From Maylandia zebra (taxonomy: Eukaryota; Chordata; Actinopteri; Cichliformes; Cichlidae): DNA of 64,000 nucleotides. The stretch spans positions 15,617,286 through 15,681,285 of the forward strand of contig NC_135176.1 in the NCBI RefSeq assembly GCF_041146795.1, written 5' to 3'. Below the pieces are notes generated by a model that saw only the letters and a program-made list of their open reading frames with translations, was not told the origin of the DNA and made no database searches. Below, piece after piece: positions 1-64,000 of the stretch; positions within the stretch are counted from its first letter, which is position 1; each line of letters opens with the position of its first letter. The translations under genes were made by a program, and so were the position numbers.

Positions 1-147
1 CACCAAATTTCCACTTCCCACCTGAGAGACAACACTGAAGTCCCTTTAGAGCTGCTTGGATCACCTGCGCAGATTACACAATTTTATATAAGCAGGATTG
101 AATTAATCTGTTTCTCGTTTAAATGTTTGTTGTTGAGTATCCAGTAC

Positions 148-2182
148 CATGCAGTAGAAGAGCTCATCAGTGTCGGGAGGTTTGGTTGACTGCAGCGTTT
201 TCAGGAAGGCTTGGAAGCACACACTTCTGTACTGATCATCCAAAGGCGGCTGACCAGGTATCCTGCAGGGACAGATGCAGACGATTAGAGCGACAAATAC
301 AAGCTTAAAGATGGAGAAACTGGCACTGCGTCTCATTCGAGTTCCAGATTCGAAGCAGCTCTTCAGAAATCAGATTATAGACACTACATCCAGGCTTTCA
401 TATAGCCTGCAGTTTACACAGATAAAAATGGCTACTGGCTCAAGCATGTTGTAGCAGTACCTGAGACAGATGTTGGCCATGCAGGTAAGAGCAACGCGGC
501 GCAACTCCATGTTTGACTGAGATGGAGAACTATACTGCAGGAGGAATCCCTCTTCACCCAGTAAGTCGCTGAGGTGCTACAAATATATATACAAAAAAAA
601 TCTTGACGTAAATAGTCAACAGTTAGGGCACACTTTTCGGAAAGTGCACTAAATATCTACCTGGTGGCACTGAGGTCCATTCCCATAGACTACAGTGGAG
701 AGTGCCAGGAGGACGTCTGTGTGGGTCCACGTACTGCATACTTTCAGTGCACCTGCAGTATAGTTCACCAGTACATCCAGCGTGTGCTCATACATTATTA
801 CCTTAAAAATAAAAGACAAATGTGGCTGTAAGTGCAGTATATCCCAACAACTACACAAGCTTTTATGACATCCCATTCTGTTAGTATGGAGTTGGTTGTC
901 GTGATATAAGAGTTTCCACTAAGAGAATCCTCTACAGGCTTGTAAATTTCGTCCTCTCATCCAGAAGAGCATTTATGAAGCCTGATGCTGATGCTGGAAT
1001 CTCTGTTCTAGTTCATCCCAAAAGGTGTTTGACGGTTGGATCAGTTTGGCATATTCTTCCGCATCAAACTAATCCTAGCACATCTTTAAGGAGCTTGCTT
1101 TGTGCACTGGGGCAGACCCAAGTTGGCACAGTTTCCCTAAAGCATTAAGATATGCCTTTACTGGAACCATCAACCCAGACCAAACAAACTTTATAGATGG
1201 CCCACTGCTGTCCGATATTTGGTGATGCAAAGCTGCTTGGCCATAGAAACCATGCCACGAAGCTCTCTATATATGGTTTTAATGCCTATTGAGGTCTGGA
1301 TGTCTGTGGTTATTGATTTATTGCTTCCACTTCGCAATAATACCACTTAGTTGGCATCGGTCATCCTGTTATAGTACCACACTCGACTTCACCGATTTTG
1401 TTCATCTGTGGCAACGAGACTGAACGAAACACCTCAGTTCAGTGACAACTCAGTACTTTTGTCCATATAGTGTAAATGCGACAAAAGCAGTCCTAACAAT
1501 ACATAAGTGTACATGTGGCACAAGCATGACCTGTTACCTTCAGCTGGTTGAGCAGATGATGGACAACCTGGCAGAGTTTGATGACTAGATGCTCCTGAGT
1601 CAGGGGCACAAGACAGCTGGCATGTTTCAGCAGAGAACACACGTCCTGAAATGGAAATAATACACCAATACAGAAAAGAAACAAAATGCTGATGTCACAG
1701 TTGTTGGTTTAGTTTAGAGCTAGTCTCTTATTGGTTATATGGTTATCCTCGGGGCTCTGAAGTGCGTGGGTTTATGGCTATTTCAGTGTTTATTCATCCC
1801 AGCTCTGCTTCTAAATACAGAGGCGGCAGACTTTTATAGAGTTTGTGTCGCTGAAAACAGACTACAGGTCCAAAGCGAGTGTCCGTACCTCTGGACGGAT
1901 GTTGACAGCGGGCTCGAAGGTCCTGTTGTAGTTTTCGGACAAGAGTTGGTCAAAGAGCAGGTTGAGCTCCTCTTTGAGTTGGACCGAGTCTGCTCGCAGG
2001 GCTCTCAGTTTTATGGCGCAGTTGGAAAACAGTTTCTCGGCCTCCGACTGTGAGCCGGGCCCCCAACCGGACGGCTCCATGGGAGTGAACGGAGCGGCCT
2101 CAGCGGACAGAGGCACCGGGGGGAAAACAGACACACCACCGCGGACAAGAGCCGGGTGTGACAACCCGCTCTGAGCCGCCAT
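148..2182 (-). CDS. heatr6: HEAT repeat-containing protein 6, 5' part (gene runs off the left edge)
   Basis: Five coding exons are visible: 1889-2182 (start codon at 2182), 1538-1645, 661-801, 461-576 and 148-262. All have AG/GT borders and matching phase. They give about 258 N-terminal residues of a protein that is about 1,180 residues in human. The pieces match human HEATR6 in order: LLFDQLLSENY at the end of exon 1, then LVPLTQEHLV, then CSTWTHTDVLLALSTVVYGN, then a helical repeat ending in ANICLR, then PGQPPLDDQYRSVCFQAFL. These are alpha-helical HEAT/ARM-type repeats. The human gene is known as amplified in breast cancer; its molecular role is poorly known. Exon 5 ends at a donor after a Tyr-Cys-Met codon run, and positions 1-147 are the next intron. 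The start was chosen because it is the first in-frame ATG of the exon. Later exons lie outside the window. Confidence 0.93.
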
Positions 2183-3140
2183 TACTTCTACTATCTCCTC
2201 GGTGGTTATTGGGCTTTCTTTAAAGCATCATATCCAAGAGTTCAGCTCATTACCGCCCCCCTGCGGTGAAAACCAGAAAAACAAAACTATCCATTTTACA
2301 GCGTTTACCGCTGTTGTGCCAAAAAGTGATTGTCTGCCAAAAACTGTTTTCCAATGTTTCTGTGTGTTTTTTATGTGTAATATCTTTACGTATGTATGGA
2401 GGCTTGTTTCTTCCACTGAAAAAATACAATAAAATAATTAATTTTTTATTTTTTCTGCTATCCAAAAGCAGAAAATTTCACATTAGGCAACTCAAAATTT
2501 TGAATTAGTTAAAGTAAACTTTTGCCTGCATGCGTAGTCAACTTTATTTCACTGGCAGACATTAGCTTCCACGTAGTTTGATTTGCCATTTATTTTTTCT
2601 AAAACTGTGCTTAACTTTACTGTAATTTTTTTTCACAGGAAAGCAAACGGTGAGAAAAGGCTGCAGTACACCACATTACACAAGAACTTAAGTGTTGAAT
2701 AAAGGTGTTCATACCAAATACTAGCTTTTAAGATCATTTGAAACTGTACAAATTCGGTTTTTGCCTTACACACCGCATTGTAAATGCACAAAAAAAAATT
2801 TCTGCATTTCCAAACAAGAGGTACTCTATATCTGCCTATTTGCAGTTATGTCAGAGCACCTAAAGTTTAGATGCATCACAATGCTTCAGAATACACGGGA
2901 GATAAAGTGCTCGACAGCCCAACAGGGTGCCAAGCCATTAATAGCTCATGGAAGTGAAATGAATTTAAAGCACACAAAGCATTTTGAACCAATTTACTGT
3001 CGTCAAAGTTTTTTCTGGTCAATATGATGAAAATATCACAATGACTACTCACTGAATTACATTCCCAAAGATCTACAACAACACTACAAGTGTCAACAGG
3101 AATGTTTAGGCATGTACAAAACCCTTAAAATCTCAGTATT
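2183..3140. other. Spacer between heatr6 promoter side and dynll2 3' end
   Basis: This holds the 5' flank and presumed promoter of heatr6, then AT-rich sequence. Short open frames on both strands have no recognisable protein and no splice support. No repeat family is recognised here. Confidence 0.5.
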
Positions 3141-3148
3141 TTGCATCC

Positions 3149-3154
3149 TTTATT
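3149..3154 (-). promoter_or_regulatory. dynll2: Polyadenylation signal AATAAA, likely for dynll2
   Basis: The plus strand reads tttatt, which is AATAAA on the gene strand. It lies about 410 bases past the dynll2 stop codon, implying a 3'UTR of roughly 3135-3562. Other signals inside the UTR cannot be excluded. Confidence 0.45.
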
Positions 3155-3562
3155 TCATGTAAGCAACAGTCTCAGCATGGTTTGTCAGTGAAAATCAAAA
3201 GGATAACAAAAAAGGCTGTTGCTCATTTTAATTCAATGAAAATAAATTATACAGTCATGTGAACTAACATACAAAGTCTGTGCCACCACAACACAGCAAA
3301 TTACTGGGAAGTCATGAGCCACAATGAGTCTGTTAGAAGTGCAGAGGCTGACTGAGTGCTGTCACCATAAGTCATTTTATATTGGCATTTTCTATGAATG
3401 ACACATCACCAGTCCAGGCATTACACAAGCTCAAAGCACCAGCCACTGTTGGTAGTGTTGCAGGAGACAAAAATAATAACAGGCTGAAGACGGCAAGAAA
3501 TTAGGAGGTAGTCATGTAGCAAATGGGAGAAGAAATGCTGAAATAGTTTAGGAGCCCACGTC

Positions 3563-3925
<363 letters not shown>

Positions 3926-4491
3926 GTTGGCTTTCTGACTGCAGGAGACAAAGCAATCTTTACCGTGTCCGCTCAGCTCTTACCTTCTCATGACATCACT
4001 GTTATCACACAATGTGCCTAAGGAAGCGGTCACTGGCTGCAGGGGTGCCTTTTATTTACTTTCATTTTGAATAGATGATTTACATGATTTGCAAGTGAGA
4101 GCTAAATGAAACCAGGACACTATCCAAAACAGCTGATGGAGATAGGCGTCCCTTTTATTGAGGTCCCTCGTGTAATTTAAGACATTAACATAAAGGGCCC
4201 TTTATGTTAGGATCACAAGAAATAGAAGCCATGCGTCGCTGGCATCATTATTTGGTAAATGTTGCTCGAATAGCCCAGTTTAACCATTGCAACACGCAGT
4301 ATCGCTAATTTAACCCAACAACGGTGTAAGTGCTCCGATTACCAGGTTTGCAAATAATGTGCAGCAAGTAAGGTAAGAGCCTGAGAGCGTGGATGAGCAC
4401 GCGGGGTACAGAAACCTCAACCCTCGCGCTGACCTGCTCACTGTGACAATTCGCAGCAAAGGTTAGAACCAAACGTGCATTTTACTCTTAC

Positions 4492-4565
4492 CGTCTTTCA
4501 AGAAAGTCTTAACGTGCAACGGAGTGCGATGAAGGGACCGCGCAGGTTTTTCCTTTATTTATGCA
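4492..4565 (-). promoter_or_regulatory. dynll2: dynll2 non-coding first exon and TATA-like promoter
   Basis: On the gene strand a donor GACG|GTAAGAG ends at 4492. About 60 bases upstream is an AT-rich box (CATAAATAAAGG, 4554-4565) in otherwise GC-rich DNA, which would place transcription start near 4525. This fits the splice acceptor just before the dynll2 ATG. It is inferred from sequence only. Confidence 0.5.
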
Positions 4566-4599
4566 AGGAAGTGTGCCCCCGTGCGGAACGCCCTCCACT

Positions 4600-5009
4600 T
4601 CACATTCACCACGTGATTGGCTCGAGCGAAGCCTCCACCCTGCCAATGGCGTGGTTTTACTTGCGGACAGCACCCCGCATCTTATTTCCACCCAGAATGC
4701 AACGTTTCACCCGTTCCCTCCCCCAACTTGCCCCATTGATCCAGGTGATTGATGTGCAACCCCCCTCGGGCCCAAAATATGCACATTCATAACTAATAAA
4801 ATAGTTATGAACAAGATTTTAGTTTTTTCAAATCATATAACAAACACAGGTTCAAATTGTCCTGGTTTGCTTTTTCTCTTTTTTCTCCCTTTTCCACAGT
4901 CCTCAGTACCTCACAGTAACATTAAATTATACCCGTTATGATCATTTTCAACTTCATATGTTTTATTCTTGGGCTCCCATTGCATGACTCATAATCATCC
5001 TTATTTATT
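4600..5009. other. Upstream flank of dynll2, no gene seen
   Basis: GC-rich DNA with CCAAT-like and GC-box-like strings passes into AT-rich DNA. No coding or RNA gene is recognised. Confidence 0.4.
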
Positions 5010-6260
5010 CATGCTGGTATGACTGTAATTTTATTTGGTGTCCATTTCTACCCTCTTTCAGAAAGGTAGTGTAGATAACCAAGACCCTAAACTGAGGCAT
5101 TGCAAATGTGCCCAGAAGTTTACTTTCACTTATCACAAGCATAAACATCACAGTCCTTTTGTGTGTTAATGATTTCTTTGAACTGTTCTTTTTCCACAGT
5201 GTAGTGATTTTACAGCATACATCTTTAATGATTTTAAAGAAACAAGTTGGAATTATTTTGGATTCTCTATAATCCACAGAGAGTCAATTTTGTGCACACA
5301 CTCGCTTAAATCATTTAAGTTGTGCTGAAAGTTCTACAGTGTTTTTTTAACTTGATAAGACCTATTAACTTCTCATTGATTGTCACAATTGACTATAAAT
5401 GGTAGTTTCTTTGCCAACACATAAAGTATTTATTTGACAGCAGTTGGTGGATTGACCAATGGGGAAGTCCAATGGGAAAGTCCAAGGAACTCTTCGGTGA
5501 AGATCTAAGGAAGAGGATTGTAGATCTACACAAGTTGAGAAGGTCTCTTGGAGTGATTTCTAAACAACTGCAGGCTCCAAGATCATGAGTTCAAAGTACA
5601 TAAGTACAAGTCATTCAGATGTGTCACCACTTTTCCAGTGTCTGGAAGAAGACCCAAACTGTCACTGAAATTGGTTAGTACGTTCAAGGGAACCTCCAAG
5701 GCTCAAGCAGGCCATTAACTGGAACTGCTGGAACACCATGGTGACCCTGCAGGGTCACTGTCCACTGTCACCATTAACTGAGATGTCAAGCTTGACTGAA
5801 ATTTCCAGCCATGAACAAACCAAATGCCTGGAGATCCTTCATACCCCGTGAACATACCCCACGGTATGACACGGTATGGCCAACCATAGTGATGGTAGCA
5901 TCATGTTCTGGGGTTGTTTAGCTGCCACTGGTACTGGTACACTGCACAAAGTGGATGGAATCATAACGAAAGAGGGCTACCTCCAGATTCTTTAACTTCA
6001 CCTCAAATTAAGAGCTAGATGTTTGGAACTTGGACCCAACTGGATGCTTCAACAAAAAAATGAACGCAAATACACGTGAAAACAGGCTAACATTAATTTT
6101 CTGGAATAGCCTTCCAAAGTCATGACCTCAACCTCAGTGAAAATTTGTGGGATATGCTTAAAAGCTGAGTCCATGCCAGAAACCAACCAACAGAAGAGCA
6201 GTCAAATATCAGGCCAGAAATATGTCAGAAACTTGTAGACGTACTGTGTAATCTGATAAA
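5010..6260 (+). mobile_element. Degenerate Tc1-like DNA transposon
   Basis: Translating around 5460-5590 gives recognisable Tc1 transposase text: KELFGEDLRKRIVDLHKLRR followed by SLGVISKQLQ, part of the N-terminal helix-turn-helix domain. Further pieces include the DDE-domain stretch near 5880-6000 (a GSIMFWGCLAATGTGTLHK-like reading) and the end near 6110-6170 (a SHDLNLSENLWDML-like reading). Stops and frameshifts interrupt every frame and the DDE domain is patchy, so it is dead. Terminal repeats were not delimited, so the ends are approximate. Confidence 0.8.
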
Positions 6261-6299
6261 TCTGCAGAAATTGTACAAAAAAGAAAAACAGGAAAACAG

Positions 6300-7700
6300 G
6301 AAACTGTAAACTGATTTTTTATTGAAGCTTTTCAATGTACTGGAGATTATATTTATCCTAATGAATATGCATCTTCTGCAGAAAAGCGCTGACCTAAGAG
6401 AAATGTGACATACATAAAGTCACATTCTCCTGTAACCTCCCAGTCTCCCCACCCTCCGTAAGTGTGTTCATGTTTAGCTTTACCACTCTCCTTATGTGCG
6501 TGGATCCATCCTGCACCTCCCAGCCCTCCTCCTGGATTACACCAAGCTTTGATCATGTTAATTTAAAAAAGAAAAATAATTCTCATCAGGAAGCCTTCCC
6601 GTGTGGAAAGAAATTTTCTTTCTGCTGTTTGAAGGCCAATTTAAAGTTTGAATATTTCTACAAAATGTTTCCACTTTGATGGGGTTATGTGGACAGGGTC
6701 AGGGGTGGGGATCCTCTCCCGGTAAATTGCTCCCATGCTCCTGCTCCATGTATCCATCCTGAAGCCTAATCCTAATCCGGCTCCGGAATGGGGAGACAAT
6801 GAGCCCAGTCCAGACCTTCAGAATACCAGCAGAACCAAAGAGAAGGAGGCAAGTTAGAATCACACCTTCAGGAAAATGCTTAAAGAAATGTCAACAAATA
6901 CAGCTACCAGGGACAGAACCATCACAGGACTTTATAATGTTTTAGAAAAATCTGCAGGGACTACTGAGAAGAATCACTGGACTTTAGGGGCTTGTCTAAC
7001 CTTGCCGGTATGAACTTTAGAATGTGAGCATGCAACAAACAAAACCTTTACTACAACCACAAACATCTCATTACAGTAATCAGCTATGTTCAAGCATATA
7101 TTTATGGCTAAAATGGACTAAAGCCTTATCTTATGCAGATTTCAGATATAGAGACCACAGCCATTGGTGCCATATCTGACTCCTCCTCCTGCTTATCCTA
7201 ATATGAACAGTCTCCTCTGTTCCCATCCTATCCTGCTCCTCTGAACTCTGAACAGAGAAACACGGGAAAGGGTCAAAATACAATTTTATAAGCAATGCTG
7301 GTAACAAATATATGTATATTAATATATATACATCCATAACAACCCCAGTATAAAAACCAAAACACAAAGCATACAATCCACACACAGGTTGGAACTGGAA
7401 GAGGAGGAGTACACACATAGGAAGGGACAAGTTTGCAGGAAAAAGGTTTAGATCATTGTGCGTGAAAAGGGTGAGAAAAGGATATAAGTAAAGGGGACAT
7501 ACATAAACCAGGAAAATTCAGCTGGTCTAAAGCAAAATAAATCCCGCAACAGAAATCTGGGGGAAAAGAAACACACAAGAGATGCAGGAAACAGTTAACA
7601 CAGCAAATGGTCCATGGAGATCTGTTCTGTGAAGTCTGTCGTCTCCACTCTGAGACGAGCTGGTGGGATGAGCTGGTGGTTTATGTCATAGGAGGGGCGT
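6300..7700 (-). other. Duplicated srsf1 3'UTR belonging to the pseudogene copy
   Basis: Several blocks match the 3'UTR of the intact gene in the same order. Positions 6500-6545 match 12808-12848 (the gtggatccatcctgcacctc block), 6680-6850 match 13010-13210, and 7160-7262 match 13515-13618. Conservation of non-coding blocks shows that a genomic segment, not just an mRNA coding part, was duplicated. The section includes an AT-rich insertion near 7300-7340. Confidence 0.75.
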
Positions 7701-10700
7701 CTAGGTGCGAGAGCGAGAGCGGGAGCGTCGGGGAGAGTAGTGAGGAGATCCTCTGCTGCGATGTGGGGAGTAGCTGCGTGACCCGCTGTTGCTCCGGCTT
7801 CGACTATGGCTACGAGAACGTGAGCAACCGTAGCTGGGGCTGCGAGGGCCGTCCATCTTTATGCGAATGTAGGGCGTCTCACCCTGAACATACAAACAGA
7901 AGAGCGGGAATGGCAAAAGAGCTGCTTGATTACATTAATTGTGGTTAAAAACATTTGGAAAAGATTGCTGCCCTCTTACAAAGAATCTCCACGAAAGAAA
8001 TTAAAAATGGTCTTAACATTGTACACCATCTGATTAGTGTCATTAATGTAGAATTTCACCATTTTCCTCACTCTCCCTGCTCGAAATTTTGTATCAGGAC
8101 TTACCTTGGAAAATTTAAATCCTAAAATTTACTCCCAGAGCTATTCATTGCAGCGACTCTAACCTACCTCATGGGAGCAAAACTTGGTGTTATCCAATTT
8201 ACGGATGGCGTAGGTCATGTCTTCCTTGCGTACAAACTCCACCACGCCAGTGCCATCACGGTACACGTCAGCATAACATACATCACCTGCCTCCCGCATG
8301 TGATCCTTCAGGTCCTGCCAACTCCCGCTGGGGGGAAGGCCTGACGTGAAGAATAGGGATGTTATAGGAAATGTAACACATTAAGGTGGGGAGGTAATAA
8401 GATGCGAGGTGACAAGATGCACGCGCCTACCTGAGACTATAACCCTGTACTCGGAGCGCCGTGACAGGGGACCATACCGTCCCCTTGGGGCTCCTAAAGC
8501 TCTGCCACCACCTCCCCTTCCACCTCCACTTCAAGGGAATTCAACACGCAGACGGTAGCCATCATAGTCGTAACCATCACGTCCATAAACAGCATCCTCT
8601 GCATCCCTGAAGAGTGATACTGACACTCACGCACTCCTCGGAACATGACAGAGGGTACCGACTTTTGACTTTTGGACTACTGAAGACTCAACATATCACT
8701 TTAATGTGTTAACGTAAAACTGAGCCAATCTAACAACAAGCATACAACTTTTTCTTAAGATTCAGAGAGGCAATTTGATGGTCTGTTTTCATTATCTCAT
8801 TTGTAGTGCAGACGAATTAGAGTAGTCTTGTTGTCCAGTTTACCCTCAATGATAAAAAAATGGTAAGGACAAAACAGTATGCAACCACAGACAGTATAAA
8901 ATGTGTTGCCACCTACTGGCTTCTGAAGTCTGGGTTAAAAAGCTTGGAGGTGGGGATTTTTGCGCAGTCAAGCTGGTGCTTTGAAATAGGATGTGAGGAA
9001 AGAAGCTTCTCTTTGTGAAACCACATGCTTAAGTGGTTAGCCAATGAGCATTACCTTTGTGAAACTTAGTATGAGAAAGATTTAAAACCGTGACTCAATT
9101 TTTTAAATTCGGTATTACCCCAAATGAGTGACTGAACCCATAAACTCAGCAAAAAATTGCTTAGAAAGGTTAAGTAAGAAAGCCAGTTTCCCGTAGATTT
9201 ACATAGGAACCCAAGTATTTTGAAACTGCAGTTATTGCCCCCTAGTTGGCAATCAAATAGAATGCAGATTTAATTGCTTTCACTTTTCAGACTTGCAAAG
9301 CACATCTGTGTTTTATATTAAACCCATAAATAACCGAAGGCATTAAAAATATTGCTTCACCCAAAATAAAATTGCAACATTGGTCTTAATTTACTTTTAC
9401 AACATTATCTAAAATTGGCATAATTTTCTGAGGACACTTCTTACATGGAGAGACCAATACAGCTGTGTAAATAAATCACAGTGCACATTAATTAGACATG
9501 GGAAGTGTTTTTAGAGAAACGTCATTTCTTTATTAAAACACTCAGACCCCATCAGTCCCAGTGTCACTCTCCATGGTGCTGAAACAGCAAACTATGTTCT
9601 GTCTGTTCAATCATTTTTTAATTGAAACACACACTTTTACAGAAAAGCTGGAAATAGAGCTGACTGCCTACTTCCAGTGGTATGAAGGATTTCATTAAAT
9701 ACAAATGGGAAATATCAGGGGGACTTACAGGGACGTTTTCAATGAGGTTTCAAGATATCTTGCTCATCTTACTTCATAATTGCTTTATTTTACTTTTAAT
9801 ATAGTGTTTACTTAATTAAAAAAATTATTTAACTGTTTTAGCTAAATTCTAGTTACAGATGTTTATTTTTCTACTGATAAGTTCAAAGAACAACTCTCCT
9901 GTAAATCATTTTGAAGATAAATAGTTTAATTTGGTCAAACTTTGTGAAGCAAGTGCCAGGGATACTACTTTAAAAGGCTTTGCAAGGTTTACTGTTCAAA
10001 TTAATCTGTTTATTATAATCTATATAATAGGGTCTTTGTGCAGACCTTTGAAAACATCTCTGGATAATACAGGTGGGAGTAGACCTGTGTACCTGAGATG
10101 ACCATATTACAAATATCTGGTCACTATGGCATAATACAGAGCCAATAAAATGAAAACATCTGAAACCCAGCAGTCTGTATCCGGAACCTGTGAAACTAGT
10201 TGGTTAAAATCTATGGAAACTCATTTCTGCCACTTTCTAACTCATATTTTGGAGAAATAATACCAGAAACTGAAAAAGAATAAGGACATTTTGAGGTATT
10301 AAGTTGGAGTTTTGACTTATGAATGGCATATGTCAAAACTCTTTGTTTCTTCCTCCTTAGTGGTAGAAATAAGATTTCATAAAAAAACTGAGCTTATAAT
10401 TTAAAACCAATATTATCTTATTAACACCAGGGGCAAATCTACAGGGGGGGGGGAGGGTTCAAATGTCCCCCTGGTGTAGAGCATTGCCCCTCAGCTTTTA
10501 TATCCTTAAAATACTTGTAAAAACTAATTGCTTATTTATTTATTTATTGGGAGGGGGTTTTGTTGTCTCATTTATACCTAAAACTGTCTGTTTTCTTAGA
10601 AGAGATAATGATACAATATATAGTTTTAAAGTGTTTTTTGTGGATATTTTGTTGACTCCATACACATACATTGCCCCAAAAGTGATAAATACAAATAAAA

Positions 10701-10996
10701 AACAAAACATTTTTAAGCACAATTACCTACAATTGTCACCCAAATTAACAATGACAACCATTTCAATATACATGCTTATTCTGAAGTACAATTCTAAAGT
10801 GTGGGCATTAACATGAATCTCTTTGGCGTTAAAATCACCTTTAAAGTCTGTTCTGATATTTCGGTGTAAACATGAGTTAAAATGTGGCACTGCAGCCCAC
10901 CTCGGGTCCTCAAATTCTACGAAGGCAAACGGCGGACCTCCTCTCCGGTTTTTCAGGTCAATATCGCGAATGATTCCGTATTTATAAAACACGTCC
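7701..10996 (-). pseudogene. Tandem, intron-containing srsf1 pseudogene
   Basis: Four segments match the srsf1 exons in order with introns kept: 10901-10996 (second half of exon 1, starting at [18 protein letters not shown]), 8431-8606 (exon 2), 8168-8340 (exon 3, 173 nt, the same length as the intact exon) and 7701-7883 (RS exon, 30 nt shorter than the intact one). Exon 1 lacks the start codon and first RRM strand, and just upstream is unrelated sequence with an in-frame stop. It also lacks three codons (Glu-Asp-Leu) before FYKYG. Exon 2 has an in-frame TGA where the intact gene has an arginine in FPRSGRG, a CGA-to-TGA type change. Exons 3 and 4 and their splice sites remain intact. By eye, exon 3 differs from the intact gene at about 11 of 173 sites. 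It is an unprocessed duplicate, probably not making SRSF1 protein; transcription is unknown. Confidence 0.9.
8610..10900 (-). other. Large intron 1 of the srsf1 pseudogene
   Basis: This 2.3 kb gap between the first two pseudo-exons is AT-rich. The intact gene has only about 460 bases here (16073-16536), so insertions have enlarged it. No transposase or gene is recognised. A run of G at 10443-10451 and a TTTA repeat near 10530-10548 are simple sequence. Confidence 0.5.
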
Positions 10997-10999
10997 TAG

Positions 11000-11769
11000 C
11001 GTGCTAGCGCTAGCAGCGAGCTAGGGTGACAGTTAAACGTCTGCGGCCCGAACAAGCAGTTAGGGGGAAAATAGATAAATAAAGACACAGCTTTTATCTG
11101 TAAAAACAAAATATGTGCTCACAGTTTGACTGGACTGGTGACATGAGTGCCAATACTGAGGAAGACCATCATGACGCTACTGAATGGAGACCAGGGACAG
11201 CGTACGTCACACGCACACGTAATAAAGCGGCAGACCGCTTCTACAAGTGCGAGACAAAACGTGATCTTAGATAAGAGAGCGAGAGACAAAATAGTTCTAG
11301 TATTTATACAAGTCGTGTTTCAGCACCCACTAGATTTTCAGCCATCACAGTTTAAACGTGCTGGCACAGACACAATCAAATACTTGCATTTTTTTTCTTT
11401 TAAAGAAATGCCTTTATTTAAATAGGTATGTGATGATGAGACAAGAAAGCAGGAAAGACTGAAGCTGAATACGAACCCAGTTGCTATAAATGACCCTGAG
11501 GCTCAACTACTTAAGTAAACCAACACCTGAGGAAGTTATTGAATAATAATGAATATCGTTAACCCCACTCTCAGACCTGGACAAACGGGAAGAGTTCTGT
11601 CAGGAAAGCCATTTGGCATAAAATCTGTCCAAGACCAGATTACCAACAACTGCCTCCAGAGCTGTTGCACAATAATGTGCCTGAAGATGACAGAAGAGTG
11701 GGGGAAGATGTTAATCTTTTCTTCTCTCACTGCCTCCTAACACTAACAAGAGACAGCACAAGCAAAGAA
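11000..11769. other. Spacer beyond the duplication breakpoint, no gene seen
   Basis: Homology with srsf1 stops at about 10996. The following sequence shows short open frames without recognisable products. Confidence 0.4.
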
Positions 11770-12330
11770 GACAGAAGGCAAAGATGGAGGTGGCAAAGTT
11801 GAAGTTAAGAATGTCATTGAAAATTACCAGAATGGACAAAATTAGAAAGTAGTAGATCAGAGGGACGGCTTAATTTGAAGACAAAGTTAGGGAGACAAGG
11901 CAGAGATGGTTTGGACATGTGCAGAGGATGCATAGTGGGACGATTGTAGTTCAGGGGGTTGAGAAGCTTATCTGTAACCGGAAGGTTGCCAGTTCGATCC
12001 CCAGCTCTGTCCTGGTTGTTGTGTCCTTGGGCAAGACACTTTACCCTACCACCTACTGGTATTGGCCAGAGGGGCCGAGGGCACGATATGGCAACCTCGC
12101 CATTCAGTGACTGAATTGTGAAGCGCTTTGGGTGCCTAGAAAAGCGCTATATAAATGCAATCCATTATTATACTAGACAAATGAAGATGGAGTTGCCAGG
12201 CAGGAGTAAAAGAAGACCTCAGAGAAGATTCATGGATGTAGTGTAGGATATACAGAGGACTGATGTCATAGAGGACAGGGTGAGATGGAGGCAGATGATC
12301 CATTGTGGAGACGTCAAAGTGGACCAGGCA
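11770..12330 (+). mobile_element. 3' end of a non-LTR retrotransposon (LINE), split by a SINE
   Basis: On either side of the SINE are the two halves of a common fish LINE reverse-transcriptase tail. The left half ends in a WFGHVQRM-like reading (gatggtttggacatgtgcag). The right half continues as RMELPGRRKRRPQRRFMDV-like, then DRVRWRQMI-like. Frames are broken, so it is a remnant. The clade was not fixed; RTE-like is possible. Confidence 0.65.
11938..12172 (+). mobile_element. tRNA-derived SINE inserted in the LINE remnant
   Basis: The 5' part looks like a tRNA gene promoter, with an A-box-like stretch near 11947 and a clear B box (GGTTGCCAGTTCGATCCC, about 11983-12000). A non-tRNA body with ttgtgtccttgggcaagaca follows. 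The tail aagcgctatataaatgcaat is a common end of teleost SINEs. It interrupts the LINE text, so it is the younger insertion. Confidence 0.75.
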
Positions 12331-12569
12331 AGAGGAAGAAGAATGAGGCAAATCTGGCTTCATCATAAGAGACAAAGAAGTGTAGAGTGCGGGACTGAAA
12401 GATCTGAAAGAGGTAGCACCTTGGCAAACAGTGCTCCTGCTAAGCTATGAGATTTTTAAGACAATGAAATTAACAGCAGCCACCTAGAGGAATATGTTCA
12501 AATACTCTGTACACACCATTTTTAATGCAGTGAAAGAAAAAAGTCAGTTCATCTAATGTTGTAGAACGT

Positions 12570-12575
12570 TTTATT
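12570..12575 (-). promoter_or_regulatory. srsf1: Polyadenylation signal, likely for srsf1
   Basis: The plus strand reads tttatt, AATAAA on the gene strand, about 1.45 kb past the srsf1 stop. The sequence 12576-14029 matches the length expected of the long conserved SRSF1 3'UTR and is partly duplicated with the pseudogene. Confidence 0.5.
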
Positions 12576-13656
12576 AAAAGAGAATAAAGCTTTGAGATAA
12601 TCGAGATCATGTGTAAGAAAACCAGAAGTCAGCCACCGCTAGAAAAAAAAAAAAAAAACTGGACCAAAAAGAAAAACAAAAGAAAAGAAAAAAAGATACA
12701 AACCACATTAAAGTTACGATCCCTTGTCTCCTCCCAGACTTCCCTCTTCACCCCTCCCTCCCTCCTCCACTGGTAACGGTTTTCCACTATTTACCACTCC
12801 TTACGCGTGTGGATCCATCCTGCACCTCCCAGCCCTCCTCCTGGATTTGATCCATGCTTTTCTCTTCTTTTTAATTATTTAAAAAATAAAAATAAACGGT
12901 GCGGCACTGTGTAGCCAGTAAGTCTGTCTGTGAGGTCCCACACAAAAAGGGAAATTTTGGAAAATTCGAAAGCCAATTTTCTCTGAATATCGCACTACAA
13001 TGGTTCCGGTTTGATGGGTTTATGTGGACAGGGCCAGGGGGTCGGGATCTTCTCCCGGTAAAAACGCTCCTATGATCCTGCTCCATGTATCCATCCTGAA
13101 GCCTAATCCTAAACTGATCCTGAATCCTGATCCAGCTCCGGAATGGTGAGACAATGAGCCCAGTCCAAACCTTCAGAATACCAGCAGAACCAAAGAGAAG
13201 GAGGCGAGTTAGAATCACACCTTCAGGAAAATGCTTGAAGTAATGTAAATAAATGCAGCTACCAGGGAGTTTACTTTGAGAAAAAAGGAGAAAACCATCT
13301 ATAATCAAGCCCAAAATACAAAGATTTACTTTGTATGATAAAGGATGATAAAAAGCACCAAACCCCCCCCCCAAAAAAAAACCAAAAAAAAAAAAAAAAA
13401 ACTTAACTACTGAAAACATTCAAACTGGGCCCTATTGTCAGATTTATGCTTTTTGAAAAAAGAAAAAATGAACAGCCTTATAATTTCACAGTTGACAAGG
13501 CACAGCCATCATACCATTGGTGCCACATTTGACTCCTCCTCCTCCTGTTTATCCTAATATGAACTGTTTCCTCTGTTCCCATCCTATCCTGTTCCTCTGA
13601 ACTCTGAACAGAGAAACACAAGAAGGTCAAAAAGACAGCAGTATTTCGCCTGAAGG

Positions 13657-13696
<40 letters not shown>

Positions 13697-14029
13697 ATCT
13701 TTGCAAATGAAGCAAAAAACATTCAACACTCAACCAGGACAATCAGGAGAAGAGAGGTACACAGATGAATTAGAGATGACACAGCAGAAGCAGAACACGT
13801 TTTGAGAGAAGAGAAGAAATAATGGAGCAAAACTCGGTCATGTGCACGCTCAACTGGTCTGCAAAAATTAGAATGGAAAATAAAACTGCAGGTGGGTTGG
13901 TGTCGGTTAGGGAAGGAAGCACACACCATGACAGCATACATAGGTGACACACGAGATGATCCTTGATGAATACACAGGATTCGTTGAGTAATGTGAAGAT
14001 TTCCACTCTGGCTCTTAGGTCAGGCTTGC
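12576..14029 (-). other. srsf1: srsf1 3'UTR region
   Basis: This lies directly downstream of the srsf1 stop. It shares ordered blocks with 6300-7700 in the pseudocopy and has long A/T runs at 13375-13399 and 13660-13694. SRSF1 is known to control its own mRNA through conserved 3'UTR sequences and alternative 3'UTR introns. The duplicated blocks may be such elements (inference). 3'UTR introns were not mapped. Confidence 0.6.
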
Positions 14030-16727
14030 CTAGGTGCGAGAGCGGGAGCGAGAGCGGGAATGGGACCGGGAGCGGGAGCGAGAGCGGCGGGGAGAATATC
14101 GGGGAGATCCTCTGTTGCGGCGTGGGGAGTAGCTGCGTGATCCACTCTTGCTCCTGCTTCGACTGCGGCTACGAGAGCGAGAGCGACCGTAGCTGGGGCT
14201 CCGAGGGCCGTCCATCTTCACACGGATATAAGCCGTCTCACCCTGAACACAAACATGAGCACACATCACCGACCATTCCTTTTCCTGTTATATGAAACCC
14301 ACATACAGAAATAGCTAACCACATTTTTTCCTGGTTGATGTATTAGTCATAAATAAACAGACATACTGCTGCACAACAACCCCAATCCACACATCAGAAT
14401 TTTAAATTGCATTCATAATCAGCCAATTCATCATTCAGTAAGATCGTTTCTGTTAATATAAAACAGATAAGCCAATTATTGATTCTTATCACCAGGAAAT
14501 CTTTACAGTTGAGCATTTTGCTTTACTTACTGCAAATTAACTGTCACATTCCTTACAATGTTTAAGTAAGCTTTTCAATGTCTGTGTTGGCTCTCAGTCA
14601 TCTGGGTAATGGTAGTCTTAACAGCTTTAAGAGATTGGAGATAAAGGAGGAAGAAAAAAAAAAAAAAAAAAAAAAGGCATCAAGACTTCTTTAGGTTTGC
14701 AAAGACGTTTCACTTTGCAGCCAACAGGCTCCTTCAGTTCTAAGTGATCCTGAAGGTCTCCTACCCATCTGTGGTAGCAATAAGGAGCAAGAAAAAGCAT
14801 CAGTGCCAACTGATTCACAAGGTTGGAACGATGATTGGCCAGAATTTGGAGGACGCTCAAATTGCTCTCCATCTTGGACAATCCATCTCACCCACTCCAC
14901 AATTCTGAGGTAAAAGAGTTAGTTCTCCCTCAGGCCGACATTCCTGACATTTTCTGTGAAACTGTAACTAACTGTCTTTCTGTAACAGGCTAATTTTTAT
15001 TCTTTATCCTGCCACTGTAACAAAACAATTTCCCTTGTGAGATCAATAAATGATATAAAACAAATGGTGGAGAGTCCCGGGTAATTAAAGTGTAGCAGCA
15101 TTTGTTCCCTTTGGCAGCGGCTCCAAGTATCATTGACCCATTACTGATCATGTGAGTCAGCACATGAGCCAAGGTGGGTTAATGCTACATTTTGTTGTCA
15201 AGGTATGCTGCCTATGAATTATTTAGTTCCTGGGTCTCGTCTGACTTTACAAGTGGCACATCCAAGTTCAGGGGGTGCTCCAGATTAAATTTCTGACTGG
15301 AAAACAGAAATTCTGACTTATTCAGGAACACACCATAAATATCTGTAACTATTTGTTTTCCGTTTGATTAAAGGTGAAACCTCTTTGCAAGCCTAAAGAA
15401 GTCCAGTTGTCACCTTTTTTTCGTCTTCTTAAGACTAAGCTTTTCAAGTTAGTCCTTATTAACTCATTCACTGCCAGCCATTGGCAGTGAATGAGTTAAA
15501 CCCATTGACTCATTCACTGCCATTGACGGCTATAGACGTCAATGGCAGTGAATGAGTTAAGAGAGTCTGACAATGTGAGGATTTACATACCTCATGGGAG
15601 CGAAACTTTGTGTTGTCCAGTTTACGGACGGCGTAGGTCATGTCTTCTTTGCGTACAAACTCCACCACACCAGTGCCATCACGGAACACATCAGCATAAC
15701 ATACATCACCTGCTTCCCGCATGTGATCCTTCAGGTCCTGCCAGCTCCCGCTGGGGGGAAGGCCTAACAAGTAAATAACAACAAAAGTTTTGTAAGCTTT
15801 ACACATACAACTACACACTTTTAAACTAGAGACCACAACCTTCAGATAGAAAAATACACCACTCACCTGAGACAACCACCCTGTTCTCCGAGCGTCGGGA
15901 TGGGGGACCATACCTTCCCCTTGGGGGTCCCATTCCCCCTCCTCCTCCTCCCCCTCCTCCAGCACCACCACCACCACCACCTCCTCCTCTTCCACTTCTA
16001 GGGAACTCCACACGCAGACGGTAGCCATCGTAGTCATATCCATCACGCCCATAAACAGCATCTTCAGCATCCCTGTGAAATCGAACAGTGAAATGAATAA
16101 TCTAATACCAATAATGCAAACAAACATGCAGTTTTACTCGCATCTCAGTCTTTGTCATAGACCATTTAAAAATGGGGAGGAAATTAGCCTCTTATAGTGG
16201 ACTTATAGATGATAGATAGTTTGTTAAATCGTTTAATTGGTATCTTGATCATTACCCATCAGCTAAAAAGTGGTTTGGTAGTAGCCCATTTGCAAGCACA
16301 TTCACAGGTACTTAACGGGGTAAACCGCCAATTAACGTGGCCTCCTGCAGGCCTCAACAACACATTTCACGACAATCCAAAAAGAGCTCCAATTACTCGA
16401 CTCAAACCTTCTCCTAAACCAAATTCTTGCTACAGGTTATATCCCGTCAACTCGCACGTTGTGTCCCCTTATTTGGGTGTAGCTGGCTAACTGTGGAGAT
16501 AACAGGCAGACGTGGCGGCGGGACAATGCGGCTCACCTCGGGTCGTCGAACTGCACGAAAGCAAACGGTGGTCCTCCTCTTCGGTTCTTCAGATCTATAT
16601 CACGAATACTTCCGTACTTGTAAAATAAGTCTTCCACGTCTTTTGAACGTATGTCGGGAGGGAGATTTCCCACATATATCCGACAGTCGTTACTCCCCGC
16701 GGGTCCTCGAATAAGACCGCCAGACAT
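14030..16727 (-). CDS. srsf1: Serine/arginine-rich splicing factor 1 (SF2/ASF)
   Basis: Four exons, 16537-16727 (ATG at 16727), 15867-16072, 15591-15763 and 14030-14242, join in phase to 260 residues (human 248). Order: RRM1 with [13 protein letters not shown] and PFAFVQF; a Gly-rich linker of about 20 residues, longer than in human; the pseudo-RRM2 with the family signature [13 protein letters not shown] and [17 protein letters not shown]; then the RS domain with [15 protein letters not shown] and [18 protein letters not shown]. It binds purine-rich exonic enhancers, promotes exon inclusion and U1 recruitment, and shuttles between nucleus and cytoplasm under SRPK/CLK phosphorylation. In RRM2 the text reads ADVFRDGTG where human and the nearby pseudocopy have Tyr. 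It lies next to dynll2, as in human 17q22. The a/b fish paralogue was not assigned. Confidence 0.97.
14640..15060 (+). repeat. Two LINE-type repeat tails in srsf1 intron 3
   Basis: Positions 14690-14760 carry the fish repeat text aagacgtttca...cttcagttctaa. Positions 14880-15055 carry a second one ending acaatttcccttgtgagatc followed by aataaa, the usual 3' end of several fish non-LTR elements. An A run lies at 14649-14674. Families were not named. Confidence 0.5.
15459..15558. repeat. Pair of hairpin palindromes beside srsf1 exon 3
   Basis: Two near-perfect inverted repeats lie end to end. The first (15459-15499) has 18-bp arms TTAACTCATTCACTGCCA. The second (15508-15558) has 21-bp arms from ACTCATTCACTGCCATTGAC around an 8-9 base loop. 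They share the same core and look like a hairpin MITE. They end about 32 bases from the exon 3 donor at 15590. Confidence 0.8.
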
Positions 16728-17040
16728 GATGGCGCAACGCGAGGGAAGTTAGCAAGCCGGCTAATAGATCAACTTTTGGTAAAAAAATGACTAGAGTGGC
16801 GCCTAGATAGTAAGCGGCATGTACGAACTACGCGTTAGAGATTCGGTTTAAGCTACACCTTAATAAAAATTGAAACACTTCGAAGCGGAATTCAAACAGC
16901 GAGATAAGCAAGGGCTAAAAGTTGCAAGCAGAAGCTACCGATAACGGATTCTTCTTCACAGGGTACGTCTAGCTTTAAAAGGCGTATACCGCCACCTATC
17001 GGAGAGTGGGGTTACAGTTTAAAGCGTAACCCGTAACCTG
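16728..17040 (-). promoter_or_regulatory. srsf1: srsf1 upstream and promoter region
   Basis: Sequence just above the srsf1 start codon, rich in CpG near 16728-16830. No TATA box is evident. It ends at the target-site duplication of the adjoining element. Confidence 0.4.
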
Positions 17041-17046
17041 AGCCAC
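17041..17046 (+). repeat. Left target-site duplication AGCCAC
   Basis: The same six bases directly follow the element at 19556-19561. Confidence 0.65.
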
Positions 17047-17414
17047 TATGGAACGCCAGAACTGCCATAATGAATTAATTAAATACACCATTAAATAATT
17101 AATTAAATGTGTCAATAATTAATTAAAATTGGAATTAATTAATTAAATAAATAGTTATGACACATGTAATTAATTAATTATTGACACATTTAATTAATTA
17201 TTTATGTATTTCACATTTTAATTAATTATTGACACATTTAATTAATTAATTATTTGTGTATTTCACATTTTAATTAATTATTGACACATTTAATTAATTA
17301 TTTAATGATATATTTATTTATTTCATTTTGGCAGTCCTGGCGCCTGGCTCTCATCATGAAATAATTTTATCTGTCAGCCTCACCCATCAAACTCAGGGGG
17401 CGGGGTTAACGCTG
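17047..17414 (+). repeat. Left long terminal inverted repeat
   Basis: Nearly identical in inverse to 19240-19555. Within it, the outer end GAACGCCAGAACTGCCATAATGAA and the stretch at about 17330-17343 (TTTGGCAGTCCTGGCGCC) are inverted copies, so each terminal repeat contains its own AT-rich foldback of about 290 bp. Confidence 0.85.
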
Positions 17415-17972
17415 ATCGAGTCAAAACCATTGCTTTGGCCTGGTGGCCATTGTTTCTAGCACACAACAACCGGCATGTGGAAGCTAACAGAACTGAGCTT
17501 TGAAAAACCCTGTTTGTGTGTCACCAAATACCGTTTTAATATTTTTTTAGCCGAGAATGTAGTGGTTTAATCTTCATGTGTCTGGTCGGTTTGTCAAGAT
17601 ACAGCCTCTTTGCAAAAGTGTTTCGATGATTTCGGAGTTTGTATTCCCTCAGCTGCAGACTCGCTGCTGTTTAAATGTTTGAAAAGGAAGATTAGATATA
17701 AAAAACGTCAAACATAGACTCAGTCTGCCTTCACATTTGATATGAGGCCAGCACGTATAGTGGCCTCAGCAGGCTATTACTGAAATACACGTGCTATATC
17801 ATAAACTATGATATAAATAGGGAGGTCCTATTAACATGTTTTAAAGGACACCTTCCTGCCTTTAGTCTCATTCATGAGCAGTATTAGTTTTCTTCTAACA
17901 TCCAGAAGTCTGCACGATGTGTTTCATAGTTTGTAACAAGCCTTTGCCAGGTAAACATAACATGACCGAAAA

Positions 17973-18003
<31 letters not shown>

Positions 18004-19239
18004 GGAGAGAGAGAGAGTGTTGACGTAAGAAGAGAAAATGCTCTCAATTATGGAGACAGGCAAATGGTTCATTTATGTTTGATGTGTGTTTATTCCTCCC
18101 TAAATATCGTCGCTGAAGTTTGCCATGCACGTCAGATTTTCCTGCGCATTTTTATACCTCTGCCAACAGAGAGAGAGAAAAAAATCACATTCTAACAGAC
18201 AGCTGGTGCTTAGAATACAGTTGAATAACTATTAAAAAACAGATGATATTTAGATGATAGTTCAGTCTAACACATGTGCCAGTGAACCATTAAACGTCTG
18301 TGAAACTATGCAGTTATGAAACGTAACTTTAACCTCAGCCAAACCGATTTGCTCAGTTGTAAATAAAACAGCGAAGTAAACGTGACCCGACAGACAGAAC
18401 CTGAGTGAATGAAGTCCAGCGTTTAACCACTGAGAGCTAAAACTCAGCTGAGGTTTGAAAGCTGTGTGCCGGTGATTGGACATCAGCCGCCGATGAAGCT
18501 GTTCGCCTATAAAGTGCTCTGTAAGGAAACAAGCTCCAGCAGCTCTGCGCTCGGGGAAAACACTATATTTACTTATCTTGTGCAGAAAAATGCGCTGACA
18601 TTGCGTTATATCGAGCACCGGCTGCCCAGTTAAACTGTGACTATCACCAGGTAACTAGGCGTGTTTCTTGAATTAGCAGCAGGTGTTAAACAGCTGACAG
18701 ATGAGGAGGAGGATGCATGCAGGTAAACTGAGGGTCTGTTGAGCTGATCGCTGGTTTCGTGAGAAAAATGTCAGCTCGTTCTTTATGTTACCGAAGCACA
18801 GAGACACAAGACCAGGCGGAAAGAGACGATCGTTCGGTGAAAATGAGAATCTGCGAATGCAACATGTGGAACACGGAGAGTGGAATATGTAAACAAACCG
18901 GTTAACGTAACCCCCTCGGTGCACTCTGCATGCTAATTGTTAGCAGAGCTAGTGAAATCTCTGAAAACATCTGAGCACTTTTGCAAACATGTTCTATGTT
19001 GACAACCTGACCAGACATACGGCGCGACATTCGCGGCTAAAACACTGTTAAAAGTGTAGCTGGTGACAGAAAAACGGGGTATTTTAAAACTACACCACCA
19101 CCATTGCTGCCTGTGATTTGATCTGCATTCTGGGATACCTGGCTGCCCCAAGTCTACACAAGCAATCGATTATCTAGGATCGACCTGTTTTGACTTACTT
19201 TGCACGGCAACCAATCAAATGTTAGAGAAGCTGCATGGG

Positions 19240-19555
19240 CAGCGTTAACCCCGCCTCCTGAGTTTGATGGGTGAGGCTGACAGATAAAATTATTTCATGA
19301 TGAGAGCCAGGCGCCAGGACTGCCAAAATGAAATAAATAAATATATCATTAAATAATTAATTAAATGTGTCAATAATTAATTAAAAAGTGAAATACATAA
19401 ATAATTAATTAAATGTGTCAATAATTAATTAATTACATGTGTCATAACTATTTATTTAATTAATTAATTCCAATTTTAATTAATTATTGCCACATTTAAT
19501 TAATTATTTAATGGTGTATTTAATTAATTCATTATGGCAGTCCTGGCGTTCCATA
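19240..19555 (-). repeat. Right long terminal inverted repeat
   Basis: Inverse of the left arm, lacking one AT-rich subunit. It includes the non-AT-rich inner part with a cagcgttaaccccgcctcct start and a gatgggtgaggctgacagat stretch, which is also in the left arm. Confidence 0.85.
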
Positions 19556-20038
19556 AGCCACAGCTGTTCAGATGGTAGGGTTATCTACCAGTCTGAAGCT
19601 CAGTGGATTGATCTATAAATCCTCGAGGAAGATCCTAAACCCAATTGATTAGAGTGTGAGTGAACGTGTTAATGTTAGAAGGCGTTTAGGTATAAATACC
19701 GAGTGTATGAACAACTGTATAATTGGTAAATGTGCTCTGATTGCTCAGGCGCCCAGCCCATTGTACCAGCCCATTAGGTATTGTGCAACAACAAAAGACG
19801 GAACTTTAGTTTTTATTTCTTAATAACATGAGAAATAAAATAAATAAACTGAAGCTTTCAGCCATGCAGTGTCAAACAGTCGCTGCAATCACTCAGTACA
19901 TCAGGCATAAATCCTTGTACAAAACAATAGGAGTTGTAAACCCCAAACCACAATGGTTCACATGAGCCTTTTCAGGCCACTAACGAAATGGTTTGTTCAT
20001 ACAGTTTCTTTGTTCTTCTTCTCCTGCTTGAGTGCCTC
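19556..20038 (-). other. Right target duplication, spacer and pigs 3'UTR
   Basis: Starts with AGCCAC (19556-19561), the partner of 17041-17046. A polyadenylation signal for pigs (tttatt on the plus strand) is at 19812-19817, so the pigs 3'UTR is about 19795-20038. Confidence 0.6.
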
Positions 20039-23000
20039 TTATTCCTTTTTGGCTTGCTTTTCTCTGCGTCTCTGCCTGGCCTCCGACACTATTTTCAGCA
20101 TTGAGAGCAGAATAGGCACGCACATGGGCAAGAAGAGTGGTATGTAGATAGCAAACTTCTGATCGTCTGGAAAGTAGAGCAGGTGAAGGAGCGAAGGGTC
20201 GAAGAATGCTTTCTCCGAAGCCAAGATGGCCTCTTTGCTGTACTGCAGAGCAAAGCCGAGGTTTCCGACCTCCAGCTCAGCCATGGCCAGCTGCAGGGAC
20301 GTGACAGCACTGGACACCTGCATATTAGCAAATTAGATCACAGGTTATGTATTATTATTGTTATTATTATGAAATTAGAGGAGACTACCTAATTGTTAGC
20401 CGTAAGATACCACTCTGATACCGAGACTGAAATGGCCTTTTGTTTTATTTGGGTTCATTCGGTTTGTCTTTGTGTTCATATATGCAGTCTTCGTGTGATA
20501 TGAAAGTGTTATTTTTTGGTTTTCCATAGGGCGATTTTTTTGTGTATCTTTTCTTTAAAAAAAAAAAGAGGCATTGACAAAATTTAGAGTCAGAATTTCT
20601 AGGTGTGCACCCAAGTGGCAAAAAGCTTCTAATTTTGTGGCTTCAGGTCCTCATCTTTGGTTTTTGCATATGATGTGGTTCATCAGGTGGTCGCCTCCAG
20701 TTCACTTTGGAGCAGTTCACAGCTGCATGTGATGCAGCAAGAATGAGAACTAGCACTTCTATGTCTGAGACCACAGATCTATGCCAGGTGGAGTGCCCAG
20801 TCAGGGTTAAGCTCAAGTTGCTGCCCCAAATGGGGGATTTTTCAGTATATCGGGCTCTTGTTGAGTGAGATGCAGACAGAAGCAGACAGAGGGACAGGTC
20901 TGCAACTTTGTCCACTAGCTTCTCGGTACTAACTCAAAAGAATGAGAGCATGGATATAAGCAATATAAATGAGCTTTCTCCGAATGTTGGCTGACCTCTC
21001 CCTAGAGACAGGCAAGGGTTTCAGTCATCTAGGAGGGGCTCAGAGTAGAGGAGCTGCTCCTCCACATTGCAAAGAGCCAGCCAAGGTGGCTCAGCCATCT
21101 GACTAGGATCCCTCCTGGGCATGTCCTGTTCCTGGCCTGTCCTTCTGGGAGGATGCACCAGGGCAAACCCAAGACATGCTGTAGAGATTACATTTCTTGG
21201 ATGGCCGAGAGACCGAGGGTATGCCTCTGTGTTCCCCGGGCTGCTGCAATGGCGATCTGGACACGGATAAGTGGCAGAAGATGCATGAATGGGTTTTATT
21301 ATTCTATTAGTTTAGGGAGAGAGGTTCTGGGTCCCACAGCCTCCTGTGTGGCTGGCCTGGACTCCTTCCATGTTTATCTTACCGTCTTCCAGGCCTCCAG
21401 ACCTTCATTCTGTTTAAATAAAATAAGTATTGCTGACAAATTCAAACTCTGGTGTGGCATCCTCTTTATATGTTGCAGTCACTGAGATTAATTGAGCTTT
21501 TTGGGTTTTTTTTTACTTTTTGAGCTGGCTGTGACAACAGAAATAGTTTCTGATTTTGTTTTTTATGTTTCTAATTTCAGCTTATGTAGTGAGATTGCTG
21601 ATGTTGTTCCTGACTTCCCCCAGCTAGGATCTGATTGTACTACATTAAACAGATGCTCTTCTGGCCAATCTTTGTTACCTGCCAGTGCAAATGAACCAGA
21701 AGCCCCTCAGAGTAGAAGCTTACTAACTAACTTTAGTTTGCGTCCTCACTACTATGTCGCTAGTACAATAATACAATTATTAAAAGAAGGATGAATTTTG
21801 GATTTTTGTCTTCAGGTGATGAGCAGGAAGTAGCTTGTTTATTGTTGATTAACTGACAATAACAAAGTATTTAACAACAAAATAAAGTCACATATGACAG
21901 TTTTAAATTTAAACTGAGAAACCAAAACAATGACATAAATCTCCAGAATCAAAGTTAAGATGTGTTAAGAAATCTACGCACATGCACAATTTTGCTACAT
22001 GGAGCAAACGCATAACTACTAAAACACCTTCACCTTACCTGCTGTGCAATGTTGTCATTGATAACAATGTTGCCTATCTGGTCCAGCAACTGCGCCAGAG
22101 AGGTGATGGTGGTGGTTGCTGTTGCAATGTTTTCCACACTACGACTCCACATGAGGCGATCCAGCTCCCAGTCAGCTAGTCCTGTGCTACCACACGGTGC
22201 CACGAGGAAGCCAGGTGGGGGGCTTAATGACTGCACGCCCAGCAACAACCTGACAGGACACGGCACATGAAGGTTACTTTGTGTCGAGAGGAAAGAAAAC
22301 GACTGCCGCACTGCGGGTTAACACTTACCGAAGCTGGGTGAGGAAGACTCCCATCACTTTAGCCATGTTAATGTTGACGTGAACAGGGAACTCCGTCTCC
22401 GACCTATAGAAACCATTCACGTTATAAACCTGCAAAAACATGGATAAATATAGGTTACAATACCCAACATAACAAAATAAACATGCAGCTCTCCCTCAGC
22501 GTTGCTCTTCGTTCTTCTTACCATGATTCCACCCCACCGTGGAGAGTGAAACGCATTGGAAGGGACTTCCTGTTTCCTGTGATCGTGGATGTAAAGGGGT
22601 GAATGACGAATATCCGGGACATACAGCAGAAAATTTAACACAGGGTTAGAAGATGCCGCATTAGAGCCTGGAAGTCAAACGCAAAAAAAAAAAAAAGAAT
22701 TAAAACATATTGTATTTAAATACAGCAGAAAAAGCTAAACCATGATCATTTAAAAAAGCAGACTTTTACCAAGTCTAGCCTCCACCGGGTTGATGACATG
22801 TGCAAGGCTGTCAGCATTGAGCGTGTAAGCCTCGAAGCTGCTGTCAAAGCGTGGGGTCACTCCGAGCATGGTGTAGTACAAGGTCTATAAAAAAGGAAAG
22901 GTAAACCTTAACTTCCAATAATTGAGCATCTTTTCTTTGTCATAATAGGGACTGTGCATTAACAGCACCTGAGAGTCCATGCTAAAGTTAGCCAGAGGGG

Positions 23001-25597
23001 ACAGTTTTGTAAGCAAAGGCTGGATGTATGTCTGCACGGCACCCTCAATGTCCCAGTGCAGCTGGTGTGACTTTGGATCAGGGTTTAGCAGACTGAATGT
23101 GATCTCATAACCTGACAGGAAGATAAGAACAATCAAAGAAAAGACACAAACGTGTTCTCAGAGTTAAACCTGGAGCCAAATTACCAACCTGGGCTAGATT
23201 TGAAGGCTCTCATGCTGTCAGCAATGCTCTCTTTGTTGCCAGGTCTAAAACGGACTCTGTCGCTGAGTGCAACAGTGATGTCAGTGTGGCTAAAAGACAT
23301 CACTTGGAGCACCTGCTTGATCTGGGGCTCCAACTGAGCCAGCAATTGCTCTAGTGTCTTGCCCACTCTCATCTGGGCGCTGATACGCACCAGGGCTGTC
23401 CTTCGCTGACCGATATACACATTCACATCCTGAAAGGCATGAAGGTGCAATGCATACTTTATTATCTTTGTCTTACCTGGAATATAACAAATAATTAATT
23501 GTGTTTCAAGCTCTGCAGAAGGTACTCTATTTACAATCTGTGACAGTAAATTATATTTTCTTCATTATCCTTTTTTCTAATAGTAATTAGCATGGAGTGA
23601 TCACACTCATGAAATACAATAAAAAAGCTTCAGTTTTACCTCAGGCAGCAAAGAAGAGGACTCCGGGATCACATACACAACTAAAGAACCGCACGGACTC
23701 TCACTGAGCATGTGCAGAGACAGATCTGCTTCTAAAGCAGAAAAATTATCGTGATTATCAGCTGTGCTTTCTTTGAGAAAAAATGTCAAATGTCAACATC
23801 TGAAGTACCACAAGTTGGATTTGACAGGCTGCTGCTCACCTGCAGCAGTCGGCTTTTTCAGGGCATCTTCCTCCATGATTGTAGCTGTGCGGTGCTTTGT
23901 TTCATACCTGTACCTCAATGTTGTGTCCTCTGGAAAGAAAGTTTGAGAGTCAAACGACCTTGCAGGCTTCATATTCTGTGACCGCAGAATCATAAACTGC
24001 ATGAGCAAATCACCATCCACTGTATGTTCCTCATCCTGCGTCTGCGTCAACGGGACCTTTTTCTGCTGTTCTGGCGTGACGGTGCCGCGTGCAAACACAA
24101 CCTCGACATCAGCGCTCAAGTGCAGCTGCAAAATAAGAAATAACGTAGAGATAAGAATGTATTACACAAGGAAGATCAATCAACTACAAGGCATGAGAGA
24201 TAAATGGAAACACTAAAAAACCTGCAGTTTAGCCAGATCTTTGATCTGACTGACAGGTAACCAGGCACGGTATGTCTCAGTTGTTCGCCACCACAAAGGG
24301 ACTCCCACAATGATGACAACGGCTGCTATGGATAGAGCAGCAAGCTGACCTCGTCGACGCTCTGGGAGACAAACACACAGTATTGTTGTTTGAAAGATTT
24401 TCACTGATGATAAATCTGCTAATTATCTATCAGTTAAAAATGGAGTACAGTAGAAATTAAAGTATACATTTGAAATACACCCATTTTAAATTAAATAACA
24501 GCTTAGTTAAAATAAACACTGTTTCACATTAAAATGACTAACTGTAACAATCGATCTATTACCAAAATAACTGCAGTAAAACTTCATTTAAACAGATAAC
24601 TGACCAATTATTTCAGCTCTAAATGCCGACATTCAAACCTAACTTGGGATTCAGGCTAAAACAAAATCAGATCATTTATATAAGCACCAGCAAACATAAT
24701 CAGAGTTTACCATGGTGTTTAAACTAAAAATACTCAATTGTTAAAAAATGAAATAGTTTTGGGGTTGTTTTTTTTTTTTGCTTCTGGAAATCATTGAACA
24801 ATATGTTAAATATAATATTTTAAAATAGGTTACACGCACTCACTGGCCACTTTTTTAGTCACAATTTGACATCAACAGCATAAAGGTAGGGATCCACCTT
24901 GTCTTGTATCAACAGTACAGGCATCTGGTGGTGTAACTGGTGTGGGGGATATGCTCTTGGCCCCTTAGCACCAACTGAGCCTCGTTTAAATACCATACTT
25001 GAGTTTTCTTGCTGACCATGTCCACCCCTTTGTGACTACAGTGTGGGATCGAACTCAGTAGTCTCACGGTGTGCCTACTAAAATATCCGGTGACTGTATA
25101 TTATGACAGAGGATTTTATCCCAATCCTTGACCCCTACGTACCCTCGATATGTCCAGACTGGTGACCACTGACTGAGTAAGACATTTGTGTCTATCATGC
25201 TGCATCAACTACAGTGTCTTACATGGTTGTAAACGAGGCTCAGTGTAAACATTAGGCATATTACTGCCCTTTGTGGAAGCTTTACTATCGTAAGTATTCC
25301 TTTAATTAAAAATATATATTTAAAAACACAAAACAAAAACAAATCATGTAGTAAACAGCAGGTGTTCTTGCAGTGGCAGGGCATCACCCCTGCAACTGGG
25401 GCTAGCTAGCCATTAGCTTCAAAGGGTCATAACATGGAGAAAACGGCTCCTGTTAGTCCGCTATGGTTGCACTCTGTACAAAGGTTCATGTTTAATAAAT
25501 CTAACGTAAACCAATGAAAATGAAACACTTAATAAGAATTAAATCATTTACACTCATTTCAGTTACGAATCTACTCACCCACTTCCGTGATAGCCAT
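20039..25597 (-). CDS. pigs: GPI transamidase component PIG-S
   Basis: Twelve exons in phase: 25579-25597, 24222-24361, 24014-24125, 23840-23929, 23640-23731, 23189-23429, 22969-23111, 22770-22884, 22522-22667, 22329-22429, 22039-22249 and 20039-20317. They give 562 residues (human 555). PIG-S is a subunit of the ER-membrane complex that attaches GPI anchors to proteins. An N-terminal membrane segment ([19 protein letters not shown]) precedes the family text [15 protein letters not shown]. Then come a lumenal domain with [40 protein letters not shown] and HSPRWGGIM, followed by [20 protein letters not shown] and [22 protein letters not shown]-terminal membrane segment ([20 protein letters not shown]) ends in a basic tail. 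The first exon holds only 19 coding bases. The 84-nt intron at 23930-24013 stays open in frame. Neighbouring aldoc and rskr match human 17q11.2. Confidence 0.97.
20640..21300 (+). mobile_element. LINE 3'-end remnant in pigs intron 11
   Basis: Positions 21020-21300 carry the well-known fish LINE tail: aggaggggctcagagtagag, then gagccagccaaggtggctca, then a [18 protein letters not shown]-like reading near 21165-21220, then cggataagtggcagaagatg. Upstream text from 20640 probably belongs to the same or a linked repeat. Frames are broken. Confidence 0.65.
24839..25098 (+). mobile_element. Internally deleted Tc1-like copy in pigs intron 1
   Basis: The left end cactggccactttttt and the right end ctaaaatatccggtgactgt are the terminal parts of a common fish Tc1-like element. 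Between them only the middle of the transposase survives (ggtgtgggggatatgctctt, ttgctgaccatgtccaccc). Pieces of this family also occur at 27530, 38870 and 57110. Confidence 0.7.
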
Positions 25598-25949
25598 TTC
25601 TTCCAATGAACTGGGAGGGAGCACTCGTGGATGCCAAGCAGCCAGCAGCACCGATCACATGACCAATTTTTAAACGTATCTAAGCGGTTCTTCGCGTGAG
25701 GACGAAAACAGAACCGTGGTTCATACAGATAGCTTACATTAAATTAAATAGGATCAAATATTTGCATAGACATCTGTCTGCCCGTATAGTTCTAAAAAGG
25801 TGTTAGGGCTGTACGTTGTTGTGCAAAGGATTGCAGGAGTGAAAATGACCGTCGGCGCAACCTGTAAAAGAATTAAACGCACAAACACACTGTGATAAAT
25901 GTGGGTATTCAGCGCCATCTGTGGTAGCTTTAATTACGACAGGCTCAAT
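25598..25949. other. pigs promoter flank, no gene seen
   Basis: GC-moderate flank above the pigs start codon. No TATA box or repeat is recognised. Confidence 0.4.
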
Positions 25950-26400
25950 TCATCTTTGTGAATGCATAAATTCCTTGAGCAACCAACAAAAGTGAGTATG
26001 CTTAGTGTTATTTACACAATTAACACATATGATCCTTAGTCTGCTGCCCCAGCAGCATGCCCGCAACATGTGGAAAAACAAGTCCACCACAGCCCTGTAC
26101 TCTATCTCATCACTCTCGCTATTGCATCCAACCACCACAGACTCATTATAAAACTGATGAAGATACCAGGTCTCTGTGCAGTGGCTGAAGTCCGTGGTGT
26201 AGAGGGTGAATAGAAAAAGGGAGAGGACAGTTCCTTGTGGTGCCCTGGTGTTGATGACCACTTGTCAGACACCGAAGATGCACATATTGTGGTCGTTCTG
26301 TCAGGTAAGGACACTAGAGGGACATCCACCTGCATCACTGCCATCTTCCTCAAGCTGTCCAGTAAAACCCAAATCTGATCTGATAACCCTGGGATGATAT
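25950..26400 (-). mobile_element. LINE reverse-transcriptase fragment
   Basis: The minus strand reads NTRAPQGTVLSLFLFTLYTT followed by DF.HCTETW and then YRAVVDLF, the palm region of a Rex1/CR1-like non-LTR reverse transcriptase. The YADD-like site reads YNES, so catalytic residues are lost. Only the middle of the domain is present. Confidence 0.75.
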
Positions 26401-26689
26401 ATGGAAGTTAGCCAGGGTGCTCAAGGACACCCAGAATAGGCAATAAGGGAGGAAACAGCTGCTCTCTCAGTTATGTATTTACCCTGCTCTGATTTGTCCA
26501 GCTGGTCCTGGTGTTAAACAGGTGACCTCATTACTTTTAGGTCAGCTTTGTTAAATTTGGGTGATTTGTGTGGTGACCCTTGGACTCTACTGGACACCAC
26601 AGATACCCTTTCATAAAGTGCATATTTCATCTAAATAATTTTAAGAAACTGGTAGCATCAGTAATGCTAGTGAAAATGGTGATACACAG

Positions 26690-27525
26690 CTTGGACCCAA
26701 CATAAGGTACACTTTAGACCTCATGTTAGCACACGACTGAATGCTCTGTCCTGCCTCTCCATGACGGCCTTATTGACATCAGGAGATGGATGGTGATAAA
26801 TCACTTGAATTTTAATGAGAACAAGATAGAAGTCACGTTGTTTAGATTCAGCGGCACCAGCAGCAGCCCCTGTATTGACCTTTCCTCATTGGCCCCAAAT
26901 GAGAAATCCATTATCACTAATTTAGGAGTGAAAATGGATCCTTCTCTAAAGCTCAAAGCTTATGTGAACACTGTAGCAAAAGCCTGCTTTTTCCAGTTGA
27001 GATGACTGCCAAAGGTCAAGCCACTCTAGTCCAACCTTGAAACATTAATACTTCTGTTTTAAAACCTCTTGTGTCAATTACTGCAATGCACTTTTCATTG
27101 GAATTGGCCAGGCCAGTTGGTCACCTACAGCGCCGCTCGATTTTTTTCTGGTGCAAGGATGCAAGAGCACATCACTCCAATTTTAGCTTCCAGTTAGTTT
27201 ACGAATCCATTTTAAAAATCCTTTTATTTGTCTTTAAGTCTCTTAATGATTCTACATAATTTTATCTGTCTGAGCTATTGCACTCTTATGTCCCACCTCG
27301 TTCTCAGGTCAGCAGACCAGAGACTTTTGCTGGTTCCAAAGACACAACATAAACTCAGAGGTGATGGGGCTTTCGAAGTTGCAGCTGCAAAATTGTGGAG
27401 CGATTTTCTATATTTTTTACCTTTTGGCCCAAGTTTGTCTTTTACATTTGGTGAAGGAGACCCCGTAGTTGTTTTTAAAAAGGCTTTATAAATTCACACA
27501 GACTCACTGTCCACTGAAAGAAATT
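26690..27525 (+). mobile_element. L2-like LINE fragment, C-terminal part
   Basis: The plus strand reads in shifting frames: WMVINHLNFNENKIEVTLF, then LGVKMDPSLKLKAYVNTVAK, then NYCNALFIGI, then LPVSL-like and a RLLLVPKTQHKLRGDGAFEV block and KLWSDFL. This is the thumb and C-terminal end of an L2-clade reverse transcriptase. Several stops and frameshifts show it is old. Confidence 0.8.
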
Positions 27526-27529
27526 TTAG

Positions 27530-27737
27530 CTGGTGTGGTCTTCTGCTGCGGTAGCACATCTCCTTTAAGCCACATGATGTGTAGTGCATTCATAGATGCT
27601 CTTCTGCATATCTTAGTCAATGGTGCAATAGACCTCAATACTTGAAATGTGCAATTCACTTGTATTTTTATTTTTATTCCTATTTATTCTATTTATCCCC
27701 TTCGTATATTTTATTTATATTTGTCTCTGTATTTATA

Positions 27738-27780
<43 letters not shown>

Positions 27781-28080
27781 CTGTAACTGTAACTTCTGTC
27801 GGTGCTGTGCTTTTGGAAACCGAATTTCCCAGAGGAACCCACCCGAGGGATTAATAAAGTTTTATCTTATCTTAGCTATTGAGTGGTTATTTGAGTTACT
27901 GCTGCCTCTCTATCAGCTCAAAGCAGTCTGGCCAGTCACCTCTGCCATCAAAGCATTATCATCCAGAGAAATACTGCTCACTGGATATTTTTTCCCTTTT
28001 TTTGGACCAGTTTCCGTAAACCCTGACCAAAGTAATATCCTACGTGTTACATTCTGATCTTTAGCTTTAACTTCAGCAGG
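27530..28080 (-). mobile_element. Tc1-like fragment interrupted by a LINE tail
   Basis: 27530-27616 and 27876-28080 together match the uninterrupted relative at 39020-39330 (gctcttctgcata, then gagtggttatttgagtt, then agaaatactgctcactggat). The gap is a separate insertion. It is the same Tc1-like family as at 24839 and 57110. Confidence 0.7.
27617..27868 (+). mobile_element. LINE 3' tail (Rex1/CR1-like) with target duplication
   Basis: The segment ends ggattaataaagttttatct, a typical fish Rex1/CR1-type 3' terminus. ATCTTAG occurs on both sides (27610-27616 and 27869-27875), a likely target duplication merging with the terminal TTATC repeat. It contains a TG/TA microsatellite at about 27738-27776. 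Confidence 0.65.
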
Positions 28081-28466
28081 TCATGCCTACACACCCTGAG
28101 CTGCTTCCATGCGACTGTCTATCCAATCTGCAAGATTGAGCGCAAAACACATAACTTTGACTCAGAAAGGGGGTGCATGTAGGCATATATACACCTCCAG
28201 GAAACTGAAAATAAAGTTTAAATATGCAGATTAGTGTTGGCCATTTAATTTCAAATCACAATAAGCTGATTGTGTAAAGGTAATGATATCAGCCAACTAA
28301 ATATAATTAAATACTCAACATTGATTTCTAAAATGTAGAGGCAGTAAAGATTCTAAATAATAAAGTAGCAATATTTGACTAACATGCATAACTCTGTCAT
28401 CGCCAGTATCAGGACAGGTGTAGAAAATTCCATCACACAAAAGCATCTGATGTTTTAAGGTTTTAG
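28081..28466. other. Spacer before the aldoc 3' end
   Basis: AT-rich sequence with no recognised gene or repeat. Confidence 0.4.
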
Positions 28467-28472
28467 TTTATT
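28467..28472 (-). promoter_or_regulatory. aldoc: Polyadenylation signal, likely for aldoc
   Basis: tttatt on the plus strand is AATAAA on the gene strand, about 1.03 kb past the stop. The implied 3'UTR is 28450-29501 and includes A-rich runs at 28802-28832 and 29285-29301. Confidence 0.5.
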
Positions 28473-29501
28473 TTTCTCCACTATTTGACACACCAAGTGC
28501 TTAAAGAACAATATTAACACCACAAACGGCACAGTACTCCAACACAGCAGCGACCGTTTCCCCGCTGCTGACCCCACGCCATTGGTCCATTGGATGTGAA
28601 TGTCGATAGAAACTAGTCTGGTCGTTCGGTAGGGCAGGCGGGGGGAAATCAGGTGGGAGGATGACACACTAGCATCACATAATATTGACACCTTCACACA
28701 ACTGAATACATTGATTACTGCATGTAATGTTAAGCTAATGAACAGACACACAAGATGGTTGTTTGTTTTAAAATTCAATAATGGTGATAAGGAGCACAAG
28801 AACAAAAAAAAAGAAAAAAAAAAAAAAAAAAAGGAAGAATCCTGGTGTGTAGTGGCTTATTACAGTATAATGTGCCTGCTAACATCTACTAGATATACAT
28901 CTGTCTGAAAGCACAACAGAGCACTCCACACTTTTGTTCAAAAGATCAACTCGGCTCAACATTTTCACCTCGTCTGCCATCTTGCTCCTTAACGCATGTT
29001 CTGATGCCACTAATAAGCAGTTGGTCCCACTTGGTGTCAGTGCGGATGTTAGTAGAGCGTTTCAACAATGAACAAATGCCGTTCTGACAGAAGCGAAACA
29101 CTGACACAAACATGCTGATCTGGCCTGCTTGGGAGTGATTTGATATTTTGTGTGAAGTGGGCAGAGACAGCTGCGTGAAAGAAGGAATGTGGAATGAATA
29201 CTGACTAAACATTTTTGATTATCCTCCAACCGTTTAACTTCAAATTGTCTCAAAACTAACCATTTGTTGAAACTGGGGGGAATTAAAAAAAAAAAAAAAA
29301 AAGACAGATGACCCATGTCTGTTTCCTTTTGTACTGTGATGTCACATGATGGTTTCAAATACACATATCTAATAATGTAAATTTAAGAACTCTAAAGTAA
29401 AGCAGACAGCACAGGCCTGTGATTGATGGAGGAGTGAAGAGGGGAGACAGCAGAGCAGATAGACTATAACTATGCCACAGCTCAACGTGGTAGTTTGCTG
29501 T

Positions 29502-32189
<2,688 letters not shown>

Positions 32190-33439
32190 GGTGGCTGAAA
32201 GAGAGCGAAACACACATACTGCTTCACTATGTGCAAACCTGGATGACTGCCCAGGGCTGGCCTCATTTAATGTCTCCATTGTCTGCAGCTCAACTATACT
32301 GTTATACCAATGAGCTTTTCTAAGTTAAGTGCAGCCAGATTGGTGAAAATGGGCAAACTCCTACACGATGGCACTTAATCACACCATACAAGAACATGAC
32401 ATGTGTGCAAGATGCGAGCAGTACATTTCCTGTTTCCTGAGAGTTGAAGGGGGGGGGGGGGGAGAAAAAAGAAAAGGAAATAGAAAAAAAGTAATTCAGT
32501 AAAATCACTTATTGTGACTAGAAGCAAACACCCCATCTTGTTGACATTCATTTTCATGCATCATCTGGTGTCAGTCATTAAAAACAGAAAGCTTGGTGGC
32601 AGTGACCAAACTCCATAAACAGCCTTCAAACCAGATTATTTAATTCCCCTTTCCCTTCCTCACTCTTCCATAAATTAGCAGTTACGTAACCCCTCACCTC
32701 CCCCATGTGAACCACACCAGACGGATGGAGGGAGGGGGAAGGGGTTGTGTAATAACGCTCCTATAGACTCTGCTGCCAGTCCTCATTATAGCTGCAGGCC
32801 TGGATGCAACACGGCTCGTTTCCCCCTCCTCAGCAACACTCTTTGTTTTCCTCTGTCATTATACACCTCTCTGCCAGTTACACCTTTAGTTCTTCGCCTG
32901 GAGTGACACGTCACGCATCCATTTAAGCGCTGCTGTTCTCAGACTACAAATTATTTCTACTGGAGCCATGCGATATGAGTGCATCAAGGATTTGTAAATT
33001 TCCGTTCTCACTCCAGCTAATGCACTGTGTGCCTGAGAACAAGCTGTGACTTGTCTGTTTGGCTATATTGGTATCCGAGGCGCTCCCGCTGAACACAAGG
33101 CTGTAGCTTTGTGCACAACGCTGCCGGGTGTGGGCCACAATAGCAGGTCATCCATTGGAGAATTCGATAGACTATTCATTTATTCTACTAAATGTTCCTC
33201 CACAGCAAGCAGTGTCAACTAAAAGCTGGAATTGTCAGTATATTGTAAAGGCACACATTCATAGGAGGCTGTAATACAGCTTAATGATAAAGTCAGGGAG
33301 GCTGGTTTATTGTGAGAGCACACCGTCTGATATACTCCCTGTACCCTCTGTGTTAATCCTCAGCTTAAAGCTATGAGATAACCTTTACAGTACACACAGG
33401 CCTCTCAATGAAATCAGTGTGCAACTCTTATCACACACA

Positions 33440-33700
33440 CTCACACGGCCAGGCCTGCAGGGCATATCGTGTCCCCGAGGAGAATAGCTTCAGCAGGGGT
33501 ACAAGCTGCATACTTCACATCTCCAGTGAATAAAAGGAAGTATTTACACGTGATAAAAGCCAACCTAAGGGCAAAGGCATGTGTGCCCTCAGCTCTGCTC
33601 CACTGTCTGTACCAGCCAAAAACCATGCTCAGCAAATACCTGCCCTCCTTTGTGAAGCAGTACAACTCCACCGTGGTGGAGTTTCGCTAAGGAAACATTG
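33440..33700. other. Upstream aldoc intron/flank, no gene recognised
   Basis: An open frame on the plus strand covers 33469-33690 without a recognisable product. The area lies between the aldoc coding start and its probable non-coding exon. Confidence 0.3.
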
Positions 33701-33859
33701 CACAACAAGCTAACTCAATAGGAAATCTACAGTTTATGCAACAACTGGACAAAAAAAAAAAAAATAACGGAAAATTACTAAAGATGACAACTTTACATTG
33801 ACTGGAGGCTTACGCTGAAATCACGGCTCAGCCCCAGCAGCCTATGGAGGCCTGCTTAC

Positions 33860-33925
33860 CCACAGAGAGCGTCGGTGGAGGGAGTGTACCAGTATACTAC
33901 ACAACTATGTAGTATAACTGGTCTG
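33860..33925 (-). promoter_or_regulatory. aldoc: Probable non-coding first exon and promoter of aldoc
   Basis: A donor TGTGG|GTAAGC ends at 33860 on the gene strand. Just upstream is an imperfect palindrome (33888-33922) with arms ACCAGTATACTACA and TGTAGTATAACTGGT. The coding exon at 32189 begins after a good acceptor (CTCTTTCAG then CCACCATG). The link is inferred. Confidence 0.45.
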
Positions 33926-35200
33926 CGGGCTACTCCTGGTTATTCTGTTATTGGTCCATCAGCTCAGGACAGAGTAGAGGGAAGTTACAACATGAAAAGA
34001 GCTGAAGTGAAACAAAGTGTCAAACACATTGAGAAGTGACCACCACAGTCACTGCCTGTGCTTCTCCCAGTCCCTGTGAATGTCGCCACGTGTCAACCAA
34101 TCGGCATTAAACTGACACATAGGTCATCCGCAACCAGGGACATGCATCCGGGATTTTGGACGAGTGCACAGGAGCACGTTTGCAATGGGTGAAACCATGT
34201 CTTTTTACACCGTCCATAGGGAATTGCATACACAAATTAATACAACCCCCTTAAAAGAACAATATGAGGCAGGACTCTAGCACATTATCAGCTGGGGCAA
34301 GTTTGGTAGTAGTGCACTAGAGTTTATGCTTGGAGGGTTATTAGCTTTAAAAAAAAAAAAAAAAAAAAAAGATATTGGCTAAATGTGCAAGTATAAAGTT
34401 TTAGAATCACTACTATGCATCAATGCAACAACCACAGAGAGAGAGTGTGTGGTGTCAAGGACATTTCTCTCTTTGGTAAAGTAACCTGGGAAAATATTTG
34501 TCACATAGGATTATCCTTCGGTCTCTCTTAATCTACGATGGCTCCCAAATCAAAAAATGGGAGATTGTCAGAAGGCTGTGGCTGAACTGCTTTAGACATA
34601 ATCAGGTGATGACAACTCAGCTTATGTTACTCACAGCCAAAGGAGGTACTAATCTTATGTTTTCCATTTTTGGGTTTGCTTCTTGAACGTCTCCAGGAAA
34701 CAGTCCCAGAGGAGGCCATTAGAACAAAGACAACTACCTCACTCTGTGCCACACAAGCACCACTGCAGGGCCTTGCACCACAGATGTGACACACTTAAAA
34801 CAAACAAGCCCAAAAGGTTAAAAAGACAAAAAAAAAAAAAAAAAAAAAAGTCCATTATTCAGAGCATAGGATGTTAGGGAAATGGCCTGATCAAGAGAAT
34901 TAAAAGGAAGGCTTTTCATTGGTGTTTGAGTTTAAATATTTCTGCTTTGCATATTCCTTTAGCTTCATGATCTATTCATGAAGTCAAGTGATTATTTGAA
35001 ACCATTTTGTTTTGTTTTTTGAGTTAATATTAAAATACAGAAATTTTTTTGAGTTCGGTAGAAGCCTCAACTACCCAACTGTAGCAGATTTAAAGAAACT
35101 ATAGCACATCCTATAAAAACTGCAGGACATTACAATTGGGTGAACCTGCGTCTTCATTTGTATTGACTACCCTGAGCTACAGTATTAGGCTAAGAACTCT

Positions 35201-35297
35201 TTAAGCCTGGAGAACCCATGGAGTCAGATCCGTCCCCATTGGTTTACTAGGGAAACCATAGGGTCAAATTTGACCCCATGGGTTCTCCAGGGTTAAA
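35201..35297. repeat. Hairpin repeat (MITE-like), about 100 bp
   Basis: The left arm cctggagaacccatgg and the right arm ccatgggttctccagg are exact inverses with short extensions. The middle has a second inverted match (gtccccattgg... and ...gaccccat). Confidence 0.75.
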
Positions 35298-35559
35298 AAG
35301 ATCTTCCTGTGTTTCCAAAAAAAAAATAAAAATAAAAATAGGAAGCTAAAACTAGAGCAGCGTAAGCGCTATCAGAATCAAGTAGAGACCTTCCAGTAGC
35401 GTTATCATCAACACTGGTGATAACCGTTATCTTCCAGACAGTCACATACACATAAAGTTACCAATAACATACACTGTTCAGTGATCATGTTGCCCCAGTG
35501 GCCAAGGACATTTATCTAATGCGGCTTTCAAATATTTTATAAATTATGTGCACAAGGTT

Positions 35560-35850
35560 CTAAGGCTGTTTGTGTGTGTTCGTGTTCCTGTTTAGCCATC
35601 TTTGTGAGGACCGAAAGCTGCATTCTACTATACTTGTAAGAACCAACAGTCACTTGTGAGGACACACACACACTGGTCCTCACAAGTTTGAAGGCCTTTT
35701 TGAGGCTCAAAATGTGGTTTTAGTGTCAGGGTTACAATTAGGTTATGGTTAGGTTTAGGATAAGGGTTCGGTTGAGGCATTCATTTTTAACGGTTAGGGA
35801 AACCATTATGTCAATGAAGGTCCTCAATAAGATAGTTGAACGGGCGTGTG
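35560..35850. repeat. Interspersed fish repeat with gtgaggac ends
   Basis: tttgtgaggaccgaaag, then cacttgtgaggacacacaca, then ggtcctcacaag, then ggttatggttaggtttagga, then aaggtcctcaataag. This text is common in teleost genomes. The family was not named. Confidence 0.5.
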
Positions 35851-37463
35851 TGTAGTAAATTCGAGTGCATCCTATTGATTGTCATTCGTGAGATTTATTG
35901 ATTTGGTAACTGCAATTAGAAATTCTGCTTGGAGGTCAGATTCTTCATCGATTCCTGATCAATTTCCTGTGTGGCTAAAGCAGCTCAAAAGAATAAAAAA
36001 CAAAAAATAAACAAAAAAAACCCAAAACAAAACCATACCATCACTAAAAACTGATAAGCCTGAAGTGATATGACTGAACAGTTTAAAGCTGGTTCACTGT
36101 TGTGAGTAGACTGCATATGCAGGCTTTCATGACACGTAGCCCAGCTCTCTATATTTTCTGATCTTTGATCCAGCCTGTTGAAGTGGTCTGCTTCAACAAC
36201 ACTTCTGCAATGCGACATGAAGATCAACTCCCTGCTGAGTCACAGAGAACCACTTGAAAAAACAAGAAGACCGGACTCACACACACACACGCTCTTTAGT
36301 TGTTGTTAGATGGAAAATGACACATCTAGATTTGTACCAGGCTGATTTAACTGTGATGCTGTCTGATTTCGATTGAATTTCAGGTTAACAGAAGAAAAAA
36401 CAAAAACAAACAGAGGGGCCATCCAATGCTTCTCACCTTAAAACAGGAGCAGCCCGGCATGCAGTGAGAAATCACAAATACAAGAAAAACATCAGAGTCC
36501 ACATTTACAGCCATCACGCTGCAGCTGGTCTTCTTTTAAGCATTGCTGCAAGCATTCAACTACAAGGTCTTGAGCTTGCATGCTAGATTTACTGCCTATG
36601 TTCATAAGCATGTAGGGGGAGGATGAGGATTTTTTTGCCGTTTTGTCTAGATCATCAGAACCCTCTGGAGGGTGCCACTTTTTTTTTTTTTTTTTTAAAT
36701 TCTATTTTCAAGTTGCATGAGCTTTGCGATGAAATGGCTCCTGCAGGACAGCACTAAAATAAAAAGCCTGCTTTCAGTGCTGTGCTTTGTTACCAGACGG
36801 GCCTCTGGCCTTGGCGTCGCATCTATCTTCAGGCCTTGATGCTGCAGCGGTAGCAGGAGCACTGTTACCCATGCAGCTCAATGGGAGCCTATTACAGACC
36901 TCGAGGCTGCGAGGGTGTTGCAGTTCAAAGAAAGGTGGACATTGATGAAAATGTGCAGGTTAGACTTCAGAAACATGTCCATAACAAACGTCAGTAAGGA
37001 AACCACTCATAATTAAGAACACCTGGTGTATGATTGTAAAAATACTTTCTGGACTGGAAACTATTAGTTTATCAATGGAGAATTATTTAGCAACAGCAGT
37101 TATTGATTAAGGGTTTCGATTTGTTCATTGATCCATTGCCTCATTTGTTTTTTTTAAAATTCATTTTACACGTGAAGTAGTAGCGTACAAATCAACAATG
37201 AAAACACTTATTTAAGAATTACACTCGTTAATAATGCAAGAGAATAGTAAAAAATATAATTACTAAGTGGAAACTGCCGTTTGTTTTGGTTTTTTAATTA
37301 TAAACACTTCTGCAATCCAACCCTCATCAATTACATCCCCACGTGATAAGGGCTAAAACATATTTGTTATATATTATCATGATTATTGTTGATATTAGTA
37401 TTTATTTTACATTCTGAACTAATTTGCTTAAGTTGGTTAATTTTACGCCACTTTTCTACAAAA

Positions 37464-37517
37464 CTAGCGCATATAATATATATATATATATATACATATA
37501 CATACACACACACACAC
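37464..37517 (+). repeat. TA/CA microsatellite
   Basis: A run of TA followed by CATA and CA units. Confidence 0.9.
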
Positions 37518-37700
37518 GCAGGCCTTGCTTCCAAAATTCAGGCCGCTATATGACTTCATTAACACGTGTAGCTTTTTCACGTACTCTGCGGCTCCGCCTC
37601 TCGATGTCTACGTGCTTCGGGACAGCTACACCCTGACGGGAAACAACCTCGTCACAGCCCTCACCCATCACCGCTGCCACCCACGTTTGTACCCGACAAA

Positions 37701-37919
37701 TCACGCATAATCAAGCACATGTAAAAACTGATAGCGTCGATCTGAAGCGAAGGAAGGCGCAACAGGCTCGTCTCCTCCACTTCCATCCTTGAAGGTCATC
37801 ACTTCTGCGCCCTTCCTGTTGCGTACTTCGATGATGGGGCCGAAATGCGCAACTCTAAAACGACTGTTTTTGAGAAGGTGATAGACTTTTAGGAGTTGTC
37901 TGTCAAATTGAGATGACAT
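37701..37919 (-). CDS. Unrecognised 72-codon open frame near an orphan promoter
   Basis: The open frame begins MSSQFDRQLLKVYHLLKNSR and ends FLHVLDYA. I do not recognise a family. It lies just downstream, in the gene direction, of a strong donor-like site ending at 38122 (TCAGCAG|GTAAGAG), in a CpG-containing area. It could be a small gene, an upstream frame of a distant aldoc first exon, or chance. Confidence 0.2.
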   Translation of the reverse strand: MSSQFDRQLLKVYHLLKNSRFRVAHFGPIIEVRNRKGAEVMTFKDGSGGDEPVAPSFASDRRYQFLHVLDYA

Positions 37920-38121
37920 AGCATCAGTGATACAGCTAATGACGCTGTTTGTTCATTTATGGCTAACAGGCTAGCTTTTGGAAGATACAGCTAGCTGTAG
38001 GTTCAGTCAACAGCATCACATCCGCATCACCATCAGAATGACAGCCATCATGGCTGACGCGCTCAGTAACACACAATAAACGTTTAAAATTTAAACAATT
38101 TTTGGATGAGGTGACTCTTAC

Positions 38122-38200
38122 CTGCTGATAGAGGTGTGCGCAGAGGATGCGGAACGGTCTCCTGTTTCACTGCTGCAGCGCGACGTGACCTTTTAGAAAG
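38122..38200 (-). promoter_or_regulatory. Orphan first-exon-like donor in a CpG-containing area
   Basis: On the minus strand CTCTATCAGCAG|GTAAGAGTCACC is a consensus donor. Upstream DNA (38150-38260) is rich in CpG (gcgacgtgac, gcacgaagcgacggggcgca). No acceptor could be assigned with confidence. The options are an alternative distal aldoc promoter or the start of an unknown transcript. Confidence 0.35.
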
Positions 38201-38869
38201 CCTGGGCGGAGCTTAAACCAGGCGTCACGGCACGAAGCGACGGGGCGCATGCGCCGCAGAGCTCCAGAGTGATTGTGCATCTTTTTTTCTTCTTTGTGGA
38301 GACAGTTTGTCCTCTGTTTTCTAAAAGTACCAAGGTATTTATAGATGATGATGGTAAAATTGACAAAGCGATTGTGAACAAAGGCGGAACTTCGCCTCCT
38401 ACAGTGCAAACTGTTCAATAAGATAAAAATAATTTACTTTAATTAAATATACTCTGTATTTGGTAAGTCTTTTTTCGTCCTAGTGTTAAATAACCTCTGA
38501 AAATGATTAATACTCATGTTTTGCGGCCTAGTTATAGACAAAGCTGAGTGAACTTTTATGACTTTCACATATGTTAGATTTCAATTCATATTATTGTTTA
38601 TGGTATGTTCTGATACTTCGGTAATGTAATTTGTTGAGAGGTTTCTGTAAGGCATTTGAATTGAGCATTAACAATAATATGACCTTAAAAGGAATTTGTT
38701 TTCATAAGTTTTTCTGAGATGCTGAGCTCCCCCTGGTCAAATGCAGATCTGCACTTGGTGATTTGCCCGCATACCTCTATTTTAGTTGTGGCCTAATATA
38801 CATGCTCCATTTATAGTGCATTTTGTACATGTGTGTTGTTTCTTTCTTCTCACTTTGTGTAAAGATGAC
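38201..38869. other. Spacer, no gene seen
   Basis: AT-rich sequence after the CpG-containing segment. No repeat family is recognised. Confidence 0.4.
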
Positions 38870-39330
38870 ACTGTTGGTGCTAATGCCAACTTTCTATTTT
38901 GTGGTCATAGAGGGATGGACACTGTCAGAGTCAATGCTCAGCTAGGCTGGGCTGTTTAAATTATGCTCAGTTGGTACTAATTTTTCTTTTGCTAGCACAT
39001 GGTGTGTCTTCTGCCCATCCGCTTCAAGGTTCAGTGTGTTGTGCGTTCAGAAATGCTCTTCTGCATACTTTGGTTGTAATGAGTGGTTATTTGAGTTGCC
39101 AATGCCATTCCGTCAGGTCTGATGTCAACACTGCATTTTTACCCCAGAGAAGTGCCGCTCATTGGATATTTTCTCATTTTTCTGTAAAACGTAGAGATGG
39201 CTGTGTGGAAAAGTCCCAGCAGATCAGCAGTTTCCAAATTACTCAGACCAGCACGTCTAGCACCACCAACCACACCACGTTCAAAGTCACTTTAATAACT
39301 TTCTTCCTCATTTTGATGCTTGGTTTGAAC
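38870..39330 (-). mobile_element. Tc1-like transposon fragment
   Basis: Matches the inverse of the common fish Tc1-like transposase: ttgtgcgttcagaaatgctc, gagtggttatttgagttgcc, gtgccgctcattggatattt, cagcagatcagcagtttcca, aattactcagaccagcacgt. Coding frames are broken. Confidence 0.7.
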
Positions 39331-40533
39331 TTCAACAGGTTCCACCCTGACAGAACAAACCAGCAGAACTTTGTACAGTCAGAGTTTAATATTCCATCTG
39401 TGCTACATGGCAATTACAAAAATACATCATAACATAACATATCAAACATCAAAGAGTATTAAAAAAAAAGTCATATAAACTTTAGAAACAGGAATATATA
39501 CACATCAGCATTCGGTGACCAGAAATAAAGAAAGGTCAAGGATCACACACGAGGCATTCTGGGCACACATTAGGGCATACTTTACAAAAATAAATAAATA
39601 AATAAATTACACTATAATCAGATGAGCAGGTAAGTGCATAAAGGTGAGATCACTGGCAAGGGCTTACCACATCCACAGACCGTAGAAAAAGCCCTGTATC
39701 GATCAAAATGTTAAGTGGAGGTAAACGGTACTGCTGTTCCAGTCCCAGCTCTGATCTGCACACTTTTGTACAGCTCTTGGAGTCAAAAATCAAGGCTGAA
39801 TGGGAAAACCACCAAGCGCTCCCCTGAGACGTAGGTTATAAATGATGAAGCTAAATAAGGTGTTGAAGGCATACACATTTGAACCTGATACTGTGTCACT
39901 TGCTCGAGGAGATGATGTAGCCAAGGTCAGGTTTGGGAAAGGTCAGATTGTGGCATGAGCAAAGGTACAGACTATGTTTCAAAGTAAAAGTTGCACAGAT
40001 TGAGGCAACGAGTCTTCCATCCGCTTCTGCTAAAATAACTGCAACATCTTGCAACATGAAAATAACAGCAGAGATTTTGAAATCAACTAACCTAGCTGAA
40101 AGGATAACTATGGTTTGCACACTTAAAACAAAAAAGAAAAAAATATTATGATCTATAATATTATGATCAACAAGCATGACATTTCCACAAGGGGTAAATT
40201 TCACAGCATTTGTCCACTATGTATTAACACGGCAGCCATGATGGTTTACTGGAAAGTGGATGCACAATAGTGCAATCTTTCTTGCACAACTGTTGGGCAA
40301 ACAAGTGTGCAAGAAACTGTGCAGCGGAGAAAGGCAAACACATAAAGGAAGAATAACTTGTATTAAGCACGTCACAAAACATAAAAGTCATTGAAATATG
40401 CGTGGAGAAAAAAAAAAAAGGTGATTTCCATTAAGTCAGTAATTTTAAAGTTTAGAAAAATTTTAAAGGCGCACCAATTCAAGGGTGAACAAATGTGCAC
40501 AAGTGTGCCTTTACACTGTAAACTCAGTGTCTG
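39331..40533 (-). other. rskr 3' flank and probable 3'UTR
   Basis: Downstream of the rskr stop. No clear consensus polyadenylation signal was chosen. There is a TAAA repeat at 39590-39607. No other gene is seen. Confidence 0.4.
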
Positions 40534-43500
40534 TCAAACAAACACTTCTCTGCGTGGACCTTTTTCCTGAGCAGGATGCAGTGGGAGTGCTGGGCCAGGC
40601 AGCGGTACAGCTGTGTGAGTGTTTGCGCTGGGATCCTGCTGCGAGTGTGGCGTGGCGGGTGGGCTGAGGAGCGAGTCGTAGTCGAAGCCTTTGAGAGGCT
40701 GTAGGGACAAAGTGAGGCCTCGTCGAGCTTTGGCCGCTCGGTCCGGTCTCTCCCGCAGCTCCAGAATCACCTGACAGCAACAGAGAGGAGAAGTCAAGAC
40801 TCATGCTTCAGCTTACAGAGGAAACAACCAAACCGAGGACATTCAGACGTCTCGTCTGTTACCTCCATGGGCTGACGCTGCAGTAGGTCGAGGTCAAAGG
40901 TTGATCCGCGGAAGAAGGTTTGCCGCTGGAAACGATCAAGCGTCCTCAAGCGACGCGAGGGAGTCTTGCATAAAAGCTGGACAGGAAAATGTGCAGATGA
41001 TGATCTGACCGTTCAACTGGCTCGCTGCTTAGCAGATATACAATAAATGATTACCTCTGTTATTAGCAAGGCCAGTGGGGAGCTGAGGCTGAGGGGCATC
41101 TCATAGGGGAAGCTCCTCACTTTCCTCAACATGCTGCAGTGGTCTGGTTCAGGAGCCACGGGGAACTGACAGAGGGAAAATTCAGGGGATGATTCATCTT
41201 TTGCTACTTTGATAGATTAATACTTCAGCATGCCAGAACATTAAATGAACACAGTCTTTCATGCTCATGTGTCACTGAGAGATTAATCGAACTGCTGACC
41301 GTGCAAACAGGCAACAATAGCTAACCTTCCCAGTAGCCAGTGAGAAAAGCAGAATTCCCAGTGACCACCAATCAGCTGCATGGTTGTAGGGCCCACCACT
41401 CAGCACCTCAGGAGCTGCAGAGGACAGAGAACCCTCACAATGTTTTTCCATTCATAAATTCACCTCCCAGTAAAACATAATTAGATACGCTCTAAATGCT
41501 TCCAAATCCCAGCATCTGCAGCTGTGGTGGGATGAGCTGCAGGGGAGGTTAAGAGTGGATGTTTTCCTCACCCATATATTGGATGGTTCCACAGATGGTA
41601 AAGGCTCTTCCCCCTCTCTCCAGGCGACGAGACAAACCAAAGTCAGCTAGCCGGATGTGTCCTAGAAAAGATCATTTTCTCTATGTTATGATGAGTATGA
41701 AATCCCAGGCTATTTTTTTTTTTTTTAACTGACACAGGCTGGATTTTTAATTGTATCATAATGCTCCCTCATAGTTTGCAGTGATAGGTATTGATTGATA
41801 GACGTGCACAGCTCTGTTTTCTAGAAGCTTCTGTGCTTTTCCCTCATACCAAAGCTATGCTGCTCTCTGCTGGGGACAAGATTTACTTACCATTGTCTGT
41901 CAGCAGGATATTTTCCATCTGCAACAACAGAGCAAAATAAATAAATAGGTGGATGAGATTACACTCTTGCACTGAATTCTTATGCCACACACCGTGTCTG
42001 CCATCGGATTACTGCGAAACACTGATGAAAGGAAACCTGTAGCCTGTAACAAAATATTAAAACAAAACAAAACTCTAAATACGGTATCTGATAAAAACAC
42101 AAAGTATCAAACAAATTCTACTTCAATAAAATATTTTGTGGCAATTTAAACATTTTTAATGCATTGTACACATTGTTGTGTTCATGCATTGACTAAAAAA
42201 CAGGAATGAGCAGTTTAGAAACTTTTTAGTAAGTATTCAGTATTCAGCCTTACAAAACCAAAAACAGCCTTTGTACGTGTGCATGATGGAAAAGGAAGCT
42301 GAGCTTGCTGTTCTTATATGAGACGCAAAAGTAGGACATCCAGCTGGAAAGGTTTCAGAGTTAAGACAAAAACTCTTCATGATAAATGTTAGGCTTGCAG
42401 CATTTGATATCCTTTATTCTAGCCTATGGTATTCCTATGGATACCTTACTCCATCCATGGGAATGAAGCAGCTAAGTAACAGCCTGATAATCAAGTGCAC
42501 TTGATTAGCTGATATGCAATGCTCGGAGAATTTCCCAAAAACCCATTTCAGACTCTACAGGCCTCAGTTAGTATGTTAAATGTTAAAGTTAATGACAGCA
42601 CACTTAGAAAATAACTGAACAAGTATTTGGAAGGATTGCTAGGAAAAAGCTTCTTCTCTAAAATAAAGAAGCATTGCTTAGTTTTGCAAAATTCCATCAA
42701 AACAACGCTTTCTCAGCTTTCAAGATTTCTCAAACAATGCCTGGAGTGACCGAAGTGGAATATCAGCTGTAAAATATCAACTGTCAAACACTGCGGTGAC
42801 AGAGGGCTGATTTGGGCTTGTTTTGTAGTTATTGAATCAATAATGAATTCATCTGTATACCAAAGTATTCTAGACACAAATGTGAGACCACATGTCTTAC
42901 AGCAAATCTACAGCAGAATGGCTGAAAAAAAAAGAACCAATGAGCAATGTCAATGTCCAAGGTGGTGGGACCTTAAGAGAGCTGCTGTGAACAACTTCCC
43001 ACAAACATCATTAAACTCAAACAAAGTTGTAAAGAACAGTGGGACAAATTTCCTTTCACAATGATGTAAAAGACTGAGGACTGCAGAGAGTCCTGTGAAA
43101 AACCTTGATATGAATATGTGTTGCCTGAAATGATCTAGATGCCTGTGCTTAACATAGGTTTTGTGTCATTGTACAATTTTTTTGGTTTTTACCTTCACAT
43201 CTCTGTGGATCACCCCAAAATCGTGCAGAAAGCCTGTAAAAAAACAACAACTAGTAAGCAAACAGGTTTCAAATCCATGTCTTCGTACTGGCAAACTGAA
43301 CCATTCTGACTTTGCTGTGTTGCTGGTGGAGATCCTTAGAGAGCTCATCTGTTTTTAATAAGACCACCTCTGATAATTACTTCCAGTTAAATAACTATGG
43401 AAACGACGCTTTGAGCTAATTAAGATTTCTGAAGGGAAAAGTCAGGCTTACAGTACGGATGAGGGTTCACATCTTTCATTTAATTAGTAATGTAATAGCA

Positions 43501-46500
43501 TACACACCAAGCGCACATCCCAACTCTGCAGCAAACACTCGCACCGTGTCCTCTGGGAACTGACCAATCATCTGCCAGTAGGTGTAGAGGTCTCCTGTGC
43601 TGCAGTAGTCGCACACTGTTGGAGAAGAAACAGGATCAAAGCATGCCTCTGTGCAGCGGTGCGAGATGTGACTGGGAAGTGAAGGTCAGCGGGAGGTGGA
43701 ACACAACACTGCTCAAGTTAGGGAAGAGACAAGAGTGAAAACTGTCTTTCTCTAGGAAGCAAGCAAGGTGGAATTTTAAGGCTGGCTGCCTTAATGGAGC
43801 ATGACTTTAAACTTCATGTGTGTGCGTTTGTAATAATGAATCACCACACTGTAACTGAGGATAGCCATATTTATTTAACACTGTTACATAAGGCAACATA
43901 ACAATTAAGCAACTGTTTAACCTTAATTGCTTTAAAATATCTGCAGAGATCTTCATCGGTTTGTTGTGGTGACTTCCATGTACTCTACATTTCAGGCTCA
44001 AAAAATATGTGACTCAGTGATGATTCACAGTATGTTCAGCATCTGGTTTTCGGGGGCTAACTCGTTCTCTTTTTGCAGGGGGTGGAGAGGCAAACAAAGT
44101 GGGTCACACTTTCTGAGTCAGTGGCTAATTTGGAAAAAGAGGGTAAATGCTCAGGAGGAAAGAGGAAAGAAGTCGAAGAAGCTACACGATGCAGAGGGAG
44201 TGGTAGACTGGGGTTGCAGGGCTGGAGGGTGTTTGATAAAGGTGCGATTAAACGTGGGGTACAAGCTCAAAAGACCCTGAATTTTAAAGTCTCGACGGGA
44301 ACCTCTTTGCCTTTTTTTTTTTTTGTTCATCGTGTTGTAGGAGCTGGGTTTGGGTGGGGCTGTGGGTAGATCTTGGACCTAGCTGCCAGTTTTGAGGTGA
44401 GAAAAGGTGAGGTGAAGTAAAGGGAGAGTGGATCTGGGTTGGATTGGGTCACCGGTCTCTGTCTGACTCACTAATGTAGACGTGGCGCTGTGTCTGCCAG
44501 CAGTCCTGGAGGTCATGGACAAATGGGTGGCGCACCTGACGCTGCAGGCAAAGGTCAAAGGTCAGCCTGGAAAAGCTCAACCGACCATTGTTTCTGAGAG
44601 ATCACGTCACTCAGAATCGCATTAACTTCAGACTTTACAGGCACACGCCATTTTTGTGAGAAGGCAAATAAACATAAATGGTTCATCACCATCACAGCAG
44701 ATTTTTTCTACCTTCTATCAACATTTCTAAAGTTAAGAAATCAAAGAATAGCACAATATTTACATGAGATCTTATCACTTATTAACTGTTAGCAGTAATT
44801 ATCACTCACTGACTATTATGTGTACTTTAGAAAGCCTTGGTTTGTTGAGTGCTAACTGTATGAAATGCAAATATAGTGCCTTCGAAGTTAACACAAAACC
44901 CACCTGGACTACAACTTCTTCCTTTGACTGCTCCAAAACCCCGAGTCTTAAAATCTCTGCTTTAGGTATGACCTGTGGGCAGACACAAGATGAAATCAGG
45001 CCACTGTAATTATAAATGAACCATGAACACAATTATCTCACAGCTTCAGTTTCCTGCAACAGCCTGATTGGTATTTATGTTAGAATTTAAACGCAGAAAA
45101 CCTATATGTTAAAACCCAGATAATCAACACTCACTTTAACAGCATATGTCTTCTGTTTGACCTTGTCCTTCACTTTCAGGATGGGTCCAAATGAACCTTT
45201 GGCGATGTAGCCCAACACCTAGTGAGGCGAGAACAATGCAGACACAGATACAATGGGATGGTGTCTAGTTAAAAAAAAAAAAAAGTAAAAGCAGAACATG
45301 AGAAAGCTTTGTTCAATCATAAGACGCATGATGTGGCGCTGGCGTTCAAAATGACCCTCACCTGAAAGTGTTCGTGGCCAGGCACAGTTCTGTGGGGGAA
45401 TTCGGGGAGGAACATGGTAATAAACCCCGGCAGGCTCCACTCCGCTCTCAGCTTGTGGGGGCCAACTCCTGCCAGCCTCAAGACGTGGTCAGGGATCTCG
45501 GGGGCTTTGCCCTGGAGCATTCGACGCTGGCCCAGATGAAGGGCAGACGGGGCAAGGCGACACAGGCCTGCTGGGACAGACAGGCCAATGTTTGAGAGGA
45601 AGCCACGCCATCCAGAAGATAAGTGCTCATTCTCCTGCCCTTCGGAAGGCCTCTGTTGGGGAAACAAAAGATAAAGACACAGTTTTGTAGATGCTACAGA
45701 AGAAACAGGATAAAAAAAACCATTTAGATTGTCTGTTTTTATTACACAAACTCCTGGAGAACAAAAATGAATAGACTGTTCATTCAGAGAGTGTTTTACG
45801 CAAGGTTAAGTACCAACACTTATCAAGGCAGGCGTGCACTGCTGAAAGCGCCCTTCTGCTTTCACTTGACCTTTTGGAAACTAGAACACACAAAGAAAGT
45901 TGGCACAGGACAACCTGTACTGAAAAATGCTTTGTAAAAATACAGAAGAGAATTGCCTAAATGCTGCTCTAAATTTACAGACTAAGTCCAAACACAACTT
46001 ACTGTAGCAATAACTTGAATTAGTCGTATTCTGTATGACTTTATCAGTCTCACACGTTGCTGTGGAGGAATTTTTGCGACTTTTTCTTTGTATCGTTGCT
46101 TCAGTTCATTGAGATTTGCAGGCATTCATTTATGAACAGCACTTTTAAGGTCCCACCAAAGCATTTCAATCAGGTTAAAGTCTGGATTTTGACTGGGTAT
46201 TGACACCTTGACCTCAAATTAGACTGTAATAAACTTGGGTATAAGAGGACTTTGTGGTCAACTCAGCGACTGCAAAACAAGCTCAAATCATCACCCCTCC
46301 ACCGACGTGTTTGGCAGTCGGTATGACGTGTTTGTGATGTTACGCTGGGTTTGGTTTTCATCTGTCTAAAGGACATTGTTCTAGAAGTCTTGTGGTTTAC
46401 TGAGATTCAGCTTTGCGAGCCTTAGCCATACTTGCAAAAATGTTTTTTGTAGAGAAGTTTTTTTTTCTTAGTAACCCTCGCAACAACTTCGTTCAGTCTT

Positions 46501-46576
46501 TTTTTCTAACTTTTCCTCCTTTATTTGTACTCTTTGTTTAACATCTACAGCTCTTTTGTGATTCTGTATCTTTTAT

Positions 46577-46611
<35 letters not shown>

Positions 46612-47383
46612 CACACACACACACAGCACTTGTGAATTTTATCTTAGTGTTTGTTAAAAAAAACAAAAACAATGACACATGTATCTGGGGTTGTATTTAA
46701 ATAATTTTACAACCTGCCATAGATTTGAAAGACAGTACACAGTATATACTTGATTTAATTTATAAAAGGTTGCTTTCCTAACGATTGTGGCTTACTGTAC
46801 AAGACATCAGACTTTGCTATAATACAGCCCCATCTTCATCCCTCAAATGCCTAAGTGGAGCCGAGTGGTACAGCATTTTCATGTAACCATTCCTGCTCTC
46901 ATATATAAAAACACTCCCTGGTCTGCATCCAAAGTGCAGTCACCGGGTCAACAAGCCCCCTCCCCGTGGGGCTCCTGCTGCACATCTCTGCAGCTATGTA
47001 ATGCAAGATGCGCGTAATCAGCCATGCAGAGTGTCATTATCATCCGAGCAAAATAAAGGGGCACATCTACTCCGCTGTCACTCTGCTAAACAGCTTCGAC
47101 CAGTGACCGCAATCTGGGGAGTGTCAGACTTTTGTTTGAAAAGTGACGAATTTGCATTCAAAGTGAATGGTCTCACCCCATATATCGTAACGTGGGAATA
47201 ACACATTGTAATACTAATTGGCGACTTTTCACCGTTACGCAACTTCAGCACACTTTTCAGGTCCCAAGAGATTGCGGAACCCCGTCACACAGGGAACCCC
47301 CACCCCCACCAAAGCACGTGCCTTACACCTTAGCAACCAGATATCCAACTCACCTTCCTGTTCTTACTGCCGTCGGCCCCCAT
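40534..47383 (-). CDS. rskr: Ribosomal protein S6 kinase-related protein (RSKR, SGK494)
   Basis: Thirteen exons in phase: 47354-47383, 45362-45652, 45135-45218, 44904-44972, 44472-44541, 43508-43615, 43193-43233, 41891-41918, 41572-41661, 41326-41414, 41055-41165, 40863-40976 and 40534-40770. They give 453 residues (human about 410). It is an AGC-like protein kinase of poorly known function. Seen: [20 protein letters not shown] before the domain, the glycine loop AKGSFG, the ATP lysine in [13 protein letters not shown], catalytic-loop HRDVKMENILL, DFGLSRR, the activation segment [14 protein letters not shown], and [19 protein letters not shown]. All core kinase residues are present, so it should be active. 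The first exon codes for [10 protein letters not shown], which fits an N-myristoylation signal. Synteny with aldoc matches human. Introns hold Tc1 fragments at 42780 and 46010. Confidence 0.95.
42780..43090 (+). mobile_element. Tc1-like transposase fragment in an rskr intron
   Basis: Typical text: gagggctgatttgggcttgt, tctgtataccaaagtattct, gcaaatctacagcagaatgg, ctgaaaaaaaaagaaccaat, and a [20 protein letters not shown]-like reading. It lies between exons 7 and 8. It is the same group as the copy at 46010 but in the opposite orientation. Confidence 0.8.
46010..46480 (-). mobile_element. Tc1-like transposase fragment in rskr intron 1
   Basis: The minus strand reads ECLQISMN then [11 protein letters not shown]-like and ends RLIKSYRI-like, the C-terminal end of Tc1 transposase. 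It continues into aaggacattgttctagaagt, common in the same family. Stops are present. Confidence 0.75.
46578..46626 (+). repeat. TC/AC microsatellite
   Basis: A TC run of about 15 units is followed by AC units in rskr intron 1. Confidence 0.95.
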
Positions 47384-47700
47384 CTGTGTGACAGGACATC
47401 AGCGCAGTGTCCTCATACCGACGTCTGCTCTTCATTTAGCCATCCGCGCTGTTCCGCAACCTCTCCACGAACAACGGTGTCGGGCTGCACGAACACAACG
47501 CTTACCTTTCGCTAACAATCTGCAGCTGATCGGGCTACGCGGTGTAAAACGTGACAGATATGGCGATATAAAGAAAACAAGTTAATCCCGCGTATGGGCA
47601 ACGTCAGCGTAAATCCGCCCCCATCACTACCGTCCAATGAGAGGCACGCTTCAGATCCCTGTGCTGCTGCTTGCGGTAATCAGAGCCGCACACATCAATT
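47384..47700 (-). promoter_or_regulatory. rskr: rskr 5' flank and promoter region
   Basis: CpG-containing sequence above the rskr start. A CCAAT box is readable at 47634-47638 (ccaat, plus strand). No TATA box is seen. Confidence 0.4.
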
Positions 47701-47939
47701 ATACACGTCGGTGACAGTTTCTGTTAGGTTTGCATCATTTGCATTGGCGTGACTTGTGTGCACAAAAGCAAACGTGTAACAGAAAAGCCTCCTGTATCTC
47801 CCGATACATTTTTCAACCCCCCATTCACTTGTTCTAAAAATAAACCCATGCATGCATAATATGTGCTGTCTTAGCATGTTTGGAGGAAATGTGAATGCTG
47901 AATGCAATTCATTTAATTAAAAATGCTACAGCGGGAGCA

Positions 47940-48460
47940 CTGATACAGAAAAGGAGTGCATCTTTCTCCCATACTGGCTTCTCTTCACTGATTCCCTGTT
48001 AAATCCAGAATCAAATTTAAAAGCTGTATCCTCACAAACTAGAACCTCACAGTAAGATCTCACAGTATCTTATCACCCCAATTTCTTCCAGTGTGTTTTT
48101 TGCCGTGTTCCTCTCCTACCCTGCAACCCATTACAGCAGATGGCGACCACTTCCTCAGCCTGGTTCTGATGGAGGGTTTTTCTTTCCCACTGTCACCAAG
48201 TGCTTGCTCTTTGGGGATCCTTTATTTCTGTTCATATTTTGAGTTTGTTTTTAGGAATTTTGTAATGTTCTTTAAACACTTGGAAGCATCTGGTAGGTTA
48301 ATTAATTGTGCATATGTCCTATATTAGATTAGATGCTGATCTGACTACAACACATGGGGTTTTCTCTCTATTATTATATCTTTAGTGTAGAATATGAAGC
48401 CCTTGAGGAGACTGTTGTGATTTGGCACTATATAAGTAAAACTGAATTTAATGCATGTTT
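47940..48460 (+). mobile_element. L2-like LINE 3' end
   Basis: The start encodes a LLPYWLLFTDSLLNPESNLK-like reading (thumb region). Then come cttcctcagcctggttctga, tggagggtttttctttccca, and the tail cttgaggagactgttgtgat and ttggcactatataagtaaaa, typical of fish L2-type elements. Between rskr and cct8. Confidence 0.75.
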
Positions 48461-48674
48461 GTATCATATCAAGAAGCAATGTACAATGTTGGCCATTAAA
48501 TATCATGGGAAACACAGCAATTTGAAGCGTGGTAACAGTACATTTTCTCGTTCTTTTTGAGTCTCAATATGTGATGAAACAAAGTTAGTGATCATATGAA
48601 GTACCAAAGAAGTTTATAAAGCAACGCTGGGCAAAAAGTAAAAAACAAACCAAATAGTGACAGCACAGGTGCCT

Positions 48675-48680
48675 TTTATT
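48675..48680 (-). promoter_or_regulatory. cct8: Polyadenylation signal for the distal cct8 end
   Basis: tttatt on the plus strand, AATAAA on the gene strand, 185 bases beyond the stop codon of the distal last exon. Confidence 0.6.
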
Positions 48681-48864
48681 TGGGACTGAGAACATAAAAA
48701 GCAAAACAGAGCCATTGGTATGATTTTTTTTTTTAAACTTCTGTTACCAATGTATGGTCATTTCTACAAAATAAACCAATAAACAGGTAAGCTTTAAATA
48801 AGTAGAAAAGTTTGGGAATCCATGTCAGAGCGTTCAGGGTTAAAAGGAGCATCTGCTGGACATT

Positions 48865-51800
48865 TTAGTCGTCCTCATCAAAGTCTTTCTTTCCCTGGGG
48901 AGGTTTGGGTCCTCCTGCTGGTTTGGCCATGATGATCTATAAAGGAAGAAAACAATCATTTCATCATAAGATCCATGCAGCTGAGTGAGTGGGCTTTATG
49001 GCAGAGTGGAAGCACATCACCTCTGACCTTCATAAAATAATTGATAGACAAACATTAACCACAGCATCCAAAATGTGTTCAATCTTAAACTGCTGTGCTT
49101 ATTTATAAATGAGGGGACTATATTTTCAAAGTAAAAAAAAGACCATTTAAATCCCTACAGATATTCCAGAAGTCCATTTATAGTGATTAAACATTCATGA
49201 GCACACGTGGGAGTACCGTATGTTGTGCTTTAAGAGAAATTCTCTACACAGGAAAATGTACTTGTGCACAAAACGTGAACACTTAAAATCAAATAAATAA
49301 TTAAAGAAAAAAAATGAGCTGAAGAAATAATAATTAAACTCTGGGTCAGTTACTTAAGGCACTTCATGTTTCACAAAACATCTTCAACTACGTCTAAACT
49401 GAATTAATCTTCTCTTAAAATAGATTAAAAAACAAAACAGTGTTTGATTTGGTACTTGCACTCACAAACTGCTTGCGCATGCAGCATGCTATCACACCAC
49501 ACACACTATCTGCTCTGTGCAGGTTTAGGCAGTGGCACATCTGGGTTTGTGTAAAACACCTGCGATGTGGTTGAATCCAGTCAGTAACGCAACATTTCTC
49601 CAGTATTAGTAGTGACAGGTAACACATACATATTTCAACCTCCTGTGAGTGACTGAGCACACTGGTGCAGATTTTTGTTTTGTTTTTAGTTAAAAGCGCA
49701 CACACATTCCAAAACCTACTGACTGAGCGACTGAGGGTTTTGTGTGTGCCCTCTAATGGTGAGTTTCAAAATTATCAGGCTCTTCATCCCAACCGTCCTT
49801 GTCCCAATGGCCTCTCTGCTTGGGAGCCTTGGGTCCCCCTGCAGCCTTAGCCATGATGATCTGGATCGTACATATATGCACACTTAATTTATCCACCAGT
49901 TGCTTTAAAGAACATAAAAAAAAAATCCTAAAAAGAATAATACAAAACTCAAAATATAAACAGAAAGCAAACATCTGTGAGATGTGATTTGATGCGGTCT
50001 GTCGGATCTCTGGAGTGTGGCATTACGTTTGTTGATTTGCCTCAAAGCCTAAATTATTCAGTTAAAAACCAAACCGATACATTAAAAGCCGTCTAATAGA
50101 TGAAGTTTTGTAAACAGGTGAAAAATAGTCCTAAAGGCTCTTACTGTCTGACTGATTGAAGCAGTTTTCTGTCTCAATCAAAAACAAAAAACACAATTTC
50201 AAAAGTTCATAAAATATTCTGTATGAGGCTGGCTTTCATTACATGTAGAGTTTGTGTGTTAAGAATGTTTTGTTTGTACCCACCTGGTCCACCCTCAGCA
50301 CTGTGATAGCGGAATTGGTAGCCAGTTTTATGCCCCAGTATTTGACCAGGTAGGGATCCAGAATGCCGGCTTCGAGCATGTCCTTCACAGCAGGACCATC
50401 ACTCTGCAAACAACATGACAACCGCACCGTCAGTCAAGAATATGAGACGCTTCAATAGAAACGGGTATTAAAAAAAATAATTTCAAATTTTGGATTTAAG
50501 GGGGAAAAAAGGATGCCACAACACAAATTTTAAGATGTCTTTTATAGACCTAGTCTGCTCAACTTAACTCGACTGTTTCTAGGGTTTCTCATACTCAGAA
50601 AACGAGACGTCAACAGACTGCATGTCACCGATTGGCTAGTCAGTGGCGTTCCTCAATTAGTCATGAGGGCGTCTCCTTCACGAAAATCAAAAGCATAATT
50701 TTTGAAACCCGGAAATTAGGGACCTGGCTATGCAAAAAAAAAAAAAAAAAAAAAGGAGGCAGCAGGTATAGCATCACCTCAACCTCCTCCATCGTCGTGG
50801 TGTTTGAGTCGCCATTACTTCGTACTCGACTGTAAAAGAAACCGTCCGAAACCGAGTTGAGCCAAGATGAGTAGGTACAGGTGGGAAAAAGGACTGTTAG
50901 TGTTAAGCTGTGTACCCTAATCTAAAAAGTGGTGTGCATCTACCCAAGTTAACTGGAAGCCAAAAAAAATAAATAAATCTAAACTGTGATTCGCCTGCTT
51001 GGTAATTACATACGATGTGAACATCATATTATTTAGCTTAAAGATCATGTGGAACAGGCTGTATCTGTCTCCATAGCGCAGACAACACAAATGGACTCGG
51101 TGGGAGCTCAAGTCCTTCCAGCATTTCAGTCAAGGTAACTGTTTTTCTCTCAAAGGCCAACACATGAGCCAAGTTTCTCTTGTGATGACAGAATGATGTA
51201 GTGCATGTTTTTAGTGCAAACAGCAGTGTTAGCTCCTCCGGCATTCACTGTCACGTTTTGGACACCACTGGTAATGCGTTAAGGACCAGTGTGTAAGGTT
51301 TAGGTGCCTCTTGCAGTGCCGTTGTAGATTGTAACCAAGGAAAACACAGGCTGAATATTTTAAACGATTCACATCTGAAATCAAACTATATCAAAGCCAT
51401 CCACACATTCTTCTCATGCATCCATACATACCTCAATGTCAAAGCCCATGTTTTTGTTTCCCTCATGATGCGCAGAATACAGCTTTGAAATAAGCTCGCT
51501 CCCCTTCACGCCGGAGTTCTCAGCGAGGGCACGTGGCAACGCCTCGAAAGCTTCGGCAAACTTTTTAATGGCATACTGCTCGAGACCAGGGCAGGACTGC
51601 AGAAAGGCAGGAAAATGGTGTATCAGTCAAAATAGGACAAAACGAAGACGAGAGATAAGTGTGTGGACTTGGAATATGTTAATTAATTCACTTGAATGTG
51701 CATACCTCTCCATATGAGGTGATCTGTTTGGCCAGCTCAATCTCAGTGGCTCCTCCTCCAGGTACCAGCCTGTTGTCCTAAAGATAATGAATGACAGAGA

Positions 51801-51959
51801 GACTGTAGCTGTTGTGCAAACTAAGTAGTACATAAAAAGAAAACCCCTTGAAATTTGTGAACTGTAAGATTCTCAATAACAATGTTTAAAGGGAAAGTTT
51901 TGCTCATAGTGAACACTGATAGCATAGTTTTAGTTTTTCAGTTCCTAATTCTATTTTAA

Positions 51960-52007
<48 letters not shown>

Positions 52008-55000
52008 GTAAACAGGTGCTCAACACCGATGAGAAAAAAGATAAACATCAGCCTGAGTTGCTTTACAATAAAGACAATAATAATCTTTAAAATATAATTT
52101 GTGCATCCATTTGTTAAAACTTGTGATTCATCTAAAAGTAAGAAAAAAATCCCAACAACAACAAAATAACCCCAGTGACTTATAATGTCTACTTACCCTG
52201 ACCAGAACTTTAAAGGTGTTGACTCCATCATCTACAGCCCTCTCAATATCATCCATCAGGTTGTCAGTGGAGCCTCTGATCACCACGGTTGAGATGGCAC
52301 CATCCTCTTTATCTGTGTCAACACCAACCAACATGTTAACTCAGAAAGGTTTAAAATTAAGATTCACAAGCCTGAAGAATGGAGTCATTTACCATGTTTG
52401 AAGACCACCACCTGAGTGTCTCCCACCTCAGTCAGATATACATCATCACAGTGACCCATCTCATCCGGAGTCGGAGCCGTCTAAGGATGACAAAAATGTA
52501 TTTATAGTTAAAAATGGACGGCTCTTTCGAATACCTGATCTGATAAAAACAAGTGTACACTCACCATCTTGGGCAGAGCTACAGCTCCCACAGTCTTGCA
52601 TAATCTCCTGAGGTCCCACTTGGAGTTAAGCCTGACGAGAAGGAAAAAAAGAACGTTTACGGCTGGGAAGCACACAATGCCAAAGATATACTAGAGCTGG
52701 GCGATAGAACGATAACGATATGTATCGCGATATAACTTTTACTCGATAGAGAAATTAAGCTATCGCGATAGACCTCGCCGCTCTTGTCCTCTTAAAAAAA
52801 AAAAAAAAAAGGTCAGCCGATCCAAATTCAGTAGCGCAGAGCCGAACCAATCACAGCCGCAGCGTCACGTCGCGTGACTTGTTACGTACAGCACAAGTGC
52901 CAAGCCGCACGTGTGTTTGTTTGGGAAGCAGCCAGCGGGTAATGGAGCCAGCGCATAATGGAGGAAATGAGTGTGCCGACTAGAAAAATCAACCGAGCGT
53001 GACCGAAGAGAAAACAGATGATGGTTCCAATGCCGGAGAGATTGTCGAACGGAAGAGCCATAGAAGTTCCGTAGTGTGAAGGTATTTCGGCTATTTCAAG
53101 TCTGACAAAAAACAGAGTAGCGTGCACTGTAAATTGTGCCGAAAGCAAGTCTGGAAATGCAATAAACTGGTGCATGCGTCACACTGTGCGCCACGTTATT
53201 GTTTCGGTGAAATGAATTTCTACAATACTGTTAATTCTACTCTCTGCAGTGTTTAAATGCTTACATATACACACAGTTACTGTCCCTCCACACATACGAC
53301 TCGGTTCTGCTTCTATGCCCCAGCTTTGTTTACTTTTTCCCACCGAGGCTTCTAGACTTCTGATTGGCCAACATTTCTGCACGGTTAGGAATCTAGCGCC
53401 ACCTGCTGCTTTGGCATGTTCATAGCAGCGTTTTCTTTCATTTCTCCCTTTATGTGTGGACGGGATTATTTTTTAAAACGAAAACGGAAAATCTCCGTTT
53501 TCAAAAATACCCGTGTACATGTGGACGTAGCCTCAGTCTCTGACTGGAAGCGCTAATTCATCATTCGGCTTTTGTCAGACTAAAGTAACTGTTAAAACTG
53601 TTTGAAAAGCTCAGCTATACAACAAGGAGAGATTGAGAATTTCCTTTTAGTTCTCAGTTTATTTGATATTGACAAAAGTTAGTCAGTTTTGTCTGTTCTT
53701 CTGTAAAACAAACTAAGATTTATTTTTAGAATTAATACTTTATTTCTAAGTGGAATTGACAATTTAGTCTGTTTCGTTTGTTCTATTTTGAAACTTAAAC
53801 GCTTTAGCGGCTGCCTTTTGTGTAGTTTGCAATATTTGCCTTTATTTATCTGAAAAAGTCTCATGTTCCTTAAGTACATCTACCCTGTTGAACTTATTAT
53901 GGGAAATAAATATTTAAAAACAAGCTGCTGATTATTTCACATTTTACTTGTGAGCAATGGCACATTTAAATCTTACAAATATAGTTATTTGGCTTATATC
54001 GTGATAGATATCGTTATCGCCTGAAATGAAAAAAACATATCGTGATATGAAAAAATCTCATATCGCCCAGCTCTAAGATATACTATTATATATCATGTAA
54101 TATTTAACATACGGCCATCATATATTTATTTAAATGTCCCAAAAAATGCAGACACAGTTACATCTTGCACCTTCAAAATAAAAGTTTTAGTCCTAGGCCA
54201 TGAAAGGACCATCTGTATTAGCAAAAAGATCAATCTTTACTTGGGAGAAATGTGATCTCTTAAGCGAGTTACATGAAACAGTAAGCTCAACTAGAAGAAA
54301 CTCAGGCTGAATTTGCCGTAAATGTCTAGCTCTTTGTATATGATACGTTCCCTGCTCACTTAAGGTTTTGTAGTTCTTACCTGACCACCATGAGTTTGTA
54401 CTTGTTGGCGTAGTGCAGCGCCATGTCAGCCACTTTCCCCCCAGTTACCACCACAGTGGCACCAGCCTCCTTGATAGCCTTCACGTTAGCTTCCATCAAA
54501 TCCTCCTCTCCTTTACTGAAGTCCATGAGCTCCTGTGCATTATTTATCAACACTGTGCCCTGTGGAACAGACGGGACTATTGTCAGCACCGAGAGCAATG
54601 TCAGCATCATCTTCATTAAACTTAATATATCGGTCACCTCCACTTACCTTAGTCTCTGTCACCATGCAGTCGAAGGGGCAGGAGAAAACGGCGATCTTGG
54701 CGTCTTTCACTGATGAGATGTCTCCCTCTGCCTCCTTCTTAAAAACCATGCCATGAAGCATAGAGGATGCCGTCACCCCACAACCCTAAAATGACCACAA
54801 ATGTTAATAGAGGCCAAACTGCATACGCACACAAAATAAAACCAACAGAAGATGCTGCTTACCAAAATCTTGCATACTCTGACGTTATCAACATTGAAAT
54901 TGCCGGTCTCTGGGAAGATCGATACTGCACGAAGAGGGGAGAAAAAGGAAGTCAGAAAAATACCAAGGCAATGCTAAAATCGAGACAATCAACTCTGAGA

Positions 55001-56367
55001 TAGTGTGCACTTCTGACTCACCACAGGCCTCTGCAATGAGGTTCGCAAGGAAGTCTTCATTGCCGTACTGTTTACTCATGACTGCTGTACGGATGAGCGA
55101 CTTGGCTTCATTAATGTCATGGAGGTTCTTGGCTGAGGAGCAAACGCAGTCTGACAGGATCTCCAGAGTCTTCTTACAAGCCTTCTCGTAGCCTTCAATC
55201 ACCTGTGGCAAAGAAGAAAAAGCAGGCACTGAGAAAATGCACCAATCATAGCACATGTTTGACATCAAGCCATGCTACTTTACCAATATTATCTTGTTTA
55301 CCTCTGAAACAGACAAGCCCATTCTAAGGAGCTCTTCAGCCAGCTCCAGCAGAGCTCCAGCAAAGACCAGGACAAAGTTGGTACCATCGCCGACTTCCTG
55401 TTCTTGCATGTGGGACGCCATTACAATCATTTTGGCTGCGGGATGCTGCACCTATAAAACAAACAATTTACATAAATAGTTAAATTCATACATTTATTAT
55501 GCACTCAGCTGAATTTCAGTGAGGTGCACAACAACATCTCCTCACCTCAAGCTCTCTGAGAATTGTTGCAGCGTCATTGGTGACAAACAGCTTCTCTAAA
55601 TGGTTGATGACCATTTTGTTCATGCCTAAAAGAAAACACTTCATTTAACGGGTGCTGCTTTGATATCTTTACAGAGCACAACCCTAATAGGCTGTAGGCA
55701 GACCAAACTTACCGTTGGGCCCATAGGCAGTGCGGGTGGTTTGAGAAAGTTCCTTACAAGCTCTGATATTACGGAAGACAGCCTCTTCAAGACCTGAAAA
55801 GTGCTGTAACAGACAAGAAATCAACTTTTCAAGACAGGTGCATTACCGTTCATTTCCATGTCAGACTAATATATTTAGCTTACTACCTAACAATGAATAT
55901 GTTAAAAGCAAATAACTGGATATAATATGGATAGTCTGAGAATGTAAACATTTCATTAAGCATCAGCATCACTTTAAGCTGACAGTACTGACAGTTAGCT
56001 GAATGCTAGCTGGGTGTGACTGCAGTATGGCATCCCGTTATAACAGCAGCTCAACTTCTGCTGCTGCTATATTTAGCACGGTTTAGACTGAAGGGAGACA
56101 GTGAAATATCAAAAATAAGCATTTCATCTTCCCTAACAGACCTTCGTCCAGCAGCCGGCTGGGCGGCCTGGCTGCTGCTTTCTAGAACTATCCCTCATGA
56201 CTCTGAATGAACATGCTAACTTAGCGGCTAACGTTAGCTAGCACGCTTCTTCACAACTACTCAGTCAAAGCTCATCTACGAGCCCAATATTCCTAATTTA
56301 ACCCCACCTTGGCGCCATCCTTTAACATCTGGGCGAAGCCCGGAGCTTTTGGGACGTGGAGGGCCAT
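48865..56367 (-). CDS. cct8: T-complex protein 1 subunit theta (CCT8), distal-end isoform
   Basis: Fifteen exons in phase: 56308-56367, 55713-55803, 55546-55625, 55302-55451, 55022-55202, 54863-54924, 54648-54785, 54381-54559, 52565-52631, 52393-52480, 52197-52312, 51706-51777, 51432-51596, 50284-50403 and 48865-48936. They give 546 residues (human 548). CCT8 is one of eight subunits of the TRiC/CCT ring, which folds actin, tubulin and other proteins with ATP. Seen: LSQTTRTAYGPNGMNKMVIN, the nucleotide motif GDGTNFVLVFAGALLELAEE, NFNVDNVRVCKIL, FSCPFDCMVTETKGTVL, GGKVADMALHYANKY, VVIRGSTDNLMDDIERAVDD and LVPGGGATEIELAKQI. The distal tail IIMAKPAGGPKPPQGKKDFD matches the human tail. An alternative last exon lies at 49753-49860. 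Intron 8 is enlarged by a hAT element. Confidence 0.97.
49753..49860 (-). CDS. cct8: Alternative last exon of cct8 (proximal)
   Basis: Like the distal exon, it starts in phase directly after an AG (GATCCAG|ATCATC) and encodes IIMAKAAGGPKAP before diverging into KQRGHWDKDGWDEEPDNFET and two His residues, then a stop. Joined to exon 14 it gives a 558-residue protein with a longer tail. The first 12 or so residues match the distal exon, so the two arose by exon duplication. The frame, splice phase and acidic/Trp character are kept, which argues for use. The pyrimidine tract is weak (purine-rich upstream sequence), and I found no clear AATAAA between this stop and the distal exon. Confidence 0.75.
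   Translation of the reverse strand: MIMAKAAGGPKAPKQRGHWDKDGWDEEPDNFETHH
51957..52006 (+). repeat. ATT microsatellite in cct8 intron 11
   Basis: About 16 uninterrupted ATT units. Confidence 0.97.
52692..54075 (+). mobile_element. hAT-type DNA transposon remnant in cct8 intron 8
   Basis: The ends TAGAGCTGGGCGATA and TATCGCCCAGCTCTA are perfect inverse matches. The 8-bp duplication AGATATAC flanks it (52684-52691 and 54076-54083), the hallmark of hAT elements. Near 53075-53175 the plus strand reads a BED zinc finger (YFGYFKSDKKQSSVHCKLCR then KQVWKCNKLVHASH), with the Cys pair and a His. The catalytic hAT domain is missing, so the copy is internally deleted and cannot move itself. A segment around 53390-53530 (aaaacgaaaacggaaaatct and cgtgtacatgtggacgtagc) looks like a separate nested MITE. 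Confidence 0.88.
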
Positions 56368-56994
56368 TTTCAAATTTTTAGCAGCCCCGGTATCCTAGAG
56401 AAGGTAGCCGCGGCGTGGGTTCAGCTCTGGGTACAAAGCCGGAGAGGCAGAGGTGGAGCGACTTCAGCGAGGCAGCGAGCTACAGACGGGTGACAACAAA
56501 GGACAAACAGAGCAATTCTCGTTTCACCGCGCAGTGATCGTAAAACACCACGCGGGGGCAGTCTTACCGACGTGTTACTATAACGAAATCCAAGTCTATA
56601 CTAAGTGACTGACTTTTCAGTGAATTCCAAATAATTTAAGCTATCTCACCAAAGAAACACAAGTAAAGTACGACAGATGGCATTTCTGATTTCCTGTTGT
56701 TTACTTGCTTTGTCAAATTTCTATCATTAGTCATGAAATATTACAAATATAATGAATTATTGTCTTAAATGTGTAGTTGTTTTAAATTAAAAATGTATTG
56801 CCTTTACCAGTTAGTTTTCTATAGACTGTGCCTTGCATATTATACAAATATAATATATACAAATATAACCATGCTATCCCAAATGATTTACCCACTAAAA
56901 GAATTACACAAATTTTCTACATACAAATTAAAGTAGTACTAATCTCATATAAAGTACTTAATCACAAATGTGTAACATAATTTAATTTTAGGTC
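56368..56994 (-). promoter_or_regulatory. cct8: cct8 promoter flank and AT-rich spacer
   Basis: CpG-containing sequence above the cct8 ATG (56370-56580: gtagccgcggcgtgggttc, cgcgcagtgatcg, caccacgcgggggcag) is the likely promoter. It turns AT-rich after 56600 with no gene seen. Confidence 0.5.
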
Positions 56995-57095
56995 AGCGGT
57001 TTGGCAACCTATCCAGGGTGTGCCCTCCACTTGCCCTATGTTAGCTGGGATAGCCCCCCCACCCCATAACAATAAGCAGAAGAGTACGGATGTAT
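56995..57095 (+). repeat. Short SINE/LINE-type tail
   Basis: ggcaacctatccagggtgtg and gttagctgggatag followed by aataagcagaagagtacgga are the familiar fish repeat end; only about 100 bases are present. Confidence 0.6.
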
Positions 57096-57109
57096 GAATA
57101 TTACAATTA

Positions 57110-57620
57110 TTCTAAGTTAAAACACAAATTATAGTACCAGAAGAAGTTCAAACTAAGCATCAGAAAGAGGAAGAAAGGAGATTTAAATGACTTTGAACAT
57201 GACATGGTGGTTGATGTGAATATTTCAGAAACTGCTGATCTACTAAAATTTTCCCACATAACCATCACTGTGATCTGAAAGAGGCATGAGTTGCAGTGTC
57301 GCACAGATAAAATTGGGCTGGAAAAATGTTGCCTGGTTTTTATTAATCTCAATTTCTGCTGCAACATTCAAGTGATAGGGTCAAAATTTAATGCAAACAG
57401 CATCAAAGCATGGATCAATCCTTCCTTGGACTGATCACTGGTTCAGGTTTGACGGTGTTCATTTAATGGCGTGGGAGTGTTTTATTGCCATAAATTGGGC
57501 CTCTTATTACAAACTGAGTGCCTTCCAGCACCATGGTGGATCTGTGCCATTAGGCAAGCATTAAGGCAGTACTAGCAAGGTATACCTAATGAAGTGGGAA
57601 GTTAGTATACTGGCATATAT
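57110..57620 (+). mobile_element. Tc1-like transposon fragment
   Basis: Matches the common fish Tc1-like element on the plus strand: catcagaaagaggaagaaag, aatatttcagaaactgctga, tctactaaaattttcccaca, cattaaggcagtactagcaa and the right end ggtatacctaatgaagtggg. Large internal parts are missing and frames are broken. Its relatives are at 24839, 27530 and 38870. Confidence 0.75.
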
Positions 57621-57900
57621 AGATTTCAATACCTGAAAATGATCTGAACAGAAAGAAAAATAGTGATATAAACACATTTTTCCACTCCGTTTCTAAAATC
57701 TTCAGTTAGTTTAATGAACAAATGTGCTGTAAAACTGACACCAAATGATAACCACCATCATCAACATCATGATGTTGAGGAAAATATTATTTTAACCCCC
57801 CCCCCCAAAAAAATGAAGAAAAGAAAAAGAAAACACCCAACAAAAATGATGTGAAGAGAAAACATGAAACGGATATATATATGCATAAAAAGGGCAAAGT

Positions 57901-57906
57901 TTTATT
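57901..57906 (-). promoter_or_regulatory. pimreg: Polyadenylation signal, likely for pimreg
   Basis: tttatt on the plus strand, about 885 bases beyond the pimreg stop, implying a 3'UTR of about 57890-58789. Confidence 0.4.
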
Positions 57907-58789
57907 TTTTCACATTTGGACAGTTGTTCTCCTTTAAAAAAAATAATAATGCAGAAAAAGAAAGTATCAAAAACAGAAAAACAAAACAACAACAACACAC
58001 CCACAGAAGAGCTTTGCTTAATTTGAGGCTGGTAACTTGAGAGTCACTAATAAGACTCGGGATATCTCTTTATAACATCATCATTATAGCCATCAACTGG
58101 TAATGAGCCACTAAATCTTTTTCCCCATCACATTATCAGATGATTTGTGTGTACAATATCGATGCATGAATCATCCACAGGCCATTAGAAGTGCCAACCT
58201 CTGCCTCAAGGAATGTTCACATTTAAATACTGTTTTAGAAAATACACTTGATAATTTGGTATAATCAAATGATATTTAAAAATAGTGTAACAAGTGTTAG
58301 AAACATTATTGCATACATATAAAAATAGTGGAAAAAAAAAAAAGATTTCCCCTCTGTCAGAAAATTTAGTGTTCGTTCAGCAGATAACTGCAGCTCTTGT
58401 TCGCGATCCCTTTAGAGTACATTTCATTAACTTTCTATGCAGAGAATGAGAACACAAAGTACAATATTAGTATTTTGAAAATGTAACTAAATGTAACATT
58501 TTGGTTGGAGCAGCTACGACAGATGCAAAGAAAATTCCTCTGGAAGCTACAGTGAGGATATTTTACCCACAACAAGCTAACCTGAGACATGTAAACACAC
58601 AAGAGTCACACAGATGCTCACAAAGATGCAGAGCACACATAAAAAAAGACAAGCTGTAGCATAATAGTCTCCCAGTATCATAACGCCACTGTGAATATGT
58701 AACAGTGACACCACAATAATAATGAGTATAATAAGTGTAAAACATGGCTACAATAGGTCCTGCATTATACACACAGACATGCATGTAGT

Positions 58790-60758
58790 TCAGTTGGGTT
58801 TGCGAATAGTGTTCACAGCTGTGTGGGCCCAACTGCCCAGCGTGTCTGAGACGCGTGTGGCTCTGCGTGTGACATTTGAGCGGCTGAGTTTACCGCTGGG
58901 ATCCAGCTTTCTCATCATCGCTCCCCCAGAACGTTCCTTTGGGCCAGATCTGCAGAGACAGAGAGACACTACTCAGTGCAAAAAGAGACTGCCATTAAAA
59001 CCATATAGGTTTACAACTGTAACATCAGTTAGTTATTTAAAAAGAAAAAGGCAAGTGTTAAGCCATCAGGCAACAAATGAAAATTTTCAGTAACTCATTT
59101 CCTGATCTACAATTTGAATTTTATTACTTATCATTTTAATGTGTAAATGGCCTTGTAGACATTCAGGTAATATCAGAAAAGGTATTTGGGAAAGTTTGGT
59201 GTCAAGGAAAATTTAAAGCAGGAGCTGTAAAGTCAGCAAGAAAAAGTGTGAGCAACATTTGTTCAGACAGCGAGTTATTAATCTGTTTTTCTTCCAGATT
59301 GCATGCATCCGAGAAGCTCTGCCATGCACCTTTGTGTTTACACTGAAAGCTATGTTCTCAAAACTCAACTAGTTTTACTCTTTGGAAAGGGGATTTTACC
59401 TTCTGTATTACTCCACAATTTGGGAATAGTTGAACTGCCTGTTGCAAGTAAAAAACAAAACAAAAAACTGATCTCAATTAAATAAGAAGACGTCTATACT
59501 CAGTGAGGAAAGCCTCTGGGAGCATGTAATGTGCGCAAATAACAGGCAAGATCACCATTACCGAGTGCTCGCTTTCCGCACTGAATATCATCGTTTACAG
59601 GACACAAATATTTTAAATGACAACACAGGAAGTGACGCAAATTTTCAAATGCATTCTGTCATGTCATCTGGCTCCAATTCCCACATCCACCTCCTTTCCC
59701 CCTTACTCCCTCCTTATCTGAATACCAGAAACACAGGCCCTGTTTCAAACTGAGGCGGGAGGAATGTCTGGAGGGAGGGGGAGGAAGTCTGGGGACCCAC
59801 AAGCTGGGATTCTTTGGGTGAGAGGGCAAGGAGGACAGAGACTCCCTTCCTCAATACAGAATATGCATGAATACAAGGAAATGGACTAATGGCTTCTTCA
59901 GTTACACAAAACTTTAATTTACCAACAAAACACTTCTTTAGTTGTGATTATAGAAAAAGGTAACAAAACATGTCCTTTTTCTGTTAATTACCCAATCTGG
60001 GAGAAACTAATAACACACATAATGCAAACACTTTTTACAATTTTAGAATTTACCACCCAGTCAATGATCAAGATATCAAAAGAATTCACTAAAATAAAAA
60101 AATGTTACCTGCTGTCTCTCCCAATGATGTCATCAAAAGCCTTCGACAGATGTTTGAGCCTCCTGAGTCCACTGGAAACTGACTCCAAATCTTGGTCAAA
60201 TTTCCTATTATAGATCATAAAAACAAAATATTTGGCAGAAAAAGATAACCACCAAAATTCAAGTGAGCTACTCTCAGCTGCTCCACATATTTGGTTGAGG
60301 TTTTTTTTTTTTTTTTTTTTTTTTAAAATAAATAAATGGTGTATGATCGTCCTGACACATCCTCAGAGGGATCCAATGAAATAAAAGCACTCAACAAACT
60401 TATAAACTAACAAAGTCCTAAAAAGCAAAGTTGCATAAAGAGTGAATCAAACTCACTTCCTCTGGTTTTGCGTATTTGGAGAGGCAAAGGGACTTCGTAC
60501 AGCAGCCATGCGGACCAGTTGCCTCCTGCCACCTCCTGTTTTCACTCCTCTTACGGATGCTTCAGGAGTCCTGCGTCCTCTGGAGCCTGGAGTACGCCCA
60601 GGTGTACCTGTTGCTCTGAGTGTGCGTCTGGGTGTTGCAGCCCGATGAGGTGTACGTCCTGGGGTGCAAGAATTCAATGCTCCAGCATTTTCTCCATCAC
60701 GACCCGGGGTCGCTACCAAACACTCTTCACGGGAAAATTCTCTGGTCCTCTGCAACCT

Positions 60759-60814
<56 letters not shown>

Positions 60815-61199
60815 AAATAACAACTCTAGAATAACTGACTGGTGGCTTTTGTTGAGACTGATAATAATAAAAAATAGGCAATTTCACACATAACAGTTAA
60901 TCTACCTGATACACTCCGGTGATAGAGTTACGAGCACTACGAGTAAGTTTGTGGACTGTGCTGGTCTTTGGTTGCTCCTTCATGGTTTCCCAGGTCGGAT
61001 TCTCAGGGAGGGAGTTGGTCTGGACAGATCGCAGTGGGAGTCGCTTCCTCAGTGACATTCTCAGAGAGTTGAGTGAAGATGAGGACCGAAGTTTGCGGAA
61101 ACGGTCCGGGGCTTCTGGGGAGCTCTCTGCTCCATCAGACTCATCCAGGACTGTGTGTGCCCGCCAGACTCCAACCACAGCTTTACCAACACCATCCAT
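58790..61199 (-). CDS. pimreg: PICALM-interacting mitotic regulator (CATS, FAM64A)
   Basis: Four exons in phase: 60906-61199 (ATG at 61199), 60457-60758, 60109-60204 and 58790-58949. They give 283 residues (human about 240). The protein is nuclear, cell-cycle regulated and binds PICALM and chromatin factors. The match rests on RKRLPLRSVQTNSLPENPTW in exon 1 and ARNSITGVYQ after it, a KARRR-type basic middle, the AAFRSPYSS-like AAVRSPFASP block, and LESVSSGLRRLKHLSKAFDD near the C-terminus. Residues about 115-160 are rich in TPGRTP-type repeats that look like CDK sites (inference). RxxL strings could be destruction boxes. The exon 2 acceptor follows a TC microsatellite. The tail SRSNVTRRATRVSDTLGSWA is longer than in human. 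Identification is good but less certain than for its neighbours. Confidence 0.85.
60761..60811 (+). repeat. pimreg: GA/TC microsatellite at the pimreg exon 2 acceptor
   Basis: About 25 GA units on the plus strand. On the gene strand this is a TC run that leads directly into the splice acceptor CAG at 60759-60761. Confidence 0.97.
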
Positions 61200-61914
61200 G
61201 ACTAAACAGGCTATATGACCGAGCTGAGAAAAAAAGTGATCTGTATGAATAAGTTTTATGAAAATAACATTTTTAATACTACAGTTTCAAAATCTCACAA
61301 TATAAAAAAAACCTATATTCTAATCTGGCTCAGCATGCTATGAAATTTGAATATTTCTTTGGACTGATAGACCAAAATAAGAAAAAGTTACAAGTTAAGA
61401 CAAATCTTTCTTTTTTTAATCCTCGAATTTGAGGAAATTATTTCAGAGTCCCTTTGTCACTGTCAAAAAATTTGAAAAATGTCAATGAACAAAGGACGGA
61501 AAAAGTGAAAAATGAGCCGTAACAACCATACAATCAAGCAGCAGTAATCGTGTTAGTAAAAGCTCCGTGGCTTTTGTTAGATAGGGACAATGCTCCTGGT
61601 CAAGTGTCCAACTTAACCCAGGAATGGCTTGCCCTGAGGAGGGAATAACAGCCTTAAGCAACAAATGAGAATTAAAGTTTACCTTTCACTTGCCGTTATA
61701 TAAAAACGCTGTCAAATTGTGCCACTGTTGTCAAATGCTGCCTTTTCCCATAAAATTCAGTGAATATCATTAACAAAACAAAAGAGGGCTGTGCCCCCGA
61801 AGCCACGGTTAGCTAGGAAAAAAAATTACTATTTACACGACAAAACATCTACTCAAATAAGTATAAAAACTTAAAAGAAGAACGTCTGCTGGGACACCTG
61901 CTGTACAGAGAGCT

Positions 61915-62015
61915 TACCTAAAAGTATCAGTTGTAAAAGTAGCCGATTCTCTGTGGCTTTTAGGCGGCTGTAGCTCCCGTTTCTTCTTTCGCTATTTGAA
62001 TTTGGCGGCGGACCA
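61915..62015 (-). promoter_or_regulatory. pimreg: pimreg non-coding first exon and cell-cycle promoter candidate
   Basis: A donor ATACTTTTAG|GTAAGC ends near 61918 on the gene strand. At 61995-62000 is TTTGAA, a CHR-type element, directly followed by TTTGGCGGCGG (62001-62011), an E2F/CDE-like site. The pair is typical of G2/M genes controlled by DREAM and MuvB. It is a motif match only. Confidence 0.45.
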
Positions 62016-63659
62016 CAGAATCCACAAAGGCACGCGTCACCACGCCCTACGCAGTGTTACGTGACGTAAAACGATGCGTCACTACGTACAGTTTTACGTT
62101 AATGGGATTCACGTTGAAATGTGACTAGGATTATCGTGTCCGAATAAGATTCCAAGATGTTTCTTCTTGAAATATATATTTTAAAATGATCTGTTAAGGT
62201 CTGTATTTTCAAAATAGTTGTAAAAAATACTTAGGATCACAAGTTTGTAATACTAGATTCCTCTATGGCTTGTTGATGCCTACCAAAAGTCGTGTTGTGA
62301 CTTGCAAAGGGACATTTAGCTAAGTATTATTGGGGGTCTATGTTTATATTTGAGCCTGTATGTGTAATTGTGATCCTGTGTGGATTAGGGAAAATCCAAA
62401 ATAAATTTAACATGTGCACCTAATTCTTTTTTTAAAAAGTCATTAAAGATTTATGTTGCACAATCATTTCACCCTGGAAAAATAACAGCTTAAAGAAATC
62501 ATCAAAAGCCCCAAATTACCATGGCATTTATGCCCATGATGAGTGTTTGTAAACTGTCTCTCAAACACCGTCACATTTTCTAGTAAAGAAAAATTACGAA
62601 ATGTTTAGCAATAAACCTTATCTTTTCCAGGTAATATGTCCAGTTTTTATTGACTTGGCATGAGATTGGTGTTGAAGCAACTAACAGGGGTGTTAGTAAC
62701 GCTCTTCTATTGCAATACTGTTTTACCACCCAATTTACAGATAAAGGAATACATACAAATACACGTAAGAAACACTTTACAAAGCTAAGTATAACAGTGC
62801 CTTTGGACTTGGTGATGTATATCAAATATATTTAGCTGCTGGGAAATGCTAGATAGTTTGCACAGTTTTTTCCACCAACAGCACAATTATAACAGGTCAC
62901 TAAATACTGTTGCTCATTTATCAAACACCATAAGGTTTTTCTTTGCTTTTGGTTGCACGTGTACACAAAAATCCACCATTGTGGCTACAAAGGGCTTGGT
63001 GACCAGCAGATGTCACTGCACACCTGCACATGAAATGCTTTCAGTATTTTGAAATCTTTGTCTTGTCCACCTCTGTAGTGATTTAGTAAAGGCATTAACA
63101 AGGCTGTAGAATAATTTATCTTTAACTTTGAATCCATTTGTCCTTCACTGATATCACTCTGTTTTATGTGTTTTAAAGTGTTTCTTTCTTTATTGGAAAG
63201 AACATAAAGAGGAGACCTTGACCCTAACAACCTAGCAGCCACTGTCCTTTTGTCTCATTAAAAGTAAATGTATAACATCATTTTAATGAGCTATGGCTGT
63301 ATAGTTGAGTCAGGAGGTAAAGTTCAGAGCAAATGCAAGAATTAGATTCTGAAGCATTTATAAACATTTCACAGACATGTTTATTTCTCTGGTTTGACAG
63401 CAGTATGATAGTTTTACACTGGGTATTATCAAAGCATCAGCTTCAGCATTGAGTTACTCTCTTTTAAGCAGCTTTTTGGTTTTTAACACAATTAGTCTGA
63501 CAATTATCTGTCTCTTTATTGTTTTAAAAAGCACACTGATTAATATGCAGAAGCCAGCATGAGCTATATATCAGAGTAAGTGCATGCATTTCTCATACAA
63601 TAGCAGTTAAATGTGACAGTGTGAATGGTGGTTTCTGTCTGTGTCTGGTAATATATATA
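62016..63659. other. Spacer right of pimreg, no gene seen
   Basis: AT-rich DNA. Short open frames have no recognisable products. No repeat family is recognised except simple AT sequence near 63645-63659. Confidence 0.45.
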
Positions 63660-64000
63660 CAGTGGGGCAAAAAAGTATTTAGTCAGCCACCGATTGTGCA
63701 AGTTCCCCCACCTAAAATGATGACAGAGGTCAGTAATTTGCACCAGAGGTACACTTCAACTGTGAGAGACAGAATGTGAAAAAAAAATCCATGAATTCAC
63801 ATGGTAGGATTTGTAAAGAATTTATTCGTAAATTAGGGTGGAAAATAACTATTTGGTCACCTCAAACATGGAAAATCTCTGGCTCTCACAGACCTGTAAC
63901 GTCTTCTGTAAGAAGCTTTTCTGTCCCCCACTCGTTACCTGTATGAATGGCACCTGTTTGAACTCATCATCTGTATAAAAGACACCTGTCCACAGCCTCA
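63660..64000 (+). mobile_element. Tc1-like transposon, left end (cut by window edge)
   Basis: Starts after a TA with cagtggggcaaaaaagtatt and tagtcagccaccgattgtgc, a well-known Tc1-like terminal sequence in fish, and continues with gtataaaagacacctgtcca at the right edge. The transposase would lie beyond the window. Confidence 0.85.

Follow-up and report, generated by a model that had tools for sequence, protein, structure and literature searches.

The 64,000-nucleotide stretch of Maylandia zebra DNA which was analyzed (referred to as the window) carries a complete cct8 (CCT theta) gene on its minus strand. The gene has 14 shared exons which are followed by two homologous last coding exons, 15a (proximal) and 15b (distal, with the ordinary tail). 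The alignment with 15b identifies exon 15a as a tandem copy of this last coding exon rather than a chance frame. We consider it probable that 15a is old and serves as a regulated alternative last exon of minor use, of the kind known from KRAS4A/4B. The coordinates of the relevant features are listed in Table 1.

Table 1. Features of the cct8 gene in the window (all on the minus strand).
Feature	Coordinates	Strand	Remarks
cct8 exon 1, start codon	56308..56367	-	
cct8 exon 14, last shared exon	50284..50403	-	120 nt, phase 0, donor CAG/GTGGGT
T-rich tract with two acceptor-like AGs	49903..49940	-	ca 45-80 bases upstream of 15a; both AGs outscore the 15a AG
In-frame open 42-nt stretch, QLVDKLSVHICTIQ	49861..49902	-	added if the exon starts at 49902; codon use not coding-like
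Exon 15a, proximal last coding exon	49753..49860	-	35 codons and TAG
Strong polypyrimidine tract and acceptor of 15b	48937..48957	-	matrix score 8.65 (15b in training), 7.5 in leave-one-out
Exon 15b, distal last coding exon, ordinary CCT8 tail	48865..48936	-	23 codons and TAA
First AATAAA after exon 14	48675..48680	-	possibly common to both isoforms

The cct8 gene and its two last coding exons

The exons of cct8 were placed by mapping a human CCT8 protein sequence, and the junctions were then read from the DNA. The 14 shared coding exons extend from 56367 to 50284 (minus strand), and all 13 introns between them are of the GT-AG type. The predicted protein (stop codon excluded) has 546 residues with 15b and 558 residues with 15a. 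When compared to the CCT theta model TIGR02346, the 15a form reaches 834.3 bits over residues 10-538, which exceeds the curated cut-off of 455.9, and the 15b form reaches 1045 bits over residues 1-545 when compared to the best solved CCT theta chains. The predicted protein body together with the 15b tail is an ordinary CCT8.

A preliminary description of this DNA had reported two in-phase last exons after exon 14 of cct8. Their coordinates, phases, frames, and tails were all confirmed: each exon is in phase with exon 14, is preceded by an AG, and has an open frame which ends at a stop codon. Exon 15a codes for the 35-residue peptide IIMAKAAGGPKAPKQRGHWDKDGWDEEPDNFETHH, which has two Trp and carries two His at its end, while exon 15b codes for the 23-residue peptide IIMAKPAGGPKPPQGKKDFDEDD with its acidic C-terminal end. 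The 15a tail is thus 12 residues longer than the 15b tail, which has no Trp at all. The calculated charges of the exon peptides (-2.0 for 15a, -1.2 for 15b) indicate that they are similarly acidic overall.

When the source genome (962 Mb, 63 contigs) was subjected to a profile search, 22 exon-sized matches were obtained, nine of them at the cct8 locus and 13 elsewhere, and no second cct8 was seen among the best candidates scored. The 13 off-locus matches have scores from 27 to 70.5 bits. Because 11 of these align with this CCT8 with identities of only 25-44% and the remaining two (L020 and L022) do not match it at E 0.001, we read them as other chaperonin-type genes. One of the latter two (L020, C2:18104667-18105464; 30 bits with the CCT theta model) is located inside a stop-free open frame of 644 residues and is perhaps a single-exon chaperonin-like gene.

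The neighborhood of cct8 contains, also on the minus strand, exons which match PIG-S (20042-23157), class I aldolase (30230-31006), and dynein light chain (3767-3979). RRM matches were found on the same strand at 8162-8380 and 10726-10995 (within 7598-8380 and 10726-14287, respectively), together with an arginine-serine-rich reading frame at 14033-14287, and two frames of this strand, which begin at 7858 and 14217, resemble each other. This suggests that two related SR-protein genes are located near each other at 7598-8380 and 10726-14287.

Homology of exons 15a and 15b

Starting from the acceptor AG, the first 14 codons of 15a and 15b align without gaps, and 34 of 42 bases are identical. The local alignment of the two exons has a score of 44, a value which was not reached in any of 300 shuffles (maximum 24). 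Elsewhere in the 64-kb window, no 42-base stretch of either strand attains even 26 of 42 matches, and we thus do not consider 15a to be a chance frame. Beyond codon 14, no DNA similarity is detectable between the two tails (P 0.52). The 200-base flanks of the two exons also lack significant similarity (P 0.59 upstream, P 0.06 downstream).

A genome search with the 15a DNA returned a single match, which is 15a itself. In the whole-genome search with the 15a peptide (E up to 10, two candidates scored), the exon itself (E 2.1e-19) and 15b (E 4.9) were retrieved, and there was no third match. Viral and prokaryote collections were scanned with sequence patterns for animal DNA present as a contaminant, and, as expected, no match was obtained.

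Splicing signals and the 3' end of a putative 15a message

Acceptor sites were scored with a position matrix which had been trained on the 14 other cct8 acceptors, with the 473 AGs in the gene region, among them exonic ones, as background. In leave-one-out scoring, the 14 acceptors range from +1.3 to +9.0, corresponding to the 93rd to 100th percentile of the 473 AGs. The preliminary description had assigned an AG acceptor, an open frame, and a stop codon to both exons. This is literally true, but the AG of 15a is weak: with a score of -5.3 it is at the 56th percentile and resembles an average background AG, it has almost no polypyrimidine tract, and it ranks 42nd when the 83 AGs from exon 14 to 15b, including itself, are compared. 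Weak splice sites can be usable when they are regulated, and regulated exons often need help.

The T-rich tract upstream of 15a contains two AGs which should outcompete the AG of 15a. The first of these (score 5.6; first exon base 49927) leads to loss of the frame and to the short tail DFFFMFFKATGG, and the second (score 5.1; first exon base 49902) is in frame and leads to 14 extra residues. Retention of intron 14 was rejected as a source of an alternative tail: the reading frame ends after VGTNKTFLTHKLYM and does not include the 15a tail.

The word TGCATG occurs on the minus strand at 49478-49483 (after 15a) and at 48974-48979 (about 40 bases before 15b). According to the RBFOX positional rule, as described in PMC5840707, such a placement would favor 15a. 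Of 1254 windows of 1347 bases on the same strand, 12% contain at least two TGCATG words, and since the observed pair is no more than expected by chance, we give little weight to a control of 15a by RBFOX.

No AATAAA or ATTAAA was found between exon 14 and position 48680, which is beyond 15b. Between 15a and 15b there are only variant hexamers (e.g., TATAAA at 49182 and 49107). The donors which follow 15a are weak; the best of them (position 49027) has a score of 2.9, near the bottom of the range for the donors of the cct8 gene (2.7-8.5). If 15a is used, its message would most simply continue to the AATAAA at 48680, and 15b would be part of its 3' UTR. Because a canonical poly(A) signal is lacking between 15a and 15b, it is likely that the choice is one between acceptors, with a common 3' end. 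The poor polypyrimidine tract and the absence of AATAAA and ATTAAA up to a position beyond 15b show that 15a is not self-contained. The term "complete alternative last exons" in the preliminary description is thus overstated, while it holds that the exons are homologous, in phase, and last coding.

Is exon 15a a functional exon or a relic?

The properties of the 15a acceptor, and the fact that 15a lacks its own canonical poly(A) signal, would also be explained if 15a were a relic, that is, an old exon duplicate which may or may not have been functional at one time, no longer has a polypyrimidine tract, and is passed over in splicing, with the open frame as its remnant. We take this as the main rival explanation, but consider it less likely in view of the coding sequence itself. 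Exon 15a has neither a stop codon nor a frameshift within its frame.

The eight differences between 15a and 15b in the aligned block are distributed as three, zero, and five over the first, second, and third codon positions. They affect seven codons, with four silent differences and three residue changes; so few changes are obtained with P 0.05-0.07 in a neutral simulation. This result is only borderline, which leaves room for a relic, and as a sign of selection on 15a the pattern of silent changes is suggestive only.

The 21 codons of 15a which follow the aligned block code for seven D/E residues and for only one of L, I, V, F, M, and C. Among the stop-free windows of the cct8 introns, at least seven acidic residues were found in 0 of 1359 on the same strand and in 0 of 1148 on the opposite strand. 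The same acidic level is reached by 0.19% of 43914 windows when the whole window is considered (both strands, real exons included). All these figures come from overlapping and thus not independent windows and from a measure picked after the tail had been seen. This composition is far beyond the intron background and argues against a relic. Codon use in the same 21 codons is only moderately coding-like, with 5.0% and 3.8% of the intron windows being as good. The stop-free length of 15a is unremarkable on its own (12% for 34 codons).

A comparison to PDB sequences aligned 15a with the C-terminal tails of CCT theta from five distinct sequences (E 0.04-0.26) and with one unrelated chain (E 7.4); these matches are weak and rest mainly on the common IIMAK.AGGPK.P. 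In these five CCT theta sequences, unlike in 15a, the chain ends 24-25 residues after IIMAK begins, and none has a 35-residue tail ending in DNFETHH. At the position where 15b has F-D, 15a has W-D. Four of the PDB tails, which we take to be mammalian-type, have KKDWD, and one has RPGNWDQE (PDB 4v81, presumably from yeast; its tail reads RAPQGPRPGNWDQE). Exon 15a thus has an element which is common to distant CCT8 tails and absent from 15b, and this element is present though the two tails no longer resemble each other at the DNA level. An open frame, an acidic tail, and W-D would together be unexpected in a long-dead copy. Silent changes, acidic tail, and W-D, when taken together, suggest that selection has kept 15a.

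It is also conceivable, though improbable, that 15a is used via the stronger AG at 49904-49903, so that QLVDKLSVHICTIQ precedes IIMAK. The score of this AG is within the range of the real cct8 acceptors and the 14-residue extension is open and in frame, but its codon use is intron-like (LLR -6.1; 44% of the intron windows are as good) and the homology to 15b begins at the AG of 15a rather than upstream. The insertion would presumably adjoin the last equatorial strand, which also counts against a start at 49902. The weakest explanation, that 15a belongs to a processed (RNA-derived) copy of cct8 which was inserted into the intron, would agree with its start at an exon boundary but is highly improbable, because the 10 to 45 bases before 15a show no resemblance to the last bases of exon 14 (P 0.14-0.65), as would be required of a retrocopy, and no other cct8 exon was matched between exon 14 and 15a.

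Proposed use of 15a as a regulated alternative last exon

We infer that a regulated exon 15a would be used in RNA as follows. By default, exon 14 would be joined to the strong acceptor of 15b, resulting in the ordinary CCT8 of 546 residues. Under conditions which activate the weak acceptor of 15a, exon 14 would be joined to 15a, resulting in a CCT8 of 558 residues with a longer acidic tail and two Trp. Both acceptors would then be served by the AATAAA at 48680, without a choice between 3' ends.

The 15a tail would project into the equatorial chamber and could there change contacts with substrates or partners. A cryo-EM study has described unstructured CCT tails located between the rings as well as C-terminal extensions of CCT which point to the center of the closed chamber and contact tubulin (PMC10188570). 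As these extensions are near the chamber center and touch tubulin, it is fair to infer that the choice of the tail would alter the chamber; a changed contact with substrates or partners through the putative 15a tail, and an effect on folding, may follow. It is possible, though we propose this only tentatively, that there are two kinds of CCT/TRiC which differ only in the CCT8 tail, that the use of 15a is switched between tissues, and that the chamber floor is retuned in this way, by two exposed Trp and a longer acidic tail, for particular substrates or partners.

Comparison to known systems

Alternative homologous last exons are already known as a kind; the cct8 case, with its putative use of 15a, would be a new example. 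The splicing of KRAS4A/4B has been reported to be tightly regulated, with an exon 4A which was derived from NRAS and has been present since the jawed-vertebrate ancestor (PMC9882654, preprint). As in KRAS, cct8 has two related in-phase last coding exons, with the alternative one located before the default one, and the choice in cct8 would change mainly a flexible C-terminal tail. The systems differ in that the source of 15a is likely the last exon of cct8 itself.

The cct8 pair also belongs to the same class of events as the homologous exon substitutions, in which a related exon is swapped after tandem exon duplication. Those detected by human proteomics are reported to be all older than 460 million years (PMC4465641); neither CCT8 nor chaperonin occurs in the main text of that study. 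CCT8 has been reported as a target of nonsense-mediated decay, and an emetine-sensitive alternative isoform of CCT8 is cited in the same report (PMC3091714). In the literature searched, which includes only a minority of the subscription journals, no title or opening of an abstract concerned a CCT8 tail switch or its peptide. Public genome annotation could already list both cct8 tails as predicted isoforms.

CCT is usually taken as a fixed set of eight subunits. Should 15a be unused, it would be a plain example of a duplicate exon in decay. If the CCT8 tail switch is true, it would represent a change of chaperonin composition at the level of splicing, by which the folding chamber would be altered without changing the subunit genes.
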